This document shows, piece by piece, positions 1 to 64,000 of a stretch of DNA of 64,000 nt. This stretch comes from Burkholderiales bacterium (GTDB lineage Bacteria; Pseudomonadota; Gammaproteobacteria; Burkholderiales; Burkholderiaceae_C). A program made the position numbers and the translations under genes. The stretch is taken from NCBI GenBank assembly GCA_003963005.1, contig RXJW01000084.1, positions 1-64,000 of the forward strand, read 5' to 3'. The notes under the pieces were generated by a model. That model was not told the origin of the DNA, did not search any database, and saw nothing but the letters and a program-made list of their open reading frames with translations. How positions within the stretch are numbered: the first letter of the stretch is position 1; every line of letters starts with the position of its first letter.

Positions 1-1625
1 TGGCGGATGGCCAGGCTGCCGCTGTGGAAGTAGGTGCCGTCACCGAGGTTGCTGAAGATGTGCTTCTCGTCGGTGAACGGCGCCTGGCCGACCCACGGCA
101 CGCCCTCGCCGCCCATCTGCGTGAAGGTGGCCGTGTTGCGGCCCGGCATCCAGGTCACCATGTAGTGGCAGCCGATGCCGCCCACGGCGCGCGAGCCGTC
201 CGGCACGCGGGTGGACGTGTTGTGCGGGCAGCCGGAGCAGAACCATGGCGTGCGGTCGGCGCCGCCGGCGGTCTTTTCCTCGGCCTTCAGGGACGCTTCC
301 TTGGCGTCGATGATGGCCATGCGGGCGTCCAGGCGCGCGACGATGTCGGCGTCCACGCCGAGCTTCTTCAGGCGCTTGGTGATAGCGCGGGCGATGATCG
401 CCGGCGTCAGGTCGGCTTGCGGGCGCAGCAGCCAGTGCTCGCTCGGGTTGGGCACGCTCCACTCGCCGCCGTCGGCGTCACCGGCGTCGAACTTGCCGAG
501 CACGTTCGGGCGCACGTCGGGGCGCCAGTTGTAGAGCTCTTCCTTGACCTGGTACTCGATGATCTGGCGCTTCTCCTCGACGACCAGGATCTCCTGCAAT
601 CCTGAAGCGAACTCGCGCGCCACCTGGGCCTCCAACGGCCACACCACGTTGACCTTGTGCAGGCGGATGCCGATGCGCCGGCAGGTCTCGTCGTCCAGGC
701 CCAGGTCGTGCAGCGCCTGGCGGGTGTCGTTGTAGGCCTTGCCGCTGGTGATGATGCCGAAGCGGTCGTTCGGACCTTCGATGACGTTGTAGTTCAGGCG
801 GTTGGCGCGGATGTAGGCCAGGGCCGCGTACCACTTGTAGTTCATCATCCGCGACTCCTGCTCCAGCGGCGGGTCGGGCCAGCGGATGTGCAGGCCGCCC
901 GGCGGCATGACGAAGTCTTCGGGGAGGATGATGTTGACGCGGTCCGGGTCGACGCTCACCGAGGCCGAGCTCTCGACGATCTCCTGGATCGTCTTCATGC
1001 CCGCCCACAGGCCCGAGAAGCGGCTCATCGCAAAGGCGTGCAGGCCCATGTCCAGGATGTCCTGGACGCTGCTCGGGAAGAAGGTCGGGAAGCCCACCGC
1101 CTTGAAGACGTGGTCGCTCTGGTGGGCGGCGGTGGAGCTCTTGGCGATGTGGTCGTCACCCGCGATGGCGATCACGCCGCCGTGCTTGCTGGTGCCGGCC
1201 ATGTTGGCGTGCTTGAACACGTCGATGCAGCGGTCCACGCCCGGGCCCTTGCCGTACCAGAGGCCGAAGACGCCATCGAACTTGGCTTTCTCCGGGAACA
1301 GGTCGAGTTGCTGCGTGCCCCAGACGGCGGTCGCGCCGAGTTCCTCGTTCACGCCGGGCTGGAAGACGATGTTCTGCTTGGCCAGGTGCTTCTTGGCGGC
1401 GAACAGCGCCTGGTCGTAGCCCCCCAGCGGCGAGCCGCGGTAGCCGCTGATGAAGCCGGCGGTGTTGAGCCCGGCCATGGCATCGCGCGTGCGCTGCAGC
1501 ATCGGCAGCCGCACCAGGGCCTGCACGCCGCTCATGAAGGCGCGGCCGGCATCCAGCGCGTATTTGTCGTCGAGGGTGACGGTCTTGAGCGCGCGCAGGA
1601 CGTGTTCGGGCAGCGGGGCATTCAT
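1..1625 (-). CDS. Indolepyruvate:ferredoxin oxidoreductase, fused alpha-beta type (partial, 3' end off the window)
   Basis: Thiamine-diphosphate enzyme that oxidatively decarboxylates arylpyruvates to acyl-CoA with ferredoxin as electron acceptor, in aromatic amino-acid breakdown. The first 541 residues are visible; the family's fused proteobacterial form is about 1150-1200 residues, so about half is missing at the left edge. Residues 61-70 read GYRGSPLGGY, the N-terminal pyrimidine-domain signature, and CSGCPHNTS near residues 461-469 is typical of the TPP-binding domain. The ATG at 1623-1625 has AGGAG nine bases upstream. It is transcribed away from an Lrp/AsnC regulator, which probably controls it. 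Family assignment is confident; the exact oxoacid substrate is not known. Confidence 0.9.
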   Translation of the reverse strand, partial: MNAPLPEHVLRALKTVTLDDKYALDAGRAFMSGVQALVRLPMLQRTRDAMAGLNTAGFISGYRGSPLGGYDQALFAAKKHLAKQNIVFQPGVNEELGATAVWGTQQLDLFPEKAKFDGVFGLWYGKGPGVDRCIDVFKHANMAGTSKHGGVIAIAGDDHIAKSSTAAHQSDHVFKAVGFPTFFPSSVQDILDMGLHAFAMSRFSGLWAGMKTIQEIVESSASVSVDPDRVNIILPEDFVMPPGGLHIRWPDPPLEQESRMMNYKWYAALAYIRANRLNYNVIEGPNDRFGIITSGKAYNDTRQALHDLGLDDETCRRIGIRLHKVNVVWPLEAQVAREFASGLQEILVVEEKRQIIEYQVKEELYNWRPDVRPNVLGKFDAGDADGGEWSVPNPSEHWLLRPQADLTPAIIARAITKRLKKLGVDADIVARLDARMAIIDAKEASLKAEEKTAGGADRTPWFCSGCPHNTSTRVPDGSRAVGGIGCHYMVTWMPGRNTATFTQMGGEGVPWVGQAPFTDEKHIFSNLGDGTYFHSGSLAIR

Positions 1626-1772
1626 CGGGTAGAGCTCCTGGGTGACGGCCCTGGGGGGCTGCCCTCGTGAGGCGGCCGCGCAGGGGAAGGGCCAGTATGG
1701 CCGGACCGGGCAGTGTAGGGAAATGGGGGCGCGGAGTGCTTTCTCTTTTACGCCAGAAATGGATATGCAGAG

Positions 1773-1806
1773 CAATCTTCTTGCTCTTAACCGACATTTA
1801 CGATTG
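1773..1806. promoter_or_regulatory. AT-rich intergenic segment with CAATC...GATTG inverted repeat (candidate Lrp/AsnC site)
   Basis: The 216-base gap between the oxidoreductase and the regulator is conspicuously AT-rich over about 1740-1815. CAATC (1773-1777) and GATTG (1802-1806) form an inverted repeat centred near 1789. A weak plus-strand promoter can be drawn as TTGCTC (1781-1786), 17 bases, TTGAAT (1804-1809). Autoregulation and control of the divergent neighbour is usual for Lrp/AsnC proteins; the site assignment is inference. Confidence 0.4.
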
Positions 1807-1841
1807 AATCCATATCGCCACTTCGCCGATCAGGGCAAACC

Positions 1842-2339
1842 ATGAGTTCCGACGACGCCACCCCCGAAGCCCTGGACCGTCACCACATCGCCATCCTGGC
1901 CGAGCTGCAGGCCGACGCGCGGCTGTCCAACGCCGAGTTGGCCCAGCGCATCGGGCTCTCGGCCGCACCGACCTGGCGGCGCGTGAAGTGGCTGGAGGAG
2001 CAGGGCTACATCACCGGCTACCGCGCCGAGATCGACCGCCGCAAGCTGGGCCTCGGGGTGCTGGCCTTCGTGCGGGTGGACGCCGAGCGCAGCGCCGGTG
2101 CGGCCACCAAGCCGCTGGAAGACGCCATCCGCCAGCTGCCCGAGGTCATTGCCTGCCATTACATCTCCGGCGCCGGCACCTTCGAGCTGCAGGTCATGGC
2201 CACCGACCTCGATGCCTTCTCGCGCTTTTCCATCGACACTTTGCTGAACCTGCCCAACGTGAAGGACATCCACACCAGCTTCTCGCTGGGCGAGGTCAAG
2301 GCCAGCGGCGTGCTGCCCCTGGGCCACCTGAAAGGATGA
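1842..2339 (+). CDS. Lrp/AsnC family transcriptional regulator
   Basis: DNA-binding regulator of amino-acid metabolism, 165 residues, the normal family size. Residues about 10-70 form the winged helix-turn-helix (LDRHHIAILAELQADARLSN..ELAQRIGLSAAPTWRRVKWLE). The rest is the RAM effector domain (ISGAGTFELQVMATDLDAF). It is divergent from the indolepyruvate oxidoreductase, so an aromatic amino acid or its oxoacid is a reasonable guess for the ligand. Four bases separate it from the phosphoesterase gene downstream, so the two are probably cotranscribed. Confidence 0.92.
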   Translation: MSSDDATPEALDRHHIAILAELQADARLSNAELAQRIGLSAAPTWRRVKWLEEQGYITGYRAEIDRRKLGLGVLAFVRVDAERSAGAATKPLEDAIRQLPEVIACHYISGAGTFELQVMATDLDAFSRFSIDTLLNLPNVKDIHTSFSLGEVKASGVLPLGHLKG

Positions 2340-2343
2340 CGCC

Positions 2344-3081
2344 ATGCGCCTGGCCCTGGTCTCCGACATCCACGGCAACCTGCCCGCCCTCGAGGCGGTG
2401 GCGGCCGACATCCGCCGTCAGGGCGTCGACCAGGTGATCTGCCTGGGCGACAACCTCTCCGGCCCGCTGCTGCCGCGCGAAACCGCGCAATGGCTGATGG
2501 CCTCCGGCTGGCCCGTGCTGGCGGGCAACCATGAACGCCAGGTGCTCGACTGGACGCCCGAGGCCGGCGGCGCCTCCGACGGTTTTGCACGGGCCGCCCT
2601 CGGCACCGCCGAGCTGGACTGGCTGCGCGGCCTGCAGCCGGTGTGGGCCTGGGCACCCGACGTGCTGCTCTGCCACGGCACACCGCGCCGGGACGACGAG
2701 CACTTCCTGGAGACCCCGCAGGCCGGTGCGCTGCGCCTGGCCACGACGGCCGAACTGGCCGAGCGCCTGTCCGGCCGCACCGAGGCCCTGGTCGCCTGCG
2801 GGCACAGCCACCTGCCGCGCATGGTGCGCACGGCCGCTAGTCAGTTGCTGATCAACGCGGGCAGCGTCGGCCTGCAGGCCTATGTGGACGACGAGCCGGA
2901 GCGCTATGTCGTCGAGCGTGGCACGCCGGACGCCGTCTACGCCATCGTCGAGTGCCGCCACGGCCGCTGGCAGGGCAGCCACCACGCCATCCCTTACGAC
3001 GCGGCCCCGATGGCCGAACTGGCACAACGCCACGGGCGGCCCGAGTGGGCGCAGGCGCTGCGCACCGGCCGCGCGAACTGA
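2344..3081 (+). CDS. Metallophosphoesterase of the YfcE/MJ0936-like class
   Basis: Cytosolic binuclear-metal phosphodiesterase or phosphatase, 245 residues. The metal ligands are in order: DIHGN (residues 8-12), GDN near 36-38, GNHE near 61-64, CHG near 108-110 and GHSH near 144-147. The start ATG follows the regulator stop by four bases. Such enzymes act on varied substrates (2',3'-cyclic phosphates, nucleotides), and nothing here shows which. Confidence 0.88.
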   Translation: MRLALVSDIHGNLPALEAVAADIRRQGVDQVICLGDNLSGPLLPRETAQWLMASGWPVLAGNHERQVLDWTPEAGGASDGFARAALGTAELDWLRGLQPVWAWAPDVLLCHGTPRRDDEHFLETPQAGALRLATTAELAERLSGRTEALVACGHSHLPRMVRTAASQLLINAGSVGLQAYVDDEPERYVVERGTPDAVYAIVECRHGRWQGSHHAIPYDAAPMAELAQRHGRPEWAQALRTGRAN

Positions 3082-3108
3082 AGGGTCCGGCCGAGGTAGG
3101 CTCGCGGC

Positions 3109-4257
3109 ATGAGGGCGACCCCCATGCAGCGGCTGGCGGACCTGTGGCTCGGCACCGACCCGGCCCAGCGGCTGCGCCTGCGGCAGACCTCGCTGGCGAT
3201 GGCGCTGATGGGCCTGTGCGCCCCCGTGCTGCACTACTGCGTGGAGGTCGCGCAGGGCGAGCGGGGGCTCGCCCTCTGGACGTGGACGGTGCTGTCGGTA
3301 GGCGGCATGGTGCTGGTGTACGCCTGCATCCGCAGCGGCTGGTCCTGCGGCCTGCGCGACCCGTCCATGACCGCCTGGCAGATCGCCTTCGCGATCACGT
3401 CGGCGGCCTTCGGCTATGCGCTGGCCGGACCGATGCGCGGCGCGGTGTTCCCGGTGCTGACCTTGATCCTGATGTTCGGCATGTTCCAGCTGCGCCCCCG
3501 CGCGGCCTACGCGCTGAGCCTGTTCGCGCTGGTCCTGTTCGGGGCGGTGATGGCCTCGATGGCGCTGCGCCAGCCGGCCCACTTTCCGCCCGAGGTCGAG
3601 ATCGGCCACTTCCTGATGCTCGCGTGCATGCTGCCCGCCGTGGCCGTGCTGACGGCACGCATGAGCCGCATCCGCCAGCGGCTGTCCCAGCAGCGCCAGG
3701 AACTCGCCCGGGCACTGGCCCAGCTGCAGGTGATCGCCACCCGCGATGAACTCACCGGCCTGCCCAACCGCCGCCAGATGCAGGCCCTCATGGACCAGGA
3801 GCTGCTGCGCTCGCAGCGCCACCGGCACGACTTCTGCATCGCGGTGCTGGACCTGGATCACTTCAAGCAGGTGAACGACACCCACGGGCACGCGGCGGGT
3901 GACGAGGCGCTGCGCCGCTTCGCCGCCGCCGCACAGGCCGCCCTGCGCGCAACCGATGTGCTGGCCCGCTGGGGCGGCGAGGAGTTCCTGGTGCTGCTGC
4001 CCGACACCGGCATGCCGCTGGCCCGGGCCGGCATGGAGCGGCTGCGCGAACAGATCGCCGCGCTGCCCATCGACCTCGGCAACGGGCGCCCGGTGACGCT
4101 GACCGTGTCCATCGGCCTGACGGGCTACCGGCGCGGCGAGACCCTGGCCCAGACCCTCGCGCGCGCCGATCAATGGCTCTACCAGGCCAAGGCCGAGGGG
4201 CGCAACCGGACCTGCATCGATGCGGACCCCGGCGCCGCGCCGATGCGGGTGGCATAG
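3109..4257 (+). CDS. Membrane-bound diguanylate cyclase (GGDEF)
   Basis: Makes c-di-GMP from two GTP. Residues about 25-195 contain roughly six hydrophobic helices (a MASE-like integral sensor). A short coiled linker then leads to the catalytic domain, which starts at DELTGLPNRR (about 213). The active-site motif GGEEF is at 289-293, and RATD, five residues before it, matches the inhibitory I-site RxxD, so product feedback is expected. An alternative start at the ATG at 3124 would shorten it by five residues. Its signal is unknown. Confidence 0.93.
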   Translation: MRATPMQRLADLWLGTDPAQRLRLRQTSLAMALMGLCAPVLHYCVEVAQGERGLALWTWTVLSVGGMVLVYACIRSGWSCGLRDPSMTAWQIAFAITSAAFGYALAGPMRGAVFPVLTLILMFGMFQLRPRAAYALSLFALVLFGAVMASMALRQPAHFPPEVEIGHFLMLACMLPAVAVLTARMSRIRQRLSQQRQELARALAQLQVIATRDELTGLPNRRQMQALMDQELLRSQRHRHDFCIAVLDLDHFKQVNDTHGHAAGDEALRRFAAAAQAALRATDVLARWGGEEFLVLLPDTGMPLARAGMERLREQIAALPIDLGNGRPVTLTVSIGLTGYRRGETLAQTLARADQWLYQAKAEGRNRTCIDADPGAAPMRVA

Positions 4258-4289
4258 TCGGCCGCCCTGCTCCCTGACGCCTTCACCGC

Positions 4290-5186
4290 ATGGCCCCCTT
4301 GCCGCTGCGCCACTTGCTGCTCGCCCTCGCCGTCGTGGCCATCTGGGGCAGCAATTTCGTCGTCATCAAGTACGCCCTGCACACGCTGCCGCCCATGACG
4401 CTGGCGGTGCTGCGCTTCAGCTTCGCCTTCGTGCCTGCCTGCTTCTTCCTGCGGCGGCCCCAGGTGGGCTGGCGCAACCTCGGCGGCTATGGCCTCTTCA
4501 TCGGCGTGGGCCAGTTCGGCGTGCTCTACCTGGCCATGCGCAGCCAGATCTCGCCGGGGCTGGCCTCCCTCGTCGTGCAGACCCAGGTGTTCTTCACGTT
4601 GCTGCTCGCCGTGCGGGTGCGCAAAGAGCGCGTGCTGCCCGCGCAGTGGCTGGGCTTGGCCCTGGCCGCCGGCGGCATTGCCGTCATTGCCTCGCACACC
4701 GACGGCAGCACCACGGCGCTGGGCGTGGCCCTCGTGCTGGCGGCCGCCTTCTCGTGGGCCTGCGCCAACCTGCTCACGCAGCGCGCCGGGCGCATCGACA
4801 TGCTCGCCTACGTCGTGTGGAGCAGCGCCTTTGCCGTGCCGCCGCTGGGGCTGCTGGCGCTGCTGATCGACGGGCCCGCGCAGGTGGCCGCCGGGCTGGC
4901 AGCGGCCGACCTGGGCACCTGGAGCGCCGTGCTGTGGCAGTCGATCGGCAACACCTTGTTCGGCTATGGCGCCTGGAGTTGGCTGCTGGCCCGTCACCCG
5001 GCCGGGCGCATCGTGCCAATGGCCCTGCTGGTGCCGATCTTCGGCCTGGGCTCGGCCAGCCTGCTGATGGGGGAAGCCCTGCCCGGCTGGAAGCTGACGG
5101 CGGCCGCGCTGGTGCTGGGCGGTCTGGCGATCAACCTGTTCGGGCCCCCGCTATTGCGGCGCCGCGCCGACACCCGGGAGGGCTAA
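4290..5186 (+). CDS. eamA: EamA-type drug/metabolite exporter
   Basis: Inner-membrane transporter of the DMT superfamily, 298 residues with about ten hydrophobic segments in two EamA repeats. It resembles the E. coli O-acetylserine/cysteine exporter along its length, including WGSNFVVIK near the N-terminus, GLASLVVQTQVFFT, AAAFSWACANL and SLLVPIFGLGSASLL-like segments near the C-terminus. Cysteine-pathway export is inferred from that resemblance; other small metabolites are possible. Confidence 0.82.
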   Translation: MAPLPLRHLLLALAVVAIWGSNFVVIKYALHTLPPMTLAVLRFSFAFVPACFFLRRPQVGWRNLGGYGLFIGVGQFGVLYLAMRSQISPGLASLVVQTQVFFTLLLAVRVRKERVLPAQWLGLALAAGGIAVIASHTDGSTTALGVALVLAAAFSWACANLLTQRAGRIDMLAYVVWSSAFAVPPLGLLALLIDGPAQVAAGLAAADLGTWSAVLWQSIGNTLFGYGAWSWLLARHPAGRIVPMALLVPIFGLGSASLLMGEALPGWKLTAAALVLGGLAINLFGPPLLRRRADTREG

Positions 5187-5196
5187 GCTGGTGGCC

Positions 5197-5826
5197 ATGA
5201 AGCGCCGTGCCCTGCTGCTGTTGCTCATCGGCACGTCGGTCGCGGCCGAGGCCGCGCTGCCGGCGGTGACGCTGCTCGTCGAGCTGCGCTGGGTGGAGAG
5301 CGCCCTCGCCCCTGCCGCGCAGGCCGGCGTGCGCGACGGCGCCGTCGTCGTGGGCACGGGCGGCGCGGTGTCGCCCCAAGGCCCGGGCGTCGTGACCGCC
5401 ACGGCCGGCGCTGCGGCCGAGCCGCCCCAAGCGCTGCGCGTGGCCAACGGCGAACGCGCCCAGCTGCGGCTCACCACGCGCGAGCCCCTGCAGTGGCTCG
5501 ACACAGTGGCCGAGCTGTCGCCCCAGGGCTCTGTGCGCGGCCTCTATGCGCGCCCCCAGGCCGGCACGCGCGAAGCGGTGCGCAGCATCACCGTGCTGCC
5601 CAGCTGGGCCGGCGGTCGCGCGCCAGTGAGGCTCGCCTTCCAGGTCGACGAGGATGGGCACGCGGTGACCAGCACACGCGACCTGCCGCTGGAACGCTGG
5701 CAGACCGTGGCTCAGACCGGGGGTGCCACGCCACCGGCGCCGCGCGGCACGACACGCAGCACGGACGCCGTCGCGAAGCCGGAGCGGGCGCTGCAGGTGC
5801 GCGTGTCGATCCTGCCTCAGCCATGA
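5197..5826 (+). CDS. Secreted protein of unknown function
   Basis: About 209 residues. A basic start (MKRRALLLLLIGTSVAAEA) looks like a signal peptide, followed by a hydrophobic beta-rich stretch (TLLVELRWVES) that recalls N-terminal repeats of secretin-like proteins, although no family is certain. GTG at 5191 is an alternative start two codons upstream, with slightly better spacing to the GGGAGG at about 5176. It follows eamA closely and overlaps the convergent PEP-mutase-like gene by ten bases. Confidence 0.6.
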   Translation: MKRRALLLLLIGTSVAAEAALPAVTLLVELRWVESALAPAAQAGVRDGAVVVGTGGAVSPQGPGVVTATAGAAAEPPQALRVANGERAQLRLTTREPLQWLDTVAELSPQGSVRGLYARPQAGTREAVRSITVLPSWAGGRAPVRLAFQVDEDGHAVTSTRDLPLERWQTVAQTGGATPPAPRGTTRSTDAVAKPERALQVRVSILPQP

Positions 5827-6620
5827 GCCGGGCCGGCCGCCGCCAGCGCGGCATTGATCTGCGGGTACGGCGCGGCGCCGTCGTAGACCTCCGCCCCCCC
5901 TCCGGTGGCCAGGAAGCCGGCGGCGGCCCGCTGCACCCGGCCCCAGGCCGCCTCGGCCAGCGCACTGCCCGCACTCAGCCGACGCACGCCCAGGGCGCGC
6001 AGTTCGGCCAGGCCCGGCAGGGCCGGGCGCGCCATCACGTTCAAAGGCAGCGGCTGGCCGGCCACGAGCGCCTGGATGTCGGCAGCCGCGGTCGCACCCG
6101 GCACGAACAGGCCGTCCGCCCCCGCGGCGGCATAGTCGCGCCCGCGCTGCAGCGCTTCGTCCACCAGCCGCCCCGGCGACAGCTGGCGCAGGAAGACGTC
6201 GCAGCGGGCGTTGATGAAGAGATCCACGCCGTGGCGCAGCGCGGCACGGCGGATGGCTTCGATCTTGCGGCCCAGCAGTGCCGGCGGCTGCGCGCCGTCC
6301 TCCAGGTTGATGCCCGCGATGCCGGCCTCGACCAGCCGCAGGATGTTGTCGGCGACGGTGGCCGGGTCGTCGCTGTAGCCCGCCTCGCAGTCGGCCGACA
6401 CCGGCACCCGCGCCACGCGCACGATGCGTCGCAGCGCCGCAGCATGCTCGTCCAGCGGCAGCCAGTTGCCATCGGCATGGCCCAGCGCCCAGGCCAGCCC
6501 GGCACTGGTGGTGGCCAGGGCCGGCACACCCAGCCCCTGAACGAGCACGGCGCTGCCGGCGTCCCACACATTGGCAATCTGGAGGAGGCCGGGGCCTTGA
6601 TGAAGCTGGCGGAAGTTCAT
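5817..6620 (-). CDS. Isocitrate lyase/PEP mutase family protein
   Basis: 267 residues with the TIM-barrel signatures of the superfamily: ADCEAGYSDD for metal and oxoacid binding, NLEDG, and INARCDVFL. It could cleave or isomerise a 2-hydroxy dicarboxylate or phosphonate-type substrate; small members like this are often oxaloacetate-decarboxylase- or lyase-like, so the reaction is open. The ATG at 6618-6620 (MNFRQLHQ) is chosen because homologues start there. The frame stays open for 15 codons upstream. Confidence 0.8.
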   Translation of the reverse strand: MNFRQLHQGPGLLQIANVWDAGSAVLVQGLGVPALATTSAGLAWALGHADGNWLPLDEHAAALRRIVRVARVPVSADCEAGYSDDPATVADNILRLVEAGIAGINLEDGAQPPALLGRKIEAIRRAALRHGVDLFINARCDVFLRQLSPGRLVDEALQRGRDYAAAGADGLFVPGATAAADIQALVAGQPLPLNVMARPALPGLAELRALGVRRLSAGSALAEAAWGRVQRAAAGFLATGGGAEVYDGAAPYPQINAALAAAGPAHG

Positions 6621-6808
6621 GGCATTGATGACACTGAGTGGTATGGCGGCCCATGCTGCCGCCACCCGGTGTCAGGCCATGGCAGCAGCGACCTGCGGCC
6701 GCTCGGCCGCATCGCCCCCGAACACGTGAATCTGCCCCGGCCGAAACCGGCTCGCGGGCAGCCTTGCGTGTAACGTCACGACTTTGCGGACTCCCGCCTC
6801 AGGACCCC

Positions 6809-7177
6809 ATGAAACTCGCGCTCATCGCCCACGACGGCAAGAAGGACGCCATGATCGCCCTGGCGGGTGACTTTCTCCCGCTGCTGCGCCGCTGCCGGTT
6901 GATGGCGACCGGCACCACGGGTGCGCGGCTGCATGCCGCCCATGGCCTCACGATCGAACGCATGCTGAGCGGCCCGATGGGCGGCGATCTGCAGATCGGC
7001 GCCCGGCTGGCGGTGGGCGACCTGGACGGCGTCATCTTCCTGCGCGACCCGATGACGCCCCAGCCGCACGAACCCGACATCAACGCCCTGGTGCGCGCCT
7101 GCGACGTGCATGACGTGCCCTGCGCCACCAATGTCGCCACGGCCCGGCTGCTGCTCACGCGATGGAGCGCCGTGTGA
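6809..7177 (+). CDS. mgsA: Methylglyoxal synthase
   Basis: Converts dihydroxyacetone phosphate to methylglyoxal and phosphate, a bypass of lower glycolysis. 122 residues; E. coli MgsA is 152, and the extra length there is terminal. Family motifs: ALIAHDGKK at the N-terminus, [20 protein letters not shown] (catalytic Asp region), [15 protein letters not shown] (catalytic His) and PCATN. AGGA lies five bases before the ATG. It overlaps the next gene by 16 bases, so coupled translation is likely. Confidence 0.93.
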
Positions 7178-9258
7178 GATTCGCGCGGCGGCTGCGCATC
7201 CGCACCCGCCTGGGCCTGGCCTTCGGGCTGCTGCTGCTGCTCTTCCTGGGGCTGGCCGCGCTGTCGGTGGACCGGCTCGCCAGCCTGTCGGCCGCCCTGA
7301 ACCGCATCGTCGACGAGCAGTCGGCGACCCACGACGCGGTCCACGAGATCAACCGCGGCGTCGAGGCGGTCACCCGCCAGCTGATGACCGCGGTGAGCCC
7401 GGACGCCGAGCTGCGCGCCTCGGCGGTCGCGGAGATCGCCGCCGCCAACCAGCGGCTGGACGACGCCATGCGGCGCCTGGCCCTCGTGCTGCCCGCCGGC
7501 CCGCGCAGCGAGCGGCTGGAGGAGCTGCGTGAGCGGCTGAGCGACTACCGCACCAGCGAGGCCGAAGTACGCCGCCTGATCGAGGCGCACGACTTCCAGG
7601 TGGCTCGCACGCTGCAGGGCAGCGACACGGAAGCGGCGCTGTCGCTGTTCGTCAGCGCCACCCACCAGCTCGCGATCAGCGAGGAGCGTGCCGGCACCGC
7701 CCAGGCCCGCGAGCTGCGCGACCAGGTCGACGCCGACCGCAGCGGCGTGCTGGCCCTGTGCATCGGCGCCCTGGCCGCCGGCGCGCTGCTCGCGGTGGGC
7801 GTGACGCGTTCCATCGTGCGCCCCCTCAAGCGGGCGGAGGACGGTGCCGAGCGCATCGCGCAGGGTCAGTACGGCCACCGGATCGCCGAGAACTCCGGCG
7901 ACGAGGTCGGCCGCATGGCCCGCGCGATGAACACGATGGCCGCCGCCGTGGCGGAGCGCGAGGCGGCGCTGCGCCGGCTGGCCGACGTGGACCTGCTCAC
8001 CGGCCTGCCCCAGCGCGGCCGCTTCATTGCCGACGGCGACCGGCTGCTCGCCAGTCTGCCCGAGGGCGAGCAGCTGGCGGTGCTGATCTGCATCGACGTG
8101 GACCGGCTCAAGGCGGTCAACAGCGTGCTGGGCTTCGAGGCCGGTGATGCGCTGCTGCGGGGCGCTGCGGCCAAGCTGTCGGCCCTGTTCGAGGGCGCCG
8201 CGGCCTACGGGCGGCTGGCAGGCGGCACCTTCGCGGCCCTGGCGCCGGTGCTGCGCATCGAGCATGGCGCAACGATGGCGGCGCAACTGCGCGAGGAGGT
8301 CGAGCACCAGCTGCTCTGGCAGGGGCAGTCGCTGGACCTGTCGGTGTCGCTCGGCGTGGCGCACTGGCCGGCGCATGCCGCCAACACCGAGGCGCTGCTG
8401 CGCCGCGCCGAGGAGGCGATGTTCGAGGCCAAGCGGCTGCGCCAGGCCGTGGCCGTGTTCAACCCGGGCGCCGAAGCGGCCCGCGCGCTGCACCTGAGCC
8501 TGCTGTCCGACCTGGCCACTGCCATCCAGCAGGACCAGCTGCGCCAATTCCTGCAACCCAAGCAATGCCTGAAGACGGGCCGCATCATCGGCGCCGAAGC
8601 CCTGGTGCGCTGGCTGCACCCGCAGCGCGGCTGGCTGCCGCCGGGCGACTTCATTCCGTTTGCCGAGCGCAGCGGACGCATCCGCCAGATCACCGACTGG
8701 ATGCTGGCCCGCGCGATCCGCACGCTGGCCGCCTGGGGCGAGGCCGGGCAGGAGCCCCTGGTGCTGGCCGTCAACATCTCCACGCTCGACCTGCAGGACC
8801 AGGGCCTGCCCGCGCGGCTGGCCGCGCTGCTGGCGGAGCAGGGCGTGGACCCGAGCCTGCTGCAGCTGGAAGTGACCGAGACCGGCCTGATGGCCAGCGG
8901 CAATGACCCGATCGCCGTGCTGCATGCGCTACGCAGCTGGGGCGTGCGGCTGGCGATCGACGACTTCGGCACCGGGCAGTCGTCGCTGGCCTACCTGCAG
9001 CACCTGCCCGTGGACGAGCTGAAGATCGACCGCAGCTTCGTGCAGGACGTGGACCGGGATGCGCGCCGCGAGGCGCTGCTGAAATCCATCGTCAGCATCG
9101 GTCAGGGCCTGGGGCTGACCGTGACGGCCGAAGGCGTGGAGAACGCCGCCGAGCTGGCCTGCATCACGGCGGCCGGATGCGACCTGCTGCAGGGCTACCT
9201 GCTCGCCAAACCGATGGATCTGCCGGACTTCGAGCGCTGGCGGGCCGTCACAGGCTAA
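7162..9258 (+). CDS. GGDEF-EAL protein, probable c-di-GMP phosphodiesterase with degenerate cyclase domain
   Basis: 698 residues. Transmembrane helix 17-38, a periplasmic helical sensor to about 190, a second helix near 195-217, HAMP ([20 protein letters not shown]) to about 265, GGDEF domain to about 430, then EAL. The cyclase signature reads AGGTF at about 354-358, so synthesis is presumably lost. EAL catalytic features are intact: EAL at 479-481, NIS, EVTET, DDFGTG starting at 600 and AEGVE. It is expected to hydrolyse c-di-GMP, the GGDEF remnant perhaps binding GTP. It overlaps mgsA. Confidence 0.92.
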
Positions 9259-9330
9259 AATCCGCGCCTTTCGTTGTTTTGCCCCCGCCGCCTTGGCTGA
9301 AGGGCCTTTTGTTTCACTGGAGAGCCATTC

Positions 9331-9495
9331 ATGGGCAGCAAGATCATCACCGAAGCGGACGCCCGCGCCACCCCCCGTCCCACCGCCCCCAAGGGCGTGA
9401 CCTTCACGGCCGGCAAGGGCCAGAAGCGCAGCCTGGAGCGCGGTTCGCACACCCGTTCCAAGAAGAACCCGGGCAAGCGCCCGCACTCGGGCTGA
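9331..9495 (+). CDS. Small basic protein of unknown function
   Basis: 54 residues, rich in Lys and Arg in its second half (KGQKRSLERGSHTRSKKNPGKR), with no cysteine or hydrophobic helix. GGAGAG lies eleven bases before the ATG, and a strong terminator follows 21 bases after the stop, so this looks like a genuine short transcription unit. The basic tail suggests binding to nucleic acid or ribosomes, but no family was recognised. Confidence 0.7.
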   Translation: MGSKIITEADARATPRPTAPKGVTFTAGKGQKRSLERGSHTRSKKNPGKRPHSG

Positions 9496-9516
9496 TCGCT
9501 CGTTCGGTTCATACTG

Positions 9517-9548
9517 ACAGGCCCTTCGGGGCCTGTTTGCTTTTCTTG
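9517..9548 (+). terminator. Intrinsic terminator (UUCG tetraloop)
   Basis: Perfect 8-bp stem ACAGGCCC (9517-9524) with GGGCCTGT (9529-9536) closing a TTCG loop, followed by TTGCTTTTCTT. Confidence 0.9.
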
Positions 9549-9565
9549 TCGGCTAAATCCTGACC

Positions 9566-11266
9566 ATGATCCGCATCACCGAACTCCGCCTGCCGCTGAA
9601 CCACGCCGAGGACGCGCTGCGCCCGGCCGTGCTGTCGCGCCTGAAGCTCGCCGACACTGAGCTCGCCCACGTCCACGTCTTCCGCCGCGGCTACGACGCC
9701 CGCAAGAAGAGCGACATCCAGCTCGTCTACACGCTGGACTGCACGCTGGCCGATGGCGTCGACGAGACTGCCGTGCTGGCGCGCTTCGCGGGCGACCACC
9801 AGATCCGCCCCACGCCCGACACCGGCTACCACTTCCTGGTCGAGGTGGGCGAGTACACGGGCCCGCGCCCGGTCGTCGTGGGCTTCGGGCCCTGCGGCCT
9901 GTTCGCCGCGCTGATCCTCGCGCAGATGGGCCTGAAGCCGATCGTGCTGGAGCGCGGCAAGTCGGTGCGCGAGCGCACGCAGGACACCTGGGGCCTGTGG
10001 CGCGAACAGAAGCTGCACCCCGAGAGCAATGTGCAGTTCGGCGAAGGCGGCGCCGGCACCTTCTCCGACGGCAAGCTCTGGAGCCAGATCTCCGACCCGC
10101 GCCACTTGAGCCGCAAGGTGCTCACCGAGTTCGTGAAGGCCGGCGCGCCGGAGGAGATCCTGTACGTCTCCAAGCCGCACATCGGCACCTTCCGCCTGGT
10201 CAGCATGATCATCAAGATGCGGGCCGAGATCGAGCGGCTGGGCGGCGAGATCCGCTTCCGGCAGAAGGTGACCGACCTGCGCATCGAGGACGGCGCGGTG
10301 CGCGGCCTGACGCTGGAATCGGGCGAGCAGATCGACGCGACGCACGTCGTCATCGCCCTGGGCCACAGCGCGCGCGACACCTTCCAGATGCTGCATGCCC
10401 GCGGCGTGCACATGGAGGCCAAGCCCTTCTCGATCGGCTACCGCATCGAGCATCCGCAAAGCCTGATCGACGCCGCCCGCTTCGGGCCCAACGCCGGCCA
10501 CAAGATCCTGGGCGCGGCCGACTACAAGCTCGTGCACCATGCGAAGAACGGCCGCTCGGTCTACAGCTTCTGCATGTGCCCGGGCGGCACCGTGGTGGCG
10601 GCCACGAGCGAGGAGCACCGCGTCGTCACCAACGGCATGAGCCAGTACTCGCGCAACGAGCGCAATGCCAACGCCGGCATCGTGGTGGGGCTCACGCCCG
10701 AGGACTACCGCCAGGACGGCAAGCGCGACGGCAGCCCGGTCAATCCGCTGGACGGCATGGCCTTCCAGCGCATCTGGGAGAGCCGCGCCTACGAACTCGG
10801 CGGCGGCGGCTACCTCGCGCCGGGCAGCCTGGTGGGCGACTTCATCAAGCGCCAGGTGAGCCAGGAGTTCGGCGACGTGCTGCCCAGCTACAAGCCCGGC
10901 GTCACGCTGACCAACCTGCAGGAAAAGGGCCGCGGCTCGCTGCCCGCGTACTGCCTGGAAGCCATCCGCGAAGCGCTGCCCGCGTTCGCCAGGCAGATCC
11001 GCGGCTTCGACCGCGCCGACGCCGTGCTGACCGGCGTGGAGACCCGCACCTCGTCACCGCTGCGCATCAACCGCGGCCGCGACTACCAGAGCCTGAACGT
11101 GCGCGGCCTGTTCCCGGCCGGTGAAGGCGCCGGCTATGCCGGCGGCATCATGAGCGCGGGGGTGGACGGCATCGAAGTGGCCGAGGCGCTCGCCGCCGAT
11201 CTGCTCGGCCTGCCGGAGGCGCCGGTGCTGCAGGGCAAGGGCTCGAAAGCCGGCGGGCAGGCGTAG
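9566..11266 (+). CDS. FAD-dependent dehydrogenase (COG2509 family)
   Basis: 566 residues. The N-terminal 90 residues precede the dinucleotide-binding fold, whose GFGPCGLFAA motif is near 104-113. FGEGGAGTFSDGKL near 160 and GAGYAGGIMSAGVDG near 525-540 are characteristic of this uncharacterised flavoprotein family. Its substrate is unknown. It stands alone after a terminator, and a second hairpin follows directly. Confidence 0.85.
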   Translation: MIRITELRLPLNHAEDALRPAVLSRLKLADTELAHVHVFRRGYDARKKSDIQLVYTLDCTLADGVDETAVLARFAGDHQIRPTPDTGYHFLVEVGEYTGPRPVVVGFGPCGLFAALILAQMGLKPIVLERGKSVRERTQDTWGLWREQKLHPESNVQFGEGGAGTFSDGKLWSQISDPRHLSRKVLTEFVKAGAPEEILYVSKPHIGTFRLVSMIIKMRAEIERLGGEIRFRQKVTDLRIEDGAVRGLTLESGEQIDATHVVIALGHSARDTFQMLHARGVHMEAKPFSIGYRIEHPQSLIDAARFGPNAGHKILGAADYKLVHHAKNGRSVYSFCMCPGGTVVAATSEEHRVVTNGMSQYSRNERNANAGIVVGLTPEDYRQDGKRDGSPVNPLDGMAFQRIWESRAYELGGGGYLAPGSLVGDFIKRQVSQEFGDVLPSYKPGVTLTNLQEKGRGSLPAYCLEAIREALPAFARQIRGFDRADAVLTGVETRTSSPLRINRGRDYQSLNVRGLFPAGEGAGYAGGIMSAGVDGIEVAEALAADLLGLPEAPVLQGKGSKAGGQA

Positions 11267-11357
11267 GGCGGGTCGCGACCCGCCGTTTGTTTTCGCCGAA
11301 GGCGGATCAAGACCCGCCGCTGCTTGCTGCCCCAGGCGGGTCTCGACCCGGCCTACG
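11267..11357. repeat. Cluster of GGCGGGTC/GACCCGCC palindromes
   Basis: GGCGGGTC-GC-GACCCGCC (11267-11284) is a perfect hairpin followed by GTTTGTTTTC, so it can terminate the FAD dehydrogenase. Two more related copies, GGCGGATCAAGACCCGCC and GGCGGGTCTCGACCCGGCC, follow within 75 bases and end just inside the convergent gene. Three near-identical copies suggest an interspersed palindromic element rather than a simple terminator. Confidence 0.7.
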
Positions 11358-11988
11358 GGAAGCGGGTGGTCCACAGGGCCGCGAGCCGCGGATCGTCATC
11401 CACCCGCTGGACCACCGCCGCCAGCCCCGGTGCCGCTTCGGCAAATCGCTGCCGCCACGGCCCGAAGCGCGAGACGGTGGCGACGTAGAGGTCCAGCACC
11501 GTCAGCTCGTCGCCCAGCAGAAACCGGCCCGGCGTGAGCTGCGCGTCCATCGTGGCCCAGCAAAAGGCGATGCGGTCGTGAACGGCCTGAACGACCGCCT
11601 CTCGCGCGGTGTCGGGCGCGCCGATGCGGCGCACGTCGGGCTTGATCCAGTGGAGCGCATAGATCGCCGACGACACGTACAGCATCCAGCGCAGGAAGGC
11701 CCGGCGCCGCGGGTCGCTCGACGCAGGCGCCAGCCGGGCGGCCGGGTGCAGGTCGGCGAGGTAGATCAGGATGGCCGCGCTTTCCGTCATGACCTCGCCG
11801 TCGGGCAGCACGAGCGTCGGGATCTGGCGCATCGGATTGGCTGGCGCCACGCGGTCCCGCGCGGCGGGCTCGGCCCAGGTCGCCCCTTCGATCAACTGGT
11901 AGGGCAGCCCCAGCAGCGTCAACGCCGCCTCGACGGCCACCGAGCCCGAGGCGGCCGCGCCGTACAAGGTGAATCGCGCAGGGTTCAT
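11353..11988 (-). CDS. Glutathione S-transferase
   Basis: 211 residues. N-terminal thioredoxin-like domain (FTLYGAAASGSVAVEAALTLLGLPYQLIE; NPMRQIPTLVLPDGEVMTESAAILIYL with the cis-Pro and ES glutathione-binding residues), then an all-helical domain. The ATG at 11986-11988 is preferred over the in-frame TTG at 12003 because AAGGACC lies upstream at good spacing. It starts 12 bases after the cytochrome gene ends, as part of a three-gene minus-strand unit. Confidence 0.85.
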   Translation of the reverse strand: MNPARFTLYGAAASGSVAVEAALTLLGLPYQLIEGATWAEPAARDRVAPANPMRQIPTLVLPDGEVMTESAAILIYLADLHPAARLAPASSDPRRRAFLRWMLYVSSAIYALHWIKPDVRRIGAPDTAREAVVQAVHDRIAFCWATMDAQLTPGRFLLGDELTVLDLYVATVSRFGPWRQRFAEAAPGLAAVVQRVDDDPRLAALWTTRFP

Positions 11989-11999
11989 GTCGAGGTCCT

Positions 12000-12365
12000 T
12001 CAACGGTCCTGGGTCGCCAGATAGGCCAGCAGGTCACGCACCTTCTTCTCGTCGACGCCCACACCCCAGTAGCGCATCTTGGTGCCCGGCACGACATCAC
12101 CGGGTGCGCGCAGGAAAGCCGCCAGTGTGGCCTCGCTCCACACGAGGCCCGAGGCCTTCATGCCGGCCGAGTAGGCGTAGCCGGCAACGCTGCCGGCCTT
12201 GCGCCCTGCCAGGCCATTGAGGTGGGGCCCGAAGCCATGCCGTGCCCCGGGGCCGACCGCGTGGCAGTTGGCGCAGGAGGCGAAGAACTTGCGCCCGGCG
12301 ACGGGATCACCGGCGGCCTGGGCCCACAGCGGTGCGAGGGCCAGCAGCCAGACCAGGCGTTTCAT
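12000..12365 (-). CDS. Class I cytochrome c
   Basis: 121 residues. A signal peptide (to about residue 17, LAPLWAQAAG) is followed by a haem-binding CANCH near 31-35 and a probable axial Met in GTKMRYWG. This is the mitochondrial-type fold of periplasmic electron carriers. Its start overlaps the stop of the upstream gene (ATGA at 12362-12365). Confidence 0.9.
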   Translation of the reverse strand: MKRLVWLLALAPLWAQAAGDPVAGRKFFASCANCHAVGPGARHGFGPHLNGLAGRKAGSVAGYAYSAGMKASGLVWSEATLAAFLRAPGDVVPGTKMRYWGVGVDEKKVRDLLAYLATQDR

Positions 12366-12613
12366 GCGGCGGGGTCCTCCGAGGCCATCAGCCCGATCAG
12401 CTCCTTCACAAAGCCCAGCGCCTCCTCGGGCAGTTCGAAGTGCATCTCGTTGTTCAGCTCGACGACCTCGCCGTCCGGCCCCTTGTGCACGACCGACCAG
12501 CCACCGGCGCCGCCGTCGATGGCCAGCACGCCGAACTGGCCCGGTGCGAGGTCCCGGGCGCTGCCGCCGGTCAGCACGATGTCGCGGCCGAGATGGGAGT
12601 GGTAGCGTCGCAT
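12362..12613 (-). CDS. Hypothetical protein upstream of cytochrome c
   Basis: 83 residues with no recognised family. It has a compact alternating pattern (LGRDIVLTGGSARDLAPGQFGVLAIDGG) and an acidic C-terminus. The start is uncertain: ATG at 12613 is chosen. The frame also has an ATG at 12640 that would overlap the divergent DUF427 start. Its four-base overlap with the cytochrome gene supports a real, cotranscribed gene. Confidence 0.55.
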   Translation of the reverse strand: MRRYHSHLGRDIVLTGGSARDLAPGQFGVLAIDGGAGGWSVVHKGPDGEVVELNNEMHFELPEEALGFVKELIGLMASEDPAA

Positions 12614-12638
12614 CGGCGCATTCTCACGGAGACCTCGC

Positions 12639-12920
12639 ATGAAAGCAGTCTGGAACGGCATCACCCTGGCGGAAAGCAATGACACGGTCGTTGTCGAAGG
12701 CAACCACTACTTCCCGCCCGAGTCGCTGAACAAGCAGTACACGACCTTCTCCAACCACGTCAGCCGCTGCGCCTGGAAGGGCGAGGCCAAGTACCTGAGC
12801 CTGCTGGTGAACGGCGAGCTGAACCCCGACGCGGTCTGGTACTACCCCGACCCGCTGCCGGCGGCCGAGAACATCAAGGGCCGCTACGCGTTCTGGAAGG
12901 GCGTGAAGGTCACGGAGTGA
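12639..12920 (+). CDS. DUF427 domain-containing protein
   Basis: 93 residues matching the whole DUF427 domain: AVWNGITLAESNDTVVVEGNHYFP, SNHVSRCAWKGEAKYLSL, AVWYYPDPLPAAENIKGRYAFW. Function is unknown. The conserved Cys, Trp and Tyr suggest a ligand-binding beta fold. It is convergent with mltA and overlaps its end by 11 bases. Confidence 0.9.
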   Translation: MKAVWNGITLAESNDTVVVEGNHYFPPESLNKQYTTFSNHVSRCAWKGEAKYLSLLVNGELNPDAVWYYPDPLPAAENIKGRYAFWKGVKVTE

Positions 12921-14019
12921 CGCCCGCGGGCAGCAGGGCCCACAGCCGCAGGGGCTGCTTGGTGCGGCTGGCCCGCTGCGCCGCCTCGTCGCCCCAGCCC
13001 CAGAAGAGATCGGCCCGCACCACGCCCTGGATGGCGCTGCCGGTGTCCTGCGCCAGCACGAGCCGGCGCAGCGGCGCGGACGCGCTGCCCGGCGCCCAGG
13101 GCTCGGTGCTGTCCAGCCAGAGCGGGGTGCCCAGCGGAATGCACGCCCGGTCGATCGCGACCGAGCGCCCGGGCGTCAGCGGCACGCCCTGGGCGCCGCG
13201 CGGCCCGAGGTTGGGGTCGGGCAGTGCCTCTTCGCGGAAGTAGACGACGCGCGGGTTGACGGCCAGCGCGTCGCGCACCTTGCCCGGGTTGCGCCGCGCC
13301 CAGTCGCTGAGCGTGCGGGGCGTGGCATCGGCCACCTCGCCGCGGTCCAGCAAGGCACGGGCGACGGACTGGAAAGGCTGGTCGTTGTGGCCCGCGTAGG
13401 CCACGCGACTGACGCGCTCGCCACCGCCGCCGTCGCGCATGACCAGCCGCCCGGAGCCCTGGATCTGCAACTGCAGCAGGCCGAAGGGATCGTCCAGGTA
13501 GGCCAGCTCCAGCGCGCTGAAGCGCGGGTGGCTGTCGATCTCGCGGCGCGTGAGACGGCGCAGGCCGGGGTCGGCCGGCAGCGCATGCACCGGCCACTGG
13601 AACGCGCCCTGGCGCTGGCGGCTGGCGGCGAGCTGCGGCTCGAAGTAGCCGGTGAGCAGGCCGGTCACCTCGCCGTTGTCCGCGGCCAGCCGCCAGGGGC
13701 GCAGGTGCTTCATCAGGAGCACGGCGGCTTCCATCGCATCGGTGGGGGACTGCAGTGCGGCACGGGCGCAGAACTCGGCCCAGCCGGGCGCGGGACGCTG
13801 GCAGCCCGCCAGCAACGCCGGCCAGGCGGCGAGCAGGTCGTCGCTGCCCCAACCGGGGAGGTCGCGCCAGTCAGCGGCCGTCCAGCGCGTCGCCACCGTG
13901 GTGCGTGGCGGCGGCACGGTCGGCGCCTCAGGCAGCGCAGGCCTTGACACCGGCGGCGACGAGCAGGCGGCGAGGCTTCCTAGAATGAGCGCCACCATCC
14001 CCCGCGCCCACACCGACAT
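12910..14019 (-). CDS. mltA: Membrane-bound lytic murein transglycosylase A
   Basis: Cleaves the MurNAc-GlcNAc bond of peptidoglycan to give 1,6-anhydro ends, from the inner face of the outer membrane. 369 residues against 365 in E. coli. The lipobox ends LAAC with the lipidated Cys at 19. Motifs: GYFEP near 125, DDPFGLLQLQIQGSGRL, AYAGHN, and the C-terminal DTGSAIQGVVRADLFWGWG, whose RAD Asp aligns with the catalytic Asp308. ATG at 13998 is an alternative start eight codons in. Confidence 0.93.
   Translation of the reverse strand: MSVWARGMVALILGSLAACSSPPVSRPALPEAPTVPPPRTTVATRWTAADWRDLPGWGSDDLLAAWPALLAGCQRPAPGWAEFCARAALQSPTDAMEAAVLLMKHLRPWRLAADNGEVTGLLTGYFEPQLAASRQRQGAFQWPVHALPADPGLRRLTRREIDSHPRFSALELAYLDDPFGLLQLQIQGSGRLVMRDGGGGERVSRVAYAGHNDQPFQSVARALLDRGEVADATPRTLSDWARRNPGKVRDALAVNPRVVYFREEALPDPNLGPRGAQGVPLTPGRSVAIDRACIPLGTPLWLDSTEPWAPGSASAPLRRLVLAQDTGSAIQGVVRADLFWGWGDEAAQRASRTKQPLRLWALLPAGVTP
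13981..13986 (+). promoter_or_regulatory. Candidate -10 box TAGAAT
   Basis: TAGAAT, one mismatch from TATAAT, is 32 bases before the ATG at 14018. The same hexamer stands before tetR (22003) and rpe (22641). No convincing -35 box was found. Confidence 0.45.
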
Positions 14020-14125
14020 GCTGCTCCTCGCCCTCGAAGCCCTCGGCGCGCTGCTGATCTTCGTCTTCATCATCTGGTGGACCATGTTCGCCGGCCGCAA
14101 CAAGGGCGAACGCAAGGACGACTGA
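14018..14125 (+). CDS. Small single-pass membrane protein
   Basis: 35 residues: a hydrophobic helix (LLLALEALGALLIFVFIIWW) followed by a basic tail ending GRNKGERKDD. The ATG at 14018 is chosen over the ATG at 13985 (46 residues) because the latter overlaps the -10 box TAGAAT. It overlaps the 5' end of the divergent mltA by two bases. No family was recognised. Confidence 0.5.
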   Translation: MLLLALEALGALLIFVFIIWWTMFAGRNKGERKDD

Positions 14126-14129
14126 CCGA

Positions 14130-16091
14130 TCACTTCGGCGGGACCAGGAAGCTCATCGGCGCCCGGCGCAGGCGCGACCGGATGGCGGCATACACCCGCC
14201 GCCGGTCGGCCAGCCGGATGCCCCGTGACCGCATCGCCACCCGGAAGGCGCAGAAGAAGCTGACGCCGACGTTGAGCATGCCGATACCGGCAATGCAGAT
14301 CACGCACGACCAGAACGCCCAGGTGGCCATGACGCCCACGCCGAGCGCCCCCACGGCGGCTGCGAGTTGGCCCGTGGAGAGCGTGACGTGGCGCACCTCC
14401 AGGCCCAGTCCGAAGAAGGCGCCGATGCTGGGCACCAGGCCGAGCATCAGGCCGAGGCTGATGTTGGCCGCGAGGCCGGAGATGTTGGCCCGCCACCAGC
14501 GCGACCAGGCCTGCGCCCGGCCCTGGCCGAGCAGCCCGATGATGCGCGGGTTCCAGGCGATGGCGCTGTCCAGCCGGTGGAAGACGAACCAGTTCTCCAC
14601 CCAGCCGGCGATCAGGCTCGACGCGAACAGCAGGGTGCCGGTGAATGCCGCGAACAGCAGGGACGGCCCGAGCAGGTTCAGCGACTTGAGCACGTAGGCC
14701 GCGTCCTTCTCGCCCACCAGCGGCGCACCGAAAGCCCCCCAGCACAGCCCTTGCACGATCAGCACCAGCGGTGCGGCGAGCGCCAGGTTGCCGACGATGC
14801 CGGCCACCTGCGAGCGCACGAGGTGCGTCACCTCGTCGACGAAGCCTTCCACGCCTTCGTCGCGGTCGATGTGCTGCAGCTTGTCAGCCATCGCCGGGGC
14901 GGTCATGGCCGGCTGCTTGGTGGCCACCGTCCAGTGCAGCAGGTGGATGACGACGAAGCTCGCCGCGTAGTTGACGCCGGCCCAGAAGCCGCCCCAGAAC
15001 GCCGTGAAGCCGAGCATCGCGATGAGGAACTTCAACAGCGTCGTGCCGGCGATGATGGCGCCACCGCCGGCGGCGCGGCGCAGCATGTCGCGGTACTCCT
15101 CGCGGTTGCGGGTGATGTAGTGCTCGCCCGTCTCGGCACTGCGCTCGGCGACCTTGCGCGCCAGCAGCGAGTAGTGGCGGGAGAACAGCGTGCGCAGGCT
15201 GCGGCGCTCGTGCACCACGCGCACCAGCCCGGCCACCAGGCGCAGCAGCTCGCGCTGCGGTTCGCGGGACAGCAGGCAGGCCAGCAGGGCCTCGATGCGG
15301 TCCAGCCGTGCGGTCAGCTGCTCCACCGAGAACATGAGGTCGACCGAGACGCCATGCGCCTCCAGGTGCTCGGGCACGCTCAGGGCCGCGTCGCGGCAGC
15401 GGTCCAGCAGGGCACGGAGGTAGGGCGTCGCAGGCGACAGGGCGGCATCCTCGCCGGCGGCCATGGCCCGCTCGACCGCCTCCCAGGCGGCCGGGAGCTG
15501 ATGGAAGGGCTTGTCCTGCACGAGGCGCGGGTCCATGCGCACGCGCAGCGGCCCGGCCAGACCGGCCGCGTGCACGTGGCTGACCAGCACCGTGATGGCG
15601 GCTCGCGCCTCGACGCGCCAGCCGTCGTCCGGCGTCGCGGAGAACAGCAGCCCGAGCCGGCCCAGCAGTTCGTCGTCGATGGCATGGATCCAGTCCTCGT
15701 CGGCCTCGCTGCCGAAGAGCAGCTCGAAGAGGTCCGCGAGGTCACGCGTGTCCGTCGTGCCCGGCAGCACGCGCCGGCGCAGGCGGCCCAGGAACTCGTG
15801 CCACAGCGCCATGCGGGGCGCGAAGCCCACTTCCGCGAACAGGGCGACGGCGTCGACATCGTTCCACACGCCGCCGATCACGTTGGCGAACGCCCAGGCA
15901 TGCTCGGGATGACGCTCCAGCACGTTGAGCAGGTGCTTGAGCCGCACGATGGCCTTCGGCGTGCCGGCGGCGGTTTCTTCGCGCGGCGCCTGGCGCAGCC
16001 ATTCGAGCAGCCGCACCAGCCACAGGTTGCGCTCGGCCAGCGGCGCCTGCGGGTCGGCCGCGTTCAGGAGGGCGGTGAGGTCCCAGCTCAA
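14130..16091 (-). CDS. Polytopic membrane protein of the 'site-specific recombinase' family (PF10136/COG4389)
   Basis: 653 residues. The N-terminal half is soluble and helical. The C-terminal half, from about 345, has at least five hydrophobic segments (TTLLKFLIAMLGFTAFWGGF; GNLALAAPLVLIVQGLCWGA; SLLFAAFTGTLLFASSLIAG). The family, typical of Betaproteobacteria, was named after a gonococcal Gcr protein; no recombinase catalytic residues are visible, and the membrane topology argues against DNA recombination. The start is TTG at 16091, overlapping the apaG stop, with no clear ribosome site. Confidence 0.8.
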   Translation of the reverse strand: MSWDLTALLNAADPQAPLAERNLWLVRLLEWLRQAPREETAAGTPKAIVRLKHLLNVLERHPEHAWAFANVIGGVWNDVDAVALFAEVGFAPRMALWHEFLGRLRRRVLPGTTDTRDLADLFELLFGSEADEDWIHAIDDELLGRLGLLFSATPDDGWRVEARAAITVLVSHVHAAGLAGPLRVRMDPRLVQDKPFHQLPAAWEAVERAMAAGEDAALSPATPYLRALLDRCRDAALSVPEHLEAHGVSVDLMFSVEQLTARLDRIEALLACLLSREPQRELLRLVAGLVRVVHERRSLRTLFSRHYSLLARKVAERSAETGEHYITRNREEYRDMLRRAAGGGAIIAGTTLLKFLIAMLGFTAFWGGFWAGVNYAASFVVIHLLHWTVATKQPAMTAPAMADKLQHIDRDEGVEGFVDEVTHLVRSQVAGIVGNLALAAPLVLIVQGLCWGAFGAPLVGEKDAAYVLKSLNLLGPSLLFAAFTGTLLFASSLIAGWVENWFVFHRLDSAIAWNPRIIGLLGQGRAQAWSRWWRANISGLAANISLGLMLGLVPSIGAFFGLGLEVRHVTLSTGQLAAAVGALGVGVMATWAFWSCVICIAGIGMLNVGVSFFCAFRVAMRSRGIRLADRRRVYAAIRSRLRRAPMSFLVPPK

Positions 16092-16462
16092 TGCAATGAG
16101 GCGCTGTCGGCGAGCAGGAATTCAGCGACGTCGGTGTGGAACACCTCGCAGCCTTCCGTCACACACAGGAATCGGCCGCGCATCGTGCCTTGCGGCGTGC
16201 TGATCTGCGCCCAGGAGCTGTACTGGAAGCTCTGGCCCGGCGCCAGCACCGGCTGGTGGCCGACGACCGCGAGCCCGTCGACGACCTGCACCTGCCCGCG
16301 CGCGTCGCTGATCTCCCAGTGGCGGCCGATGAGCTGGGACAGCACGTCGCCGGTGTTCTCGATCGTGACGGTGTAGCTGTACGCATACAGGCCCTGCTCG
16401 AGGTGCGTCTGCTCGGGCAGGGCCTGAACGGTCACGGTGCAACTGAAACGGGGGTTCGCCAT
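16088..16462 (-). CDS. apaG: ApaG protein
   Basis: 124 residues, the full family length (E. coli 125). It has an immunoglobulin-like fold with TVTIENTGD, LIGRHWEISDARGQVQVVDGLAVVG and SSWAQISTPQGTMRGRF. The family is linked to Co2+ resistance and Ap4A level in enterics; its molecular role is unknown. The next gene starts within its stop codon, so the two are translationally coupled. Confidence 0.95.
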   Translation of the reverse strand: MANPRFSCTVTVQALPEQTHLEQGLYAYSYTVTIENTGDVLSQLIGRHWEISDARGQVQVVDGLAVVGHQPVLAPGQSFQYSSWAQISTPQGTMRGRFLCVTEGCEVFHTDVAEFLLADSASLH

Positions 16463-16526
16463 GCGTGCATTCTGCCGGCCTCGGGCGCTATGCTGCGGCA
16501 ATGTCCCCAGGAAGGCCAGGAAAGCC

Positions 16527-17282
16527 ATGTTGCGACGCCTCGGCTGCGGGTTGAGTGCGGGCCTGGTGCTGGCGGCTGCCTGCCCGGCGCAGGAGCTGGT
16601 GCTGCGCACCGTCCAGCAGGCGAGTTCGGTCGTCAAGTACGACCCCGACGGGGTGCCGCAGCGCGCAGGCCTGTGCATGGATGTGCTGCGCGCGGTCGAG
16701 CGCGCGGACCCGGGCCTGCGGTTCACCGGGCTGGAGCAGGTCATCCCGCTGCGGCGCGTGGAGCGCCTGCTGGCCGACAGCCAGATCGACGTCTTCTTCT
16801 GCCTGCTGCGCTCGCCCGAGCGCGAGCGGCAATGGCGTTATGTGCCGGTGCCGCTGTACCCCGTGCGGCACGTCATTGCACAGCGGGTCGACGACGTGCG
16901 GGGCGTCGACAGCCTGCTGGAGCTGGCGACGATGAGCCAGGTCAAGCCGGTGCTGGTGACACGGGGCTCGGTGCTGGCGCGCAAGCTCGAGACGGTCGGC
17001 GTGAACCTGGCCGAGGTGAGCTCCGAACGCGAGGCCCTGCAGATGCTGGTGCTCGGTCGCACAGATGCCATCTACGGGCAGGACATCAACCTCGCACGGC
17101 ACATCCGCGACGCGCGCCTCGGCGACAAGGTGCGCCTGGGCCGCACCGTGTTCCAGGAGGACGCCCAGTTCCTGGCCGTGCGCCATGACCTGCCCGCCGC
17201 CGTCGTCGAGCGGCTGACCGAAGCGCTGCGCCGGCTGGAACGCGAAGGCGTGCTGCGCCTGTTGAGCGAGAGATACCGTTGA
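16527..17282 (+). CDS. Periplasmic substrate-binding protein (SBP_bac_3 type)
   Basis: 251 residues. A signal peptide ends at about ACPAQ, residues 18-22. The rest is the two-lobed amino-acid-type binding fold (GLCMDVLRAVERADPGLRF; IDVFFCLLRSPERERQW; REALQMLVLGRTDAIYG). AGGAAAG precedes the ATG at 16527, and TATGCT (16489-16494) could be a -10 box. No permease or ATPase genes are adjacent, so it may serve a distant transporter or act as a sensor. Confidence 0.8.
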   Translation: MLRRLGCGLSAGLVLAAACPAQELVLRTVQQASSVVKYDPDGVPQRAGLCMDVLRAVERADPGLRFTGLEQVIPLRRVERLLADSQIDVFFCLLRSPERERQWRYVPVPLYPVRHVIAQRVDDVRGVDSLLELATMSQVKPVLVTRGSVLARKLETVGVNLAEVSSEREALQMLVLGRTDAIYGQDINLARHIRDARLGDKVRLGRTVFQEDAQFLAVRHDLPAAVVERLTEALRRLEREGVLRLLSERYR

Positions 17283-17893
17283 AGCCCCTGTACCTGCCTC
17301 CCGACGGCCGCCCGCGCTGCGCCTGGTGTGCTGCCGCGCCCGGCGATGCCGGCTACCTGCGCTATCACGACGAGGAATGGGGCCGCCCGGTGGCGGACGA
17401 TTTCCGGCTCTTCGAAAAACTGTGCCTGGAAGGATTCCAGAGCGGACTGTCGTGGCGGACCATCCTGAACAAGCGCGAAGCCTTCCGTGCCGCTTTCGCC
17501 GGCTTCGACTACCGCCGTGTGGCCCGGTTCGGCCCGGCCGACGTGGCCCGGCTGCTGGCCGACCCGGGCATCGTGCGCCACCGCGGCAAGATCGAGGCGG
17601 CCATCCACAACGCGGGGCGCTGCGTGGACCTGGTGGCCACCGAAGGCTCGCTCGCCGCCTACCTGTGGCGCTTCGAGCCGCCGAAGAATTCGGTGGCCCA
17701 CAACCTGTCGCAGTCCGGGCCGTCGCAGGCGCTGTCCCGGGACCTCAAGCAACGCGGCTGGAAATTCGTCGGCCCGACGACCATGCACGCGCTGATGCAG
17801 GCCATGGGCCTGATCAACGATCACCAGCCCGGCTGCCACCACTGGGCCGAAGCGCAGCAGGCGCGCGATGCCTTCGTGAGGCCTGGCCGCTAG
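17279..17893 (+). CDS. tag: DNA-3-methyladenine glycosylase I
   Basis: Removes 3-methyladenine from alkylated DNA, the first step of base excision repair. 204 residues. The zinc ligands are conserved: CAWC near 14-17 and the C-terminal NDHQPGCHHW. YHDEEWGRPV and FEKLCLEGFQSGLSW carry the base-recognition residues. The start is TTG at 17279, overlapping the upstream stop (TTGA). The overlap suggests coupling to the binding-protein gene. Confidence 0.93.
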   Translation: MKPLYLPPDGRPRCAWCAAAPGDAGYLRYHDEEWGRPVADDFRLFEKLCLEGFQSGLSWRTILNKREAFRAAFAGFDYRRVARFGPADVARLLADPGIVRHRGKIEAAIHNAGRCVDLVATEGSLAAYLWRFEPPKNSVAHNLSQSGPSQALSRDLKQRGWKFVGPTTMHALMQAMGLINDHQPGCHHWAEAQQARDAFVRPGR

Positions 17894-17911
17894 AGGTGTC
17901 CGGGGCGGGCC

Positions 17912-18526
17912 TCACTCCACCGGCACCCACCACTCGTTGCGGCGGTTCCAGGGCAGCGTGAACGGGTCGTTGTAGAAGGCGCTGACGTAGTCGCCCACCG
18001 GCTTGAGGCCCTGCTTCTGCACCCAGGCCTCGAGCAGCGCACGGTGGCGGCCCAGGTTGGACTCGGTCGAGAACCCGTCGAAACGCACCACGGCACGCTT
18101 CTCCGGCGCCAGCAGCTCGAAGCGCACCCGGGCGTCGTTGGGCACGGGCAGCGTGTCGAGCGTGAAGCTGCGCGGCATCATGAAACTCACGCGCCAGCGG
18201 CCGCCACTCGCCGCGCTCTGCGTGACGGGCGCGGTCATCGCGATCTTCTCGCCGGCGGGCGCGGCGGCCTGCGTGACAGGCGCCGTCATCTCGATCTTGC
18301 GCTGACCCTGGTTGCCGCCAAAGATGTAGCCGGCCAGCAGACGAAAGCCGGCGCTGCGCGCTGCGCTCGCGTCACCGTCCACCTCGACGTGTGCGACCAG
18401 CGTCGGTTCGTACTGGCGCAGTTCGAAGGCGCCGTCCGTCTGCAGCACCTGGTGGCGCGGTTCTTCGATGGCGTGGGCAGTGGTGGCCATGAGCAGGGCG
18501 ACAGTGGCGATGAGACGCTGGAGCAT
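17912..18526 (-). CDS. SOUL-family haem-binding protein
   Basis: 204 residues. A signal peptide ends at about TTAHA, residue 19. The SOUL domain follows (FELRQYEPTLVAHVEVDGDASAAR; IEMTAPVTQ repeated as IAMTAPVTQ; NDPFTLPWNRRNEWW). It probably binds haem or tetrapyrroles in the periplasm. GGAGG lies ten bases before the ATG at 18526. It is convergent with tag. Confidence 0.88.
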   Translation of the reverse strand: MLQRLIATVALLMATTAHAIEEPRHQVLQTDGAFELRQYEPTLVAHVEVDGDASAARSAGFRLLAGYIFGGNQGQRKIEMTAPVTQAAAPAGEKIAMTAPVTQSAASGGRWRVSFMMPRSFTLDTLPVPNDARVRFELLAPEKRAVVRFDGFSTESNLGRHRALLEAWVQKQGLKPVGDYVSAFYNDPFTLPWNRRNEWWVPVE

Positions 18527-18552
18527 GGGGGCAGACCTCCGAAAGGACAACA

Positions 18553-18574
18553 GCCGTCGCCCGCAGGCGACGGC
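18553..18574 (-). terminator. Hairpin after the fasciclin cluster
   Basis: Perfect 9-bp stem GCCGTCGCC (18553-18561) with GGCGACGGC (18566-18574) around CGCA. Reading leftward it is followed by TGTTGTCCTTTC, a weak U-tract. It probably ends the fasciclin transcript. Confidence 0.6.
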
Positions 18575-18597
18575 CGACACACCCAGCTGGGTGCGGC

Positions 18598-19050
18598 TTA
18601 CTTCGGCAGCACGACGCTGTCGATGACGTGGATCACGCCGTTGTCGGCGGTGATGTCGGTGGCCGTGACCTTGGCGTTGTCCACGGTCACGCCGCCGGTC
18701 GTGCCGATCGTGAGCTCACTGCCTTGCACGGTCTTGACCTTGCCGGCCTTGACGTCCTTGGCCAGGACCTTGCCCGGCACGACGTGGTAGGTCAGCACGG
18801 CGGTCAGCTTGGCCTTGTCCTTGAGCAGCGCGTCGAGATCGGCCTTCGGGATCTTGGCGAAGGCGGCGTCGGTCGGCGCGAACACGGTGAACGGGCCCGG
18901 GCCCTTCAGCGTGTCGACGAGGCCGGCGGCCTGCAGCGCCGTGGCAAGAGTCTTGAAGTTGCCGGCCGCGACGGCGGTGTCGACGATGTCCTTGGCTTGG
19001 GCACCGGCAGCCGCAAGGGCCAGCGTGGCGAGGGCGAGGTACTTCTTCAT
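18598..19050 (-). CDS. Secreted single-domain fasciclin protein
   Basis: 150 residues: a signal peptide ([14 protein letters not shown]) and one FAS1 domain with the H1 box [13 protein letters not shown] and the H2 region [16 protein letters not shown]1 domains mediate adhesion to matrix or surfaces. It is the last of three fasciclin genes on this strand; a 75-base gap with a GC-rich hairpin separates it from the four-domain gene. Confidence 0.93.
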
Positions 19051-19125
19051 GGGTCGGTTGCTTTCGTTGCGAGGGGGGAGGGAAGCCAGCAGGCCAGCCC
19101 GGTCGGGCCGGCCCGCCGAGGGGGA

Positions 19126-20919
19126 TCAGGGACGCGGCAGGATCACCTTGTCGATGACGTGGATGACGCCGTTGCTGGCCAGCACGTCGGTCGCGGTGAT
19201 GTTGGCGCGGCGCGCACGCTGGTCGGTAATGGCCAGGCTGGCGTTCACGGTGAAGGTGTCACCCTGCAGCGTGGTGATGGCGGTGTTGACCGGCACGTCG
19301 GCCTTGAGCACGCGACCGGCAACGACGTGGTAGGTCAGCACCTTGGTCAGCAGCGGCTTGTTCGCCAGCAGGTCGGCCTTGGTCACGCCCAGCTCGGTCA
19401 GCAGCGCCACGAAGGCGTCGTTGGTCGGGGCGAACACGGTCAGCGGGCCCGGTGCGGCAAGCGCATCCTGCAGGCCGGCAGCCACGACCGCTTCAACCAG
19501 GATGCTGAACTGCGGCAGCGAGATGGCCGTCTGCACGATGTTCTGGTTGGCAGGCAGCAGCACCTTGTCCAGCGAGTGGATGACGCCGTTCTTCACGCGC
19601 AGGTCGGTGAAGCCGATGTTGGCGCGGCGGTTGCGGCCGTCGGTCACGACCAGGGCACCGGCATTGGCATCGATCTTGAAGATGCCACCGGCCAGCGGCG
19701 TGATGGCCTTGCCCACCGGCACCTGGCTCGACAGCACCTGGCTGCCCAGCACGTGGTACTGCAGCACGGCCGTCAGCAGCGGCTTGTTGGCCAGCAGTTG
19801 CTCCTTGGTGACGCCGAGTTCGGTCAGCAGCGCGGCGAACGCCGTGTTGGTCGGGGCGAACACCGTCAGCGGGCCGGCGCCGGAGAGCGCATCCTGCAGG
19901 CCGGCGGCCACGACGGCCTCGACCAGGATGCTGAACTGCGGCATGCCCTGCAGCTGCTGCACCAGCGTGCGCTGGCCGGGCAGCGTCACGTCGCTGGGCA
20001 GGATGACCTTGTCGATGGTGTGGATCACACCGTTGCTGGTGAGCGTGTCGGTGCCGGTGATGGCGGCCTTGCGCCCGAGGCGGTCGGTGATGGCCAGGCT
20101 CGCGTCCACCGTGAAGGTCTGACCTTCCACGGTGGTGATGGCCGCACCCACCGGCACATCGGCCTTCAGCACGCGGCTGGGCACGACGTGGTAGGTCAGG
20201 ATCTTGCTCAGCAGCGCGGTGTCGGCGAACAGGGCTTCCTTGCTGACGCCCAGCTCGGTCAGGGCGGCGGCGAATGCCGTGTTGGTTGGCGCGAACACCG
20301 TGAACGGGCCGTTGCCGGACAGCGTGCCCTGCAGGTTCGCCGCCACGACAGCATCCACGAGGATGCTGAACGGCGCCGCGGCCTGTGCGGTCTGGACGAT
20401 GTTCTTGTCGGCCGGCAACAGCACCTTGTCGAGCACGTGCAGCAGGCCGTTGGTGGCGACCAGGTCGGTCTGCGTGATCGTGGCCTTGCGGTTGCGGCCA
20501 TCGGTCACGACGAGCGCGCCGGACACGCTGTCGACCTTGAAGAAGCCACCGCCCACCGGGGTGATGGCCTTGCCCAGGGGCACCGCGCTGCGGCCCACTT
20601 CAGCGGACAGCACGTGGTACTGCAACACGGCGGTCAGCAGCGGCTTGTTGGCGAGCAGCTGGGCCTTGGTGAGGTTCAGTTCCGCCAGCAGCGCCGCGAA
20701 CGCATCATTGGTCGGCGCGAACACCGTGTACGGTCCGGGTGCGCTCAGGGTTGCCGTCAGGTCGGCTGCGGCAATGGCTTCCGCCAGCACGCTGAAGCGG
20801 GCGTCGTTGCGCACGAGGTCGGCGAGCTTGGGCGATGAGCCACTGCCGCCGCCGCAGGCCACGAGGCCTGCCATCAGGCTGGTCATCACCAGGCCTTTGA
20901 TCCAATTCAACAGTCGCAT
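19126..20919 (-). CDS. Lipoprotein with four fasciclin domains
   Basis: 597 residues. A lipobox (LVAC, Cys22) and a Gly/Ser linker are followed by four FAS1 domains at about 31-168, 177-309, 326-456 and 463-595. Each has a TVFAPTN H1 box, a YHV segment and a terminal NG(V/L)(I/L)H..DKV(I/L)LP. Domains 3 and 4 share long identical stretches (QFSILVEAVVAAGLQDAL), so the array grew by recent tandem duplication. It is likely an outer-membrane-anchored adhesin. Confidence 0.93.
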   Translation of the reverse strand: MRLLNWIKGLVMTSLMAGLVACGGGSGSSPKLADLVRNDARFSVLAEAIAAADLTATLSAPGPYTVFAPTNDAFAALLAELNLTKAQLLANKPLLTAVLQYHVLSAEVGRSAVPLGKAITPVGGGFFKVDSVSGALVVTDGRNRKATITQTDLVATNGLLHVLDKVLLPADKNIVQTAQAAAPFSILVDAVVAANLQGTLSGNGPFTVFAPTNTAFAAALTELGVSKEALFADTALLSKILTYHVVPSRVLKADVPVGAAITTVEGQTFTVDASLAITDRLGRKAAITGTDTLTSNGVIHTIDKVILPSDVTLPGQRTLVQQLQGMPQFSILVEAVVAAGLQDALSGAGPLTVFAPTNTAFAALLTELGVTKEQLLANKPLLTAVLQYHVLGSQVLSSQVPVGKAITPLAGGIFKIDANAGALVVTDGRNRRANIGFTDLRVKNGVIHSLDKVLLPANQNIVQTAISLPQFSILVEAVVAAGLQDALAAPGPLTVFAPTNDAFVALLTELGVTKADLLANKPLLTKVLTYHVVAGRVLKADVPVNTAITTLQGDTFTVNASLAITDQRARRANITATDVLASNGVIHVIDKVILPRP

Positions 20920-21015
20920 CGGAGTCTCCTCAGGTCGATCGAGAGTGAGTCAGGCCCCGACGCCCGCGTGGGCGCCGAGTTCAGGGAAACAGGGGGCGGC
21001 GGTGCCGCAGGCGTG

Positions 21016-21870
21016 TCAGTCCGTGGGCGGCAGCAGGGCTTCGCTCAAGCGGTGCAGCAGGCCATTGCCACAGGGCTGGTCACTGCCGCGGGCCAGCGGC
21101 AGGCTCAGGTCACCGCTGCGCAGCAGACCCAAGGCTTCCAGGCTGATGTCGTTCAGGCCCAGCGTCCGCAGGCGACCGGCCCAGGGCAGCTCGCTGCTGG
21201 CCCAGCGCCCCGGCACGATGTGATCCAGCAGCAGGGCGCGCAGCCGGGGCGTGTCCTGCCAGAACGCCGCGGCACTCAAGCCCAGACGCGCAGCGGCGCG
21301 GTCCAGGCCAGCGTCGCTCGGCGCGAACAGCGTGAACGGGCCACCGCAGCCCAGCAGGTGATTCAAGCCGCAGCGGTCCAGCGCATCGGCCAGCCGTGCC
21401 AGGGTCGGATCGGTGGACACACGCTGCCAGAGCGTCACGCTGGCGGCTGCCAGCGGGCGGTCGATGGCCTGCACGCGCAATTGCTGGCGCAACTGCGGCC
21501 GCCCGACGAGACGCACGGTGCGGCCTTCGGCATCCACCCAGCCCGGGCCCTGCTCCGCGCGGCGCAGCACGCTGCCGTTGAGCAGCGGCAGCACGCCGTC
21601 GTCCTGCGGCGATGCGAGCGTCATGTGGCCCAGCAGCCAGCGCTGCAGGGCTTCGGGCGCCATGTCGGCAGGCCGCAGGCCGGCCGAGTCCAGCGCGGCA
21701 TCGGTCGGTGCCAGCAGGGTCGTGCCGAACGGGGCCTGCAGCAGCGCGCCGAGCGAGGCGTGGCGCAGGGCGTCATCCAGCCACTGGCAACCCGGCGCCG
21801 GCGCGGACGGCGACGGCGGCATCAGCGTGACCTGCCAGCTCGGCAGCCAGAACTTCCAGGCGTTGAACAT
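21016..21870 (-). CDS. Divergent two-domain fasciclin-like protein
   Basis: 284 residues. Two degenerate FAS1 units: TTLLAPTDAALDSAGL near 50-65 and GPFTLFAPSDAGLDRAA near 178-195, the second ending NGLLHRLSEALLP. No signal peptide is obvious. It begins 36 bases from the 18-bp palindrome and is the first gene of the fasciclin unit, so it would respond first to the TetR regulator. Confidence 0.8.
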   Translation of the reverse strand: MFNAWKFWLPSWQVTLMPPSPSAPAPGCQWLDDALRHASLGALLQAPFGTTLLAPTDAALDSAGLRPADMAPEALQRWLLGHMTLASPQDDGVLPLLNGSVLRRAEQGPGWVDAEGRTVRLVGRPQLRQQLRVQAIDRPLAAASVTLWQRVSTDPTLARLADALDRCGLNHLLGCGGPFTLFAPSDAGLDRAAARLGLSAAAFWQDTPRLRALLLDHIVPGRWASSELPWAGRLRTLGLNDISLEALGLLRSGDLSLPLARGSDQPCGNGLLHRLSEALLPPTD

Positions 21871-21905
21871 GCGGCACCTCGTTCAAGAACTCGAATGCCT
21901 GCAAT

Positions 21906-21923
21906 GTGAACTGATCAGTTCAC
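21906..21923. promoter_or_regulatory. Perfect 18-bp palindrome, candidate TetR operator
   Basis: GTGAACTGATCAGTTCAC is a perfect inverted repeat in the 144-base gap between the divergent fasciclin and TetR genes. The segment is AT-rich against its surroundings. Size and position fit a TetR-family operator controlling both directions. Confidence 0.75.
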
Positions 21924-22002
21924 TAAGTCAACTGTGTGGTCTATTTCCTGAAACATCCATTTTCCAATGGGACTACTCAGTACAAAACCTGACCGACCAC
22001 CC

Positions 22003-22008
22003 TAGAAT
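22003..22008 (+). promoter_or_regulatory. Candidate -10 box TAGAAT of tetR
   Basis: TAGAAT ends six bases before the ATG at 22015, so the transcript would be leaderless or nearly so. No good -35 hexamer is visible. Confidence 0.45.
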
Positions 22009-22014
22009 GAAGTC

Positions 22015-22620
22015 ATGTCTGCACGCCCACGTTTCCGAGAGCAGTTTCTGCAAGCCCGAGAAGACGCCATCGTCGAATCGGTGAACCGTCTGTTGGCCGA
22101 GAAAGGCTTCGAGGCCATGACGGTGGACGAGGTGGTGGCCGACGTCGGCATCGCCAAGGCCAGCCTGTACAAGCACTTCACGTCCAAGGAAGAGCTGGCC
22201 GCTGCCGCGATGGTGCGGGTGCTGGACCGGGCGCTCGAGGAAGTGGCGCGGCTGCGCGGCCTGGAGCTTTCCGCGGCGGCCCGCCTGCAGGCCGTGGCGC
22301 GCTGGGCCTACGAGCAGCAGATGGCCGGCCAGATGCCCGCCCTGCCGTCGCAGAATTCCACGCTGCGTGCGACGCTGACCGGCGACAAGGCCTACATGGA
22401 CCGGCTGATGCAGCTGTCCGACGACCTCGGCGCCTGGATCGTGCAAGCCCAGGGTCAGGGCGAGCTCAACCCTGCGCTGCCGCCCGAGCTGGTGCTCTAC
22501 ACGCTGTTCGCCCGCGCCTGCGACCCGGTGCTGGGCGTGATGCGGGCCAGCGGGGCACACACCGACGCACAGATCGTCGACTGGCTGGTCGCCACCTGCT
22601 TCAAGGGCCTCGCGCCCTGA
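22015..22620 (+). CDS. TetR/AcrR family transcriptional regulator
   Basis: 201 residues. The N-terminal helix-turn-helix is clear (LLAEKGFEAMTVDEVVADVGIAKASLYKHFTSKEELAAA, about residues 22-60). The variable helical C-terminal domain would bind an unknown ligand. Divergent from the fasciclin genes with a palindrome between, it most likely represses them and itself. Confidence 0.92.
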   Translation: MSARPRFREQFLQAREDAIVESVNRLLAEKGFEAMTVDEVVADVGIAKASLYKHFTSKEELAAAAMVRVLDRALEEVARLRGLELSAAARLQAVARWAYEQQMAGQMPALPSQNSTLRATLTGDKAYMDRLMQLSDDLGAWIVQAQGQGELNPALPPELVLYTLFARACDPVLGVMRASGAHTDAQIVDWLVATCFKGLAP

Positions 22621-22640
22621 ACGCAGTCCGGGGCGCCTCC

Positions 22641-22646
22641 TAGAAT
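22641..22646 (+). promoter_or_regulatory. Candidate -10 box TAGAAT of rpe
   Basis: TAGAAT lies seven bases before the rpe ATG, the third such start-proximal hexamer in the chromosomal part. The -35 would fall in the end of tetR and is not recognisable. Confidence 0.4.
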
Positions 22647-22653
22647 TCGGGGC

Positions 22654-23343
22654 ATGGCCGCCCCAGACTACCGCATCGCCCCCAGCCTCCTGTCCGCCGA
22701 TTTCGCCCGCCTGGGCGAGGAGGTCCGCAACGTCCTGGCGGCCGGCGCCGACTGGATCCACTTCGACGTGATGGACAACCATTACGTGCCCAACCTGACC
22801 TTCGGGCCGATGGTGTGCGAGGCGCTGCGCCCCCATGCGGTGAAGCCCGACGGCACGCCCGCGGTCATCGACGTGCACCTGATGGTGCAGCCCGTGGACA
22901 GCCTGGCGCAGGCCTTCTGCCGCGCCGGCGCCGACATGGTGACCTTCCACCCCGAGGCCAGCGCCCACGTGGACCGCACGCTGCAACTGATCAAGGCCGA
23001 GGGCAAGCAGGCGGGCCTGGTGTTCAACCCGGCCACGTCGCTGGACGTGCTGGAGTGGGTCATCGACAAGGTCGACATGGTGCTCCTGATGAGCGTGAAC
23101 CCCGGCTTCGGCGGGCAGAGCTTCATCCCGTCGGCCCTGAAGAAGCTGCAGAAGGCGCGCGAGATCATCGATGCGAGCGGCCGCGACATCCGCCTGGAGA
23201 TCGACGGTGGCGTGAAGGTCGACAACATCCGCGAGATCGCCGCCGCCGGCGCCGACACCTTCGTCGCCGGATCGGCCATCTTCGGCAAGCCGGACTACCG
23301 CGCCGTCATCGACGCCATGCGCGCCGAACTCGCGAAGCGCTGA
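22654..23343 (+). CDS. rpe: Ribulose-phosphate 3-epimerase
   Basis: Interconverts ribulose 5-phosphate and xylulose 5-phosphate in the pentose phosphate pathway and Calvin cycle. 229 residues, full length. All family motifs are present: [31 protein letters not shown] (metal ligands), [24 protein letters not shown] with the catalytic Asp, and VAGSAIF. The host gene that follows is cut by the prophage. Confidence 0.97.
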
Positions 23344-23348
23344 ATCCC

Positions 23349-23396
23349 ATGTCTGCCGTTCTGCTGGTCTGCACCGCCAACATCCGTTGCGGCTGA
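23349..23396 (+). pseudogene. Prophage-truncated low-molecular-weight protein tyrosine phosphatase (5' fragment)
   Basis: Fifteen codons, MSAVLLVCTANIRCG then TGA. The first twelve match the N-terminus of LMW-PTP enzymes, whose catalytic P-loop reads VCTGNICRSP or VCTANICRSP. After Ile12 the sequence departs (RCG, stop) just where the catalytic Arg should be. The integrase gene lies 26 bases beyond. The rest of the host gene would be beyond the right end of the prophage, outside the window. Confidence 0.75.
23370..23396. other. Probable left attachment site of the prophage (attL)
   Basis: Host coding identity with LMW-PTP genes ends at about 23384, and phage-like sequence with the integrase begins immediately after. 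The exact core cannot be set without the right junction. TGCACCGCCAACATC (23370-23384) is the last stretch consistent with the host gene. Confidence 0.6.
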
Positions 23397-23422
23397 CTTC
23401 TCCCATGAGCAGCGAGCGCTGT

Positions 23423-24541
23423 TCACATCTTGTTCACTTGCCGTTTATTTGGGTCGAGCGGTTTGACCGTCACGCGAATCGCTTCTGACCCGCGCGGATC
23501 CGCGTAGAGCTCGGCCGTCTTCTCGTCCTGGTGGCCCAGCAGCTCCTTCGTGTCCACGTTGCCCTGGGCCTTGTAGAGGCGCTTCGACAGGCTGCGGATC
23601 TCGTGGAAGGTGGGTGCGTTCTCGGCCGGCAGCTCGGCCAGTTCGTAGGCCCGGCGGAAGGCCTTGCTGATGGTGTCCACCCAGACCTGCGAACCGGCCG
23701 GCGCGTTCCCGAAGTTGCGCGTGTGGTGCACGATGAACCGGCTGGCCACGCCGCTGGTGTTTTTGATCACCTGGCGCAGCACCAGGCCGGCGACCACCAG
23801 CTCAAGGTCGAGCGGGATCGCGATGAGCACACCGGTCTTGCCGCGGCGGAACTGCAGACAGTCGCCCACGACATTGGCGCGGCGCTCCAGGCCCGAGATC
23901 GTGTCGCGGTCAGCACCGGTGACCAGCGCCAGGTCCATGGCCTTCCCCAGCCAGCCATTCACCTGATCCGCCTTCGCCCGCACGGCGCGGAAGTCATCGA
24001 GCGACAGCCGCCGGCGCTTCACCGTCACAGCCGGCGTGCGCGTGGACTCGGCCGGGTTCGACTGCATCCAGCCGAGCTGCATGCCGCGCTGGCACATGGT
24101 GACCAGGCGTGATCGCACGGCTAGCGCCAGACGCGCCTTCTTCTCGACCTCCTCGATGGGCTCGATCAGCTCGGCGCAGTGCTGGGTGCGCAGGTCGGCC
24201 ACCGGCATGCTGCCGACGGCGGCCACGATGCGCTTGTCGAGCGACTTGTGCGAGCGGCGCGTGTTCGCGGCTGCCGCCAGCGGGATCTTCGCCAGCAGCG
24301 CCTGAACGGTCCGACCGTCCACAGCTGGCGGCGGCGCGGCCATCTTGTCGAGCAGCGTCGGCGCCATGGCTTCGACCTTCAGGTTCGCTGCCAGAGCCTG
24401 GGCCTTCGCGCCCTGCAGCGACACGCGGCCGATGGGAATCGTGCGGCCGTCGGGGTGGCGCCAGACGTAGTAGCCCTCGCGGGGCTCGTACAGCCCACGT
24501 GGCCACCCTCGGCGGTGTGCGTTGCGCTTCGCTGCGTTCAT
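23423..24541 (-). CDS. int: Lambda-type tyrosine integrase
   Basis: Catalyses site-specific integration at attB. 372 residues. The N-terminal arm-binding domain (RGWPRGLYEPREGYYVWRHPDGRTIPIG) is the lambda Int type. A central core-binding domain follows. Catalytic residues: Arg in TGADRDTISGLE, Lys in RRGKTG, FHEIRSLSKRLY (HxxR), LLGHQDEKTAELY (H and nucleophile Tyr). Its 3' end lies 26 bases from the host junction and its start overlaps xis by four bases, the classical att-int-xis order. Confidence 0.95.
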   Translation of the reverse strand: MNAAKRNAHRRGWPRGLYEPREGYYVWRHPDGRTIPIGRVSLQGAKAQALAANLKVEAMAPTLLDKMAAPPPAVDGRTVQALLAKIPLAAAANTRRSHKSLDKRIVAAVGSMPVADLRTQHCAELIEPIEEVEKKARLALAVRSRLVTMCQRGMQLGWMQSNPAESTRTPAVTVKRRRLSLDDFRAVRAKADQVNGWLGKAMDLALVTGADRDTISGLERRANVVGDCLQFRRGKTGVLIAIPLDLELVVAGLVLRQVIKNTSGVASRFIVHHTRNFGNAPAGSQVWVDTISKAFRRAYELAELPAENAPTFHEIRSLSKRLYKAQGNVDTKELLGHQDEKTAELYADPRGSEAIRVTVKPLDPNKRQVNKM

Positions 24542-24756
24542 GCGGGCTCAGTCTCCTCCAGGAAGCGCGCCATGGCGCCGCGCGGCGTCGCATCGGTGAT
24601 GCGCTTCGCGTCCGGGTCCACGTAGTAGCCCTTCCCCACCTTCTCCGGCGCGGGCACGATCTGCGCCGCCCTCACCCACTGGCGCAACGTCCACAGGGAT
24701 GGCGGAGGGTCGTAGTGCAAGGCGGCCCAGTCGGCCAGCGGGATTTTCTTGGTCAT
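24538..24756 (-). CDS. xis: Excisionase (lambda Xis-like)
   Basis: 72 residues, the size of lambda Xis. The alignable winged-helix core is PPPSLWTLRQWVRAAQIVPA and the following KVGKGYYVDPDAKR, against lambda's RRPRSLETVRRWVRECRIFPPP. It should bend attachment-site DNA to drive excision. It overlaps int (ATGA) and the upstream gene by four bases each, so int, xis and that gene form a coupled unit. Confidence 0.88.
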   Translation of the reverse strand: MTKKIPLADWAALHYDPPPSLWTLRQWVRAAQIVPAPEKVGKGYYVDPDAKRITDATPRGAMARFLEETEPA

Positions 24757-25274
24757 GCCGGCGTCCTCTCTTCGCTGTCAGCGCGCATCCGCGCCAATTG
24801 CTGTTCAGACCAGTGCGCGGCCGCTCGGGCGATGTCGGTGGGCACCTGGCGGGCCAGCGCGTCCATCACGTCGACGCCGTGCCGGGCCAGCTGCAGGCCG
24901 GTCCCGTCGAAGCCCACGCGGCCGGTGCGGCGCCAGCGCGCGATCAAGTCCAGGCAGAGCTGCAGCTGCTCGCCCATGTCGTCCTGGCCAAGGCCGGCCA
25001 GGTCCGCGGCGTGCGACCACATCAGCACGTTGGCCTCCCAGTCCCAGAGCGTCTGGGCCGTGCCCTGGCCGCTGAGGATCTGCGCCAGGGTGTCGGCATG
25101 CGCGATCTGGAGCGACAGCACGTCGCCGCGGCCCAGCGGCTGCAGCGCGTCGGCCGGGCGGCTCTGCGGGGCCGGGAAGGCAGCCTGCAGGGCAAAAGCG
25201 AGGCGCCTGTCGGGCAGCAGGTGCGGCTTTGTGAGCCGCTTCCTGGACTCAGATATGGTTGAGCTTCTTTTCAT
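24753..25274 (-). CDS. Early phage protein of unknown function
   Basis: 173 residues, mostly helical; a middle segment with Trp and Met (LWDWEANVLMWSHAADLAGLG) and an acidic C-terminus. No family was recognised. It is coupled to xis by a four-base overlap. Its ATG lies 12 bases from the divergent start of the next gene, so the promoters of one or both lie inside coding sequence. Confidence 0.65.
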   Translation of the reverse strand: MKRSSTISESRKRLTKPHLLPDRRLAFALQAAFPAPQSRPADALQPLGRGDVLSLQIAHADTLAQILSGQGTAQTLWDWEANVLMWSHAADLAGLGQDDMGEQLQLCLDLIARWRRTGRVGFDGTGLQLARHGVDVMDALARQVPTDIARAAAHWSEQQLARMRADSEERTPA

Positions 25275-25285
25275 GGGAGGCAGCC

Positions 25286-25672
25286 ATGGCAGACGAAACC
25301 AAGGGCCCAGTTGTCATCAGCAACGCCGGCAAGATCGGCACGATCGTGATCGGCAATTCGCAGGTGATCGGCGCGGACCTCGTGCACAACGTCGGAGAGA
25401 TCGGATCGATCTCCATAGAGAAGATGCTTCATGCCAAGAGCCGAGAGGACTTGCTCGCCCTGGTCGTGAAAGAGTTGTCGACCTTTGCTGACGACCTGAC
25501 GGCGATCGAGCGCGCCCAGCTGCAGGACGTGCAGGCTGACGTCGCCAAGGCCGAACCGGAAAGGGTCAAGGCCACGGTCGGATGGCTCGGCCAGCTTGCC
25601 CAAAAAGTTGCGACGGAGGCGGCTCTCGAAGGCACCAAGATGCTGATGCGCGCCTACGGCGTGTCGCCGTGA
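25286..25672 (+). CDS. Lone plus-strand protein with beta-repeat N-terminus and helical tail
   Basis: 128 residues, the only plus-strand gene among the leftward early genes. GGGAGG lies seven bases before the ATG. Residues 8-45 are a repetitive beta stretch (VVISNAGKIGTIVIGNSQVI, then GEIGSISIE). Residues 50-125 form a charged helical domain with a form common in small bacterial proteins that pair a GNNxVIG-type beta module with a helical tail, some near defence genes. A lysogen-expressed accessory gene is plausible. Function is not known. Confidence 0.7.
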   Translation: MADETKGPVVISNAGKIGTIVIGNSQVIGADLVHNVGEIGSISIEKMLHAKSREDLLALVVKELSTFADDLTAIERAQLQDVQADVAKAEPERVKATVGWLGQLAQKVATEAALEGTKMLMRAYGVSP

Positions 25673-25689
25673 CGACTTGAGCTGACGCA

Positions 25690-26145
25690 TCACGCCACCT
25701 CCAGCGCCGGCAGGCCCACCGCCGAGCGCGGCACGTCGAACCAGCCCAGCTGGCCCTTCCACGGCACGAAGGGCAGCGGGCGCGCGTTCGCCAGCACCAG
25801 GCCGTGCGGCCCCGTGAAGAACCGCGACGGGTGGTCGACCACGCAGTCCACCAGGGTCGCCACGCCCACGATGCCGCAGCGGGGCACCTGCTGCTGATCG
25901 CGGAAGTCGGGCAGCTCGATTCCCATCTCGTCGCGCAGGTAGGTCGCGCACTCGATGTAGTCGCGCTGCACCAGTCCGACGCCGGCGTGGATCAGGAACT
26001 CGCCGCGCCACGGCGTGGCCCAGTCGCGGTTCTCCACAGGCTTCATCAGGTCGCGGGCCAAAGCCTCGGCGCGCTCGGCCGGCGTCTTCAGGTCCGGGCG
26101 GGTGATGAGCAGCACCAGGGGCTGGCGAATGCTCAGGGTGCGCAT
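25690..26145 (-). CDS. ASCH domain protein
   Basis: 151 residues beginning MRTLSIRQPLVLLI, the usual ASCH opening. VENRDWATPWRGEFLIHAG carries the conserved basic/aromatic pocket, and GIVGVATLVDCV follows. ASCH domains bind RNA or modified nucleosides, and some have nuclease or amidase activity. ATG at 26145 is chosen because homologues begin there. It abuts the stop of the gene upstream. Confidence 0.85.
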   Translation of the reverse strand: MRTLSIRQPLVLLITRPDLKTPAERAEALARDLMKPVENRDWATPWRGEFLIHAGVGLVQRDYIECATYLRDEMGIELPDFRDQQQVPRCGIVGVATLVDCVVDHPSRFFTGPHGLVLANARPLPFVPWKGQLGWFDVPRSAVGLPALEVA

Positions 26146-26771
26146 CAGTCGGCATCCTTGTGCTGTACCGGGGGCTGGGAAGCTGCGGCCTGCTTTGCAT
26201 GCAGCTTCTCGGCGCACGCGCGGCAACTGGTGGCGCGCTTGTCCAGGCCGGCAAATGTGCCGTTGCAGCGGAAGCACCGGCTCATGTAGTTGCCTGGCGC
26301 GTAGCCGTAGGCCTTGAGGTGAAGCCAGTCGGGCTCGGCCTGCTGTGCCTTTGTCGGCCACATGCTCGCAACCTGTGCATCCACCATGCCAGTCATGGCA
26401 CCAGGGACAAACAGCGGCTCGGCCTGCTGCGCAGGGGCGGCTCGATACAGTGGCACGACCTCAACGTCAGCGGCGTATGGGTTGCCTTCGCGTACTTGGT
26501 CCGCGTACTCGCGGGCGAAATCCTCGCGGCGGATGGCCTTGTCAACAATGGGCGCCCGCTGGCTTATGACGGCGTACCAGAATGGCTCGGCCACCTGGGC
26601 GCGCAGCCGCTCCAGCTCGTCGCACAGGGGGCCAACAACAGCATGGAAAGCCTGAAAGACCTTCTTGGTCTCGCTGGCGCCCCCGCCGTCCGAGTCCCAC
26701 TTCAGGCGATCAAGTTCAGCTTCAAAGACGTGTTCAAGGCGCCAGGCTTCGGCAATGTCAGGTGTGGTCAT
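26145..26771 (-). CDS. Phage protein with C-terminal zinc finger
   Basis: 208 residues. The middle segment (EPFWYAVISQRAPIVDKAIR; VEVVPLYRAAPAQQAEP) is a module seen in many temperate-phage early proteins. The C-terminal CFRCNGTFAG...SCRACAEK has two CxxC pairs suited to zinc. Possibly nucleic-acid binding. No specific role is known. Confidence 0.7.
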   Translation of the reverse strand: MTTPDIAEAWRLEHVFEAELDRLKWDSDGGGASETKKVFQAFHAVVGPLCDELERLRAQVAEPFWYAVISQRAPIVDKAIRREDFAREYADQVREGNPYAADVEVVPLYRAAPAQQAEPLFVPGAMTGMVDAQVASMWPTKAQQAEPDWLHLKAYGYAPGNYMSRCFRCNGTFAGLDKRATSCRACAEKLHAKQAAASQPPVQHKDAD

Positions 26772-26775
26772 GTGT

Positions 26776-27006
26776 TCAAGCGGGGGATTGGTTGATGAGG
26801 GCGCGCAGCTTCAGCGTCAGGCTGTTCTGCCGCTTGCACCACTGCATGGCGTCGATCCAGCGGAAGCGCGTCTCGTAGTGATCCAGAGAGGTGAACGGCT
26901 GCGGGAACGGCGGCAGGTCAGCCGTCCACAGACCATTCACCTTGCGCAGGAGCGGCAACACGCCGTAGATAGGGCGGCGCGGGTGCTGGGTTTGAAGTGG
27001 TGCCAT
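26776..27006 (-). CDS. Small early phage protein
   Basis: 76 residues, basic and Trp/Phe-containing (RWIDAMQWCKRQNSLTLKLRAL). Four bases separate it from the next gene. No family was recognised. Confidence 0.6.
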   Translation of the reverse strand: MAPLQTQHPRRPIYGVLPLLRKVNGLWTADLPPFPQPFTSLDHYETRFRWIDAMQWCKRQNSLTLKLRALINQSPA

Positions 27007-27027
27007 CGCTAGGCTTCGGTGATGGGA

Positions 27028-27672
27028 TCAGGCTGCTGCCTGCATGGGTTTGACGGTGCGGGCAATGCCCAGCAGCACGTCACGAAACGGCAGTGGGGTC
27101 GCGTTGCGGATACGGGTCTTGTCCTTGCCGCCGACCATCGCCACGACGCCGATGCGGCGGGCCTTCTCGTAGCCGTAGCGCTCCACCATCCACTCGGGCA
27201 GGCGCTGCTCACCCTGCGACCAGTTCAGCTCGGGCAACTCGGCGCCAACGGCATACAGCCAAGTCGGCTTGCGGCTCTCGTGCCCGTAGTGGCCCTGTTC
27301 GACGTAGCAGGTCCAGCCGCCGTGCGCGTCGGCCCGCTGCCAGCCCTTGCCGATCTGCGGCGCAGCCAAGCCGAACCACGCCCAGGCGTGCGAGCCGGCC
27401 GGGTGCTCCAGCACGCCGCCGAAGTTGCGCACCGCCGTCAGCGCTGCGGCGAAGCAGCCGCCGTCCGCACCCTTGGCGAACTGATGCGGATTGCGGGTGC
27501 TGCCGTGCCAGAACCGGCCCCAGCGCTGGCAGGGCGGGTGAGCCACGACGGGCCACGGGCCGGCGTAGGTGCGCGCATCGCGGGTGATGTCCCAGGGCTC
27601 GACGCCTGGCTGTCCGAAGTAGCAGCCGTCCGTCTCGACGTAAAGGGCGGCTACGGTGGTCTGTGTGCTCAT
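27028..27672 (-). CDS. Phage protein with methyltransferase-like HPPCQRW motif
   Basis: 214 residues from ATG at 27672 (MSTQTTVAALYVETDGCYFG). VVAHPPCQRWGRFW near 50-63 resembles the PCQ motif of C5-cytosine methyltransferases, and GGVLEHPAGSHAW recalls the ENV region. The SAM-binding FxGxG motif is absent, so DNA methylation by this protein alone is doubtful. It could be a divergent modification enzyme or a Dcm-derived DNA-binding protein. Confidence 0.65.
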   Translation of the reverse strand: MSTQTTVAALYVETDGCYFGQPGVEPWDITRDARTYAGPWPVVAHPPCQRWGRFWHGSTRNPHQFAKGADGGCFAAALTAVRNFGGVLEHPAGSHAWAWFGLAAPQIGKGWQRADAHGGWTCYVEQGHYGHESRKPTWLYAVGAELPELNWSQGEQRLPEWMVERYGYEKARRIGVVAMVGGKDKTRIRNATPLPFRDVLLGIARTVKPMQAAA

Positions 27673-27695
27673 GGCTGAGTTCGAAGGGTTGAAGA

Positions 27696-27863
27696 TCAGA
27701 TCCAGCCGAGGTGCTGCATGCAGCGCTCGACCACCAGATACCAAGCCCACGGCGGCATGAAAATGCCGAAGAACGTGGACCAGAAGCCCTTGGCCAGCAC
27801 GAGGCCGGCAATCCAGGCGGTGACCGCGATAAGCGCGGCGACGGACTCGATGAGGTGTTTCAT
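27696..27863 (-). CDS. Small membrane protein, early phage region
   Basis: 55 residues with two hydrophobic stretches (SVAALIAVTAWIAGLVLA; FWSTFFGIFMPPWAWYLVV) and a C-terminal ERCMQHLGWI. It is probably an inner-membrane protein with two passes. Its location among early genes rather than the lysis genes suggests host takeover or exclusion rather than a holin. Confidence 0.65.
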   Translation of the reverse strand: MKHLIESVAALIAVTAWIAGLVLAKGFWSTFFGIFMPPWAWYLVVERCMQHLGWI

Positions 27864-27925
27864 GGTCGAGGCTTGAATCCATGGGAAGCGGCCAGGGCCG
27901 CACGGAAGGCATTCCAGCCGCTTAC

Positions 27926-28318
27926 TCACTCGTCGGTGACGGCCCAGCCATTCACCTCGGCGAAGGCGCGGCCGTCCACCAGTCGGTTCGGCACCGTCTC
28001 GGGCCAGTGCTCGGCCCGAATCTCGCAGAGGTGCGATTCCAGGGAGTCCAGGCCGGCGGCGCTGGTGAACTGCAGCCTCACGATGATTTCCTCCGGCGGG
28101 ATTGGCGTCAGGTCGGGCGCTTCGTTGCGCTCGCCCACTGCGCGACCTTCTTCGCCGGGGCGGCGGAAGGTGACGACGAGACCGGGCTCTTTGGTCTGGC
28201 AGACGCGGTAGACGCCGGCACCGAACGCGACGAAGCCGCGGGCCTCCTGAACGCTGCACACAGCGCCGTCGAAGACGTTGGAAGGGGTGTTGTTGCTCAA
28301 GTCAGACTCCAGTTCCAT
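27926..28318 (-). CDS. Early phage protein of unknown function
   Basis: 130 residues, acidic, beta-rich (GFVAFGAGVYRVCQTKEPGLVVTFRRPG). No family was recognised. It lies ten bases downstream of the preceding leftward gene. Confidence 0.6.
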   Translation of the reverse strand: MELESDLSNNTPSNVFDGAVCSVQEARGFVAFGAGVYRVCQTKEPGLVVTFRRPGEEGRAVGERNEAPDLTPIPPEEIIVRLQFTSAAGLDSLESHLCEIRAEHWPETVPNRLVDGRAFAEVNGWAVTDE

Positions 28319-28328
28319 CCATGGGAGT

Positions 28329-28670
28329 TCAGGCCGCCAGCAGCTTGCGGGCCTTGTCCATGAGGATCGCCAGCACTAGGCGTTGATGGGTCTCGCGCTG
28401 TTCGGCACCGGGGACCGGGTCTTCCGTCTCGTGCTCCATGCGGGCCTTGTGCATGGCCTCGTAGGCGGCGACGATGCTCAACAACATCTCGGCTGCAGTT
28501 GCCTCGGGGACAGGTCGCGTGGAAAGGTCGCCTGTCGTGTAGCGGCGCAGACGCTCAAGGGTTTTCGGGGCGCCACGCTTGCGCTGGATTGCGGAGCATG
28601 CCGAGCCCAGCAGGCCGCGAGGCACGACCACGGGGTCTTCAATGGCGGGTTGGGTGGTGACGTTGTTCAT
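28329..28670 (-). CDS. Early phage protein of unknown function
   Basis: 113 residues from ATG at 28670 (MNNVTTQPAIEDP), with AAGGATC eight bases upstream. Helical C-terminus (ATAAEMLLSIVAAYEAMHKARMEH...). No family was recognised. Confidence 0.6.
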   Translation of the reverse strand: MNNVTTQPAIEDPVVVPRGLLGSACSAIQRKRGAPKTLERLRRYTTGDLSTRPVPEATAAEMLLSIVAAYEAMHKARMEHETEDPVPGAEQRETHQRLVLAILMDKARKLLAA

Positions 28671-28698
28671 GGTGATCCTTAGTTCCAGAGGATTGGCT

Positions 28699-28839
28699 TC
28701 ATCCAGCCCGGCGAGCCGCTTCTGCTTGCAGCAACGCGAACCAGCGCGCCGCCTCGCCGCTGTCGTCCTTGCAGGCGTCTGCAAATGCCAGTTCACGGTT
28801 GAGCTTCTCATTGGTGTAGCTGCGGACTTCGGCAGTCAT
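28699..28839 (-). CDS. Small early phage protein
   Basis: 46 residues, charged and helical (SYTNEKLNRELAFADACKDD). AGGAGAG lies six bases before the ATG, which is the main support. No family was recognised. Confidence 0.55.
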   Translation of the reverse strand: MTAEVRSYTNEKLNRELAFADACKDDSGEAARWFALLQAEAARRAG

Positions 28840-28893
28840 GGGGCTCTCCTGGGTGGTGGGGGTGGTATTCATACTCGTCGCTCGGTTATGGGG

Positions 28894-29904
28894 TCAGGCC
28901 GCGGCCGCCTGCTGGTCGTCGTTGGCCGCCAGGCCGGGCGCGTCGACCGTCTTCCACTCAGCGTCCGTGAGGCCGCGATCGTTGAGGTACACCGCGGTCA
29001 TCTCGGCGTGCTTGTGGCCGAGCAGGGTCTGCACCGTCTCGGGCGTCATTCTTTCGGCGATGTAGGTCCGAGCGCTCAACGAGCGCACCTCGTGCAGCGA
29101 CGGCCACTCGAAGCGCTGGTATGCGTCGGGGCCGCACACGGCCACCATGAGCTCGCGGAAGCGGGCCGACAGCGACGACATCTCAATGGCGCCGCCGCCG
29201 GCCTTGCGCAGCAGCGTGTCGCCAGGCGCGCCGATGCCGCGGCACAGCTCGATGACCTCGCCCAACGTCATGCCGGTGGCTTCCAGGCGCAGCGACAGCG
29301 GGATCGCCACGCGGGCGCCGATCAGCTTGCGCGCCTTCTTCTGCTGCTCGATGCGCAGGCAGCCGTCGACCACGTCGTCGAACCGCATCTTGGCCAGGTC
29401 GGCGCGGCGCTGGCCGGTGTGCAGGGCCAGCAGCAGCATGGGGTACACCCACCGCGGCAGGCTGGTGCGCGCCAGGGTCAGCATCGCCTGCAGCGTGTCG
29501 AGCGTCAGGCGCTTGCGCAGGCCGGGCGACGCCGGCGGCTTGACGTGCGCCGCCGGGTTCGCCTCGGCCGCGCCGTTGTTGACGGCCTCGGTGTAGACGT
29601 CGCGCAGCTCGCCCAGCACGCGGCGCGCGGTATGCGGCGTCCACTGCTTGAGCTTGCTGGCGATGTCCACCGGGCGGATCGCCCGCAGCTGCATGGCGCC
29701 CCAGGCGGCCTCGACGTGCTTCAGCGCCGCCGTGCGGTTGCGCACGGTCTGCAGCTTGTAGCCCCGCTCGGCAACGGCATTGCGGTACGTCACCAGCCAT
29801 TCGCTGAGCGTCGGCCCTGCGGCCTCAGCAGCCGGAGCCGCGGCTCCGTTCGACAGCTGTCGCAGGGCGTCCTTCAGTAGCCGCTTGAGCTTCTTCTTCT
29901 TCAT
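28894..29904 (-). CDS. Second tyrosine recombinase, internal to the early operon
   Basis: 336 residues from ATG at 29904 (MKKKKLKRLLKDAL). It lacks the lambda arm-binding domain. Core-binding region at about 35-115, then the catalytic domain with TGQRRADLAKMRF (Arg), KKARKL (Lys), LHEVRSLSAR (HxxR) and LLGHKHAEMTAVYLND (His, nucleophile Tyr). All residues needed for activity are present. It overlaps the upstream 52-residue gene by four bases, so it belongs to the operon. It lies about 5.5 kb from the prophage end. Confidence 0.88.
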   Translation of the reverse strand: MKKKKLKRLLKDALRQLSNGAAAPAAEAAGPTLSEWLVTYRNAVAERGYKLQTVRNRTAALKHVEAAWGAMQLRAIRPVDIASKLKQWTPHTARRVLGELRDVYTEAVNNGAAEANPAAHVKPPASPGLRKRLTLDTLQAMLTLARTSLPRWVYPMLLLALHTGQRRADLAKMRFDDVVDGCLRIEQQKKARKLIGARVAIPLSLRLEATGMTLGEVIELCRGIGAPGDTLLRKAGGGAIEMSSLSARFRELMVAVCGPDAYQRFEWPSLHEVRSLSARTYIAERMTPETVQTLLGHKHAEMTAVYLNDRGLTDAEWKTVDAPGLAANDDQQAAAA

Positions 29905-30059
29905 GCAGGCTGCTCCTCGTCGATGCACTCCTGCACCGCTTCCGCCGGGATGCACAGCGCGGCGGCCGTGGCTTCGATGGCCGAGTCGGTATCGCCTTCG
30001 GCCAGCTGCAGCGCGCGGGCGAACGCCTCGCGCACCTGGGAGCGAGGGATGTGGCTCAC
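29901..30059 (-). CDS. Small early phage protein (GTG start)
   Basis: 52 residues, MSHIPRSQVREAFARALQLA at the N-terminus, acidic towards the C-terminus (EAVQECIDEEQPA). It has overlaps at both ends: GTGA with the upstream gene's stop and ATGA with the recombinase start, which is good evidence of translation. Function is unknown. Confidence 0.6.
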   Translation of the reverse strand: MSHIPRSQVREAFARALQLAEGDTDSAIEATAAALCIPAEAVQECIDEEQPA

Positions 30060-30781
30060 GCCGCGGCCCCTTCCTTCTCGACCACCTTCAGCGACGGCTT
30101 GCCGCTGCGCTTCTTCTTCGCCGCGGGCACCTCGCTGGCTGGCTTGTTCAGGCCGGCGGCCTCGTTCGCTGCCAGGGTGTCGCCGGCCTCGTGGCCGGTC
30201 GGCGTGGGCTTGTCGTCGGCCTGCTTGCCGGCGTCCGGGTGGTCGGCGTCGAATGCTGCCTGCGAGCCGTCGATCGCGGCCGGCTTCACCTGCGGCGGCA
30301 GCAGGGCGATGTGCATGTCGGACTTGATGTAGCTCGACAGCTTGCCGATCACCTCGTCGCCGACGTTGGACACCTGCAGACGGTACTGCAGCTGCACGGT
30401 GCCCCCTTCCATGCAGGTCAGCTGCAGCTTGTTCAGCTTGGCCTCCTGCAGGACCATGTTGCTGCTACCGCCCAGGCCGCGGTCCACCGTGATCTGGTAG
30501 CCGGCGTAGTCGCCCTCCAGCGCCAGCGGCCACTTGATGGCGTGCGAGCGCAGCAGCGGCATGGTGTCGGGCACACCGTCGAGCTTCGCCTGAGCGTCGG
30601 GCTGCTCCACCGGCATGAAGAGCATGCCGAGCAGCTCGGGCGCCAGCTGCTGGAGGAAGGTGTTGGGCGCGTCCATCTGGCACTTCAGGTCGATGGCGCG
30701 TGCAAGGCCGTCGCCGTGGTTCTCCGTGCGGACGTTGAGCGACAGCAGGCGCGTCGCGGTGAAGTTGTCGATGCGAAGCAT
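30056..30781 (-). CDS. Phage protein linked to recombination genes
   Basis: 241 residues from ATG at 30781 (MLRIDNFTATRLLSLNVRTE). The N-terminal 150 residues form a beta-rich domain found next to RecT-type genes in related phages. The C-terminal 80 residues are a low-complexity Ala/Pro/Lys tail (AAKKKRSGKPSLKVVEKEG). It may modulate recombination or replication; the role is not established. Confidence 0.6.
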   Translation of the reverse strand: MLRIDNFTATRLLSLNVRTENHGDGLARAIDLKCQMDAPNTFLQQLAPELLGMLFMPVEQPDAQAKLDGVPDTMPLLRSHAIKWPLALEGDYAGYQITVDRGLGGSSNMVLQEAKLNKLQLTCMEGGTVQLQYRLQVSNVGDEVIGKLSSYIKSDMHIALLPPQVKPAAIDGSQAAFDADHPDAGKQADDKPTPTGHEAGDTLAANEAAGLNKPASEVPAAKKKRSGKPSLKVVEKEGAAA

Positions 30782-30795
30782 GGGCGGGATCTCCT

Positions 30796-31068
30796 TCAAA
30801 CGGAGTGGTGGGGAAGGGGGTGGGCAGCTTGTGCGCGGCGCTGGTCGCGGAGCGCTTGGCGCACCGCTTCCTGTTGCGGCGTGAACATGGGATAGACCTC
30901 GGGCCGTCGCGGCGGCCAACCCTCGGCGACCGCCAGGCCGGTGATCTGCTCCAACAACTCGCCCAGCGTGAGCGGGCCGGTCGCCCGGCCGTTCTCGTCG
31001 ACGAGGTTCAGGTGCAAACCGCGCACACCGTCCGTGCGCTGACCGATCTCAAGGGTGAAGCGGCGCAT
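30796..31068 (-). CDS. Small protein between RecT and its partner
   Basis: 90 residues from ATG at 31068 (MRRFTLEIGQRTDGVRGLHL). Four bases follow the recT stop. A compact alpha/beta start (LNLVDENGRATGPLTLGELLEQI) and a basic His-rich end. No family was recognised. Confidence 0.6.
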   Translation of the reverse strand: MRRFTLEIGQRTDGVRGLHLNLVDENGRATGPLTLGELLEQITGLAVAEGWPPRRPEVYPMFTPQQEAVRQALRDQRRAQAAHPLPHHSV

Positions 31069-31072
31069 GGCG

Positions 31073-31999
31073 TCAGGCCTGGGCCGCGCTGGGCCACTTC
31101 TTGGCGAAGGCCTTCTCGACCGCCGCAGCGTCCGCCGGCGGCAGCCCGTAGGCCAGGGCCTGCTGCAAGATGGCTTCGGCGCTCCCGTGGTCGGCTGCCT
31201 GCTCGACCCGTTGCACGAAGTCGGCGCCGGTGAGCGCGCCCTGGTCGTCGGCGCCGTCGATGTCGGACACGCTGACGCAGCCTTCCAGGATGTCGGCACG
31301 CTGGCCCACCTCGGCGGCGTTGGCCACAGCCAGCGCGTTGCTCAACTCGACGGAGCTGGGCAGGTACTTCAGCACCTGCAGCAGCGGCACCTTGCGGGCG
31401 TACATCTCCTGATCGCGGAAGCTGTAGTGCCGCTGGCCGACCTTGTTGTACTGGTCGCGGTGCTTCCACACCTTCGCCATGGTCCACACCTCGACGATGG
31501 GCCAGTTGCTGCCGTTCACGCGGCCGACCGCGTAGACGTGCGTCAGCTTCTTAGGGTCGTCTTCGTCGCCAGGCCGGTGGTGCACGTAGGGCGAGTCGCC
31601 CAGCTGGTAGTCGAACTCGTCGCCCTCGAAGACGGCGCCGGTCCAGCTCGTGGCGCGGCCGCTGCGGTTCACCAGGTCCTGGAGACCCTTCCAGCCGGGC
31701 ACGAAGGTGCAGGTCGTGCCGTAGGGAACTAGGAACCCCTGGCCGTTCACGCCGATCTCCAGGCCCAGCTGGCCGGCCGTCATCACCGCCGCGGCAATGC
31801 TGCGCGGGTCGCACTTCTGCAGCGCGGGCGTGGTGCTGAACGCCGTCAGCGCCAGGCGGGCCATGCGGTCGGCCGTCAGGTGCTTGGGCAGCGCCAGTGA
31901 CAGCTGCGGCTTGAACTTGTCCATGAAGGACGAGAACGAGGCCAGGGGGTTGGGCGCGGCCTTGCCGGTGGCGGCGGCGCGGAGAGCGGAAGTGCTCAT
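31073..31999 (-). CDS. recT: RecT-family single-strand annealing protein
   Basis: 308 residues. It anneals complementary single strands during phage recombination, working with the exonuclease beside it. Family signatures: RMARLALTAFSTTPALQKCDPRSI, MTAGQLGLEIGVNGQGFLVPYGTTCTF split by the usual Gly/Pro turns, VPGWKGLQDLVNRSGR, and RDQEMYARKVPLLQVLKYLP. Length is normal for the family. It is preceded on this strand by the YqaJ nuclease at 32032. Confidence 0.93.
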   Translation of the reverse strand: MSTSALRAAATGKAAPNPLASFSSFMDKFKPQLSLALPKHLTADRMARLALTAFSTTPALQKCDPRSIAAAVMTAGQLGLEIGVNGQGFLVPYGTTCTFVPGWKGLQDLVNRSGRATSWTGAVFEGDEFDYQLGDSPYVHHRPGDEDDPKKLTHVYAVGRVNGSNWPIVEVWTMAKVWKHRDQYNKVGQRHYSFRDQEMYARKVPLLQVLKYLPSSVELSNALAVANAAEVGQRADILEGCVSVSDIDGADDQGALTGADFVQRVEQAADHGSAEAILQQALAYGLPPADAAAVEKAFAKKWPSAAQA

Positions 32000-32031
32000 G
32001 CGGTGGGTGCTCCTGTGGGGCGGGTGGTTGA

Positions 32032-33078
32032 TCAGCGCCGGCTGAACCGCATGACGCGGGTCTCGACGGTCTCTTCGAACAGCGCGGCCAGGCTCGGGTG
32101 CTGGCGGCGAAGGGCGTGGTGGTTGATGCGCACGGTGCGCTGGGTCTTGAAGGTGACGGAATCGCGGCCCTGCACGGTGAGCCGCAGCGCGTCGCCCATG
32201 TACTCGCCGATGGAGACCTTCAGCGCCTCAATCTGCTCCTCGGCGCTGGCCACCTTCTTCTGCAGCTGCTCGACCTGGCGGACCATGTCGGCCACCTCGG
32301 GCGTCGCCTCGAAGGTCTTGCCGTTGTCCTGCGGGAAGAGCGCGCGGATGTCGCTGAACTTCACCGGGTCCGGCTCGACCTTGGTCTGGACGTGGTTCTC
32401 CCAGAAGTCCACCTCCTTCGCGCGCATCGCCTCGATCGTCTCGGGGTCGTTGCGCACCCAGAAGATGGCCACGTCGTGCAGGCCGATCAGCGCGGCGACG
32501 ATGCACCACTGCCGGCCGGTGATGCCCAGGCCGTGCATGAACTGCGCGGCGTAGGCGATCGGCACGTCGTCGGTGCCCTCGGCGCCCCACTTCCAGCGCC
32601 AGAAGCCCTGGCTGCTCTTGCAGTCGCCGTTGATGTGCTCGCCGTCGAAGGTGACGTCGTCGCCATTAATCTGCACGACGCCGGTCAGACGCAGCTCGAA
32701 GTCGATCTCGCAGCCGAGGAAGGGGTGCTGCAGGTCGACGTAGCGCTCGTTGCGGGCCAGCAGCTCCACCTCGAGGCCCTGATCGCGCAGCTTGGCCAGC
32801 AGCAGGCGCAGGATGTGCGGCTCCAGCTCAGTGCCGGCCCGGCGGATGCTGTCCAGCCGCGGGTTGGGCTTCTCCGGCGGCGCGGTGCCCGTCTTCTTCT
32901 GGAACAGCTCCAGCGGAGTCATCCACTCGCTCACGCCGAGCACCGCAGCCGCGTCCGATCCGCCGATGAAACGCGCGCGATCAGGCATCGGCTGGGGCTT
33001 GGCCAGAAGCAGCGCGTCCTCCGCGCTCATGGACTTGCGGACGCGCTTGGCGGCCGGCTTCTGTGCGGCGGAGGCCAT
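32032..33078 (-). CDS. YqaJ-type viral recombinase exonuclease
   Basis: 348 residues. Processive 5'-3' exonuclease that makes single strands for RecT. Motifs: RFIGGSDAAAVLGVSEWMTP, ELFQKKTG, GTELEPHI with the catalytic Glu, LGCEIDFE with the metal-binding Asp, then HINGDCKSSQGF carrying the catalytic Lys of the D-(D/E)xK fold. The C-terminal 110 residues are coiled coil plus a basic domain. Its start overlaps the stop of the upstream small gene. Confidence 0.9.
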   Translation of the reverse strand: MASAAQKPAAKRVRKSMSAEDALLLAKPQPMPDRARFIGGSDAAAVLGVSEWMTPLELFQKKTGTAPPEKPNPRLDSIRRAGTELEPHILRLLLAKLRDQGLEVELLARNERYVDLQHPFLGCEIDFELRLTGVVQINGDDVTFDGEHINGDCKSSQGFWRWKWGAEGTDDVPIAYAAQFMHGLGITGRQWCIVAALIGLHDVAIFWVRNDPETIEAMRAKEVDFWENHVQTKVEPDPVKFSDIRALFPQDNGKTFEATPEVADMVRQVEQLQKKVASAEEQIEALKVSIGEYMGDALRLTVQGRDSVTFKTQRTVRINHHALRRQHPSLAALFEETVETRVMRFSRR

Positions 33079-33290
33079 CAGCTCAGCTCCAGCTCGCGAA
33101 TGAGCGCCATCAGGGCGCGCTGCTGCGCAAGGCTCTCGCGAGCGAACACCGGGCCCGCGTGGCCGCTGGCCACGTAGCGGCGCAGTTCGTCACGCACGCA
33201 GTCCAGGTGCCAGCGCAGAATGGCCAGCGTCAAAGCGCGGCTGATGCGGGACAGGAGTCCGCGCCGAGTCGGAAGGGGATGAGCGATCAC
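33078..33290 (-). CDS. Small early phage protein (GTG start)
   Basis: 70 residues, basic and helical (RGLLSRISRALTLAILRWHL). It has overlapping stop/start codons with both neighbours (GTGA at 33287-33290; ATCA on the plus strand at 33077-33080). No family was recognised. Confidence 0.6.
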   Translation of the reverse strand: MIAHPLPTRRGLLSRISRALTLAILRWHLDCVRDELRRYVASGHAGPVFARESLAQQRALMALIRELELS

Positions 33291-33574
33291 GTCGCGTTCC
33301 TCACAGTAGGGCCCGAGCCGTTGCGCATGCGCAGGGTTTCGCCCTTGCGCAGCCTCTTGTTGCAGGCCGGGCAGGTGTAGGTGGACCCACGCGAGCCGTC
33401 CTTGTGCTCGTAGTGCGCGGGGAATGGCGCCTGGCTCCAGCCCTTGGGCAGGCCAAACAGCTGGGGCTCGCCGTCCTTGTCGGGCTTGGTCCCCTTGCTG
33501 CGGCGGCTGCAGATCAAGCACACGGCCAGCACCAAACCGGCGGGCGTGGTGATGTGGTTGACCGGCGTGCTCAC
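33287..33574 (-). CDS. Zinc-ribbon phage protein
   Basis: 95 residues from GTG at 33574, which overlaps the stop of the lipoprotein gene and has GAGG at good spacing; a TTG at 33580 is an alternative. VCLICSRR and YTCPACNKRLRKGE supply two CxxC pairs. Probably a small nucleic-acid-binding protein. No closer assignment. Confidence 0.65.
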   Translation of the reverse strand: MSTPVNHITTPAGLVLAVCLICSRRSKGTKPDKDGEPQLFGLPKGWSQAPFPAHYEHKDGSRGSTYTCPACNKRLRKGETLRMRNGSGPTVRNAT

Positions 33575-33723
33575 TTGCAAGCCTCAGGCTTGGACTGGCA
33601 GTCCACGCGCGGCGGGGGCGCGTCGGGCTCGCACGGATCGCAGCCGCCGCCGCCGCAAGCGGACAGCACCAGCGACGCGCCGGCGATCAACGCGATCAGC
33701 ACGGTCAGGATGGCGCGCTTCAT
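33571..33723 (-). CDS. Small phage lipoprotein
   Basis: 50 residues: a hydrophobic signal (AILTVLIALIAGASLVLSAC) with a clear lipobox, LSAC, then a short Cys- and Pro-rich tail (CGGGGCDPCEPDAPPPRVDC). A lipoprotein expressed in the early operon could act in superinfection exclusion, as known for other phage lipoproteins; that is inference. Confidence 0.65.
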   Translation of the reverse strand: MKRAILTVLIALIAGASLVLSACGGGGCDPCEPDAPPPRVDCQSKPEACK

Positions 33724-34253
33724 GATGCGAGCCCCGCGGTGTCATCCATTGCCTGCACGGCGACCTCCGGCAGCACGACGGGCGCGGCGCCGGGCACTTC
33801 CACTCCGTACAGCGACTGAGCTTCGGCACGCAGCAGCTGCTCTCGGTGCGGCTGCTGCACCAGTGCCTGGACGGCCTGGCGCGCCATCACGTTGGCCTGC
33901 GCGATCGCCACGGCCTGCACGTCCTCGTCGGCCAGGTAGCGGCCGATCAGGCAGTCGCGCGCCGCGGTGACGATTTCCGCCGGTTGCCTTGCGTCGAACA
34001 GCAGCACCAGCAGCGTCGACGTGCTCAGGGTCTGAAGCATGCCGACGTCGGCGGCGTCCAGCGGGCCGAACAGCCCGGGCTTGATCCGCAGCGTGGCCAT
34101 GTGCAGCCAGTGGCCCAAGCCCTGCGCGTCAGCCAGAGATGCGCGAATGGCCTTCGGCATCGCCTCGGCCACCTGCTGGTTGAAGAAGTGCTGCAGGCAG
34201 GCTGCCGCCTGTTGCTGAGCGGCCTGTCCGGCCCTTTCGTGTCGCTCGCCCAT
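33720..34253 (-). CDS. First gene of the leftward early operon, unknown function
   Basis: 177 residues, all-helical. It holds the lambda N position, right after the left promoter, but has no arginine-rich N-like peptide. It contains MATLRIKPGLFGPLDAADVG and a C-terminal region rich in Gln and Ala. A role in antitermination cannot be claimed from sequence. It overlaps the lipoprotein gene by four bases. Confidence 0.6.
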   Translation of the reverse strand: MGERHERAGQAAQQQAAACLQHFFNQQVAEAMPKAIRASLADAQGLGHWLHMATLRIKPGLFGPLDAADVGMLQTLSTSTLLVLLFDARQPAEIVTAARDCLIGRYLADEDVQAVAIAQANVMARQAVQALVQQPHREQLLRAEAQSLYGVEVPGAAPVVLPEVAVQAMDDTAGLAS

Positions 34254-34283
34254 CGCTGCCTCCGTGTTGGTGCGATGGGGTGA

Positions 34284-34312
34284 AATCTACAAACACGTCT
34301 GTAGATTGTCAA
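34284..34312 (-). promoter_or_regulatory. Leftward early promoter (pL-like)
   Basis: Reading leftward: TTGACA (34312-34307), a 17-base spacer, TAGATT (34289-34284). The consensus -35 and optimal spacer make this the best promoter in the window. The spacer is filled by the first left operator, so repressor bound there would block RNA polymerase. It drives genes from 34253 leftward to int. Confidence 0.85.
34287..34304. promoter_or_regulatory. Left operator 1
   Basis: CTACAAACACGTCTGTAG, with symmetry extending to ATCTACA...TGTAGAT over 34285-34306. It occupies the spacer of the leftward promoter. Confidence 0.85.
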
Positions 34313-34327
34313 CAGGGAAATTTGTAG
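34310..34327. promoter_or_regulatory. Left operator 2
   Basis: CAACAGGGAAATTTGTAG keeps the half-sites ACAG and TTTGTAG at the same spacing as the other operators. It begins exactly 23 bases after operator 1. Confidence 0.7.
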
Positions 34328-34332
34328 GCTGT

Positions 34333-34350
34333 TGACAGGGCGATCTGTAG
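34333..34350. promoter_or_regulatory. Left operator 3
   Basis: TGACAGGGCGATCTGTAG, half-sites ACAG and CTGTAG. It begins exactly 23 bases after operator 2. Confidence 0.7.
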
Positions 34351-34356
34351 CGGCGC

Positions 34357-34380
34357 AAAAAAGCCCGCCTAGCGCGGGCT
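34357..34380 (-). terminator. Intrinsic terminator of the repressor transcript
   Basis: Stem AGCCCGC (34362-34368) with GCGGGCT (34374-34380) around CTAGC. Reading leftward it runs straight into TTTTTT. It ends the unit of repressor plus secreted protein just before the left operators. Confidence 0.9.
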
Positions 34381-34399
34381 ATGGGGTGTGAGCTGATGC

Positions 34400-34882
34400 C
34401 TACTGCCCAAGCGACTTGTTCGGTGTCGCATCGGCCTGCCAATTCTTGCGTTGGCACGCTTCAGGCAGCGATGTATCGCCGGCACGTTGACCCAAGATTG
34501 CCGTTTGGCATCGAAGAGCAGCGCCGTAGTAGCGCTGGCCATCGTTGAGGCTGCGAACAGGCAGGGTCGGGCACTTGAGCGCGATCATCATCATCAGGTG
34601 CTGCGTCTGGCGTTCGCGTTCGAGCAGCCTAGTCAGCAGGCGATTCGTTTCGCGGGCTGCGCTGTTGTCGCCAACTCCAGACGCCATGCTCCAAGCAATG
34701 TCGGCTTCCGCCGCCTCAATGGCGGACCCCAGAGCTGCACAGGCTTCGGCATTGTCCGGCCCGAGAACGGCTGCGCTTGTCGAGCTGGCTGGGGCGGCTG
34801 CCTTGAAGGCTGGCATCTTGTCCGCAGCGCTTGAGACCGAGCTGATGAGCAGCATCGCGCAGACCAAGAAGTAGCGTTTCAC
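34400..34882 (-). CDS. Secreted protein in the rex position, candidate lysogenic conversion gene
   Basis: 160 residues from GTG at 34882, with GGAGG five bases upstream. Signal peptide MKRYFLVCAMLLISSVSSAA, then a helical mature domain with four cysteines (EACAALG, LKCPTL, LRCQTA, EACQRK), enough for two disulfides in the periplasm. It starts 20 bases after the repressor gene and ends at a terminator, so it should be made in the lysogen from the repressor promoter, as rexAB is in lambda. No family was recognised. Periplasmic location suggests exclusion of other phages or a host trait. Confidence 0.75.
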   Translation of the reverse strand: MKRYFLVCAMLLISSVSSAADKMPAFKAAAPASSTSAAVLGPDNAEACAALGSAIEAAEADIAWSMASGVGDNSAARETNRLLTRLLERERQTQHLMMMIALKCPTLPVRSLNDGQRYYGAALRCQTAILGQRAGDTSLPEACQRKNWQADATPNKSLGQ

Positions 34883-34902
34883 GTTCACCTCCAGAGTTGG
34901 CC

Positions 34903-35625
34903 CTATTCGACCGACCGTGCCGGTTGCTTGGGGCGTTTGTACCCATCCATGGCCGCAATGATCTGCAGGCCATAGGTCTCGCTGTCCAGTGGCGCAAAGC
35001 CGCGCGTTCGAGCAACCGCGCTCCATCGGCCAGCGGAGCCAGCCTCATAGTCCCGCAGGTAGTGGTTGCCATCACGATCGCGCACAAGCACCGGCCAAGC
35101 AGGCTCGGGCGCGCGCTGCGGGTCAAGTAGCGCGACGCACCCCTTGAAGATCTCCGGCGCCAGCGCGTCATCAATAACTTCCAGCTCGAACGGCCGGCTG
35201 AGATCAGCGGTCATCAAATCCTCCCACCTAATTCTTGGGAGCGATTCTGTGTTTCTGGCCTGGCTCAAGTCGTGAGCCACCCCACGCTCGGGGCCCAGGA
35301 GGATCTCGAAGATTCGCGGCCTGATCGATGGGTCGATGGCTGCAGCCAGCCCACTTTCCTTAAGCGCAGCAAGAAGTGACTCAACCGTCGTCGGTTCTCG
35401 CGGGCCGGCGCCAGAAGCCAACCATTCTGGCGACACGCCGAGAGCCTTTGCAATCTTGGCCGTGTGCGAGCTGCCTTGGGCGTTCTTCTTGGGGTCTAGC
35501 AGGTGCTGTATGGATTGCGGCTTCACGCCGACCTGGCGGGCAAGCTCGCTTTGGCTGATGCCACCCTTTTGCTGCATGGCCCATTCGAGGCGCTCGCGAA
35601 AAGTGGTCAGGGGTAAGTCAGTCAT
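34903..35625 (-). CDS. CI-type repressor with inactive S24-like domain
   Basis: 240 residues. Residues 8-70 are an XRE helix-turn-helix (SQSELARQVGVKPQSIQHLL; TAKIAKALGVSPEWLASGAG). Residues 145-230 are a LexA/S24-like oligomerisation fold, but the catalytic GDSMEP reads DDALAP (152-157), with Ala154 for the nucleophile Ser, and the general-base Lys region reads HYLRDY. Self-cleavage is therefore not expected. ATG at 35625 with AGGA is preferred to the ATG at 35655, whose first codons overlap an operator. Confidence 0.9.
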   Translation of the reverse strand: MTDLPLTTFRERLEWAMQQKGGISQSELARQVGVKPQSIQHLLDPKKNAQGSSHTAKIAKALGVSPEWLASGAGPREPTTVESLLAALKESGLAAAIDPSIRPRIFEILLGPERGVAHDLSQARNTESLPRIRWEDLMTADLSRPFELEVIDDALAPEIFKGCVALLDPQRAPEPAWPVLVRDRDGNHYLRDYEAGSAGRWSAVARTRGFAPLDSETYGLQIIAAMDGYKRPKQPARSVE

Positions 35626-35633
35626 GACTGATC

Positions 35634-35651
35634 CTACAAAGCTGTCTGTTC
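35634..35651. promoter_or_regulatory. Right operator proximal to the repressor gene
   Basis: CTACAAAGCTGTCTGTTC, 13 of 18 positions matching the best site at 35680. Nine bases before the repressor ATG, so binding here could autoregulate the repressor. Confidence 0.7.
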
Positions 35652-35657
35652 TCATGG

Positions 35658-35675
35658 TTGCAAAAGTCTCTGTAG
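35658..35675. promoter_or_regulatory. Right operator, middle
   Basis: TTGCAAAAGTCTCTGTAG, beginning 24 bases after the proximal site. Its first six bases double as the -35 box of the rightward promoter. Confidence 0.7.
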
Positions 35676-35686
35676 TGAATTACAAA
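35658..35686 (+). promoter_or_regulatory. Rightward early promoter (pR-like)
   Basis: TTGCAA (35658-35663), 17-base spacer, TACAAA (35681-35686). Both hexamers lie inside operators. The transcript would begin near 35693, 16 bases before the Cro-like gene. Confidence 0.75.
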
Positions 35687-35697
35687 CGCGTCTGTAA
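35680..35697. promoter_or_regulatory. Right operator proximal to the Cro-like gene
   Basis: TTACAAACGCGTCTGTAA, the most symmetric of the six sites and likely the strongest. It covers the -10 box and start point of the rightward promoter. Confidence 0.85.
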
Positions 35698-35708
35698 AGG
35701 ACGCAGCC

Positions 35709-35996
35709 ATGACCCCAGCCGAGAAATCTCATAGTGAAGCCCTGGCCAAGGCCTGCCGCGTGGTGGGCAGCCAAAGCGCCCTTGCCGCTCTGCTGGGCGG
35801 CAAAGTCAAGCAGGCCCATGTCTTCTACTGGCTGGAAACGGGGCGAATCCCCGCGCAGCACTGCCCGACGATTGAGCGCGAAACCGCGGCTCGCGGCGAT
35901 GTTGTTCGCTGCGAAGAGCTGAACTCCCAGGCCGACTGGGCGGTCTTGCGCAGGCAGGCTCTCGAGTCCCACACACCCGCCGAACACGCCGGGTGA
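35709..35996 (+). CDS. YdaS/Cro-family regulator
   Basis: 95 residues. ALAKACRVVGSQSALAALLG, VKQAHVFYWLETGRIPAQHC and IERETAARGDVVRCEEL match YdaS-type Cro proteins, which bind lambdoid operators and favour lytic growth. Divergent from the repressor with three operators between, it holds the cro position. AAAGGA lies nine bases before the ATG. Confidence 0.9.
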   Translation: MTPAEKSHSEALAKACRVVGSQSALAALLGGKVKQAHVFYWLETGRIPAQHCPTIERETAARGDVVRCEELNSQADWAVLRRQALESHTPAEHAG

Positions 35997-36074
35997 GCTG
36001 TGGTTGTCTCCGACACCCTTCGGCGCCGGCCTATCCGGTTGCCCGTCGACTTCCCTGAGCGGGCGGGTGTCTTG

Positions 36075-36106
36075 GCCCGGGGCTGCGGCCCTGGGCTCTT
36101 TTCTTT
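36075..36106 (+). terminator. tR1-like intrinsic terminator after the Cro-like gene
   Basis: GCCCGGGGC (36075-36083), loop TGCG, GCCCTGGGC (36088-36096), one G-T pair in nine, then TCTTTTCTTT. It would stop rightward transcription before the CII-like and replication genes unless antiterminated. Confidence 0.85.
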
Positions 36107-36241
36107 GAACCAACCCATGGCAGATGGGTCCGGCCAGCCATCCGCGGCGCATCACCGCACTCAGCAGGACGCTGGAACCACCGGGCGCAATCCAGGGCAA
36201 GCCAGCGGTCCCCTGACGAATCTGCCTAACCGCATCCCTTC

Positions 36242-36355
36242 TCACGGCTCCCGCCTCAGCACGAGCGCCCAGCGCGCCAGCTCGAAGGCCGCCTCGCGCT
36301 CGCTGGCCGCCAGCAGCCGGGCCACCGCCACGCGGGCCCACGTCGTCGCATCCAT
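36242..36355 (-). CDS. Possible 37-residue peptide
   Basis: MDATTWARVAVARLLAASER at the N-terminus, ending LRREP. GGAAGGA lies eight bases before the ATG and is the only real support. Amphipathic helical, opposite to the surrounding genes. It could equally be part of a structured leader RNA. Confidence 0.3.
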   Translation of the reverse strand: MDATTWARVAVARLLAASEREAAFELARWALVLRREP

Positions 36356-36361
36356 TTGCGT

Positions 36362-36451
36362 CCTTCCAGAGGCGCCCACCCCATCGAAGCCCGCCATGCC
36401 GGCGGCTGCCTCCGCTGTGCGCGGCGGGCCGGGGCGGGCGTCTCTGGAAGG
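36362..36451. repeat. Long-range inverted repeat
   Basis: CCTTCCAGAGGCGCCC (36362-36377) pairs with GGGCGTCTCTGGAAGG (36436-36451) at 16 positions (one G-T). The GC-rich interior can fold further. It could be an antitermination or regulatory RNA structure. Confidence 0.55.
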
Positions 36452-36551
36452 GCTGCAGGTCTTCACACATCAGGCCTTCAGCTTCGCCCCGTGCCGACCG
36501 GTGCATCAACCGGTGCGGCCTTCTTTCCACGACAACCCCACGGAGGCAGCC

Positions 36552-36902
36552 ATGGGACAGATCGAGATGCCGCTCATGCAGCGGCTGGAGGGGCCGGCCA
36601 TCGTGCCGACCTCCATGCTGGCATTGGCCAGCACCTACCGGCAGGCCGTGCGCGTCTGCTGGCAGCTCCGCCGGGCCAAGGGCCTGACGGTGACAGACCT
36701 GGCGCGCGAGTTCGGCTTCAACCGCCAGCACGCCAGCGACTACCTCAACGCCGATGACGCCCCGACGCGCCGCAACCTGCCGCCCGAGCAGATCGCCGCC
36801 TTCGAGGAGGTCTGCGGCAATGCCTTCATCACCCAGTGGCTGGCAGCCCGGCAGGGCCTGACGGTGCTGGAGGAGCTGCAGGCGGAAAGGGCAGCAGCAT
36901 GA
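36552..36902 (+). CDS. CII-position helix-turn-helix protein
   Basis: 116 residues from ATG at 36552 with GGAGG six bases upstream. Helix-turn-helix at about 40-70 (KGLTVTDLAREFGFNRQHAS), followed by NLPPEQIAAFEEVCGNAFIT and a C-terminal helix. Related proteins sit after cro in many Burkholderiales prophages. By position it may act like CII to set the lysis-lysogeny choice, but the fold is XRE-like, not CII. Confidence 0.75.
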   Translation: MGQIEMPLMQRLEGPAIVPTSMLALASTYRQAVRVCWQLRRAKGLTVTDLAREFGFNRQHASDYLNADDAPTRRNLPPEQIAAFEEVCGNAFITQWLAARQGLTVLEELQAERAAA

Positions 36903-37246
36903 AGCTGAACTGCAAGCCGGGCGACCTGGCCCGGGTCATTCGGGACGACGTCGGCATCGATGAGCAGTGGCCTGGAGTGCTCTTCCGCGTTCACAGTGCG
37001 GGGTTCATCGTCAGGTGCCGCGCGCTGACCGTCATTCAAGGCTATCCAGCGTGGGAGCTTGAGCAGCCTGTGGAAGCACGCAGCTCCACTCCGAGCGGCT
37101 TTAGCGGCGTTGCCACGGTCTACGCGATCGCCGACGAGCTGCTGCGGCCACTCCCAGGCCTCGGCGAACTCGCCGGCGACGACGAAACCATCGCCTGGGT
37201 TGGCAAGCCCGTCCAGGCCGACGTGCCGGAGGTCATCTCCGCATGA
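36899..37246 (+). CDS. Phage protein of unknown function
   Basis: 115 residues, beta-rich (GDLARVIRDDVGIDEQWPGV; FIVRCRALTVIQGYPAWELE). Four-base overlaps with both neighbours show coupled translation. Possibly an SH3-like small barrel; no family was recognised. Confidence 0.65.
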   Translation: MKLNCKPGDLARVIRDDVGIDEQWPGVLFRVHSAGFIVRCRALTVIQGYPAWELEQPVEARSSTPSGFSGVATVYAIADELLRPLPGLGELAGDDETIAWVGKPVQADVPEVISA

Positions 37247-37704
37247 GCTCGACCACCGTTCACCGCCTCACGGACGCCCCTGGCGTGAAGCCAGACACCG
37301 TGCTGGCCAAGGCCCTGGCTTTCTTCGACCGCAACCCCGACGAGATCCTCACGCGCGAGGACATCTGCCTGAAGTGGGACTGCTGCCCGCGCACGGCCAA
37401 GAGCGTGGCGCGCGCGCTGATCCGCGAGGGCGTGCCCCGGGCCCAGCTTCCGCGGCCCGCAAAGCGCTCGCGGGTCAAGAAGCCAAACACGTTCCCCGAG
37501 AGCCTCACACCGGCCGAGGTGCGCGCCATCTATGCCTTCCACCGGTACGGCTCCGTGGACGCGGCCGCGGCGGCGATGGAAGTCACCAGCAACACGATCG
37601 CCTCGCAGCTGCGCGACGCGCGCCGCAAGGCCGGCGTGCACAAGACGTCTGTGCTGGTGGACATGTTCCTGGCTTCCGAGGCCGCTGAGGGGGATGCGCC
37701 TTGA
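37243..37704 (+). CDS. Phage DNA-binding regulator
   Basis: 153 residues. An N-terminal winged-helix-like region (RNPDEILTREDICLKWDCCP) and a C-terminal LuxR-like helix-turn-helix (GSVDAAAAAMEVTSNTIASQ, then LRDARRKAGVHKT) joined by a basic linker. Probably controls replication or late genes. It overlaps the replication gene (TTGA). Confidence 0.65.
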   Translation: MSSTTVHRLTDAPGVKPDTVLAKALAFFDRNPDEILTREDICLKWDCCPRTAKSVARALIREGVPRAQLPRPAKRSRVKKPNTFPESLTPAEVRAIYAFHRYGSVDAAAAAMEVTSNTIASQLRDARRKAGVHKTSVLVDMFLASEAAEGDAP

Positions 37705-38606
37705 GGGAATACGCAAAGCTGGGACCGAAGTTCTGGCAAGGCAACACGGGGAAGGCCCTTCGCAAGAGGGGTGCCGGAGCGGTGGTGATGGCCCTCTACC
37801 TGATGTCGTCCCCCCACTCCAACATGCTGGGCCTCTACAGCCAGCCGATGATGTACGCGGCCTACGAAACCGGGCTGGGCTTGGAAGGGGCTTCGGACGC
37901 CCTTCGGCACTGCATCGAAGTGGGCTTCTGCGCGTACGACGAAGACAGCGAGATGGTCTGGGTCTTCGAGATGGCCAAGTACCAGATTGCAGAGGAGCTG
38001 CTGCCGAAGGACAACCGCTGCAAGGGCATCCAGAAGGACTACGACGCGCTACGTGAATGCCCCTTCCTCGGCCCGTTCTTCGACCGGTACGGCGAAGCCT
38101 TTCACATGACCCATCGTCGGGGGTCTGAGGAAGGGGCTATCCAAGCCCCTCCGAAGCCAGGAACAGGAGCAGGAGCAGGAACAGGAGCAGAAGGGGCTCA
38201 GAACCAAGCCCCTTCCGAACCCCCTCCATCCGGGACTCGAAAACCGAAGAGGCAGAAGGCGCCGGAGACCACCCTGGCCGAGTGGCTGGCCGCCATCCAG
38301 GCCGCCGGCGAGAAGGCGATCCCGAACACCGACGCCGTGTTCGGCTATGCCCGCGACATCGGCCTGCCGGCCGAGTTCCTGCACTACGCCTGGTTCGAGT
38401 TCAAGGCCCGGTACACCGCCGACCCGGTCAAAGGGCAGCGGCAGAAGACCTACGCCGACTGGCGTGCGGTGTTCCGCAAGGCGGTCCGCGAGGGCTGGCT
38501 CAAGCTCTGGTACCTCGACGGCCAGCAGTACGCGCTGACCGCGGCGGGCCAGCAGGCGCAGCGCGCTGTGCAGGCCCAGCAGCAGCGGGAAGGCGGTGAG
38601 GCATGA
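37701..38606 (+). CDS. Replication initiator (O-like) with internal repeats
   Basis: 301 residues from TTG at 37701. The N-terminal 130 residues are a winged-helix-type domain (KLGPKFWQGNTGKALRKRGA; HSNMLGLYSQPMMYAAYETG). A low-complexity Gly/Pro/Thr linker follows at about 148-180, then a helical C-terminal domain that could load the helicase encoded next. It is directly before the dnaB-like gene and overlaps it, the O-P arrangement of lambdoid phages. Confidence 0.75.
   Translation: MREYAKLGPKFWQGNTGKALRKRGAGAVVMALYLMSSPHSNMLGLYSQPMMYAAYETGLGLEGASDALRHCIEVGFCAYDEDSEMVWVFEMAKYQIAEELLPKDNRCKGIQKDYDALRECPFLGPFFDRYGEAFHMTHRRGSEEGAIQAPPKPGTGAGAGTGAEGAQNQAPSEPPPSGTRKPKRQKAPETTLAEWLAAIQAAGEKAIPNTDAVFGYARDIGLPAEFLHYAWFEFKARYTADPVKGQRQKTYADWRAVFRKAVREGWLKLWYLDGQQYALTAAGQQAQRAVQAQQQREGGEA
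38130..38214. other. Candidate phage replication origin inside the initiator gene
   Basis: Two inverted repeats, AGGGGCT/AGCCCCT (38132-38150) and AAGGGGCT/AGCCCCTT (38191-38214), flank a run of CAGGAACAGGAGCAGGAG-type direct repeats (38158-38190). Lambda carries its origin iterons at the same place in gene O. Confidence 0.5.
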
Positions 38607-39973
38607 GCGACCACGACCCGCGCCCGGACGCATCCGCGCTGCCGTGGAGCTGCGAGGCCGAGCAGAGCGTGCTTGGCGCGCTCCTCGTCGACAACGCAGC
38701 CTACGACCGCGCAGCGGATCTGCTGCGCCGCCAGGACTTCTTCGACACGCGCCACGGCGACATCTGGGACGCGATCAGCCGCCTGGTGCTGGCGATGAAG
38801 CCGGCCGACGTGGTCACCGTGTTCGACGCGCTGCCGGAGGCGAAGCGCGAGGAGATCGGCGGTCTCGCCTACCTCGGCCAGCTCGCAGCCTGCGTGCCCA
38901 GCGCGGCGAACCTTCGCCGTTACGCCGAGATCGTGCGCGAGCGCGCCATGCAGCGGGCGCTGATGCAGACCGCCGACGAAGCCCTTGAGGTTGCGCGCGG
39001 CGAGGGCAGCTTCGAGGAGAAGAGCGATCGCATCGGCAGCCTGTTCGCGACGGTGCGCGAGACGGGGCAGAGGTCGAAGCCGCTGTTCGTCGGCGACCTG
39101 ATGGCGCAGCGCGTGGACCACTACAACGCGCTCGCGCAGGGCACCGTCACGCCGGGCATCAGCACCGGCATCCCAGGCCTGGACGAGGCGCTGGGCGGCG
39201 GCATGTGGCCTGGCAAGGTCATCGTGCTGGCAGCCCGGCCCGGCGTCGGGAAGACCTCGCTGGCGCAGCAGATCCTGCTCCACGGTGCTGAAGCCGGCCA
39301 CACGGGTCTGCTGCTCAGCCAGGAGATGGAGCGCACCGAGCTGGTGGACCGGGCAGTGGCAAACCTGGGCTCGATCGGCTACAGCCGCCTGCTCAACGGC
39401 AAGCTGTCGAACCCGGAATGGCAACGCCTCGGGCCGGCGGTCGATCGCCTGGCCGCGCTCCCATTCGCCATCGACGATCAGGCCGCACTGACGCTGCACG
39501 ACATCCGCACCAAGGCCTTCGCGATCAAGGGGCTGCGGCTGCTCGCGATCGACTACGTGCAGTTGTGCGCCGCGCCGAAGGGCGCACCGCGCAACCACAC
39601 CCGCAACGACGTGCTGACCGAGATCAGCCGCGGCATCAAGGCCCTGGCCAAGGACCTCGGCCTGACGGTGCTGCTGCTCAGCCAGCTGAACCGGGATGTC
39701 GAAAAGCGCTCCAGCCCAGAGCCCACGCTGGCCGACCTTCGCGAGAGCGGCGCCATCGAGCAGGACGCAGACGTGATCGCGTTCCTGTGGCGCGTGCGCG
39801 AGTACGAGTCGCATCGCCTGATCGCCTGCTCACTGCCGAAGAACCGGCAGGCCAAGCCTGGCGCCAAGCTGGGGTTGGACTTCGAGGGCCACTACCAGCG
39901 CTGGCGCGACAGCGCTGAGAAGGTCGGGCACACCGGATCGGTCGGCGGCAGCGCCGACCTCGGCTTCAACTGA
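38603..39973 (+). CDS. DnaB-type replicative helicase
   Basis: 456 residues. N-terminal DnaB domain (LPWSCEAEQSVLGALLVDNA), then the RecA-like motor with Walker A ARPGVGKTS (Lys217), LLSQEMER, Walker B LLAIDYVQL, LLSQLNR and DLRESGAIEQDADV. It unwinds the phage replication fork, so the phage does not need to recruit the host helicase. Confidence 0.95.
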   Translation: MSDHDPRPDASALPWSCEAEQSVLGALLVDNAAYDRAADLLRRQDFFDTRHGDIWDAISRLVLAMKPADVVTVFDALPEAKREEIGGLAYLGQLAACVPSAANLRRYAEIVRERAMQRALMQTADEALEVARGEGSFEEKSDRIGSLFATVRETGQRSKPLFVGDLMAQRVDHYNALAQGTVTPGISTGIPGLDEALGGGMWPGKVIVLAARPGVGKTSLAQQILLHGAEAGHTGLLLSQEMERTELVDRAVANLGSIGYSRLLNGKLSNPEWQRLGPAVDRLAALPFAIDDQAALTLHDIRTKAFAIKGLRLLAIDYVQLCAAPKGAPRNHTRNDVLTEISRGIKALAKDLGLTVLLLSQLNRDVEKRSSPEPTLADLRESGAIEQDADVIAFLWRVREYESHRLIACSLPKNRQAKPGAKLGLDFEGHYQRWRDSAEKVGHTGSVGGSADLGFN

Positions 39974-39982
39974 AGGGCTCAC

Positions 39983-40474
39983 GTGATCTCACTCGGCATC
40001 GACATCGGCGTCACAGGCGCCATCAGCAGCGTGGATCACAACGGCCGCGCCATCATCTGCGACCTGCCCACGGTCAGCATCCCGGGCGAGCGCTTCGTGC
40101 GCAGGCGCATCGACGCCATGGCGCTGATGGAGCTGGTCCGCCGGCTGGCGCCCGCCGGTGAGAGCGTGCTTGCCGTCATCGAGAACGTCCACACCTGGCC
40201 GGGCAGCCGCAACAGCCCGCAGGCTCAGGGCTCCCTCATGGACAGCCGGGCCCGCATCGAGACCGTGCTGGAACTGGCGCGGATCCAGACGCATGCCATC
40301 GAGCCGATGACATGGAAGCGGCTGTTCGGGCTGGCCGGGAAGGAGAAGGCCGACAGCATCGACACCGCGCGCACGCTGTACCCGGGCTTGGCCGATGGCC
40401 TGAAGCTGCAGAAGCATCACAACCGCGCCGAGGCCCTGCTGCTGGCGCACTACGGCGCGAGGAAGCTGGCATGA
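39983..40474 (+). CDS. RuvC-like Holliday junction nuclease
   Basis: 163 residues from GTG at 39983. RNase H fold with GIDIGVTGAIS (first Asp), VIENVHTWPG (Glu) and a C-terminal HHNRAEALLLAHYG, where the usual DExD-type acid pair is altered to N and E. It likely resolves branched DNA before packaging. It overlaps the next gene. Confidence 0.85.
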   Translation: MISLGIDIGVTGAISSVDHNGRAIICDLPTVSIPGERFVRRRIDAMALMELVRRLAPAGESVLAVIENVHTWPGSRNSPQAQGSLMDSRARIETVLELARIQTHAIEPMTWKRLFGLAGKEKADSIDTARTLYPGLADGLKLQKHHNRAEALLLAHYGARKLA

Positions 40475-40830
40475 GCGGCGCATTCCTGACTGACGTGCGG
40501 ACCCGCGCCAGGACCGCCACGCGGCGACGCATGCTCAGAGCGTTGACCTGCCTTGACCGTCGACTGGCCGGCGTCGAGCTCATCGGCTGGCCCGCCCTGG
40601 CCCACTCGCTGCGTTCCGAAATCGATGAGGCAGTCGCCATCGCCAAGGCGCGCGGCATCGACGTCAGCGCTCCTGCGTTCCACGTGCAGAAGCCGCAGCT
40701 CGGCGGCCGACGGCTCATCACTTGCGGCGTGTGTCAGCTCGCTGTCGAGCGTCACGGCTCGCGGCGCGTCATCCACGCCGGAGTGCGCAAGCACGTGTGC
40801 GCCAAGTGCGCGAAGGCGGTGCACGCGTGA
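40471..40830 (+). CDS. Phage zinc-finger protein
   Basis: 119 residues. Basic N-terminus (RTRARTATRRRMLRAL) and a C-terminal CGVCQLAVERHGS...KHVCAKCAK with two CxxC pairs. Probably nucleic-acid binding. Coupled to both neighbours by overlaps. Confidence 0.7.
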   Translation: MSGAFLTDVRTRARTATRRRMLRALTCLDRRLAGVELIGWPALAHSLRSEIDEAVAIAKARGIDVSAPAFHVQKPQLGGRRLITCGVCQLAVERHGSRRVIHAGVRKHVCAKCAKAVHA

Positions 40831-40979
40831 TGCTGGTGCTTCGCCCTCTCGGCCGTGGCAACTGGGCCCCGCTGCGCATGGTGCTCGATGGCACCCGCGC
40901 TCAGCCTCTCCTGTTCCGTGTCGGCAGCACCATTGAGCTGGCCGGCGCCAAATTCCGCATCTGCGAGGTGCATCCCTGA
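40830..40979 (+). CDS. Small phage protein
   Basis: 49 residues, beta-rich (GRGNWAPLRMVLDGTRAQPL; VGSTIELAGAKFRICEV). It starts inside the previous stop (TGATG) and its own stop overlaps the next start, so it is very probably translated. GTG at 40827 is an alternative start. Unknown function. Confidence 0.6.
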   Translation: MLVLRPLGRGNWAPLRMVLDGTRAQPLLFRVGSTIELAGAKFRICEVHP

Positions 40980-41404
40980 TGGCAAAGCCCAAGCAGCAGA
41001 TCTACTCCGACCTGCCCCCCGAGCTGTTCGACGCGGACGACGTGATGCAGCTCTACGGCCAGTGGGCCATGGACCGTGGAGAGAAGCGGCGCTGCGGCAG
41101 CGCAGAGGGCAATTACCGGGCCGGCGGAGAAGGCGCACGCGAAGCGCGGCGCGAGCCCGTCGTCCGCAAGCTCAGTACCGACGATGCCTTACGGTGCCAA
41201 CGTGCCCTCGCAACCGTGGCCGATGCGGAGCGTGTGGTCCTGACGATCCTCTACGTGCCACAGCGGCTGCCCGCCGAAGCCCAGCTGCGGCTGTTGCGCA
41301 TCCCTCCGCAGCTGAGCCGTGTGCGTCATCTTGCAGGCCTGCGCACGTTCTGGAATTGGTATCGACTGCTGAGCGGCACGGTGCCTTCTGCTGTCACGCG
41401 TTGA
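40979..41404 (+). CDS. Candidate late antiterminator (Q position)
   Basis: 141 residues, basic and helical (FDADDVMQLYGQWAMDRGEK; DALRCQRALATVADAERVVL). It is the last gene before the late promoter and terminator at 41401-41532, exactly where lambdoid phages encode Q. Sequence similarity to lambda Q is not evident to me, so the role rests on position and the leader structure. Confidence 0.6.
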   Translation: MAKPKQQIYSDLPPELFDADDVMQLYGQWAMDRGEKRRCGSAEGNYRAGGEGAREARREPVVRKLSTDDALRCQRALATVADAERVVLTILYVPQRLPAEAQLRLLRIPPQLSRVRHLAGLRTFWNWYRLLSGTVPSAVTR

Positions 41405-41431
41405 CAGGTGTCCGAGCGTAGGGCCTACAAT
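41401..41431 (+). promoter_or_regulatory. Late promoter (pR'-like)
   Basis: Consensus TTGACA (41401-41406) and TACAAT (41426-41431) with a 19-base spacer. The -35 box contains the stop codon of the Q-position gene. The long spacer would make it weak or factor-dependent. Start point near 41438. Confidence 0.75.
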
Positions 41432-41437
41432 GCTGCC

Positions 41438-41540
41438 ACCTCGCAAGGTGTGAGTGATCCCGGTGCCCGAAGGCAGACCGGGTGCCGCCCGGACGAGAAC
41501 GAAGCCCGCCACGCAGCAATGCCGGCGGGCTTGCTGCTTT
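41438..41540 (+). ncRNA. Short structured leader RNA (6S-like late leader)
   Basis: About 100 bases from the predicted start to a terminator. It folds into three successive hairpins: CACCT/AGGTG with loop CGCA (41437-41450), CCCGGTGCC/GGC-AG-ACCGGG with tetraloop CGAA (41459-41482), and AAGCCCGCC/GGCGGGCTT (41502-41532). No ribosome site or gene is present. Formally equivalent to lambda 6S RNA made from pR' when Q is absent. Confidence 0.65.
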
Positions 41541-41541
41541 C
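41502..41541 (+). terminator. tR'-like terminator
   Basis: 9-bp stem AAGCCCGCC (41502-41510) with GGCGGGCTT (41524-41532), 13-base loop, followed by GCTGCTTTCT. The U-tract is imperfect, fitting a terminator that can be overridden. Confidence 0.7.
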
Positions 41542-41551
41542 TGGGGTCTCA

Positions 41552-41863
41552 ATGGTCACCATGCTCAAGCCCACGGTGCGCAGCGCGCCCAGCAGGGTCA
41601 AGCCCGCAGAGCTGACCGTGAGCGAGACCAAGCGCACCCGGGGCCGGGCTTGGATGACAAAGCGGGCCCGCATCATGGGGCGCGACTGCGGGCTGTGCCA
41701 GCAGTGCAAGCGTGAAGGCAGGCTGCAGCTGGCCGAGCAGGTCGACCACAAGGTCGAGCTGGCGGACGGCGGCACCGACGACGACGACAACCTTGAGGCG
41801 CTGTGCGCCGACTGCCACAAGGCGAAGTCGGCACGCTCAGCCGCTGCGCGCGGGGGCAGGTGA
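41552..41863 (+). CDS. HNH endonuclease
   Basis: 103 residues from ATG at 41552 (a second ATG at 41561 is possible). HNH core: CGLCQQCKREGRLQ, AEQVDHKVELADGG (His), DNLEALCADCHKAK (Asn, His), with two CxxC zinc pairs. Phage HNH proteins next to terminase often stimulate the terminase nuclease during packaging, so it is probably part of the packaging machine. Confidence 0.9.
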   Translation: MVTMLKPTVRSAPSRVKPAELTVSETKRTRGRAWMTKRARIMGRDCGLCQQCKREGRLQLAEQVDHKVELADGGTDDDDNLEALCADCHKAKSARSAAARGGR

Positions 41864-41905
41864 GGGGGGGATAGGGGGTCGAATCTCTACCGATTCGATC
41901 GACGG

Positions 41906-41939
41906 AAACCGCACCCGAACCCACGCGCGGTTTTTTTTT
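41906..41939 (+). terminator. Hairpin with long U-tract before terminase
   Basis: AAACCGC (41906-41912) with GCGGTTT (41927-41933), 14-base loop, followed by six further T. A small GAATC/GATTC hairpin (41881-41896) precedes it. Confidence 0.7.
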
Positions 41940-41980
41940 CGGGCTGCCGAATTTCAGGAGCCCGGGTTTTCCTGTAAACG

Positions 41981-42409
41981 ATGGCACGACCAGCTTTCAA
42001 GCCAACGCCGATGCAGCGCCGCAAGGTCGCAGCCGCGGCGGCCGGCGGCATGAGCCATGACGCGATCGCTCTGGCGCTGGGAATCACTCGCCCGACGTTG
42101 GTCAAGTACTTCGACGCCGAGCTGACCACCGGAGCGGCGCAGAAGCGGATGGAGGCGCTCGACGCGCTGTTCGCTGCGGCCAAGAAGGGCAACGTGTCGG
42201 CCATCAAGACCGTGCTGCTGGTGAGTGGCGCCGTGGAACCTCCCACTGCGCCGGGCGCTGGCGCTTCAACCGAGGGAGAAAAACCGGAAGCTACGCCGGC
42301 GCCGTCGTCCCGGCTCGGCAAGAAGGAAGCCCAGCAGATCGCCGCGCGCAGCGCCCAGGACGGCACCGAGTGGGCCGACCTGCTGCCGCCGGCCGGGCGC
42401 GTTCAGTAG
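41981..42409 (+). CDS. terS: Terminase small subunit
   Basis: 142 residues. N-terminal helix-turn-helix (AAAAAGGMSHDAIALALGIT then RPTLVKYF) for recognising the packaging site, a central helical oligomerisation segment and a C-terminal tail. Six bases before the large subunit gene. Confidence 0.85.
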   Translation: MARPAFKPTPMQRRKVAAAAAGGMSHDAIALALGITRPTLVKYFDAELTTGAAQKRMEALDALFAAAKKGNVSAIKTVLLVSGAVEPPTAPGAGASTEGEKPEATPAPSSRLGKKEAQQIAARSAQDGTEWADLLPPAGRVQ

Positions 42410-42415
42410 TCGGCC

Positions 42416-44131
42416 ATGGCCTGGAATCTGAGCTGCCCCGACTGGGAGCAGCGGCTGCGCACTGGCCGCTCGCTGGTGCCGGACCTGCCGCTCGACCTGG
42501 TGGCTGGCAATCGCGCCGTGGCAGTGTTCGACCGGCTGAAGCTGGCCGACGTGCCGGGCACTCCGCGCTTGGGCCCGGTGCTGGACAGCGATCCGGAGGA
42601 GCAGCAGGGCAACGCCGCCGGCGACTGGTTCCGCGACATCGTCCGGGCGCTGGCCGGCAGCTGGGATCCGGTGCAGCGTCAGCGGTTCATCCGCGAGGTG
42701 TTCTGCCTGGTGCCGAAGAAGAACTCGAAGACCAGCTACGCGGCACTGCTGATGCTGACCTTCCTGCTGCTGAACCAGCGGCCGCGCGCGCCGTTCATCC
42801 TGTTCGCGCCGGTGCAGGACACGGCCGAGCTGGCCTTCAGCCAGGCCGCCGGCGCGATCGCACTCGATCCGGTGCTGGACAAGAAGCTGCACGTCCGGGA
42901 CCACCTCAAGACCATCGTGCACCGGGAAACGAAGGCCGAGCTGGAGATCATGACCTTCGACCCGGCGGTGGTCACCGGAAAAAAGCCGGTGGGCACGCTG
43001 CTGGACGAGGTGCACGTCATCGCGAAGAACGGGAAGGCGGCAAGCGCGCTGCGGCAGATTCGCGGCGGCATGCTTCCCTTCCCCGAGGCCTTCATGGTGC
43101 AGATCACCACGCAAAGCGAGGAGGCGCCAGTAGGCATCTTCGCCAGCGAGCTGGCCAAGGCGCGCGACGTGCGCGACGGCCTGCTGGACGCGCCCATCCT
43201 GCCGGTGCTCTACGAGTTCTCGCGCGAGATGCAGCAGCACCGGGACAAACCCTGGCGCGACCCGGCGAACTGGCACATGGTCACGCCGAACGCCGGCCGC
43301 TCCATCACGGTGGAGCGCCTGGTCGAAGAATGCGAGATCGCCGAGCGCACCAGCGATGCCGAGCTGCGCGCCTGGGCGTCGCAGCACCTGAACATCGAGA
43401 TCGGCCTGGCGCTCAGGTCGGACGGCTGGTCTGGCGCCGAGTTCTGGGAGCAGGCGCCGAAGGCAGTGCTGACCATCGAGGAGCTGATCGCGCGCTGCGA
43501 CGTCATCACGATCGGCATTGACGGCGGTGGTCTGGACGACATGCTGGGCTTCTGGGCGCTGGGCCGGGCCCGCCTCGGCGGCGACTGGCTGAGCTGGGCT
43601 CATGCCTGGATCCACCCGATCGCGCTGGAGCGGCGGAAGTCGGAGGCCAGCCGGTACCAGGACTTCGCGGCCGCCGGGGATCTGACCATCGTCGAGAAGA
43701 TCGGCGACGACGTGAACCAGGTCGCCGACATCGTGGAACAGATCCACGACGCCGGCCGGCTGCCGGAGAAGGGAATTGGCGTCGACCCGGTCGGTATCGG
43801 CGCCATCGTGGATGCCCTCGAAGAACGGGGCATCGATCAGGAGACCTACATCGTCGGCGTGCCGCAGGGCTGGAAGCTCAGCGGCGCGATCAAGACCACG
43901 GAGCGGCGCCTCGCCGAGGGCACGCTCCACCACAGCCATGCGCCGCTTCTCGCCTGGTGCGTGGGCAACTGCCGCGTGGAGCCGAGGGGCAACGCCATCA
44001 CCATCACCAAGCAGGCTGCGGGCTTCGCCAAGATCGATCCGGTCATGGCGCTGTTCAACGCGGTCACCTTGATGACGCTCGTGCCCGAGCCCGACGTCAT
44101 CCATGCCGACTACGAGCTCATGACCGTATGA
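42416..44131 (+). CDS. terL: Terminase large subunit (HK97 class)
   Basis: 571 residues. The DNA-packaging motor: ATPase with Walker A-like VPKKNSKTS (99-107) and Walker B TLLDEVH (Asp197, Glu198), then the RNase H-like headful or cos nuclease with IGIDGGGLDD (Asp369) and GVDPVG. Length is normal for the family. Overlaps the small membrane gene after it. Confidence 0.94.
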   Translation: MAWNLSCPDWEQRLRTGRSLVPDLPLDLVAGNRAVAVFDRLKLADVPGTPRLGPVLDSDPEEQQGNAAGDWFRDIVRALAGSWDPVQRQRFIREVFCLVPKKNSKTSYAALLMLTFLLLNQRPRAPFILFAPVQDTAELAFSQAAGAIALDPVLDKKLHVRDHLKTIVHRETKAELEIMTFDPAVVTGKKPVGTLLDEVHVIAKNGKAASALRQIRGGMLPFPEAFMVQITTQSEEAPVGIFASELAKARDVRDGLLDAPILPVLYEFSREMQQHRDKPWRDPANWHMVTPNAGRSITVERLVEECEIAERTSDAELRAWASQHLNIEIGLALRSDGWSGAEFWEQAPKAVLTIEELIARCDVITIGIDGGGLDDMLGFWALGRARLGGDWLSWAHAWIHPIALERRKSEASRYQDFAAAGDLTIVEKIGDDVNQVADIVEQIHDAGRLPEKGIGVDPVGIGAIVDALEERGIDQETYIVGVPQGWKLSGAIKTTERRLAEGTLHHSHAPLLAWCVGNCRVEPRGNAITITKQAAGFAKIDPVMALFNAVTLMTLVPEPDVIHADYELMTV

Positions 44132-44286
44132 ACGCCCGCATCTACGACCTCAGCATGCTGATCGGCCTGGGCCTGCTTGTGGCCGGTGTGCACCTGCTGG
44201 CCGGCCTGCCATGGGCGCTCATTGCGGCTGGTGGCGGCGTCATCGGCATCACCGCCTTCGGCGCATACCTCGGAGGCCGTCGCTGA
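44128..44286 (+). CDS. Small two-helix membrane protein between terminase and portal
   Basis: 52 residues with two hydrophobic helices (MLIGLGLLVAGVHLLAGLPW; LIAAGGGVIGITAFGAYLGG). Overlaps both neighbours (ATGA, TGATG), so it is made in step with them. A membrane protein here is not explained by head assembly; unknown role. Confidence 0.65.
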   Translation: MNARIYDLSMLIGLGLLVAGVHLLAGLPWALIAAGGGVIGITAFGAYLGGRR

Positions 44287-45758
44287 TGTTCCTCAGTGCC
44301 TTCCGCGCCAGCAGCGGCGATCGCTCCCCGTGGGGTGACTTCTGGTTCAACTCCATCGGCAGCCTCACCAGCAGTGGCGCGCGCATTGACGCGAACACCG
44401 CGCTGGCGCACTCGGCCGTGTTCGCCTGCGCTCGCGTGCTGTCGGAGAGCTTCGCGGTGCTGCCGTTCCGCCTGTACCGCCCTCGCGCATCTGGCGGCCG
44501 CGAGCGCGTCACCGACCACTGGCTGCACCGCTTGCTGTGCCGGGCGCCGAACCGCTGGCAGACGCCCTTCGAGTGGCGCGAGATGATGCAGGGCCATCTG
44601 GCGCTGCGCGGCAACGCGTTCAACCGCATCATCGAGGACGGCGCCGGCGGCATCGCCGAGCTGCTGCCGCTGCACCCGGACCGCATTACCGTGGAGCAGG
44701 TCGACGAGTACGGCTTCCGGTACCGGTACAAACGCCGCGACGGCTCGCAAGAGCTGCTGCGGCCCGATCAGGTCTGGCAGCTGCGCGGCCTGGGCGGCGA
44801 TGGTTTCGTCGGCTACAACCCGATCGAGATCGCCCGCGAGAGCATCGGCGAGGCCATGCAGTACCAGACCTACGCGGCCCGGTTCTTCGCGAACAACGCG
44901 ACCCCGCCCTTCTGGATCGAAGTGCCGGGCAAGTTCGCCGACAAGGCAGCACGCCAGAGCTTCAGGGAACAGATCCAGGAAGCGCACACGGGCGCGAACC
45001 GTGGCAAGGTCATGGCGCTCGACCAGGGCATGAAGCTGCACGACATCGGCATCAATCAGAAGGACATGCAGTTCCTGGAGCTGCGCGGCTTCAAGGTGCC
45101 GGAGATCGCGCGGATTTTCCGGGTGCCTCTCCACATGATCGGTGACCTGTCGAAGGCCACCTTTTCCAACATCGAGCAGCAGTCGATCGAGTTCTGGACC
45201 GGCACCATGCACCCCTGGTGCGAGCGCTGGGAAAGCAGCATCGAGAGCGCGCTGCTGGGGCCCGAGACCGATCTCGAAGTCGAGTTCGACATGCGCAGCC
45301 AGCTCCGCGGCGACAGCGCCTCGCGCGCCAAGTACATCCAGGGCCTGGTGCAGGCCTCAGTGCTGGTGCCGAATGAAGGCCGCGAGATGGAAGGCCTGGA
45401 CCCCATCGAGGGCGGCGACGAGCGGCTGATCCCCGTGAACATGCGGCTGGAGAGTGATCCGGTGCCTCAAGGCGGCGCCGGCCAAATGCCCACCGCCGCC
45501 GGCGCGGACGACGACGAGGAAGAGCAGGCCGCCGACAAGGCGCAGGCTGGGCGCCTCGCCAAGGTGCTGGCCGACAACGCCGACCGCATGGCCCGCCGAA
45601 TGGCGGCTGGCGACCCGCCCAGCGCCGTGGTGCTTTCCGCCGCGCTGGCCATCGAAGAAGACCACGCCCGCCAGATCCTGGGAGCCGACTGGATCAGCCA
45701 GCCGCGCCATGTCCTGGCCACTCACCTACTGGGCGAAGCCCTGAAAGGCCAACCGTGA
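44286..45758 (+). CDS. Portal protein (HK97 family)
   Basis: 490 residues from ATG at 44286. Family signatures: NTALAHSAVFACARVLSESF, LPFRLYR, GNAFNRIIEDG, LPLHPDRI, VPLHMIGDL and SNIEQQSIEFWTGTMHPW. Forms the dodecameric channel at one capsid vertex. The C-terminal acidic tail (DDDEEEQ) is typical. Confidence 0.95.
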   Translation: MFLSAFRASSGDRSPWGDFWFNSIGSLTSSGARIDANTALAHSAVFACARVLSESFAVLPFRLYRPRASGGRERVTDHWLHRLLCRAPNRWQTPFEWREMMQGHLALRGNAFNRIIEDGAGGIAELLPLHPDRITVEQVDEYGFRYRYKRRDGSQELLRPDQVWQLRGLGGDGFVGYNPIEIARESIGEAMQYQTYAARFFANNATPPFWIEVPGKFADKAARQSFREQIQEAHTGANRGKVMALDQGMKLHDIGINQKDMQFLELRGFKVPEIARIFRVPLHMIGDLSKATFSNIEQQSIEFWTGTMHPWCERWESSIESALLGPETDLEVEFDMRSQLRGDSASRAKYIQGLVQASVLVPNEGREMEGLDPIEGGDERLIPVNMRLESDPVPQGGAGQMPTAAGADDDEEEQAADKAQAGRLAKVLADNADRMARRMAAGDPPSAVVLSAALAIEEDHARQILGADWISQPRHVLATHLLGEALKGQP

Positions 45759-46672
45759 ACAGCCATTTCCTCGCCTGGGCGCTCAGCACGCCCTGGGCTC
45801 TCCAGCCTGATCGCATGGCCGCCTACGCGGCGGTGCTGGCCCGGCGCTACGCCGGCGGCGCCAAGGCGGGCGGCATGGATGAAGACGACCACGGTGCTCC
45901 GTTGAAGCCTGAGGCAGCCGTCCAGCGCGCCGGCGCCGGCCGCCGCGGCGCCATCGCGGTGGTGCCCGTCTACGGCGCCATCGTCCAGCGCGCCAGCCAG
46001 ATCAACATCTGCGACGGTGGCACCAGCACCCAGGCCGTGAGCCGCGCCCTGCGCGAGGCCAACGCCGACGACACCGTCGACAGCATCCTGCTCGACATCG
46101 ACAGCCCCGGCGGCAGCGTCTACGGCGTGGCCGAGCTCGCCGCGGAGATCCGCGCCAGCACCAAGCCCGTCACCGCCATCGCCAACAGCCTGGCCGCCAG
46201 CGCCGGCTACTGGCTCGGCAGCGCGGCCAGCGAGTTCTTCGTCACCCCCGGCGGCGAGGTCGGCAGCATCGGCGTCTGGATGGCCCATGAGGACTGGAGC
46301 AAGGCACTGGACGAGATGGGCATCAAGACCACCCTGATCAGCGCCGGCCAGTACAAGACCGAGGGCAACCCCTACGAGCCGCTGGGCGACGACGCGCGCG
46401 CCTTCCTGCAGTCGCGCACCGACGACTACTACAGCGCCTTCACGCGCGACGTGGCCAAGGGCCGCAAGGTCAGCGTGGAGCAGGTGCGCAACGGCATGGG
46501 CCAGGGCCGCGTGCTGGGTGCCGCCCAGGCCAAGACCGAGGGCATGGTCGACGGCGTGATGACCTTCGACGAAGTCGTGCGGCACATGAGCCGCAACGCC
46601 GCGCCGGCCGGCCGCAAGGCCGAATCGCAACGCACCGCCCAGCAGCTCGCGCTGCTGTCCCTTCAGGGCTAG
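45755..46672 (+). CDS. S49-family head maturation protease
   Basis: 305 residues from GTG at 45755. SppA/ClpP-like serine protease: LDIDSPGGSV, SLAASAGYWLGSAA with the nucleophile Ser, and SAGQYKTEGNPYEP with the catalytic Lys. It trims scaffold or capsid proteins during head maturation. Its start overlaps the portal stop. Confidence 0.92.
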   Translation: MNSHFLAWALSTPWALQPDRMAAYAAVLARRYAGGAKAGGMDEDDHGAPLKPEAAVQRAGAGRRGAIAVVPVYGAIVQRASQINICDGGTSTQAVSRALREANADDTVDSILLDIDSPGGSVYGVAELAAEIRASTKPVTAIANSLAASAGYWLGSAASEFFVTPGGEVGSIGVWMAHEDWSKALDEMGIKTTLISAGQYKTEGNPYEPLGDDARAFLQSRTDDYYSAFTRDVAKGRKVSVEQVRNGMGQGRVLGAAQAKTEGMVDGVMTFDEVVRHMSRNAAPAGRKAESQRTAQQLALLSLQG

Positions 46673-46744
46673 CACGGCCCGTCCGCCAGCGGGTCCGTCG
46701 ATCCGCCAGCGCCGGCCCCGTCGGGCCGATGTGCAACCCCACCC

Positions 46745-46767
46745 GGGCCGCCTTGAGCGGCCCTTTT
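46745..46767 (+). terminator. Hairpin-U-tract before the capsid gene
   Basis: GGGCCGC (46745-46751), loop CTTGA, GCGGCCC (46757-46763), TTTT. The capsid ribosome site follows 13 bases later. Confidence 0.7.
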
Positions 46768-46790
46768 CGCTTTCAGACAGGAGAAACACC

Positions 46791-48095
46791 ATGTCCGCTC
46801 ACGTCCGCGCTCTCAAGGCCAAGAAGGCCGAGCACATCAAGGCCGCGCAGGCCATCAACGACATCGTCGACCGCGATCTGTCCGCCGAGGAACAGGCCGC
46901 CTTGGCCGGCCACATGGCCAGCATCAAGTCGCTCAACACCCAGATCGAAACCGCCGAAGCCCTGGCCGCCGAAGCAGCCGGGATCGGCGCGGGCGGCGTC
47001 GAGATCAAGCCGGGCGCCCGCATCGAGGTGCACGAGAACCTGGCAGACGACCCCGCGCGCGGCTTCAAGTCGTTCGGCGAGTTCGCGCGCCAGGTCGCCA
47101 AGGCAGGCATCGAGGGCGGTGCCACCACGGACCGGCGCCTGACGATCGGCGCCGCTGCGCCTGGCACCACGGCGAACGAAGGCGTCGGCGCCGACGGCGG
47201 CTTTCTCATCCCGCCGCAGTTCTCCAGCGAGATCTTCAAGCTCAGCTTGGGCGAGGACAGCCTGATTCCGCTCACCCAGAACACCGAGGTCAGCTCGAAC
47301 AGCATGGTCTTCCCGAAGACCGAACAGACCCCGTGGGGCACGAACGGCGTCCGAGCCTACTGGCAGGTGGAAGCCCAGGCCGCCACCGCCACCAAGCCCG
47401 CGCTCGGCACCCAGACTCTGCGGCTGCACAAGCTGATGGCTCTGGTGCCCCTGACGGACGAGCTGCTGGCCGACACCAACGCTCTGGACAGCTTCATCCC
47501 GAGCCTGGTGGGCGACAGCATCCGCTGGAAGACCAACGAAGCCATCCTGTTCGGCAACGGCAACGGCCAGCCGCTGGGTGTCTTCAACTCCGGCGCCGTC
47601 ATCACCCAGGCCAAAGAAACCGGCCAGGCCACGCTCACGCTGGACCGCATGAACATCGCCAAGATGCTCGCGCGCATGCCCAACGTGTCCAGCATCGCCA
47701 ATCAGGTCTGGATCATGAACAACGACGCGATGCCGTACCTGTGGACGCTGAACAGCAACAACCAACTGCTGTACCTGCCGTACGGTGCCGGCAACGGTGC
47801 GTTCCAGAAGTCGCCGAACGGCACGCTGCTGGGCCGCCAGATCATCACCAGCCAGCACGCGCCGAGCTTCACGTCGCTGAACGACATCACGCTGGTCGAC
47901 CTGTCGTTCTACCGCACGATCACGAAGGCGGGCGGCGTCCAGATGGACACCAGCATGCACCTGTACTTCGACGCGGACGCCACGGCCTTCCGCGCCACGT
48001 TCCGGGTCGACGGCTCGCCCAAGATCGCGGCGCCCATCTCGCCTGCCAAGGGCGCCAACCAGCTCAGCCCGTTCGTCGGCCTGCAGGCGCGATAA
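46791..48095 (+). CDS. Major capsid protein (HK97 fold)
   Basis: 434 residues from ATG at 46791 with AGGAGA. N-terminal coiled delta domain (KAKKAEHIKAAQAINDIVDR ... SAEEQAALAGHMASIKSLNT), cleaved or acting as scaffold, then the HK97 core: GADGGFLIPPQFSSEIFKL, LTDELLADTNAL, NEAILFGNGNGQPLGVFN, GTLLGRQIITS. Confidence 0.95.
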   Translation: MSAHVRALKAKKAEHIKAAQAINDIVDRDLSAEEQAALAGHMASIKSLNTQIETAEALAAEAAGIGAGGVEIKPGARIEVHENLADDPARGFKSFGEFARQVAKAGIEGGATTDRRLTIGAAAPGTTANEGVGADGGFLIPPQFSSEIFKLSLGEDSLIPLTQNTEVSSNSMVFPKTEQTPWGTNGVRAYWQVEAQAATATKPALGTQTLRLHKLMALVPLTDELLADTNALDSFIPSLVGDSIRWKTNEAILFGNGNGQPLGVFNSGAVITQAKETGQATLTLDRMNIAKMLARMPNVSSIANQVWIMNNDAMPYLWTLNSNNQLLYLPYGAGNGAFQKSPNGTLLGRQIITSQHAPSFTSLNDITLVDLSFYRTITKAGGVQMDTSMHLYFDADATAFRATFRVDGSPKIAAPISPAKGANQLSPFVGLQAR

Positions 48096-48160
48096 GCCGG
48101 AACAGCGACAACGTCCTGTAGCGGGACGTTTCCCCTTCTCACTCATCAAAAGGATTCATC

Positions 48161-48601
48161 ATGTACGCCAATCAGCGCGTTTCCGAGGGTCTGGCCCTCA
48201 TCGGCACCATCGATCCGGTCAGCCAGGCCGCTGGCACCGTCACCACCTCCTGGCTGGACCAGAGTCAGTACCTGGTGCTGATGGCCCTCGTGGCCATCGG
48301 CGCGTTCGGTGCGTCTGCCACCGTCGACGCCAAGCTGCAGCAGGCCACCGACAGCGCCGGCACCGGCGCGAAGGACGTCACCGGCAAGGCTGTGACGCAG
48401 CTCGTCGCCGGCGGCGGCAACAACCGGCAGGTGCTGATCAACATGAAGGAGGCCGATCTCGACACCGAGGGCGGCTTCCGCTACGTGCGACTGTCCATCA
48501 CGGTGGGCACCGCCGCCACGCTGGTGTTCGGGGCTGTGTTCGGCGGCATCCCGCGCTTCATGCCGGTCACGCATCAGGCGGGTGTCGCTCAGGTCGTCTG
48601 A
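48161..48601 (+). CDS. Head protein, probable capsid decoration
   Basis: 146 residues (AAGTVTTSWLDQSQYLVLMA; GGFRYVRLSITVGTAATLVF; GAVFGGIPRF). Located directly after the capsid gene with its own ribosome site (AAAGGA), a position typical of decoration proteins. Family not certain. Confidence 0.65.
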   Translation: MYANQRVSEGLALIGTIDPVSQAAGTVTTSWLDQSQYLVLMALVAIGAFGASATVDAKLQQATDSAGTGAKDVTGKAVTQLVAGGGNNRQVLINMKEADLDTEGGFRYVRLSITVGTAATLVFGAVFGGIPRFMPVTHQAGVAQVV

Positions 48602-48622
48602 TCCTCCCCAGCGTTGCCAATC

Positions 48623-48654
48623 GGGGCGCTCCTGACGGGGCGCCCCTCTTTTTT
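48623..48654 (+). terminator. Hairpin-U-tract after the head protein
   Basis: GGGGCGC (48623-48629) with GCGCCCC (48640-48646), then TCTTTTTT. The connector gene starts 12 bases later. Confidence 0.8.
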
Positions 48655-48665
48655 GACCGCACGCC

Positions 48666-49298
48666 ATGCCACTCGTCCAGATTGCAGCCCCAGCCGTCGA
48701 GCCCATCTCGAACGCCGAGGCCAAGAACTACTTGCGCCTGGACGCTGACCTGACCCAGGACGACGCGCTGATCGACATGCTGATCGGCGCTGCTCGTCTC
48801 TACGCCGAGGCCTACTGCGGCCGCAGCTTCATTACGCAGCAGTGGCGACTGACGCTCGACACGTTCCCCAGCCCGCAAACCCTCGGCGTGCCCTGGGGCA
48901 AGCCCTGGAGCATTCCGCCGCAAGCGATCCAGCTGGAGCGCGGGCCTGTCGTGTCCGTGGACTCCGTCAAGTACCTCGACATGAGCGGCACCTTGCAGAC
49001 CGTGGCTGCCAGCCAGTACACGGCGGACCTGAGTAGCCCGCAGCCGCGCATCACACCGGTCTTCGGCTCCATCTGGCCAGTCGTGTTGCCGCAGATCGCC
49101 GCGGTGCAGGTCAACTACACGGCCGGCTACGGTGGCGCCGCTGCCAACGTGCCCGCGGGCATCCGGCAGTGGCTGCTGCTGCGCGTGTCGACGCTCTACC
49201 GCAACCGCGAAGAGGTGGCGATCCTCGGTCGCGGCAAGGTAGACCCGTTGCCCTTCGTGGACTGCCTGCTGGACCCGTATCGGGTCATCGAGGGCTGA
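48666..49298 (+). CDS. Head-tail connector (phiE125 gp8/HK97 gp6-like)
   Basis: 210 residues. EPISNAEAKNYLRLDADLTQDDALIDMLI is the N-terminal signature split across its helices, and VNYTAGYG plus IRQWLLLRVSTLYRNRE lie near the C-terminus. Binds under the portal as the first connector ring. Confidence 0.88.
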   Translation: MPLVQIAAPAVEPISNAEAKNYLRLDADLTQDDALIDMLIGAARLYAEAYCGRSFITQQWRLTLDTFPSPQTLGVPWGKPWSIPPQAIQLERGPVVSVDSVKYLDMSGTLQTVAASQYTADLSSPQPRITPVFGSIWPVVLPQIAAVQVNYTAGYGGAAANVPAGIRQWLLLRVSTLYRNREEVAILGRGKVDPLPFVDCLLDPYRVIEG

Positions 49299-49300
49299 TC

Positions 49301-49642
49301 GTGGGCGGGAACGCAGTGCGGGCCGGCGACTTCAACCGCCGCGTCACGATCCAGCAGCGCAGCAGCACGCCGGACGGCTTCGGCCAGGCCTCGCAGACCT
49401 GGTCTGACCTGCTGTCGTGCTGGGCGCGCATCGAGCCCTTGAGCGGCCGCGAGCTAGTGCTGGCCCAGGCCCAAAACGCCGAGGTGACGCACCTCGTCGA
49501 GATCCTCTACAGGCCCACGGTGAACGCTGCCATGCGCGTGGTCTACCAGGGCCGCATCTTCAACGTCTTGTCGGTCATCGACCCCGACATGGCCCACGTC
49601 TCGCTCGAGCTGCTGTGCAGCGAGGGCCTCAACAAAGGCTGA
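49301..49642 (+). CDS. Head closure / head-tail adaptor protein
   Basis: 113 residues from GTG at 49301 with GAGG upstream (GTG at 49316, MRAGDFNRR, is possible). VRAGDFNRRVTIQQRSST, SDLLSCWARIEPLSGREL and a beta-rich remainder match the SPP1 gp16/HK97 adaptor family that plugs the connector. Confidence 0.85.
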   Translation: MGGNAVRAGDFNRRVTIQQRSSTPDGFGQASQTWSDLLSCWARIEPLSGRELVLAQAQNAEVTHLVEILYRPTVNAAMRVVYQGRIFNVLSVIDPDMAHVSLELLCSEGLNKG

Positions 49643-49647
49643 CCATC

Positions 49648-51984
49648 ATGCCCCGTGTCTTCGCTCCCACGCCGTTCCGTTGGACCGATGGCGTCGACTA
49701 TGCGTACGGCTGGCAAGACGTTCCAGACGACAGCAAGGCCCGCGCCATGAAGTCGGCGGGCAAAGTGTCCGATGGCACGCTCGATTCCGTCGAAGATCTG
49801 CAGGTCATCCCGTCGTTGGCAGCTGCTGCCGCGAATGCGGGTGCCGGCGTCTCGCTCACCGTGACCGGTTTGTCGAACTCTGCAGCAGCCGGCAGCGCCA
49901 ACTACTCTGCCTTGGCTGCCGCTTTGGCGGCCGTCAGCTTGTTGTCCACCGGCGGAACGGTCAACGTGCCGCCCGGGCTGGGAGAGCTTGCATTCGATCG
50001 CACGAGCGAAATCCCCAGCTATGTGCGCCTCGTTGCTGGCCCTGGTACGCGCCTGATGAAGGCCGGCGGCGGCAAGCCTTTTCACCTGATGCGCAATCGC
50101 GCCTCTCACGGTGCGATCTACGTCAACGGGATAGTCCCTGCCGGTGGCGTCATCACGATCCAAGAGCCTGGCCACCCTTGGGCCGTGGGAGACGTGGTCT
50201 ACGTCGAGAACATGCAGGGCAGCAATACCGCCCTGAATGGTCCGCAAACGGTCCTGAGTGCCGTGCCGGGCGTGAGCTGGACCTACGCTGCGACGGGTGC
50301 CGGACCGACCAACGCGGCCACCGTGCTGGCATTCACCAGCCGCTACAACCCGATGGCCGGCAGCAGGTTCACCCGAACCAGCAACGTCGTCACCGTGTCG
50401 GATCCCGGGCATCGCCGCGGTGTCGGCGATCGCCTGTGGGTCGCTGGCCTCGGCGGAGCCAATTCGTTCAACGGCGCCATCGAGATCACCGCGATCGTTC
50501 CAGGCGTCTCGTGGTCCTACGCCAACGTCGGCACAAACGAGACGGCCACAGGCACGGCGCAAGTGCTCGGCGACCGCAACATCAGCGTCGACTACGAGCT
50601 CAGCGGCAACATCGACAACTTGACCTACTCTGGGCAATGGGGCGTTCACATCACCCAGTTCGGCAACGTGTCGGGCCTGGAAGAAGTGATCCGGGATGCT
50701 CGTCTGGGCTGGGGCGGCCGAGTCGCGAACCACTACAACGTTTCCGACGTATCGGTGCCGTACGCTCGCGCAAGCTATCGATGCTCGGTGCTGCTGCAGT
50801 TCGACAGCTACTGCGACCGCGTGGTGGTTGGCAATGCATTCGGCGAGAACCTTGGCGACGACGTGGTCGCTTGGGGTGTCACGGCAGCGTCTGGAGCGTT
50901 TGCCGAGACAGCGGCGCCTTGCGGGCCAGGAAATATGGGCACGCTCACGTTCGGCGAGATTTATGGCGTCAGCCCGACCGGGGTGCTCAAGCTGTATTGC
51001 CAAACGGGCTACTCGCTTGGCAAGGTGAAGGGGCGACGCCTCTACGGCACGGGCCCACTCGCCATTGGCGATTCGAACACGGGTGTCAGCGGTGGCAACC
51101 TGACCTCGCTCATGATCGACGATGTTGACCTGACGCCGACAAGCAGCAGCACGTCGCAGGTCCAGCTTGGCGGGGGCGCTTTCAACAGCCTTGGCGAGGT
51201 GTACTTCGGCCGGCTGGTGGACAACGCGCTGACGGCCGGTGACACAGGCTACCTGATCAACTACGCCTCGCCGGCAACGACCCTGACGATCGGCAAGCTG
51301 GCCGCAGGCGCTGTCGCTCGCACCGGGATCGGGGTGCTGTTTGGCGCCAGTTTGCAGACCTTCCGAGTGCTTGCCGCCGACGTCAACGTCGGCTCTGCTG
51401 GCACGTACTTTTTGGCCGCCGGCGCGTCTGCGCAGATTCAGAACGTCCAGATGGCGAACACCGCATTCAACGGTGCCGGCGCCACGTCGGGCTGGCTGTT
51501 CTACGAGCAGTCGGGCGGCACGTTTGTCAACTTCCAGTTCATGAACGTGCAAGCGGCAAACGCACGCGCGATCACCGGCTGCAACTCAGCCGGGCTGACA
51601 CACAACATCGCGGCAATGAACTGCACCTTGGCCTCCATGGGTCAGGGGTTCGGCTCTGACGTCAGCGGCACCTTCAATCTGCGCTTGACGAATCTGGTTT
51701 GCACAAGCATCAACAACAACGTGCTGCAGTACTACGTGAACGGCACGACCGTGCGGTGCGTAGGGCGAAACATCAGCGCGCCCAACGCGCAGTTCTGCCT
51801 GTTCACCGGCACCACGACGATCTCTCTCGACTGCCCTGACATTGGCATTGACCTGGGGGCCAACGCGGGCGCGCCGCCTTCTCAGCTTTCTCCTCAGACC
51901 GGGGATCAGCTGCGCAACACCAACGCGACTGGTGCCGGCCTGTATGGCCGCACCGCAGCGGGTGCGTGGGCGAAGATATTCTGA
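49648..51984 (+). CDS. Large tailspike-like appendage protein placed among connector genes
   Basis: 778 residues. An N-terminal segment (DYAYGWQDVPDDSKARAMKS) may attach it to the virion. From about 90 on it is a beta-helix type sequence (GGTVNVPPGLGELAFDRTSE; GNIDNLTYSGQWGVHITQFG; rich in Asn, Gly, Thr), with two copies of an Ile-Val-Pro-Gly-Val-Ser-Trp-type repeat near 200-300. It resembles tailspikes that bind or cut surface polysaccharide. No catalytic site is identified. Codon use is less GC-rich than in its neighbours. Confidence 0.7.
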   Translation: MPRVFAPTPFRWTDGVDYAYGWQDVPDDSKARAMKSAGKVSDGTLDSVEDLQVIPSLAAAAANAGAGVSLTVTGLSNSAAAGSANYSALAAALAAVSLLSTGGTVNVPPGLGELAFDRTSEIPSYVRLVAGPGTRLMKAGGGKPFHLMRNRASHGAIYVNGIVPAGGVITIQEPGHPWAVGDVVYVENMQGSNTALNGPQTVLSAVPGVSWTYAATGAGPTNAATVLAFTSRYNPMAGSRFTRTSNVVTVSDPGHRRGVGDRLWVAGLGGANSFNGAIEITAIVPGVSWSYANVGTNETATGTAQVLGDRNISVDYELSGNIDNLTYSGQWGVHITQFGNVSGLEEVIRDARLGWGGRVANHYNVSDVSVPYARASYRCSVLLQFDSYCDRVVVGNAFGENLGDDVVAWGVTAASGAFAETAAPCGPGNMGTLTFGEIYGVSPTGVLKLYCQTGYSLGKVKGRRLYGTGPLAIGDSNTGVSGGNLTSLMIDDVDLTPTSSSTSQVQLGGGAFNSLGEVYFGRLVDNALTAGDTGYLINYASPATTLTIGKLAAGAVARTGIGVLFGASLQTFRVLAADVNVGSAGTYFLAAGASAQIQNVQMANTAFNGAGATSGWLFYEQSGGTFVNFQFMNVQAANARAITGCNSAGLTHNIAAMNCTLASMGQGFGSDVSGTFNLRLTNLVCTSINNNVLQYYVNGTTVRCVGRNISAPNAQFCLFTGTTTISLDCPDIGIDLGANAGAPPSQLSPQTGDQLRNTNATGAGLYGRTAAGAWAKIF

Positions 51985-51999
51985 CGCCGCGGAGCTTCT

Positions 52000-52350
52000 G
52001 TGACCCTCATCGAATCCTTGCAGGCCGTCCTGCAGCCGCTGGCCACTGGCGGCAGCTGGTACCAGGTCAACACGACCGAGCCGGCTGTGACGCCCTACAT
52101 CGTTTTTGCGCGCATCCCCAGCCCGGCCAACGTGACCTTGCTGGGCCCGTCCAACCTGCAGAACACGCGGCTGCAGATCGACGCCTACTCGCGCAGCGTG
52201 CAGGAGCTGATCGCGCTGGGCGACAGCATCGAGGCCGCCATGGCCGCTGCTGGCTTCACCAACGTCCCGCTGACGCAGCGCGACATGTACGAGCCCGACA
52301 CCAAGCTGCACCGCACCAGCTACGAGTACAGCGTCTGGTCAACGAACTGA
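52000..52350 (+). CDS. Tail completion protein (DUF3168)
   Basis: 116 residues from GTG at 52000. MTLIESLQAVLQPLATGGSW, TPYIVFARI, RLQIDAYSRS and DTKLHRTSYEYSVW are typical of the DUF3168/gp17-type tail terminator. It caps the tail tube and joins it to the head. Confidence 0.85.
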   Translation: MTLIESLQAVLQPLATGGSWYQVNTTEPAVTPYIVFARIPSPANVTLLGPSNLQNTRLQIDAYSRSVQELIALGDSIEAAMAAAGFTNVPLTQRDMYEPDTKLHRTSYEYSVWSTN

Positions 52351-52372
52351 CCGGACCGAAGTTCCCCAACCC

Positions 52373-52403
52373 GGCCGCCCTCGCAGGCGGCCTTTTTCTT
52401 TTC
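52373..52403 (+). terminator. Hairpin-U-tract before the tail tube gene
   Basis: GGCCGCC (52373-52379), loop CTCGCA, GGCGGCC (52386-52392), TTTTTCTTTTC. The tube gene's GGAG follows at once. Confidence 0.85.
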
Positions 52404-52414
52404 GGAGCATCACC

Positions 52415-53050
52415 ATGCCGACCAGCACCGCCATCAGCGCGCAGGGCAGCACCTTCAGCATTGAGGGCACGCCCGGCGGCGCACTGACCATCACTGCCAT
52501 CACCAAGGCCACCAGCGCCGTCGTCACCGCGACCAACACCCTCTCCGTGGGCGACGTGGTCGAGTTCGGTACCGTCACCGGCATGCCCGAGATCTTCGGT
52601 CTCCTGGGCATCGTGACCGCGGCCACCGGCACGAACTTCACGGTCAACATCGACAGCTCGGGCTACGCCACTGCAGGCACGACTGGCGCGGCCAACCCGA
52701 AAACCTGGACGCAGGTCAACAACGTGAAGACCTACAGCGGCTTCGATGGCTCGGCCAGCGAGCTGGACAAGACCAACCTGTCGTCCGGTGCCATGGAGTA
52801 CGCGGCCGGCCTGCAGGACTTCGGGCAATTCAGCATCACGGTCGACGTGGACGACACCGATGCCGGCCAGATGGCCATGCGCGCGGCCAAGACCAGCGCC
52901 GCCACCAAGGCCTTCCGCCTGCGACTGCCGAACGGCAAGCAGCGCGTGTTCAAGGGCTTCGTCAAGAAGTTCAGCGAGGAAGGCGGCGTGAACCAGATCG
53001 TCAAGGCCAGCGCCGACATCCGGATCACCGGCGTCGTCAACTTCGGCTGA
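52415..53050 (+). CDS. Major tail tube protein
   Basis: 211 residues (PTSTAISAQGSTFSIEGTPG; EYAAGLQDFGQFSITVDVDD; LPNGKQRVFKGFVKKFSEEG; VKASADIRITG). The last motifs are the classical siphophage tube fold. Forms stacked rings of the non-contractile tail. Confidence 0.9.
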   Translation: MPTSTAISAQGSTFSIEGTPGGALTITAITKATSAVVTATNTLSVGDVVEFGTVTGMPEIFGLLGIVTAATGTNFTVNIDSSGYATAGTTGAANPKTWTQVNNVKTYSGFDGSASELDKTNLSSGAMEYAAGLQDFGQFSITVDVDDTDAGQMAMRAAKTSAATKAFRLRLPNGKQRVFKGFVKKFSEEGGVNQIVKASADIRITGVVNFG

Positions 53051-53055
53051 TCTGC

Positions 53056-53433
53056 ATGCCCGGCATTGACGACCTCGACACGCTCTTGGAGCGGCTGGGC
53101 GGCGCGCTCTCCGGCGAACAGCTGGAAGCGCTGCTGCGCCGGGCTGTCCAGCCGACGGCAGAGCACGCGCGCACGCACGTGGCAGTCGAGACAGGCGAGG
53201 TGCGCGATGCCATCCAGGTGACCAGTCACCACACGCGCAGTCGCGCCACCGCCTCCGTTGAGGTCGCCGGCTCCACGCCGGGCGGCGTCGCACGCGAGGC
53301 CATCTTCCTGGAGTTCGGCACGTCCAAGATGGCCGCCGAGCCCTTCCTGCGGCCCGCACTGGCAGCCACCCAGGGCGAAGTCGCCAACACCATCGCCGCC
53401 GGCCTGGCCGGCATCCTCAAGCCTTTCGAGTGA
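53056..53433 (+). CDS. HK97 gp10-like tail protein
   Basis: 125 residues: HARTHVAVETGEVRDAIQV, EAIFLEFGTSKMAAEPFLRP, the hallmark of the gp10 connector/tail family. It usually lies before the tail terminator gene, here after the tube gene, so order is rearranged. Confidence 0.88.
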   Translation: MPGIDDLDTLLERLGGALSGEQLEALLRRAVQPTAEHARTHVAVETGEVRDAIQVTSHHTRSRATASVEVAGSTPGGVAREAIFLEFGTSKMAAEPFLRPALAATQGEVANTIAAGLAGILKPFE

Positions 53434-53831
53434 ACCCCATGACCATCGACAAGTCCGCCCTCCTGGCCGCGCTGGCCTGCACCTCCGTCACTGTCACCGT
53501 CGACGGCTTCGGCGACGTCACCATCCGCCAGGTCTCCGTGGCCGAGAACGACCGCATCCGCGCCGGCATCAAGGCTGACCCGGACGCAGCGCACTCCAGC
53601 TTCGGCCTGCAGCTGCTCGTCGCCAGCGTGGTCGACGAGGCCGGCGTTCCGGTGTTCACCGCCGACGACATCCCGGCGCTGCGCCAGGCCGCTGGCCGCA
53701 AGGTCGACAAGCTGGTCGAGGCCGTGCTGGACGCCAACGGCTACGCTGTGGAGAAGGCGGGAAACGCACAGGCCTCCGGGCCGACCACGAGCGCCGCTTC
53801 CGGTTCCGACTCGCCCTCGCCCTCGGCATGA
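53430..53831 (+). CDS. Tail assembly chaperone (G-like)
   Basis: 133 residues from GTG at 53430 (ATG at 53439 possible). SVTVTVDGFGDVTIRQVSVA is a typical opening. Binds the tape measure during tail assembly. Codons GGA-AAC at 53760-53765, preceded by G, make a GGGAAAC slippery heptamer in frame. Confidence 0.85.
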   Translation: MNPMTIDKSALLAALACTSVTVTVDGFGDVTIRQVSVAENDRIRAGIKADPDAAHSSFGLQLLVASVVDEAGVPVFTADDIPALRQAAGRKVDKLVEAVLDANGYAVEKAGNAQASGPTTSAASGSDSPSPSA

Positions 53832-54124
53832 CAGTCGGCGAGCTCAGCGCTCGGATGAGCGCTGCTGAGCTCGCCCAGTGGGCCGAGTTCCACGACCTGG
53901 AGCCATTCGGCAGTCACTTCGACGATCTCCGCGCAGGCGCGGTGGTCAGCGCGATCTACAACGTGAACCGCGACCCGAAGCAGCGGCCCGATCCGTTCAG
54001 TCCGCTTGACTTCATGCCCTGGAACTCGCTCCAGCAGCCCGAAGACGCGCCCCCGGCGCCCGCTGATCCCGAAGCCCTGTCGGCCAAGCTGGACGCGGTG
54101 CTGTTCGGCCGCGCGCCCACCTGA
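53430..54124 (+). CDS. Frameshifted tail assembly chaperone fusion (G-T)
   Basis: Predicted second product, 231 residues, read as 53430-53765 then 53765-54124. Slippage of -1 at GGGAAAC (53759-53765) leads into RTGLRADHERRFRFRLALAL, then GMTVGELSARMSAAELAQW. The upstream extension FRLALALGMT matches the way T-type proteins read before their core, and no stop intervenes. In lambda the same arrangement makes gpGT in a small fraction of ribosomes. Confidence 0.85.
53828..54124 (+). CDS. Tail assembly protein T domain (DUF4035-like)
   Basis: 98 residues if started at the ATG at 53828, which overlaps the G-like stop (ATGA). TVGELSARMSAAELAQWAEF is the T-domain signature. No ribosome site precedes the ATG, so most or all of this domain may be made by frameshifting as part of the fusion. 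Confidence 0.75.
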   Translation: MTVGELSARMSAAELAQWAEFHDLEPFGSHFDDLRAGAVVSAIYNVNRDPKQRPDPFSPLDFMPWNSLQQPEDAPPAPADPEALSAKLDAVLFGRAPT

Positions 54125-54133
54125 GGCAACAGC

Positions 54134-56572
54134 ATGTCCCTCGCAAATCTCTCCATCGACGTCACCGTCAACACCGGGCAGGCCCAGCGCGGCCTGCGCG
54201 AGGTGGGCAGCACGGCGCGGGAGCAATTCGACCGCTCGGGAGCCGCCATAGAAGACTTTCGAGCCGAGATCCTGGCGGCCAGCAGTGCGTTGGATCGAGC
54301 CGCGCGCAGCATGGGTGCGGGCATGGACCGGGCGGCGAGTGAGATCGAGGCGTCGTCGGCGCGCAGCGAGCAGGCGATCGCGAGCATTGGCGAGGCCGCC
54401 AACGACGTGAAGTTCGACGGCCTGACCGAGCGCGTCTCGGCGGCCTTCGGTGCCGCCTTCGGCGCCGCGTACGCCGGCACCCAGACCTACCTGCAGAAGA
54501 CCGAGGACTTCGTCGTAGCCAAGGGCAAGGCCATTGCGATCGGGCTGGCCATCACCGCCGTCAGCGCGGCGGCCGGCGCGGTCTACGCCGCCTACAAGGT
54601 GGTCAGCGGCACCCTGGGCTTCATCAAGGGCCTGTTTACCGGCGAAAGCTACAAGGCGGACAGCATTGACCGCCTGATCGCTCGCAACACCGAGCTGACC
54701 GACGGCAACACCGAGGCCAAGAAGAAGGCCATGGATCTCGACGTGCTGCTCGAGAAGTCGATGCGGGAGAACGGCGAGGAGCTGGACCGCCTGGGCGTGC
54801 GCTACAAGGACGCGAACGGCAAGTTGCTCAATCACCAGCAGTTCTTGCGCAACGTTAAGGGCGCGCTGGAGGAGTACGCACAGGGCTACGACCGAGTGAA
54901 GGCCGCGGAGGCGATCGGCATCGGCAGCCTGGACGACGTGAATGCCGCGCTGGCCGACAACACTGCGGCCCTGCAGAAGGCGAAGGACCGAAACGACGAG
55001 TACCTGCTGGGCATTGGCCCCCAGGGCCAGGCCGAGATCGCCCGGTACCAGGCGGCGATCAAGGAATTCAACGAAGAGATGCAGCGGACGGCCGACGGCT
55101 TCAGCCACGCGATCGCCGACAGCATCATGCCGGCGCTGACGGACCTGGCCGAGTTCTTCAAGGACGGCTGGCCGGTGGCGGTGCGCTGGTTCCGCGGCAG
55201 CCTGGCCACGATCACCAGCCTGTTTTACGGCCTGAAGATGGCCGCCGACATCGCCATGGAAGGCGTCAAAGCCGCAGTCCAGAGCGCAGGGGAGCTGATC
55301 GCTGGCACTGCCAGCGCCGTGGTCAAGGCTTTCAAGGGCGACTTCACCGGCGCGGCCGAAGACATGAAGCGGGCCTGGCAACTGAGCGGCATCGCCGTCA
55401 GCCAGGCGCTGGACCAGGTGGCCAAGGACGCGGAGAAGAACCGCGATCGCATGGCGCTGGCCTATGGCCTAGACGGCTTCAATGCCGGGCCGGCCGCCGA
55501 CAAGTCACCGAAGGGCAGCAAGACCTTCGTGCCCAAGCCGCAGCAGCAGCCGGCGGCGATCAAGAGCCCTTACCAGACCTACCTTGACGAGCTGGACCGA
55601 ATGGCTACCAAGGTCGAGCAGAACGAGTACGCCAGCCTGCGCCTCAAGGCCGCGCAGCTCGCGCAGAAGGAAGGCATCACCGACCTGACCAAGGCCTACG
55701 AGGCGATCGACCGCGTGCAGCGCGGCGACAGCTTCAAGGTGACGGAGGAGCATTCGCAGGCGCTCTACGAGTCGGCCAACGCCTTCGAGTTCGAAACCAG
55801 CCTGATCGGGAAAAACGTCATCGAGCAGGACAAGCTGATTGCCGCCTACCGCGAGCGTCAGCAGGTCGACCAGCTCGTGCGCTCAGCGCAGCGCGCCGGC
55901 CGGCCGCTCGACCAGCTCGCAATCGACGATCTGAACGAGATGGCCAAGGCCTACATCAAGCAGGCCCAGGCCCAGATTGACGCCCGCGACCGCGTGCAGC
56001 GCAGCTTCGACGCCGGCGTGTCCATCACCCTCGGCAACTACGTGCGCTCCGCCACCGATGCCGCGGCCAACGTGGCCGACATCATCAGTGGCAGCTTCCA
56101 GCGCATTGAGGATGCCCTGCTGAGCTTCGTGAAGACCGGCAAGCTCAACCTCAAAGACCTGTTCACCTTCATGGCCGACGAGTACATCCGGCAGACGATC
56201 CGGATGGCGATCGCGAAGTCGATCATGGGGAGTGGCAGCGGAAGCGGCGGCGGGGTCGGCAGCTTCATCGGTGACCTGGCCTACGTGTTCGGGCAGGGCA
56301 GCTTCAGCCTGGCCAACGGCATCGACTACGTGCCGTATGACGGCTACCCGGCCACGCTGCACGAAGGCGAGAAGGTGCTCACCCGGCAGCAGGCCCGGGC
56401 CGACCGCTCGGGCCGGTCCGATGCAGGCGCCGGCGGGCCGTCCATCGTCATCAACGTGGCTTCCGGCATCACGCACGGCGAGTTCGCCGCGATGGTTCCG
56501 CAGCTGGTGCAGCAGATCAAGAACCAGGTGCAGTGGTCAAGCCGCCGCCCGGGCTACGTGGGAGTGCTCTGA
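54134..56572 (+). CDS. Tail tape measure protein
   Basis: 812 residues. Coiled N-terminus (NTGQAQRGLREVGSTAREQF), hydrophobic helices near 135-175 and 355-400, and a C-terminal lambda gpH-like domain (SGSFQRIEDALLSFVKTGKL; FGQGSFSLANGIDYVPYDGY; TLHEGEKVLTRQQA). Sets tail length; at about 0.15 nm per residue the tail would be near 120 nm. Confidence 0.93.
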   Translation: MSLANLSIDVTVNTGQAQRGLREVGSTAREQFDRSGAAIEDFRAEILAASSALDRAARSMGAGMDRAASEIEASSARSEQAIASIGEAANDVKFDGLTERVSAAFGAAFGAAYAGTQTYLQKTEDFVVAKGKAIAIGLAITAVSAAAGAVYAAYKVVSGTLGFIKGLFTGESYKADSIDRLIARNTELTDGNTEAKKKAMDLDVLLEKSMRENGEELDRLGVRYKDANGKLLNHQQFLRNVKGALEEYAQGYDRVKAAEAIGIGSLDDVNAALADNTAALQKAKDRNDEYLLGIGPQGQAEIARYQAAIKEFNEEMQRTADGFSHAIADSIMPALTDLAEFFKDGWPVAVRWFRGSLATITSLFYGLKMAADIAMEGVKAAVQSAGELIAGTASAVVKAFKGDFTGAAEDMKRAWQLSGIAVSQALDQVAKDAEKNRDRMALAYGLDGFNAGPAADKSPKGSKTFVPKPQQQPAAIKSPYQTYLDELDRMATKVEQNEYASLRLKAAQLAQKEGITDLTKAYEAIDRVQRGDSFKVTEEHSQALYESANAFEFETSLIGKNVIEQDKLIAAYRERQQVDQLVRSAQRAGRPLDQLAIDDLNEMAKAYIKQAQAQIDARDRVQRSFDAGVSITLGNYVRSATDAAANVADIISGSFQRIEDALLSFVKTGKLNLKDLFTFMADEYIRQTIRMAIAKSIMGSGSGSGGGVGSFIGDLAYVFGQGSFSLANGIDYVPYDGYPATLHEGEKVLTRQQARADRSGRSDAGAGGPSIVINVASGITHGEFAAMVPQLVQQIKNQVQWSSRRPGYVGVL

Positions 56573-56575
56573 GTC

Positions 56576-57160
56576 ATGGCCACCTGGGATTTCCCCGCGG
56601 CGCTGACGCCGCAGCTCTGGACCTGGAAGTCGGTGAAGGCCGGCGTGCAGTTCCGCAGCCCGTTCAACGGTGCTGTAGAGACCGTCGGTTTCCCTGGCGC
56701 GCGCTGGGGCATCAGCATGACGCTGCCGCCGTCTACGGCCAGCACGGGCGGCCAGGCCGAGGCGTTCTTCGCCCTGCTCTCGGGCGGCGTTGAGCGCGTC
56801 CGTATGGGACACCTGCGGCGCCCAGTGCCCACCGGCACCATGCGCGGCACGCCGACGCTCAGCGCCAGCGCCGCACGAGGCGCCCAGTCCGTGGCCATCG
56901 CCACCACTGGCACGCTCAACGCGGGCGACCTGTTCAAGATCGGCGGCCAGCTGTTCATGGCTGCCGCCGACTGCACGCCGTCCGCCGGCGTGCTGACCGT
57001 GCCGCTGGTGCAGTCGGTGCGCGTGGCGCTGAGTTCAGGCGCGTCGGTCTCGTGGGACCGGCCGACGGTGGACTTTTTCATGCCGGCGATGACGAGCGCG
57101 GCCTCGTATCGACCGGGTGCAATGGACGGCATTGCCGTCGAACTCGAAGAGGCTTTCTGA
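56576..57160 (+). CDS. Minor tail protein after the tape measure
   Basis: 194 residues (WDFPAALTPQLWTWKSVKAG; NGAVETVGFPGARWGISMTL; DRPTVDFFMPAMT). Positioned as the distal tail protein (lambda gpM/L region). Overlaps the next start (TGATG). Confidence 0.75.
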   Translation: MATWDFPAALTPQLWTWKSVKAGVQFRSPFNGAVETVGFPGARWGISMTLPPSTASTGGQAEAFFALLSGGVERVRMGHLRRPVPTGTMRGTPTLSASAARGAQSVAIATTGTLNAGDLFKIGGQLFMAAADCTPSAGVLTVPLVQSVRVALSSGASVSWDRPTVDFFMPAMTSAASYRPGAMDGIAVELEEAF

Positions 57161-57720
57161 TGCGCACCCTGTCTTCAGGCGGCAGCGCGCTGCTGGGCGT
57201 GAAGTCCACGCTGGCCCTGCTGATCGAAATGCAGCTCACCACGCCGATCTACCTGACCACCGCCATCATCGACATCGACTACGCGGGCAACACCTACGTC
57301 GGCGGCCGAGGTGTCGACGTCGAGGTCGTGAAGGATCAGGGCGGCGAGCTGCAGCAGCTGCGGTTCAGCCTGAGCGGCGTGCCCAGCTCCTACATCGCGC
57401 TGGCGCTGTCCGAGCCGATCCAGGGCAAGGTGGTCAAGGTGTCCACCGCGCTGATGGATCCGGCCAACGACAGCATCCTGGACGTGATGCCCCTGTGGAG
57501 CGGCACTCTCGACCAGATGCCGATCAAGCACGGCGCCGAGTTCAGCGTGATCAGCGTGACGGCCGAGAGCCGCGGCGTCTCGTTCAGCCGGCCCAAAGGC
57601 GTGCGCTACACCGATTCGGAGCAGGCCCGGCTGTACAGCGGCGACCACTGCCTCGAGTTCCTCATCTCCCAGGCTGGCCACCAGGACACCTGGCCCAGCG
57701 CCTTGTTCTTCAAGCAATGA
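57160..57720 (+). CDS. Minor tail protein (DUF2163-like)
   Basis: 186 residues from ATG at 57160: LLGVKSTLALLIEMQLTTPI, YVGGRGVDVEVVKDQGGELQ, SLSGVPSSYIALAL. Beta-rich tail-tip hub type. Overlaps the next gene by four bases. Confidence 0.75.
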   Translation: MRTLSSGGSALLGVKSTLALLIEMQLTTPIYLTTAIIDIDYAGNTYVGGRGVDVEVVKDQGGELQQLRFSLSGVPSSYIALALSEPIQGKVVKVSTALMDPANDSILDVMPLWSGTLDQMPIKHGAEFSVISVTAESRGVSFSRPKGVRYTDSEQARLYSGDHCLEFLISQAGHQDTWPSALFFKQ

Positions 57721-58121
57721 CCCAGCGATACCGAGACTGGCAGAGCCGCCTGCAGGCCTGCTTGGCGGAGCGCCGCCTGCGCGCTTTCCAATGGGGCGCG
57801 CACGACTGCTGCCTGTTCGTCTGCGACGCGGTGCAGGCTATGACTGGCCACGACCCGGCCGCCGACGTCCGCGGCTACACGACCGAGCGGCAGGCGCTGC
57901 GCATCGTGCGTGAGCTCGGCGGCATGCGCGCGATCGCCAGCAGCCGGTTCGGCGCTGCCGTGCCTGTGCTGGCGGCCCAAGTGGGCGACGTGGGCCTGCT
58001 GGTGCTGGACGGCCGGGAAACCCTGGCCCTGTGCGGCGGCAGCCACTGGCTGGCACCTGGTGAGCTGCGGCTCGAAACCCTGCCGCTCGACGCGGCTGTC
58101 TCTGCCTGGAGGTGCGTCTAA
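57717..58121 (+). CDS. Tail tip assembly protein (DUF6950-like)
   Basis: 134 residues. RAFQWGAHDCCLFVCDAVQA matches a phage tail family that keeps an NlpC/P60-like DC motif but little else. It replaces lambda gpK by position. The next start lies inside its stop (TAATG). Confidence 0.82.
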   Translation: MTQRYRDWQSRLQACLAERRLRAFQWGAHDCCLFVCDAVQAMTGHDPAADVRGYTTERQALRIVRELGGMRAIASSRFGAAVPVLAAQVGDVGLLVLDGRETLALCGGSHWLAPGELRLETLPLDAAVSAWRCV

Positions 58122-61100
58122 TGCCGCCGGTCATCATCGCCGCCGTCGCCGCCTACGCGGGCGCGATCTCGCTGACGGCGTTCGTCGTCATCACGGCCAG
58201 CTACGTCGTGGGCCAGTACCAGGCCAGCCGCGCCCGCGCGAAGGCGCGCGACGCCTACAACGCCAGCCTGAAGGACCGGCTGGTGTCCACCACCACGGTC
58301 GACGGGTTCCGCAGCCGCGTCTATGGCCGTGTGCGCAACGTCGACGGCATCCTGTTCAAGGCCACCCGCGGCGACAAGAGCCAGTACTACACGCTGGTGG
58401 TGGCGCTGGCCGGCCATGAGTGCGACGCGATCGAGACGGTCTATTTCAACGACACCCCCCTGTCGCTCGACAGCAACGGCTGGGTGCTGACGGCGCCCTG
58501 GGGCGGCACGACGGTCGCCTCGGGCGGGCGGCTGTTCTTCGGCCAGGGGACGATCACGCTGAGCGGTGGCAACGGCTCCGCCACCATGCCCGACATCCCG
58601 ATCGCCGCCACCGTGAAGGTCAGCATCGACGGCAACCTCGCGTCGTCTTCCTATGTGAGCGTGTCCGGCAGCACGGTGACGGTGACGGGTTTCGACGGCT
58701 ACTCGGGCACGGCCACGGTCAACTACCAGTGGAACCAGGTCGCCAGCGCCTCCAGCAGCAAGGCGCGCGTGCGCAAGTACCTGGGCACGTCCTCGCAAGA
58801 CCTGAGCACCGTGCTGGCGCCGCTATTCCCGGGACTGATCAGCAGCGGCCGGCACCGCTTCGCCGGCATCTGCTGCCTGCTGGTCGACCTCGAGTACGAC
58901 CAGGACGCGTTCCCCTCCGGCGTGCCGCAGATCACGGCTGTCATCCGCGGTGCCAAGGTGACCGACCGCCGCACCGGCACCACGGCCTGGTCGCAGAATC
59001 CCGCGGTCATCGCCGACGACTGGGCCCGGTACTCGCAAGGCGGCGGCGCGCTGGATTCCGAGCTGGTCGCGTCGTCGTTCATCGCGGCGGCCAACGCCTG
59101 CGACGTGTCGCACGCCTTCAGCTCGACCAATGCCGACGGCACCGTCGTCAGCACCACGCGGCCGATGTTCACCTGCAACATCGTCTGCAGGACCGACGCG
59201 AACCCCAGCGACACGCTGAGCGCCATCGTGGAGTCGATGGCGGGCGGCTGGGCCTGGACGGGCGGCCAGCTGCGCGTGCGTGCTGGCGCCTATTCCGCGC
59301 CGGTGGCCACGCTCACCGAGAGCTGGTGCGGCGGCCAGGGCGACATCGACATCATCGCCAACGCCGCCCGCAGCGAGCTGGTCAACGTGTACGTGCCGAC
59401 TATCGCCAACGAGGCGCAGGCCTACGTAGCGGCGCCGGTGCCGCGCGTCGCTGCCGACGCCTACATCTCGCTGGACGGCGGGGAGCTGCCGCGCGACATC
59501 AACCTGGAAGGCGTCACGGATGCCGACCACGCGCAGCACATCTGCGGCGTGATGCTGCGCGATCAGCGCCAGGGCCTGACCGGCACCATCCCCTGCAACC
59601 TGTCCGCCTACCCGATCGAGGTGTTCGACACCATCTCCCTTGACCTGCCGCGCTTCGGCTTCAGCGGCAAGACGGTGCAGGTGACTGGCTGGCAGTTCAG
59701 CCAGACCGGCGGCGTCGTCCTGACCTGGAAGGAGACGGACGCGTCCATCTTCGACCCTGACGCCGGCTTCACGCGCACCGACGCCGCGCCGAACACGCAG
59801 CTGGCCAACCCCTTCTACGTGCCGACGCTGGTGCTGAACACGCCGCAGAGCGGCACGGCCCAGCTGCTGAAGCAGGCCGACGGCACCATCGTCAGTCGCA
59901 TCCTGGTGAGCTGGTCGGCGGTGCAGGACGCGGGCGTGCTCAACGGCGGCACGATCGAGGTGCGCTACGGCTTGGCCACGCTGCCGTCCTCGCAGTGGCA
60001 GGTGGTCACCGTTCCTGGCACCGACACCCGGGTCTACCTCGACGGCGTGCAGGACGGCGCCATCTACGTGATCTCGGCGCGGTGCCGCAACAAGTTGGTG
60101 ACCGGCGACTGGTCGACGCTGCTCGCGCACAAGGTGGTGGGCAAGACGGCCGCGCCGACCACGCCCTCGGGCTTTGCCTTCGCGGACGCGCCCGGCGGCT
60201 CAATGCTGACCTGGAACGCCAATACCGACACTGACTACCTGGAGAGTCGGCTGGCCTTGGGCTCGACCTACAGCAGCGCGACGGAGATCTGGCGCGGCAG
60301 CGCGAACAGCTTCTTCTGGCTGCAGGGCACCGCCGGCACCTACACGGTCTGGCTCACTCACCGGGACACGAGCGGCAACGTGTCGACGCCCGTGTCGCTG
60401 AGCGTCGTCGTGTCGACGGCATCGGCCTCTCTGGTGCAGATCGAGTACTCCGTGGACGGCTCCACAGCCTGGCACAGCACCTTCACGACCGGCGACATCT
60501 ACATGCGCCAGCGGGTCGGCACAACGGGTCCGTGGCAGGGCCCGATTCGCATCGTCGGCGCCGACGGCGCCACCGGCCCGGCTGGAGCGCCTGGCGCCAC
60601 TGGCGCCGCTGGCGCGAACGGCACGCGCACGGCCGACGCCAAGGTCTACAGCAATCCGGTGCTGACCACCAGCGGCGCACCTTCCATCTCCGGCAGCAGC
60701 ACCTACACCTGGAGCACGGCCAGCCTTGGCTCGGCGCCTACCGGCTGGAACCTTTTGCCGCCAACGCCATCCGCTGGCTACACGGTCTACGTCGCCACGG
60801 TTCGGATCTCGAACACCAACACCACCAGCACCGACACGGTCAACTGGACGGGTGCTGCGGTCAGCGCCTACAGCTCCGCGTCATTGCAGGGCGGCTCGGC
60901 CCGAACAGCCTATGCCAAGAGCACGACCAACCCCCTCTCCGGTTCTCCTACCTCGGTGACCACCGGCGGAGCCGGTAGCTACCCGGCGGCCAACACCTGG
61001 GGCGGAAGCGAGACATGGGGCGGCTCGCCGCTGGCGCTGGCGGCCGGCGAATACCAGTTCCAGATCGATGGGGTGTATGACCCGGCCTCGGGCAACACCA

Positions 61101-61789
61101 CGTGGCAGGGGCCGCCGTACCAATCGGCGCTGAAAGTCGGCAGCTTGAGCGCGATCAGCAGCAACTTCGGAACGATGACGGCCGGAACGATCAACGGGAT
61201 CACGATCACGGGATCGCTGTTCCAGACCGCTGCAACTGGCACCCGAGTCGCCATCAACGAGAGCGGCAACAACAGCATCGCGTTCTACGACGCTGGCTCG
61301 CTGGGCGTGTACATCGGAACCGGTGGCCCGGTGAGTTGCTACGGTTTCTTCGGCCTGACCAGCTCGTCGAAGGACGGTGTGTACGGTCAGTCTGGCGCAG
61401 GCAATGCGGTGTCCGGTGTCTCCATCACAGGCTATGGCGGCAACTTCAGCGGCGGCCTTGGCGGCGTCATCGGAGCAAGCACGAATGGGCCGGGCGTGGC
61501 CGGCTCTACCAACGGCTCTGGCGCAGCTGTCTACGGCAGGTCGTTGGGTTCCGGTCCGGCGGTGTACGCCGATAACTTGTCGGGCTCAGGGGCCTACGCC
61601 CTGATTGCAGCAGGCCACTCTTACTTCAACGGCGACGTGCAGGTGGTGTCGAAGTTCGGCTGCAACGGCAAGACGCCGCAAGGGCCGTATTCGATACAAG
61701 GCGCATCGGGCCCCGGCGACTACACGGCCGCCCTGAACCTGTGCAACCAAATCCGGCAGGCACTCATAAACGCTGGCATCTGCTACTGA
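58121..61789 (+). CDS. Tail tip host-specificity protein fused to fibre (J-like)
   Basis: 1222 residues. An N-terminal hydrophobic helix (VIIAAVAAYAGAISLTAFVV) and a J-like region (DGFRSRVYGRVRNVDGILFK; GICCLLVDLEYDQDAFPSGV), the baseplate hub region to about 590, fibronectin III-like repeats at about 600-790, a collagen-like Gly-X-Y run (GADGATGPAGAPGATGAAGA) near 820-845, then a Gly/Ser/Asn-rich fibre and a C-terminal NGDVQVVSKFGCNGKTPQGP segment. It should contact the host receptor. Confidence 0.88.
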   Translation: MPPVIIAAVAAYAGAISLTAFVVITASYVVGQYQASRARAKARDAYNASLKDRLVSTTTVDGFRSRVYGRVRNVDGILFKATRGDKSQYYTLVVALAGHECDAIETVYFNDTPLSLDSNGWVLTAPWGGTTVASGGRLFFGQGTITLSGGNGSATMPDIPIAATVKVSIDGNLASSSYVSVSGSTVTVTGFDGYSGTATVNYQWNQVASASSSKARVRKYLGTSSQDLSTVLAPLFPGLISSGRHRFAGICCLLVDLEYDQDAFPSGVPQITAVIRGAKVTDRRTGTTAWSQNPAVIADDWARYSQGGGALDSELVASSFIAAANACDVSHAFSSTNADGTVVSTTRPMFTCNIVCRTDANPSDTLSAIVESMAGGWAWTGGQLRVRAGAYSAPVATLTESWCGGQGDIDIIANAARSELVNVYVPTIANEAQAYVAAPVPRVAADAYISLDGGELPRDINLEGVTDADHAQHICGVMLRDQRQGLTGTIPCNLSAYPIEVFDTISLDLPRFGFSGKTVQVTGWQFSQTGGVVLTWKETDASIFDPDAGFTRTDAAPNTQLANPFYVPTLVLNTPQSGTAQLLKQADGTIVSRILVSWSAVQDAGVLNGGTIEVRYGLATLPSSQWQVVTVPGTDTRVYLDGVQDGAIYVISARCRNKLVTGDWSTLLAHKVVGKTAAPTTPSGFAFADAPGGSMLTWNANTDTDYLESRLALGSTYSSATEIWRGSANSFFWLQGTAGTYTVWLTHRDTSGNVSTPVSLSVVVSTASASLVQIEYSVDGSTAWHSTFTTGDIYMRQRVGTTGPWQGPIRIVGADGATGPAGAPGATGAAGANGTRTADAKVYSNPVLTTSGAPSISGSSTYTWSTASLGSAPTGWNLLPPTPSAGYTVYVATVRISNTNTTSTDTVNWTGAAVSAYSSASLQGGSARTAYAKSTTNPLSGSPTSVTTGGAGSYPAANTWGGSETWGGSPLALAAGEYQFQIDGVYDPASGNTTWQGPPYQSALKVGSLSAISSNFGTMTAGTINGITITGSLFQTAATGTRVAINESGNNSIAFYDAGSLGVYIGTGGPVSCYGFFGLTSSSKDGVYGQSGAGNAVSGVSITGYGGNFSGGLGGVIGASTNGPGVAGSTNGSGAAVYGRSLGSGPAVYADNLSGSGAYALIAAGHSYFNGDVQVVSKFGCNGKTPQGPYSIQGASGPGDYTAALNLCNQIRQALINAGICY

Positions 61790-61820
61790 ACCTCGCCACC
61801 GCCGTCTCGGTCATTCCCAC

Positions 61821-61845
61821 AGCCCGCCTCGAGCGGGCTTTTTTC
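61821..61845 (+). terminator. Intrinsic terminator after the tail genes
   Basis: AGCCCGC (61821-61827), loop CTCGA, GCGGGCT (61833-61839), TTTTTCT. The stem arms equal those of the terminator at 34357-34380. Confidence 0.88.
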
Positions 61846-61864
61846 TGCCTGAAAGGACAGCACC

Positions 61865-62272
61865 ATGCTCCATCGATTCCTCGCGGCCGTCGCCATCAGC
61901 GTCTTGGCTTGCGCGCCGGCTCTCGCTCAAGAAGGCCCGAAACGCTGCATCGTCAACTGGCCGTGGCAGATCCCCACCAGCCAGGAACGCACGACCCAGT
62001 ACACGCACAAAGCGCTGCACGCCGCTGGCTCGGCGGCAGTCACCATGGTTGTGTCCAAGGCCACCGATTCGGTCGAATGGGGCATTGCGGCTGGCATCGC
62101 CGTGGGCGCAGTGCGCGAGGTCTACAAGTACCGGCACCAGGGCATGACGTGCGAGATCTCGTCGATGGCGTTCGACGCTGCCGGCATCGCCATAGGCGCC
62201 GGAGTTGCCCAGCGCTGGCTGGTTGTGCCCCAACGCGACGGCGTGCAGGTGGCCTATGTCGCGCGGTTCTGA
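61865..62272 (+). CDS. Secreted YfiM-like protein
   Basis: 135 residues. Signal peptide (LAAVAISVLACAPALA), then YTHKALHAAGSAAVTMVVSK, AAGIAVGAVREVYKYRHQGM and SSMAFDAAGIAIGAG, a pattern like the YfiM/DUF2279 glycine-rich family. Located at the head of the lysis region. Role unknown; perhaps envelope disruption or exclusion. Confidence 0.65.
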   Translation: MLHRFLAAVAISVLACAPALAQEGPKRCIVNWPWQIPTSQERTTQYTHKALHAAGSAAVTMVVSKATDSVEWGIAAGIAVGAVREVYKYRHQGMTCEISSMAFDAAGIAIGAGVAQRWLVVPQRDGVQVAYVARF

Positions 62273-62279
62273 GGCACCG

Positions 62280-62522
62280 GTGGCCGATTCGATCGACCCG
62301 CGCGACTTCGGCCGCTTGGAGGCCAAAGTGGAGACGCTGGAGATGCTGGTGGCCGAGCAGACCGAAACGCTGAAACGCATGGCAGATCGGCTCGAAGCCA
62401 TGAGCGAGCTGCTGAGCCAAGCGCGCGGCGGCTGGCGCACGCTGATGTGGGTGGGCGGCGCGGTGGCCACGGTGGCCAGCGCGATCACCTGGGCCATCAA
62501 TCACTTGGCGCTGAAGCCATGA
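62280..62522 (+). CDS. Coiled-coil membrane protein, holin-associated
   Basis: 80 residues from GTG at 62280 with GAGG six bases upstream. Coiled coil (FGRLEAKVETLEMLVAEQTE) then a C-terminal transmembrane helix (TLMWVGGAVATVASAITWAI), like XhlA-type proteins that accompany holins. Overlaps the next gene. Confidence 0.72.
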   Translation: MADSIDPRDFGRLEAKVETLEMLVAEQTETLKRMADRLEAMSELLSQARGGWRTLMWVGGAVATVASAITWAINHLALKP

Positions 62523-62740
62523 AGCCGCTGCGCGACATCCTGACCGGCCGCGACAACGTGACGCACGACATCGGCCGCTGGGCCGCGGTCGCGTCGATCG
62601 TGACCGGCCTGGGCTTGCAGATCTACGCCGTGGGCTGGCGCGGCCAGCCGTTCGACATGCTGGCCTTTGGTGGCGGCATCGGCGCGCTGGCCGCTGGCAT
62701 CGGCGCGCTCCTCAAGCTCAAGGAAGGCACCGAGCCATGA
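62519..62740 (+). CDS. Putative holin
   Basis: 73 residues with two hydrophobic segments (WAAVASIVTGLGLQIYAVGW; LAFGGGIGALAAGIGALLKL) and a charged end. Size, topology and place in the cassette fit a class II-type holin that opens the inner membrane. Family not assigned. Confidence 0.7.
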   Translation: MKPLRDILTGRDNVTHDIGRWAAVASIVTGLGLQIYAVGWRGQPFDMLAFGGGIGALAAGIGALLKLKEGTEP

Positions 62741-63162
62741 AGACCCTGCACATCACCCGCCAGGCCTGCACCGACCAAGGCACGCCGGGCTACTTCGCGT
62801 TCGACGCGACCGTGCTGCGCTGCATCGAACTGCCGTGGCGCGACAACAAGCCGCAGGTGTCCTGCATCCCGCCCGGCACATACCAGGCCCGGATCTACCA
62901 GTCACCGAAGAACGGTCGCGTCTACATGCTGCAGGACGTGCCGGGCCGCAGTGACGTGGAGATCCACCCGGCCAACTTCGCGGGCGATGTCGCCTTCGGC
63001 TGGAAATGCGAGCTGCTGGGCTGCATCGCACCGGCCATGTCCATCGGCAAGCTGACACCGCCCGGCGGGCGCGAGCAGCTGGCCGGCTTGCAGTCCCGCG
63101 ACGCGTTCGCGGAGTTCATGGCCTGGGCGGCTGGCGAGCCGCTGCAGGTCGTCATCGCATAG
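62737..63162 (+). CDS. DUF5675 protein, candidate lysis enzyme
   Basis: 141 residues: FDATVLRCIELPWRDNKPQV, SCIPPGTYQARIYQSP, VPGRSDVEIHPANFAGDVAF, GWKCELLGCIAP match the DUF5675 phage family. The conserved His, Cys and Asp suggest a hydrolase or transpeptidase-like site. It stands where an endolysin is expected; no lysozyme, amidase or transglycosylase is seen nearby. Confidence 0.8.
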   Translation: MKTLHITRQACTDQGTPGYFAFDATVLRCIELPWRDNKPQVSCIPPGTYQARIYQSPKNGRVYMLQDVPGRSDVEIHPANFAGDVAFGWKCELLGCIAPAMSIGKLTPPGGREQLAGLQSRDAFAEFMAWAAGEPLQVVIA

Positions 63163-63171
63163 GAGAACCGC

Positions 63172-63444
63172 ATGGAATCGATCCTTCCCATCCTGGCCGG
63201 CGCACTGGTGCTGCTGGCCCTGGCCGTCCTCGGCATCGGCCGCCTGCGTCACAAGGCCGAGGCCGTCACGACTGAAGCGCTGCTCGCCGCCGCGCAGACT
63301 GCGCTCGACGATGCCCAGCGGCTGGCCGACGCGCGCGCCCGGTCCATCGAGGCCGAGCAGGAAGCGCTGGCGGCCGACCTGGCGCGCATCGCCAAGGCCC
63401 GCACCCGGATGGCCGGCAATGCTGCCGCTCCCGTTCAGCCTTGA
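63172..63444 (+). CDS. Membrane-anchored coiled-coil protein of the lysis region
   Basis: 90 residues: N-terminal transmembrane helix (LPILAGALVLLALAVLGIGR) and a long charged helix (AQTALDDAQRLADARARSIE). It has inner-membrane spanin-like architecture but precedes a clearer Rz. AGGAG lies six bases before the ATG. Overlaps the Rz gene by 26 bases. Confidence 0.65.
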   Translation: MESILPILAGALVLLALAVLGIGRLRHKAEAVTTEALLAAAQTALDDAQRLADARARSIEAEQEALAADLARIAKARTRMAGNAAAPVQP

Positions 63445-63898
63445 GGCCAAGGCTGCGGCCGCGCTTCTGGCGGTGGCCGGCGTGCTCGGCGCAGTGGCCT
63501 GGGCCGCGCATCACGAGCGGCAGATCGGAGCCGCTCAGTGCCGCGCCGAGGTCGCCACGGCCAGCGCTGCAGCCGCAAGCGCGGCACTCGTCGAATCACA
63601 GCGCCGCGTCACCGCGGCCCAGGAGGTAGCCCATGCAGCCGACCAAGCCGCGAGCGCTGCTCGCTCTGACGCTGACCGCGCCGCTGCTGCTGCTCGCCGG
63701 CTGCGCGACCAGCTCGCCGCCCGTGGCGGCACCGGCGCCGATGATTTCGCCGCTTCCGCAGCAGGCCCGGCAGATCCAACAGCCAACGTTCTCGGTCAGT
63801 GCGTCGAGCGATATCGAAGCGTGGCTGCAGCAGCTGACGCCGCCGTCATCGCCGGCCAAGCCTGCGAGCGCGCCTACCGGTCGCTGAGCGTGCCGTGA
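63419..63898 (+). CDS. Rz: Inner-membrane spanin (Rz-like)
   Basis: 159 residues from ATG at 63419. N-terminal membrane anchor (AAAALLAVAGVLGAVAWAAH) then coiled coil over about 40-110 (SQRRVTAAQEVAHAADQAAS). With Rz1 it bridges the periplasm and fuses the two membranes at the last step of lysis. Its frame contains the complete Rz1 gene in the +1 frame. Confidence 0.85.
   Translation: MLPLPFSLEAKAAAALLAVAGVLGAVAWAAHHERQIGAAQCRAEVATASAAAASAALVESQRRVTAAQEVAHAADQAASAARSDADRAAAAARRLRDQLAARGGTGADDFAASAAGPADPTANVLGQCVERYRSVAAAADAAVIAGQACERAYRSLSVP
63633..63887 (+). CDS. Rz1: Outer-membrane spanin lipoprotein (Rz1-like), embedded in Rz
   Basis: 84 residues. Signal peptide with lipobox LLAGC (Cys near 24), then a proline-rich mature part (SSPPVAAPAPMISPLPQQAR). 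GGAGG lies six bases before the ATG at 63633. It lies wholly inside the Rz gene in the +1 frame, as in lambda. At 60 residues after lipidation it is longer than lambda Rz1. Confidence 0.9.
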   Translation: MQPTKPRALLALTLTAPLLLLAGCATSSPPVAAPAPMISPLPQQARQIQQPTFSVSASSDIEAWLQQLTPPSSPAKPASAPTGR

Positions 63899-64000
63899 TG
63901 CGCTCGAACTGCCTGATCTGGTCCTGGCGGCCGTACTGGCGCCGGCGGCGCAAGGGTCGCGAGGGCTACCTGTTGATCAGACGCAGCAGGTCGGGCAGCT
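63898..64000 (+). CDS. Partial phage protein at the right edge
   Basis: 34 codons visible from ATG at 63898, which overlaps the Rz stop (TGATG). MRSNCLIWSWRPYWRRRRKG: very basic and Trp-rich. Runs off the window. Unknown. Confidence 0.5.
   Translation, partial: MRSNCLIWSWRPYWRRRRKGREGYLLIRRSRSGS

Follow-up and report, generated by a model that had tools for sequence, protein, structure and literature searches.

Two operator clusters that can be joined by looping are described as an arrangement common to many lambdoid phages, and loops are formed by the repressors of lambda, HK022 and phiKO2, that is, by all three lambdoid repressors assayed in that account (PMC8053113). The repressors of phiKO2 and N15 are described as devoid of the cleavage residues (PMC4997575), and for the Gifsy phages induction is reported to proceed by antirepressors and not by repressor cleavage (PMC3121763). 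In CP-933P, where OL1-3 were also identified, YdaS acts as Cro according to the description given (PMC8630535).

The locus analyzed here belongs to a stretch of 64,000 nucleotides (the window) from a Burkholderiales bacterium. It very probably represents a lambda-type prophage immunity region, with 434-like operators that would be bound by a CI-type repressor and with two operator clusters that would cooperate. Its features are collected in Table 1; L numbers designate the phage loci and contigs used for comparison.

Table 1. Features of the immunity region and of the early operons. Positions are those of the window; the 434 rank is that given to each site by the 434-operator matrix among 63,987 positions.
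Feature	Positions	Strand	Details
RecT annealing protein	31073..31999	-	leftward operon; Pfam/PHROG
YqaJ/RecE-like exonuclease	32032..33078	-	leftward operon; Pfam/PHROG
First gene of leftward operon	33720..34253	-	homologue in L021 by ORF reading
PL-like promoter	34284..34312	-	-35 TTGACA 34312-34307, 17-bp spacer, -10 TAGATT 34289-34284
Operator OL1	34287..34304	.	CTACAAACACGTCTGTAG; 434 rank 2
Operator OL2	34310..34327	.	CAACAGGGAAATTTGTAG; 434 rank 1
Operator OL3	34333..34350	.	TGACAGGGCGATCTGTAG; weakest of the six; 434 rank 62
Terminator-like hairpin with T tail	34362..34380	-	ends the leftward repressor transcription unit ahead of OL
Small gene, 160 aa	34400..34882	-	GTG start preceded by GGAGGT; at the site of lambda rexA/rexB and 434 hex
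CI-type repressor, 240 aa	34903..35625	-	HTH_3
Operator OR3	35634..35651	.	CTACAAAGCTGTCTGTTC; 434 rank 3
Operator OR2	35658..35675	.	TTGCAAAAGTCTCTGTAG; 434 rank 6
Proposed PR	35658..35686	+	TTGCAA 35658-35663, 17 bp, TACAAA 35681-35686; weak match
Operator OR1	35680..35697	.	TTACAAACGCGTCTGTAA; 434 rank 4
Cro-like regulator, YdaS/P22-Cro group	35709..35996	+	PF15943, 55.6 bits (cut-off 30)
CII-like regulator	36552..36902	+	lambda cII position; phrog_101 CII-like transcriptional activator, E 1.2e-06

Six predicted operator sites in two clusters

Direct reading of the sequence confirmed that six 18-bp sites lie at the coordinates claimed for them in an earlier note on this DNA. Their starts are 23 and 23 bp apart in the left triplet, 24 and 22 bp apart in the right one, and the operator core is ACAR-N6-YTGT. 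The half-sites (C/T)TACA(A/G) and CTGTA(G/A), which the note had attributed to all six, hold strictly for the sites at 34287 and 35680, while the other four deviate from the formula. These two are the best sites, near-perfect palindromes, and the only matches of the strict pattern YTACAR-N6-CTGTAR in the 6.24-Mb genome. A looser pattern gave 35 rows over the whole genome, and four places in the immunity locus account for 7 of these; among the rows listed, read by eye, no other genomic place has two matches 3.5 kb or less apart.

A symmetrised matrix built from the six sites was then run on the window, a check that the same note had proposed. The six sites take ranks 1 to 6 (16.8-25.9 bits) and the next match scores 10.4, i.e. 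there is no equal match elsewhere in the window. When each site was held out in turn, no outside window reached its score for five of the six; for OL3 one outside site scores as high. With a matrix made from the left triplet the three right sites rank first outside the training set, and with one made from the right triplet 34287 ranks first, 34310 third and 34333 sixth. Thus the six sites top the window and the triplets predict each other across the clusters.

The pattern was also searched de novo: no motif was given, a recurring word had to be shared by two clusters at a distance of 0.5-4.5 kb, and letters were weighted by their rarity. An unweighted 16-mer version was dropped: GC-rich coding matches prevailed in it and shuffles scored equally high, which the weighting by rarity cured. 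The best pattern consists of the same six sites, with a score of 89.0 that none of 200 Markov shuffles attains (maximum 74.0). The annotated operators of lambda (86.7) and 434 (82.8) were recovered as positive controls. When 20 overlapping 6-kb segments were taken across the 64 kb, only the two containing the immunity locus exceed 74.4, the best score elsewhere.

It is extremely improbable that SOS (LexA) boxes, or repeats arisen by chance, account for the ACA/TGT words. Chance is excluded by the matrix, shuffle and other-window tests. CTGT and ACAG words also make up LexA boxes, and a one-mismatch word, CTGT-N8-ACAA, spans OR2 to OR1 at 35670-35685; but such one-mismatch matches are at the chance level in the window (21 observed for 20.2 expected), on which ground the LexA reading was rejected. 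The exact box CTGT-N8-ACAG occurs nowhere in the 64-kb window. The words are better read as operators, and their kinship was assessed with a matrix built from the three OL and three OR sites annotated in the 434 record (OL657226.1). By the ranks that it gives to the six sites (Table 1), the core ACAA-N6-TTGT of 434 specificity is present in the window. With control matrices of lambda, L014, L021, L023 and L032 no site of the six reaches the top 20, and with that of L026 three do. The reverse scan is much less clean: in the 434 region the window matrix ranks the 434 sites 5, 52, 3, 14, 20 and 2.

Promoters and genes around the operators

The leftward promoter proposed to overlap the left sites is borne out: TTGACA-17-TAGATT is near-consensus (10 of 12 positions; shuffle mean 0.2) and is the only sigma-70-like match in 34150-35850. 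It faces an operon comprising the first leftward gene, for which no family match was obtained in Pfam or PHROG, the YqaJ/RecE-like exonuclease and RecT. The rightward promoter, TTGCAA-17-TACAAA, fares less well: its boxes are present in the sequence, but the promoter scan did not report them and the call is weak.

For the repressor the start ATG 35625 is preferred over ATG 35655: it has AGGA immediately before it and leaves the three OR sites outside the gene. The centre of the OR2 core is 41.5 bp upstream of this ATG, for 42.0 in lambda. A weak -10-like TAGGAT at 35636-35631, reading leftward ahead of the repressor gene, would start the repressor message at about ATG 35625; in lambda the message from PRM starts at about the cI ATG.

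The head of the repressor matches HTH_3 above the Pfam cut-off, and the best PDB sequence matches of the protein are forms of the 434 repressor (E 4.4e-05 and weaker). In the recognition helix QSI is common to both, within PQSIQH for the window repressor and QQSIEQ for that of 434. Pfam S24 gives no match on the repressor. Its AlphaFold model is poor overall (pTM 0.45) and good for the C-domain (blocks mostly 75-92). The best PDB matches found for this domain by Foldseek are the lambda repressor, then the 186 repressor, LexA and UmuD, and the match to 1f39 (lambda repressor CTD) has a TM of 0.75 by target. As modelled, the tail has the lambda-repressor/LexA fold. Ala154 is aligned with the catalytic Ser, on which a profile comparison agrees (hhalign, E 0.0012 but a probability of only 19%), and Lys is absent from DGNHYLRDYEAGSAGRW, the strand expected to hold it. 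The repressor appears to be without the Ser/Lys self-cleavage pair and unable to cleave itself, so that induction would need another route, e.g. an antirepressor.

The Cro-like protein matches PDB 3bd1, "Cro protein" (E 3.5e-06), and scores 12.3 with Pfam P22_Cro, under the cut-off of 30.2. The earlier statement that both the repressor and Cro belong to families other than those of lambda is right only in part: of the solved structures the 434 repressor comes closest to the head of the window repressor, the modelled C-domain of the latter is of the lambda-repressor/LexA fold, and the Cro-like protein falls in the YdaS/P22-Cro group.

On the other side of the repressor gene, the product of the small gene has a hydrophobic N terminus, signal-peptide-like by eye, no PHROG match at E 0.1 and only a sub-threshold Pfam match. 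The gene between repressor and OL encodes a small secreted- or lipoprotein-like product that differs by phage (4399-5064 in L003; 4612-4908 and 4884-5216 in L004). To the right of cro come the CII-like regulator, a DnaD-like loader and a DnaB helicase, and further on terminase, portal, major head and tail fibre genes, which indicate that the locus is part of a prophage. Two tyrosine integrases lie in this one prophage (23423-24541 and 28894-29955, both on the minus strand); the outer one adjoins the gene for a ribulose-phosphate 3-epimerase (22654-23343), where the prophage probably has its left end. An antisense frame of 37-39 residues that lies between cro and the CII-like gene (36242-36355 of the window, minus strand, ending ...EAAFELARWALVLRREP) is conserved in the window, L014, L004 and L021, i.e. 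in four of the five loci scanned, L016 being the one without it; GGAAGG precedes it in the window, L003 and L004.

The order OL - small gene - cI - OR - cro - cII-like gene agrees with the lambda and 434 records. As in a lambda-type region, a second cluster of the same operator lies on PL, a recombination operon reads leftward and a cII-like gene follows cro. The Ser and Lys residues of RecA-stimulated self-cleavage, also a lambda-type trait, appear to be missing; they are not defining for the layout, since they are absent also from non-cleavable relatives such as phiKO2.

From the sequence we infer binding, cooperativity, looping, autoregulation and Cro action as follows. Repressor dimers would bind the six 434-like operators, keeping PR silent from OR1/OR2 and PL silent from OL1/OL2. 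Binding at OR would block the promoter from which the Cro-like gene is read rightward, and could also control the leftward promoter of the repressor gene itself; binding at OL would block the promoter that serves the YqaJ/RecT operon in the leftward direction. Adjacent dimers, 22-24 bp apart, would cooperate, and a loop held by the repressor would join the two clusters 1.4 kb apart. Competition at OR by the YdaS/P22-type Cro-like protein would open the lytic state. The C-domain with its modelled lambda-repressor fold, the number and distance of the clusters, within the lambda/434 range, and the looping of all three lambdoid repressors assayed (PMC8053113) make it unlikely that the sites are operators of independent clusters, each blocking its own promoter without a loop, even though two separately controlled promoters alone would account for two clusters and the window repressor differs in head and tail from those assayed for looping. 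Cooperating clusters are the reading that we keep.

Cassette exchange and relatives

Between the window and the sister phage L021 identity is 84-88% over 29880-34283 (87.5% up to 34283); no alignment follows until 36004, from where identity is 92%. The unmatched block, 34284-36003, extends from the edge of OL1 to just past the cro stop at 35996, and L021 has its own, different operators at both ends. The alignment with L020 ends near 34278, and inside the block only the C-terminal region of the repressor matches (34931-35296, 78%). The L021 alignment indicates that OL1, cro and all that lies between them were swapped between sister phages as an immunity cassette; exchanged as a whole, this block would be one functional unit. 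The lambda-style OL/OR reading put forward in the earlier note is supported on several counts. One is position: the right triplet separates the repressor gene from the divergently read Cro-like gene, and the left triplet precedes the recombination genes read leftward. The matrix tests and the de novo search also favour it, with lambda and 434 as positive controls, and so do the 434 operator matrix and the ends of the exchange, at OL1 and just after cro.

The exchange also bears on whether the sites are mainly for the YdaS-like Cro, the repressor recognizing a different sequence or just part of the six. Cro and repressor do differ in binding range in phiKO2 and PY54, as described in PMC4997575. 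In the present case, however, the OL operators change together with repressor and cro, the word resembles 434 operators and the 434 repressor is the nearest solved relative of the window repressor head, which makes this possibility very unlikely.

The repressor C-domain was found in three viral contigs, L003/L014 (77% identity), L004/L015 (66%) and L016 (68%), where the heads differ. The repressors of L003, L004, L016 and L021 have the same Ala at the catalytic Ser position; those of L023 and L026 keep Ser and Lys, with Pfam S24 above its cut-off. By the de novo search L014 and L016 have two-cluster operators of their own. For L004 candidate sites were seen by eye, and the search on its contig L015 did not beat shuffles. 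Among RecT-linked loci the two-cluster pattern is clear in L021, L023, L026 and L032 and marginal in L034. In all, 29 regions linked to RecT or to the C-domain were given to the search; L029 and L033 were too short, and 27 were scored against ten shuffles each. The best own shuffle was beaten in 16 of the 27: the window, L014 and L020 (one phage), L016, L021, L023, L026 and L032, then L025, L036, L037 (73.9 for 73.1) and L040, and finally L022, L024, L027 and L028, which were rejected as operators, being regular 27- or 15-bp tandem repeats. The other 11 did not beat it, among them L015 and L034 (69.4 for 70.6). In five loci considered later, L046 repeats L032, L045, L047 and L048 beat shuffles and L049 does not. 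The regular repeats of L022, L024, L027 and L028 lie upstream of RecT; in L016 the first gene after OL (6138-6956) has a product with a long DAAW/AAAR tandem repeat.

PL boxes with the standard -10 A are present in six of nine OL regions and in lambda, and not in L016, L021 and L026. When each OR was compared with each OL in a 9 x 9 test, the own OL was the best partner in 8 of 9 phages and the second for L004, a result whose p-value flatters since five of the nine had been picked by the same de novo search and the region limits were set by eye. Named phages with a related repressor head amount to 71 records. Ten were fetched, the nearest by repressor head, and their operator words differ from that of the window; in a search made without shuffles nine show two clusters, of which one is at or beside OR, and L053 shows none. 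Because relatives and nine of ten named phages give two-cluster patterns with other words, the OL-cI-OR layout is, as judged from these sequences, widespread.

No close DNA relative of the immunity region, of the repressor C-domain or of the first leftward gene was found in the phage record set. Among 399 genomes searched in the family, the repressor occurs in its own and in no other; the C-domain occurs in two of 369 genomes of the class, its own and a weak match (G544/L018), and no relative of it was confirmed in genome contigs. The viral contigs gave no relative of the repressor head. The nearest named RecT is that of Achromobacter phage CF418P1. Among the papers listed in literature searches, none was seen to describe such a region in a Burkholderiales phage.

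We tentatively propose, with more doubt than conviction, that a CI C-module dead for self-cleavage and serving for dimer and loop has been reused with different heads in at least four heteroimmune phages (the window, L003, L004 and L016), each with matching OL and OR clusters, looping and non-RecA induction; this would be a modular lambda switch uncoupled from SOS. The locus provides a complete double control region of the 434 type, cleanly exchanged as a cassette, and does so in a phage group without close match in the searched phage records. Its interest for specialists may lie in this clean exchange and in one apparently cleavage-dead C-domain on several heads and operators. Sister phages with the same C-domain and other heads and operators are natural material on repressor-operator co-change, and they let one ask whether looping outlives the loss of self-cleavage.

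Comparison with known switches

Like the window, phage 434 (OL657226.1) has three OL and three OR sites, with an OR spacing of 22-23 bp and the core ACAA-N6-TTGT, and cI is separated from OL by a further small gene, hex. From OL1 to OR1 there are 1228 bp in 434 and 1393 bp in the window. In both the -10 of PL overlaps OL1, the position of PL relative to OL1 being equal within 1 bp, and in sequence the window repressor head is matched best, within PDB, by forms of the 434 repressor. Disparities appear in the repressor, which is described as cleaved with RecA in 434 (PMC3564112) whereas that of the window appears non-cleavable, and in the recognition helix, different on either side of QSI. The window Cro is of YdaS/P22 type, unlike that of 434, and OL2 and OL3 are spaced by 31 in 434 and by 23 in the window.

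Lambda (NC_001416) shares the two operator triplets, which there flank cI and two further genes, the cro and cII-like genes on the right, an OR2 placed at -42 relative to the cI ATG, and a PL of the form TTGACA-17-NATNNT with an operator in the spacer. Its operator word is unrelated, as judged by the lambda matrix, and its clusters are 2.4 kb apart.

CP-933P/Sp12 resembles the window by a YdaS-family protein as Cro, a CI analogue, operators at OR and three at OL; in the account given its repressor is PaaR2 and the region holds a toxin-antitoxin pair, which the window does not have (PMC8630535). In phiKO2 and N15 the CB repressor likewise is described without the Ser/Lys cleavage residues and with operators at OR and OL (PMC4997575, PMC8053113), and the phiKO2 repressor was shown to loop (PMC8053113). 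These two, in contrast, are linear plasmid prophages in which OL controls repA, with two OL sites instead of three and 630 bp between the clusters (PMC4997575, PMC8053113). The system of the window is thus 434-like in operator word and layout, and belongs to a known kind of switch.
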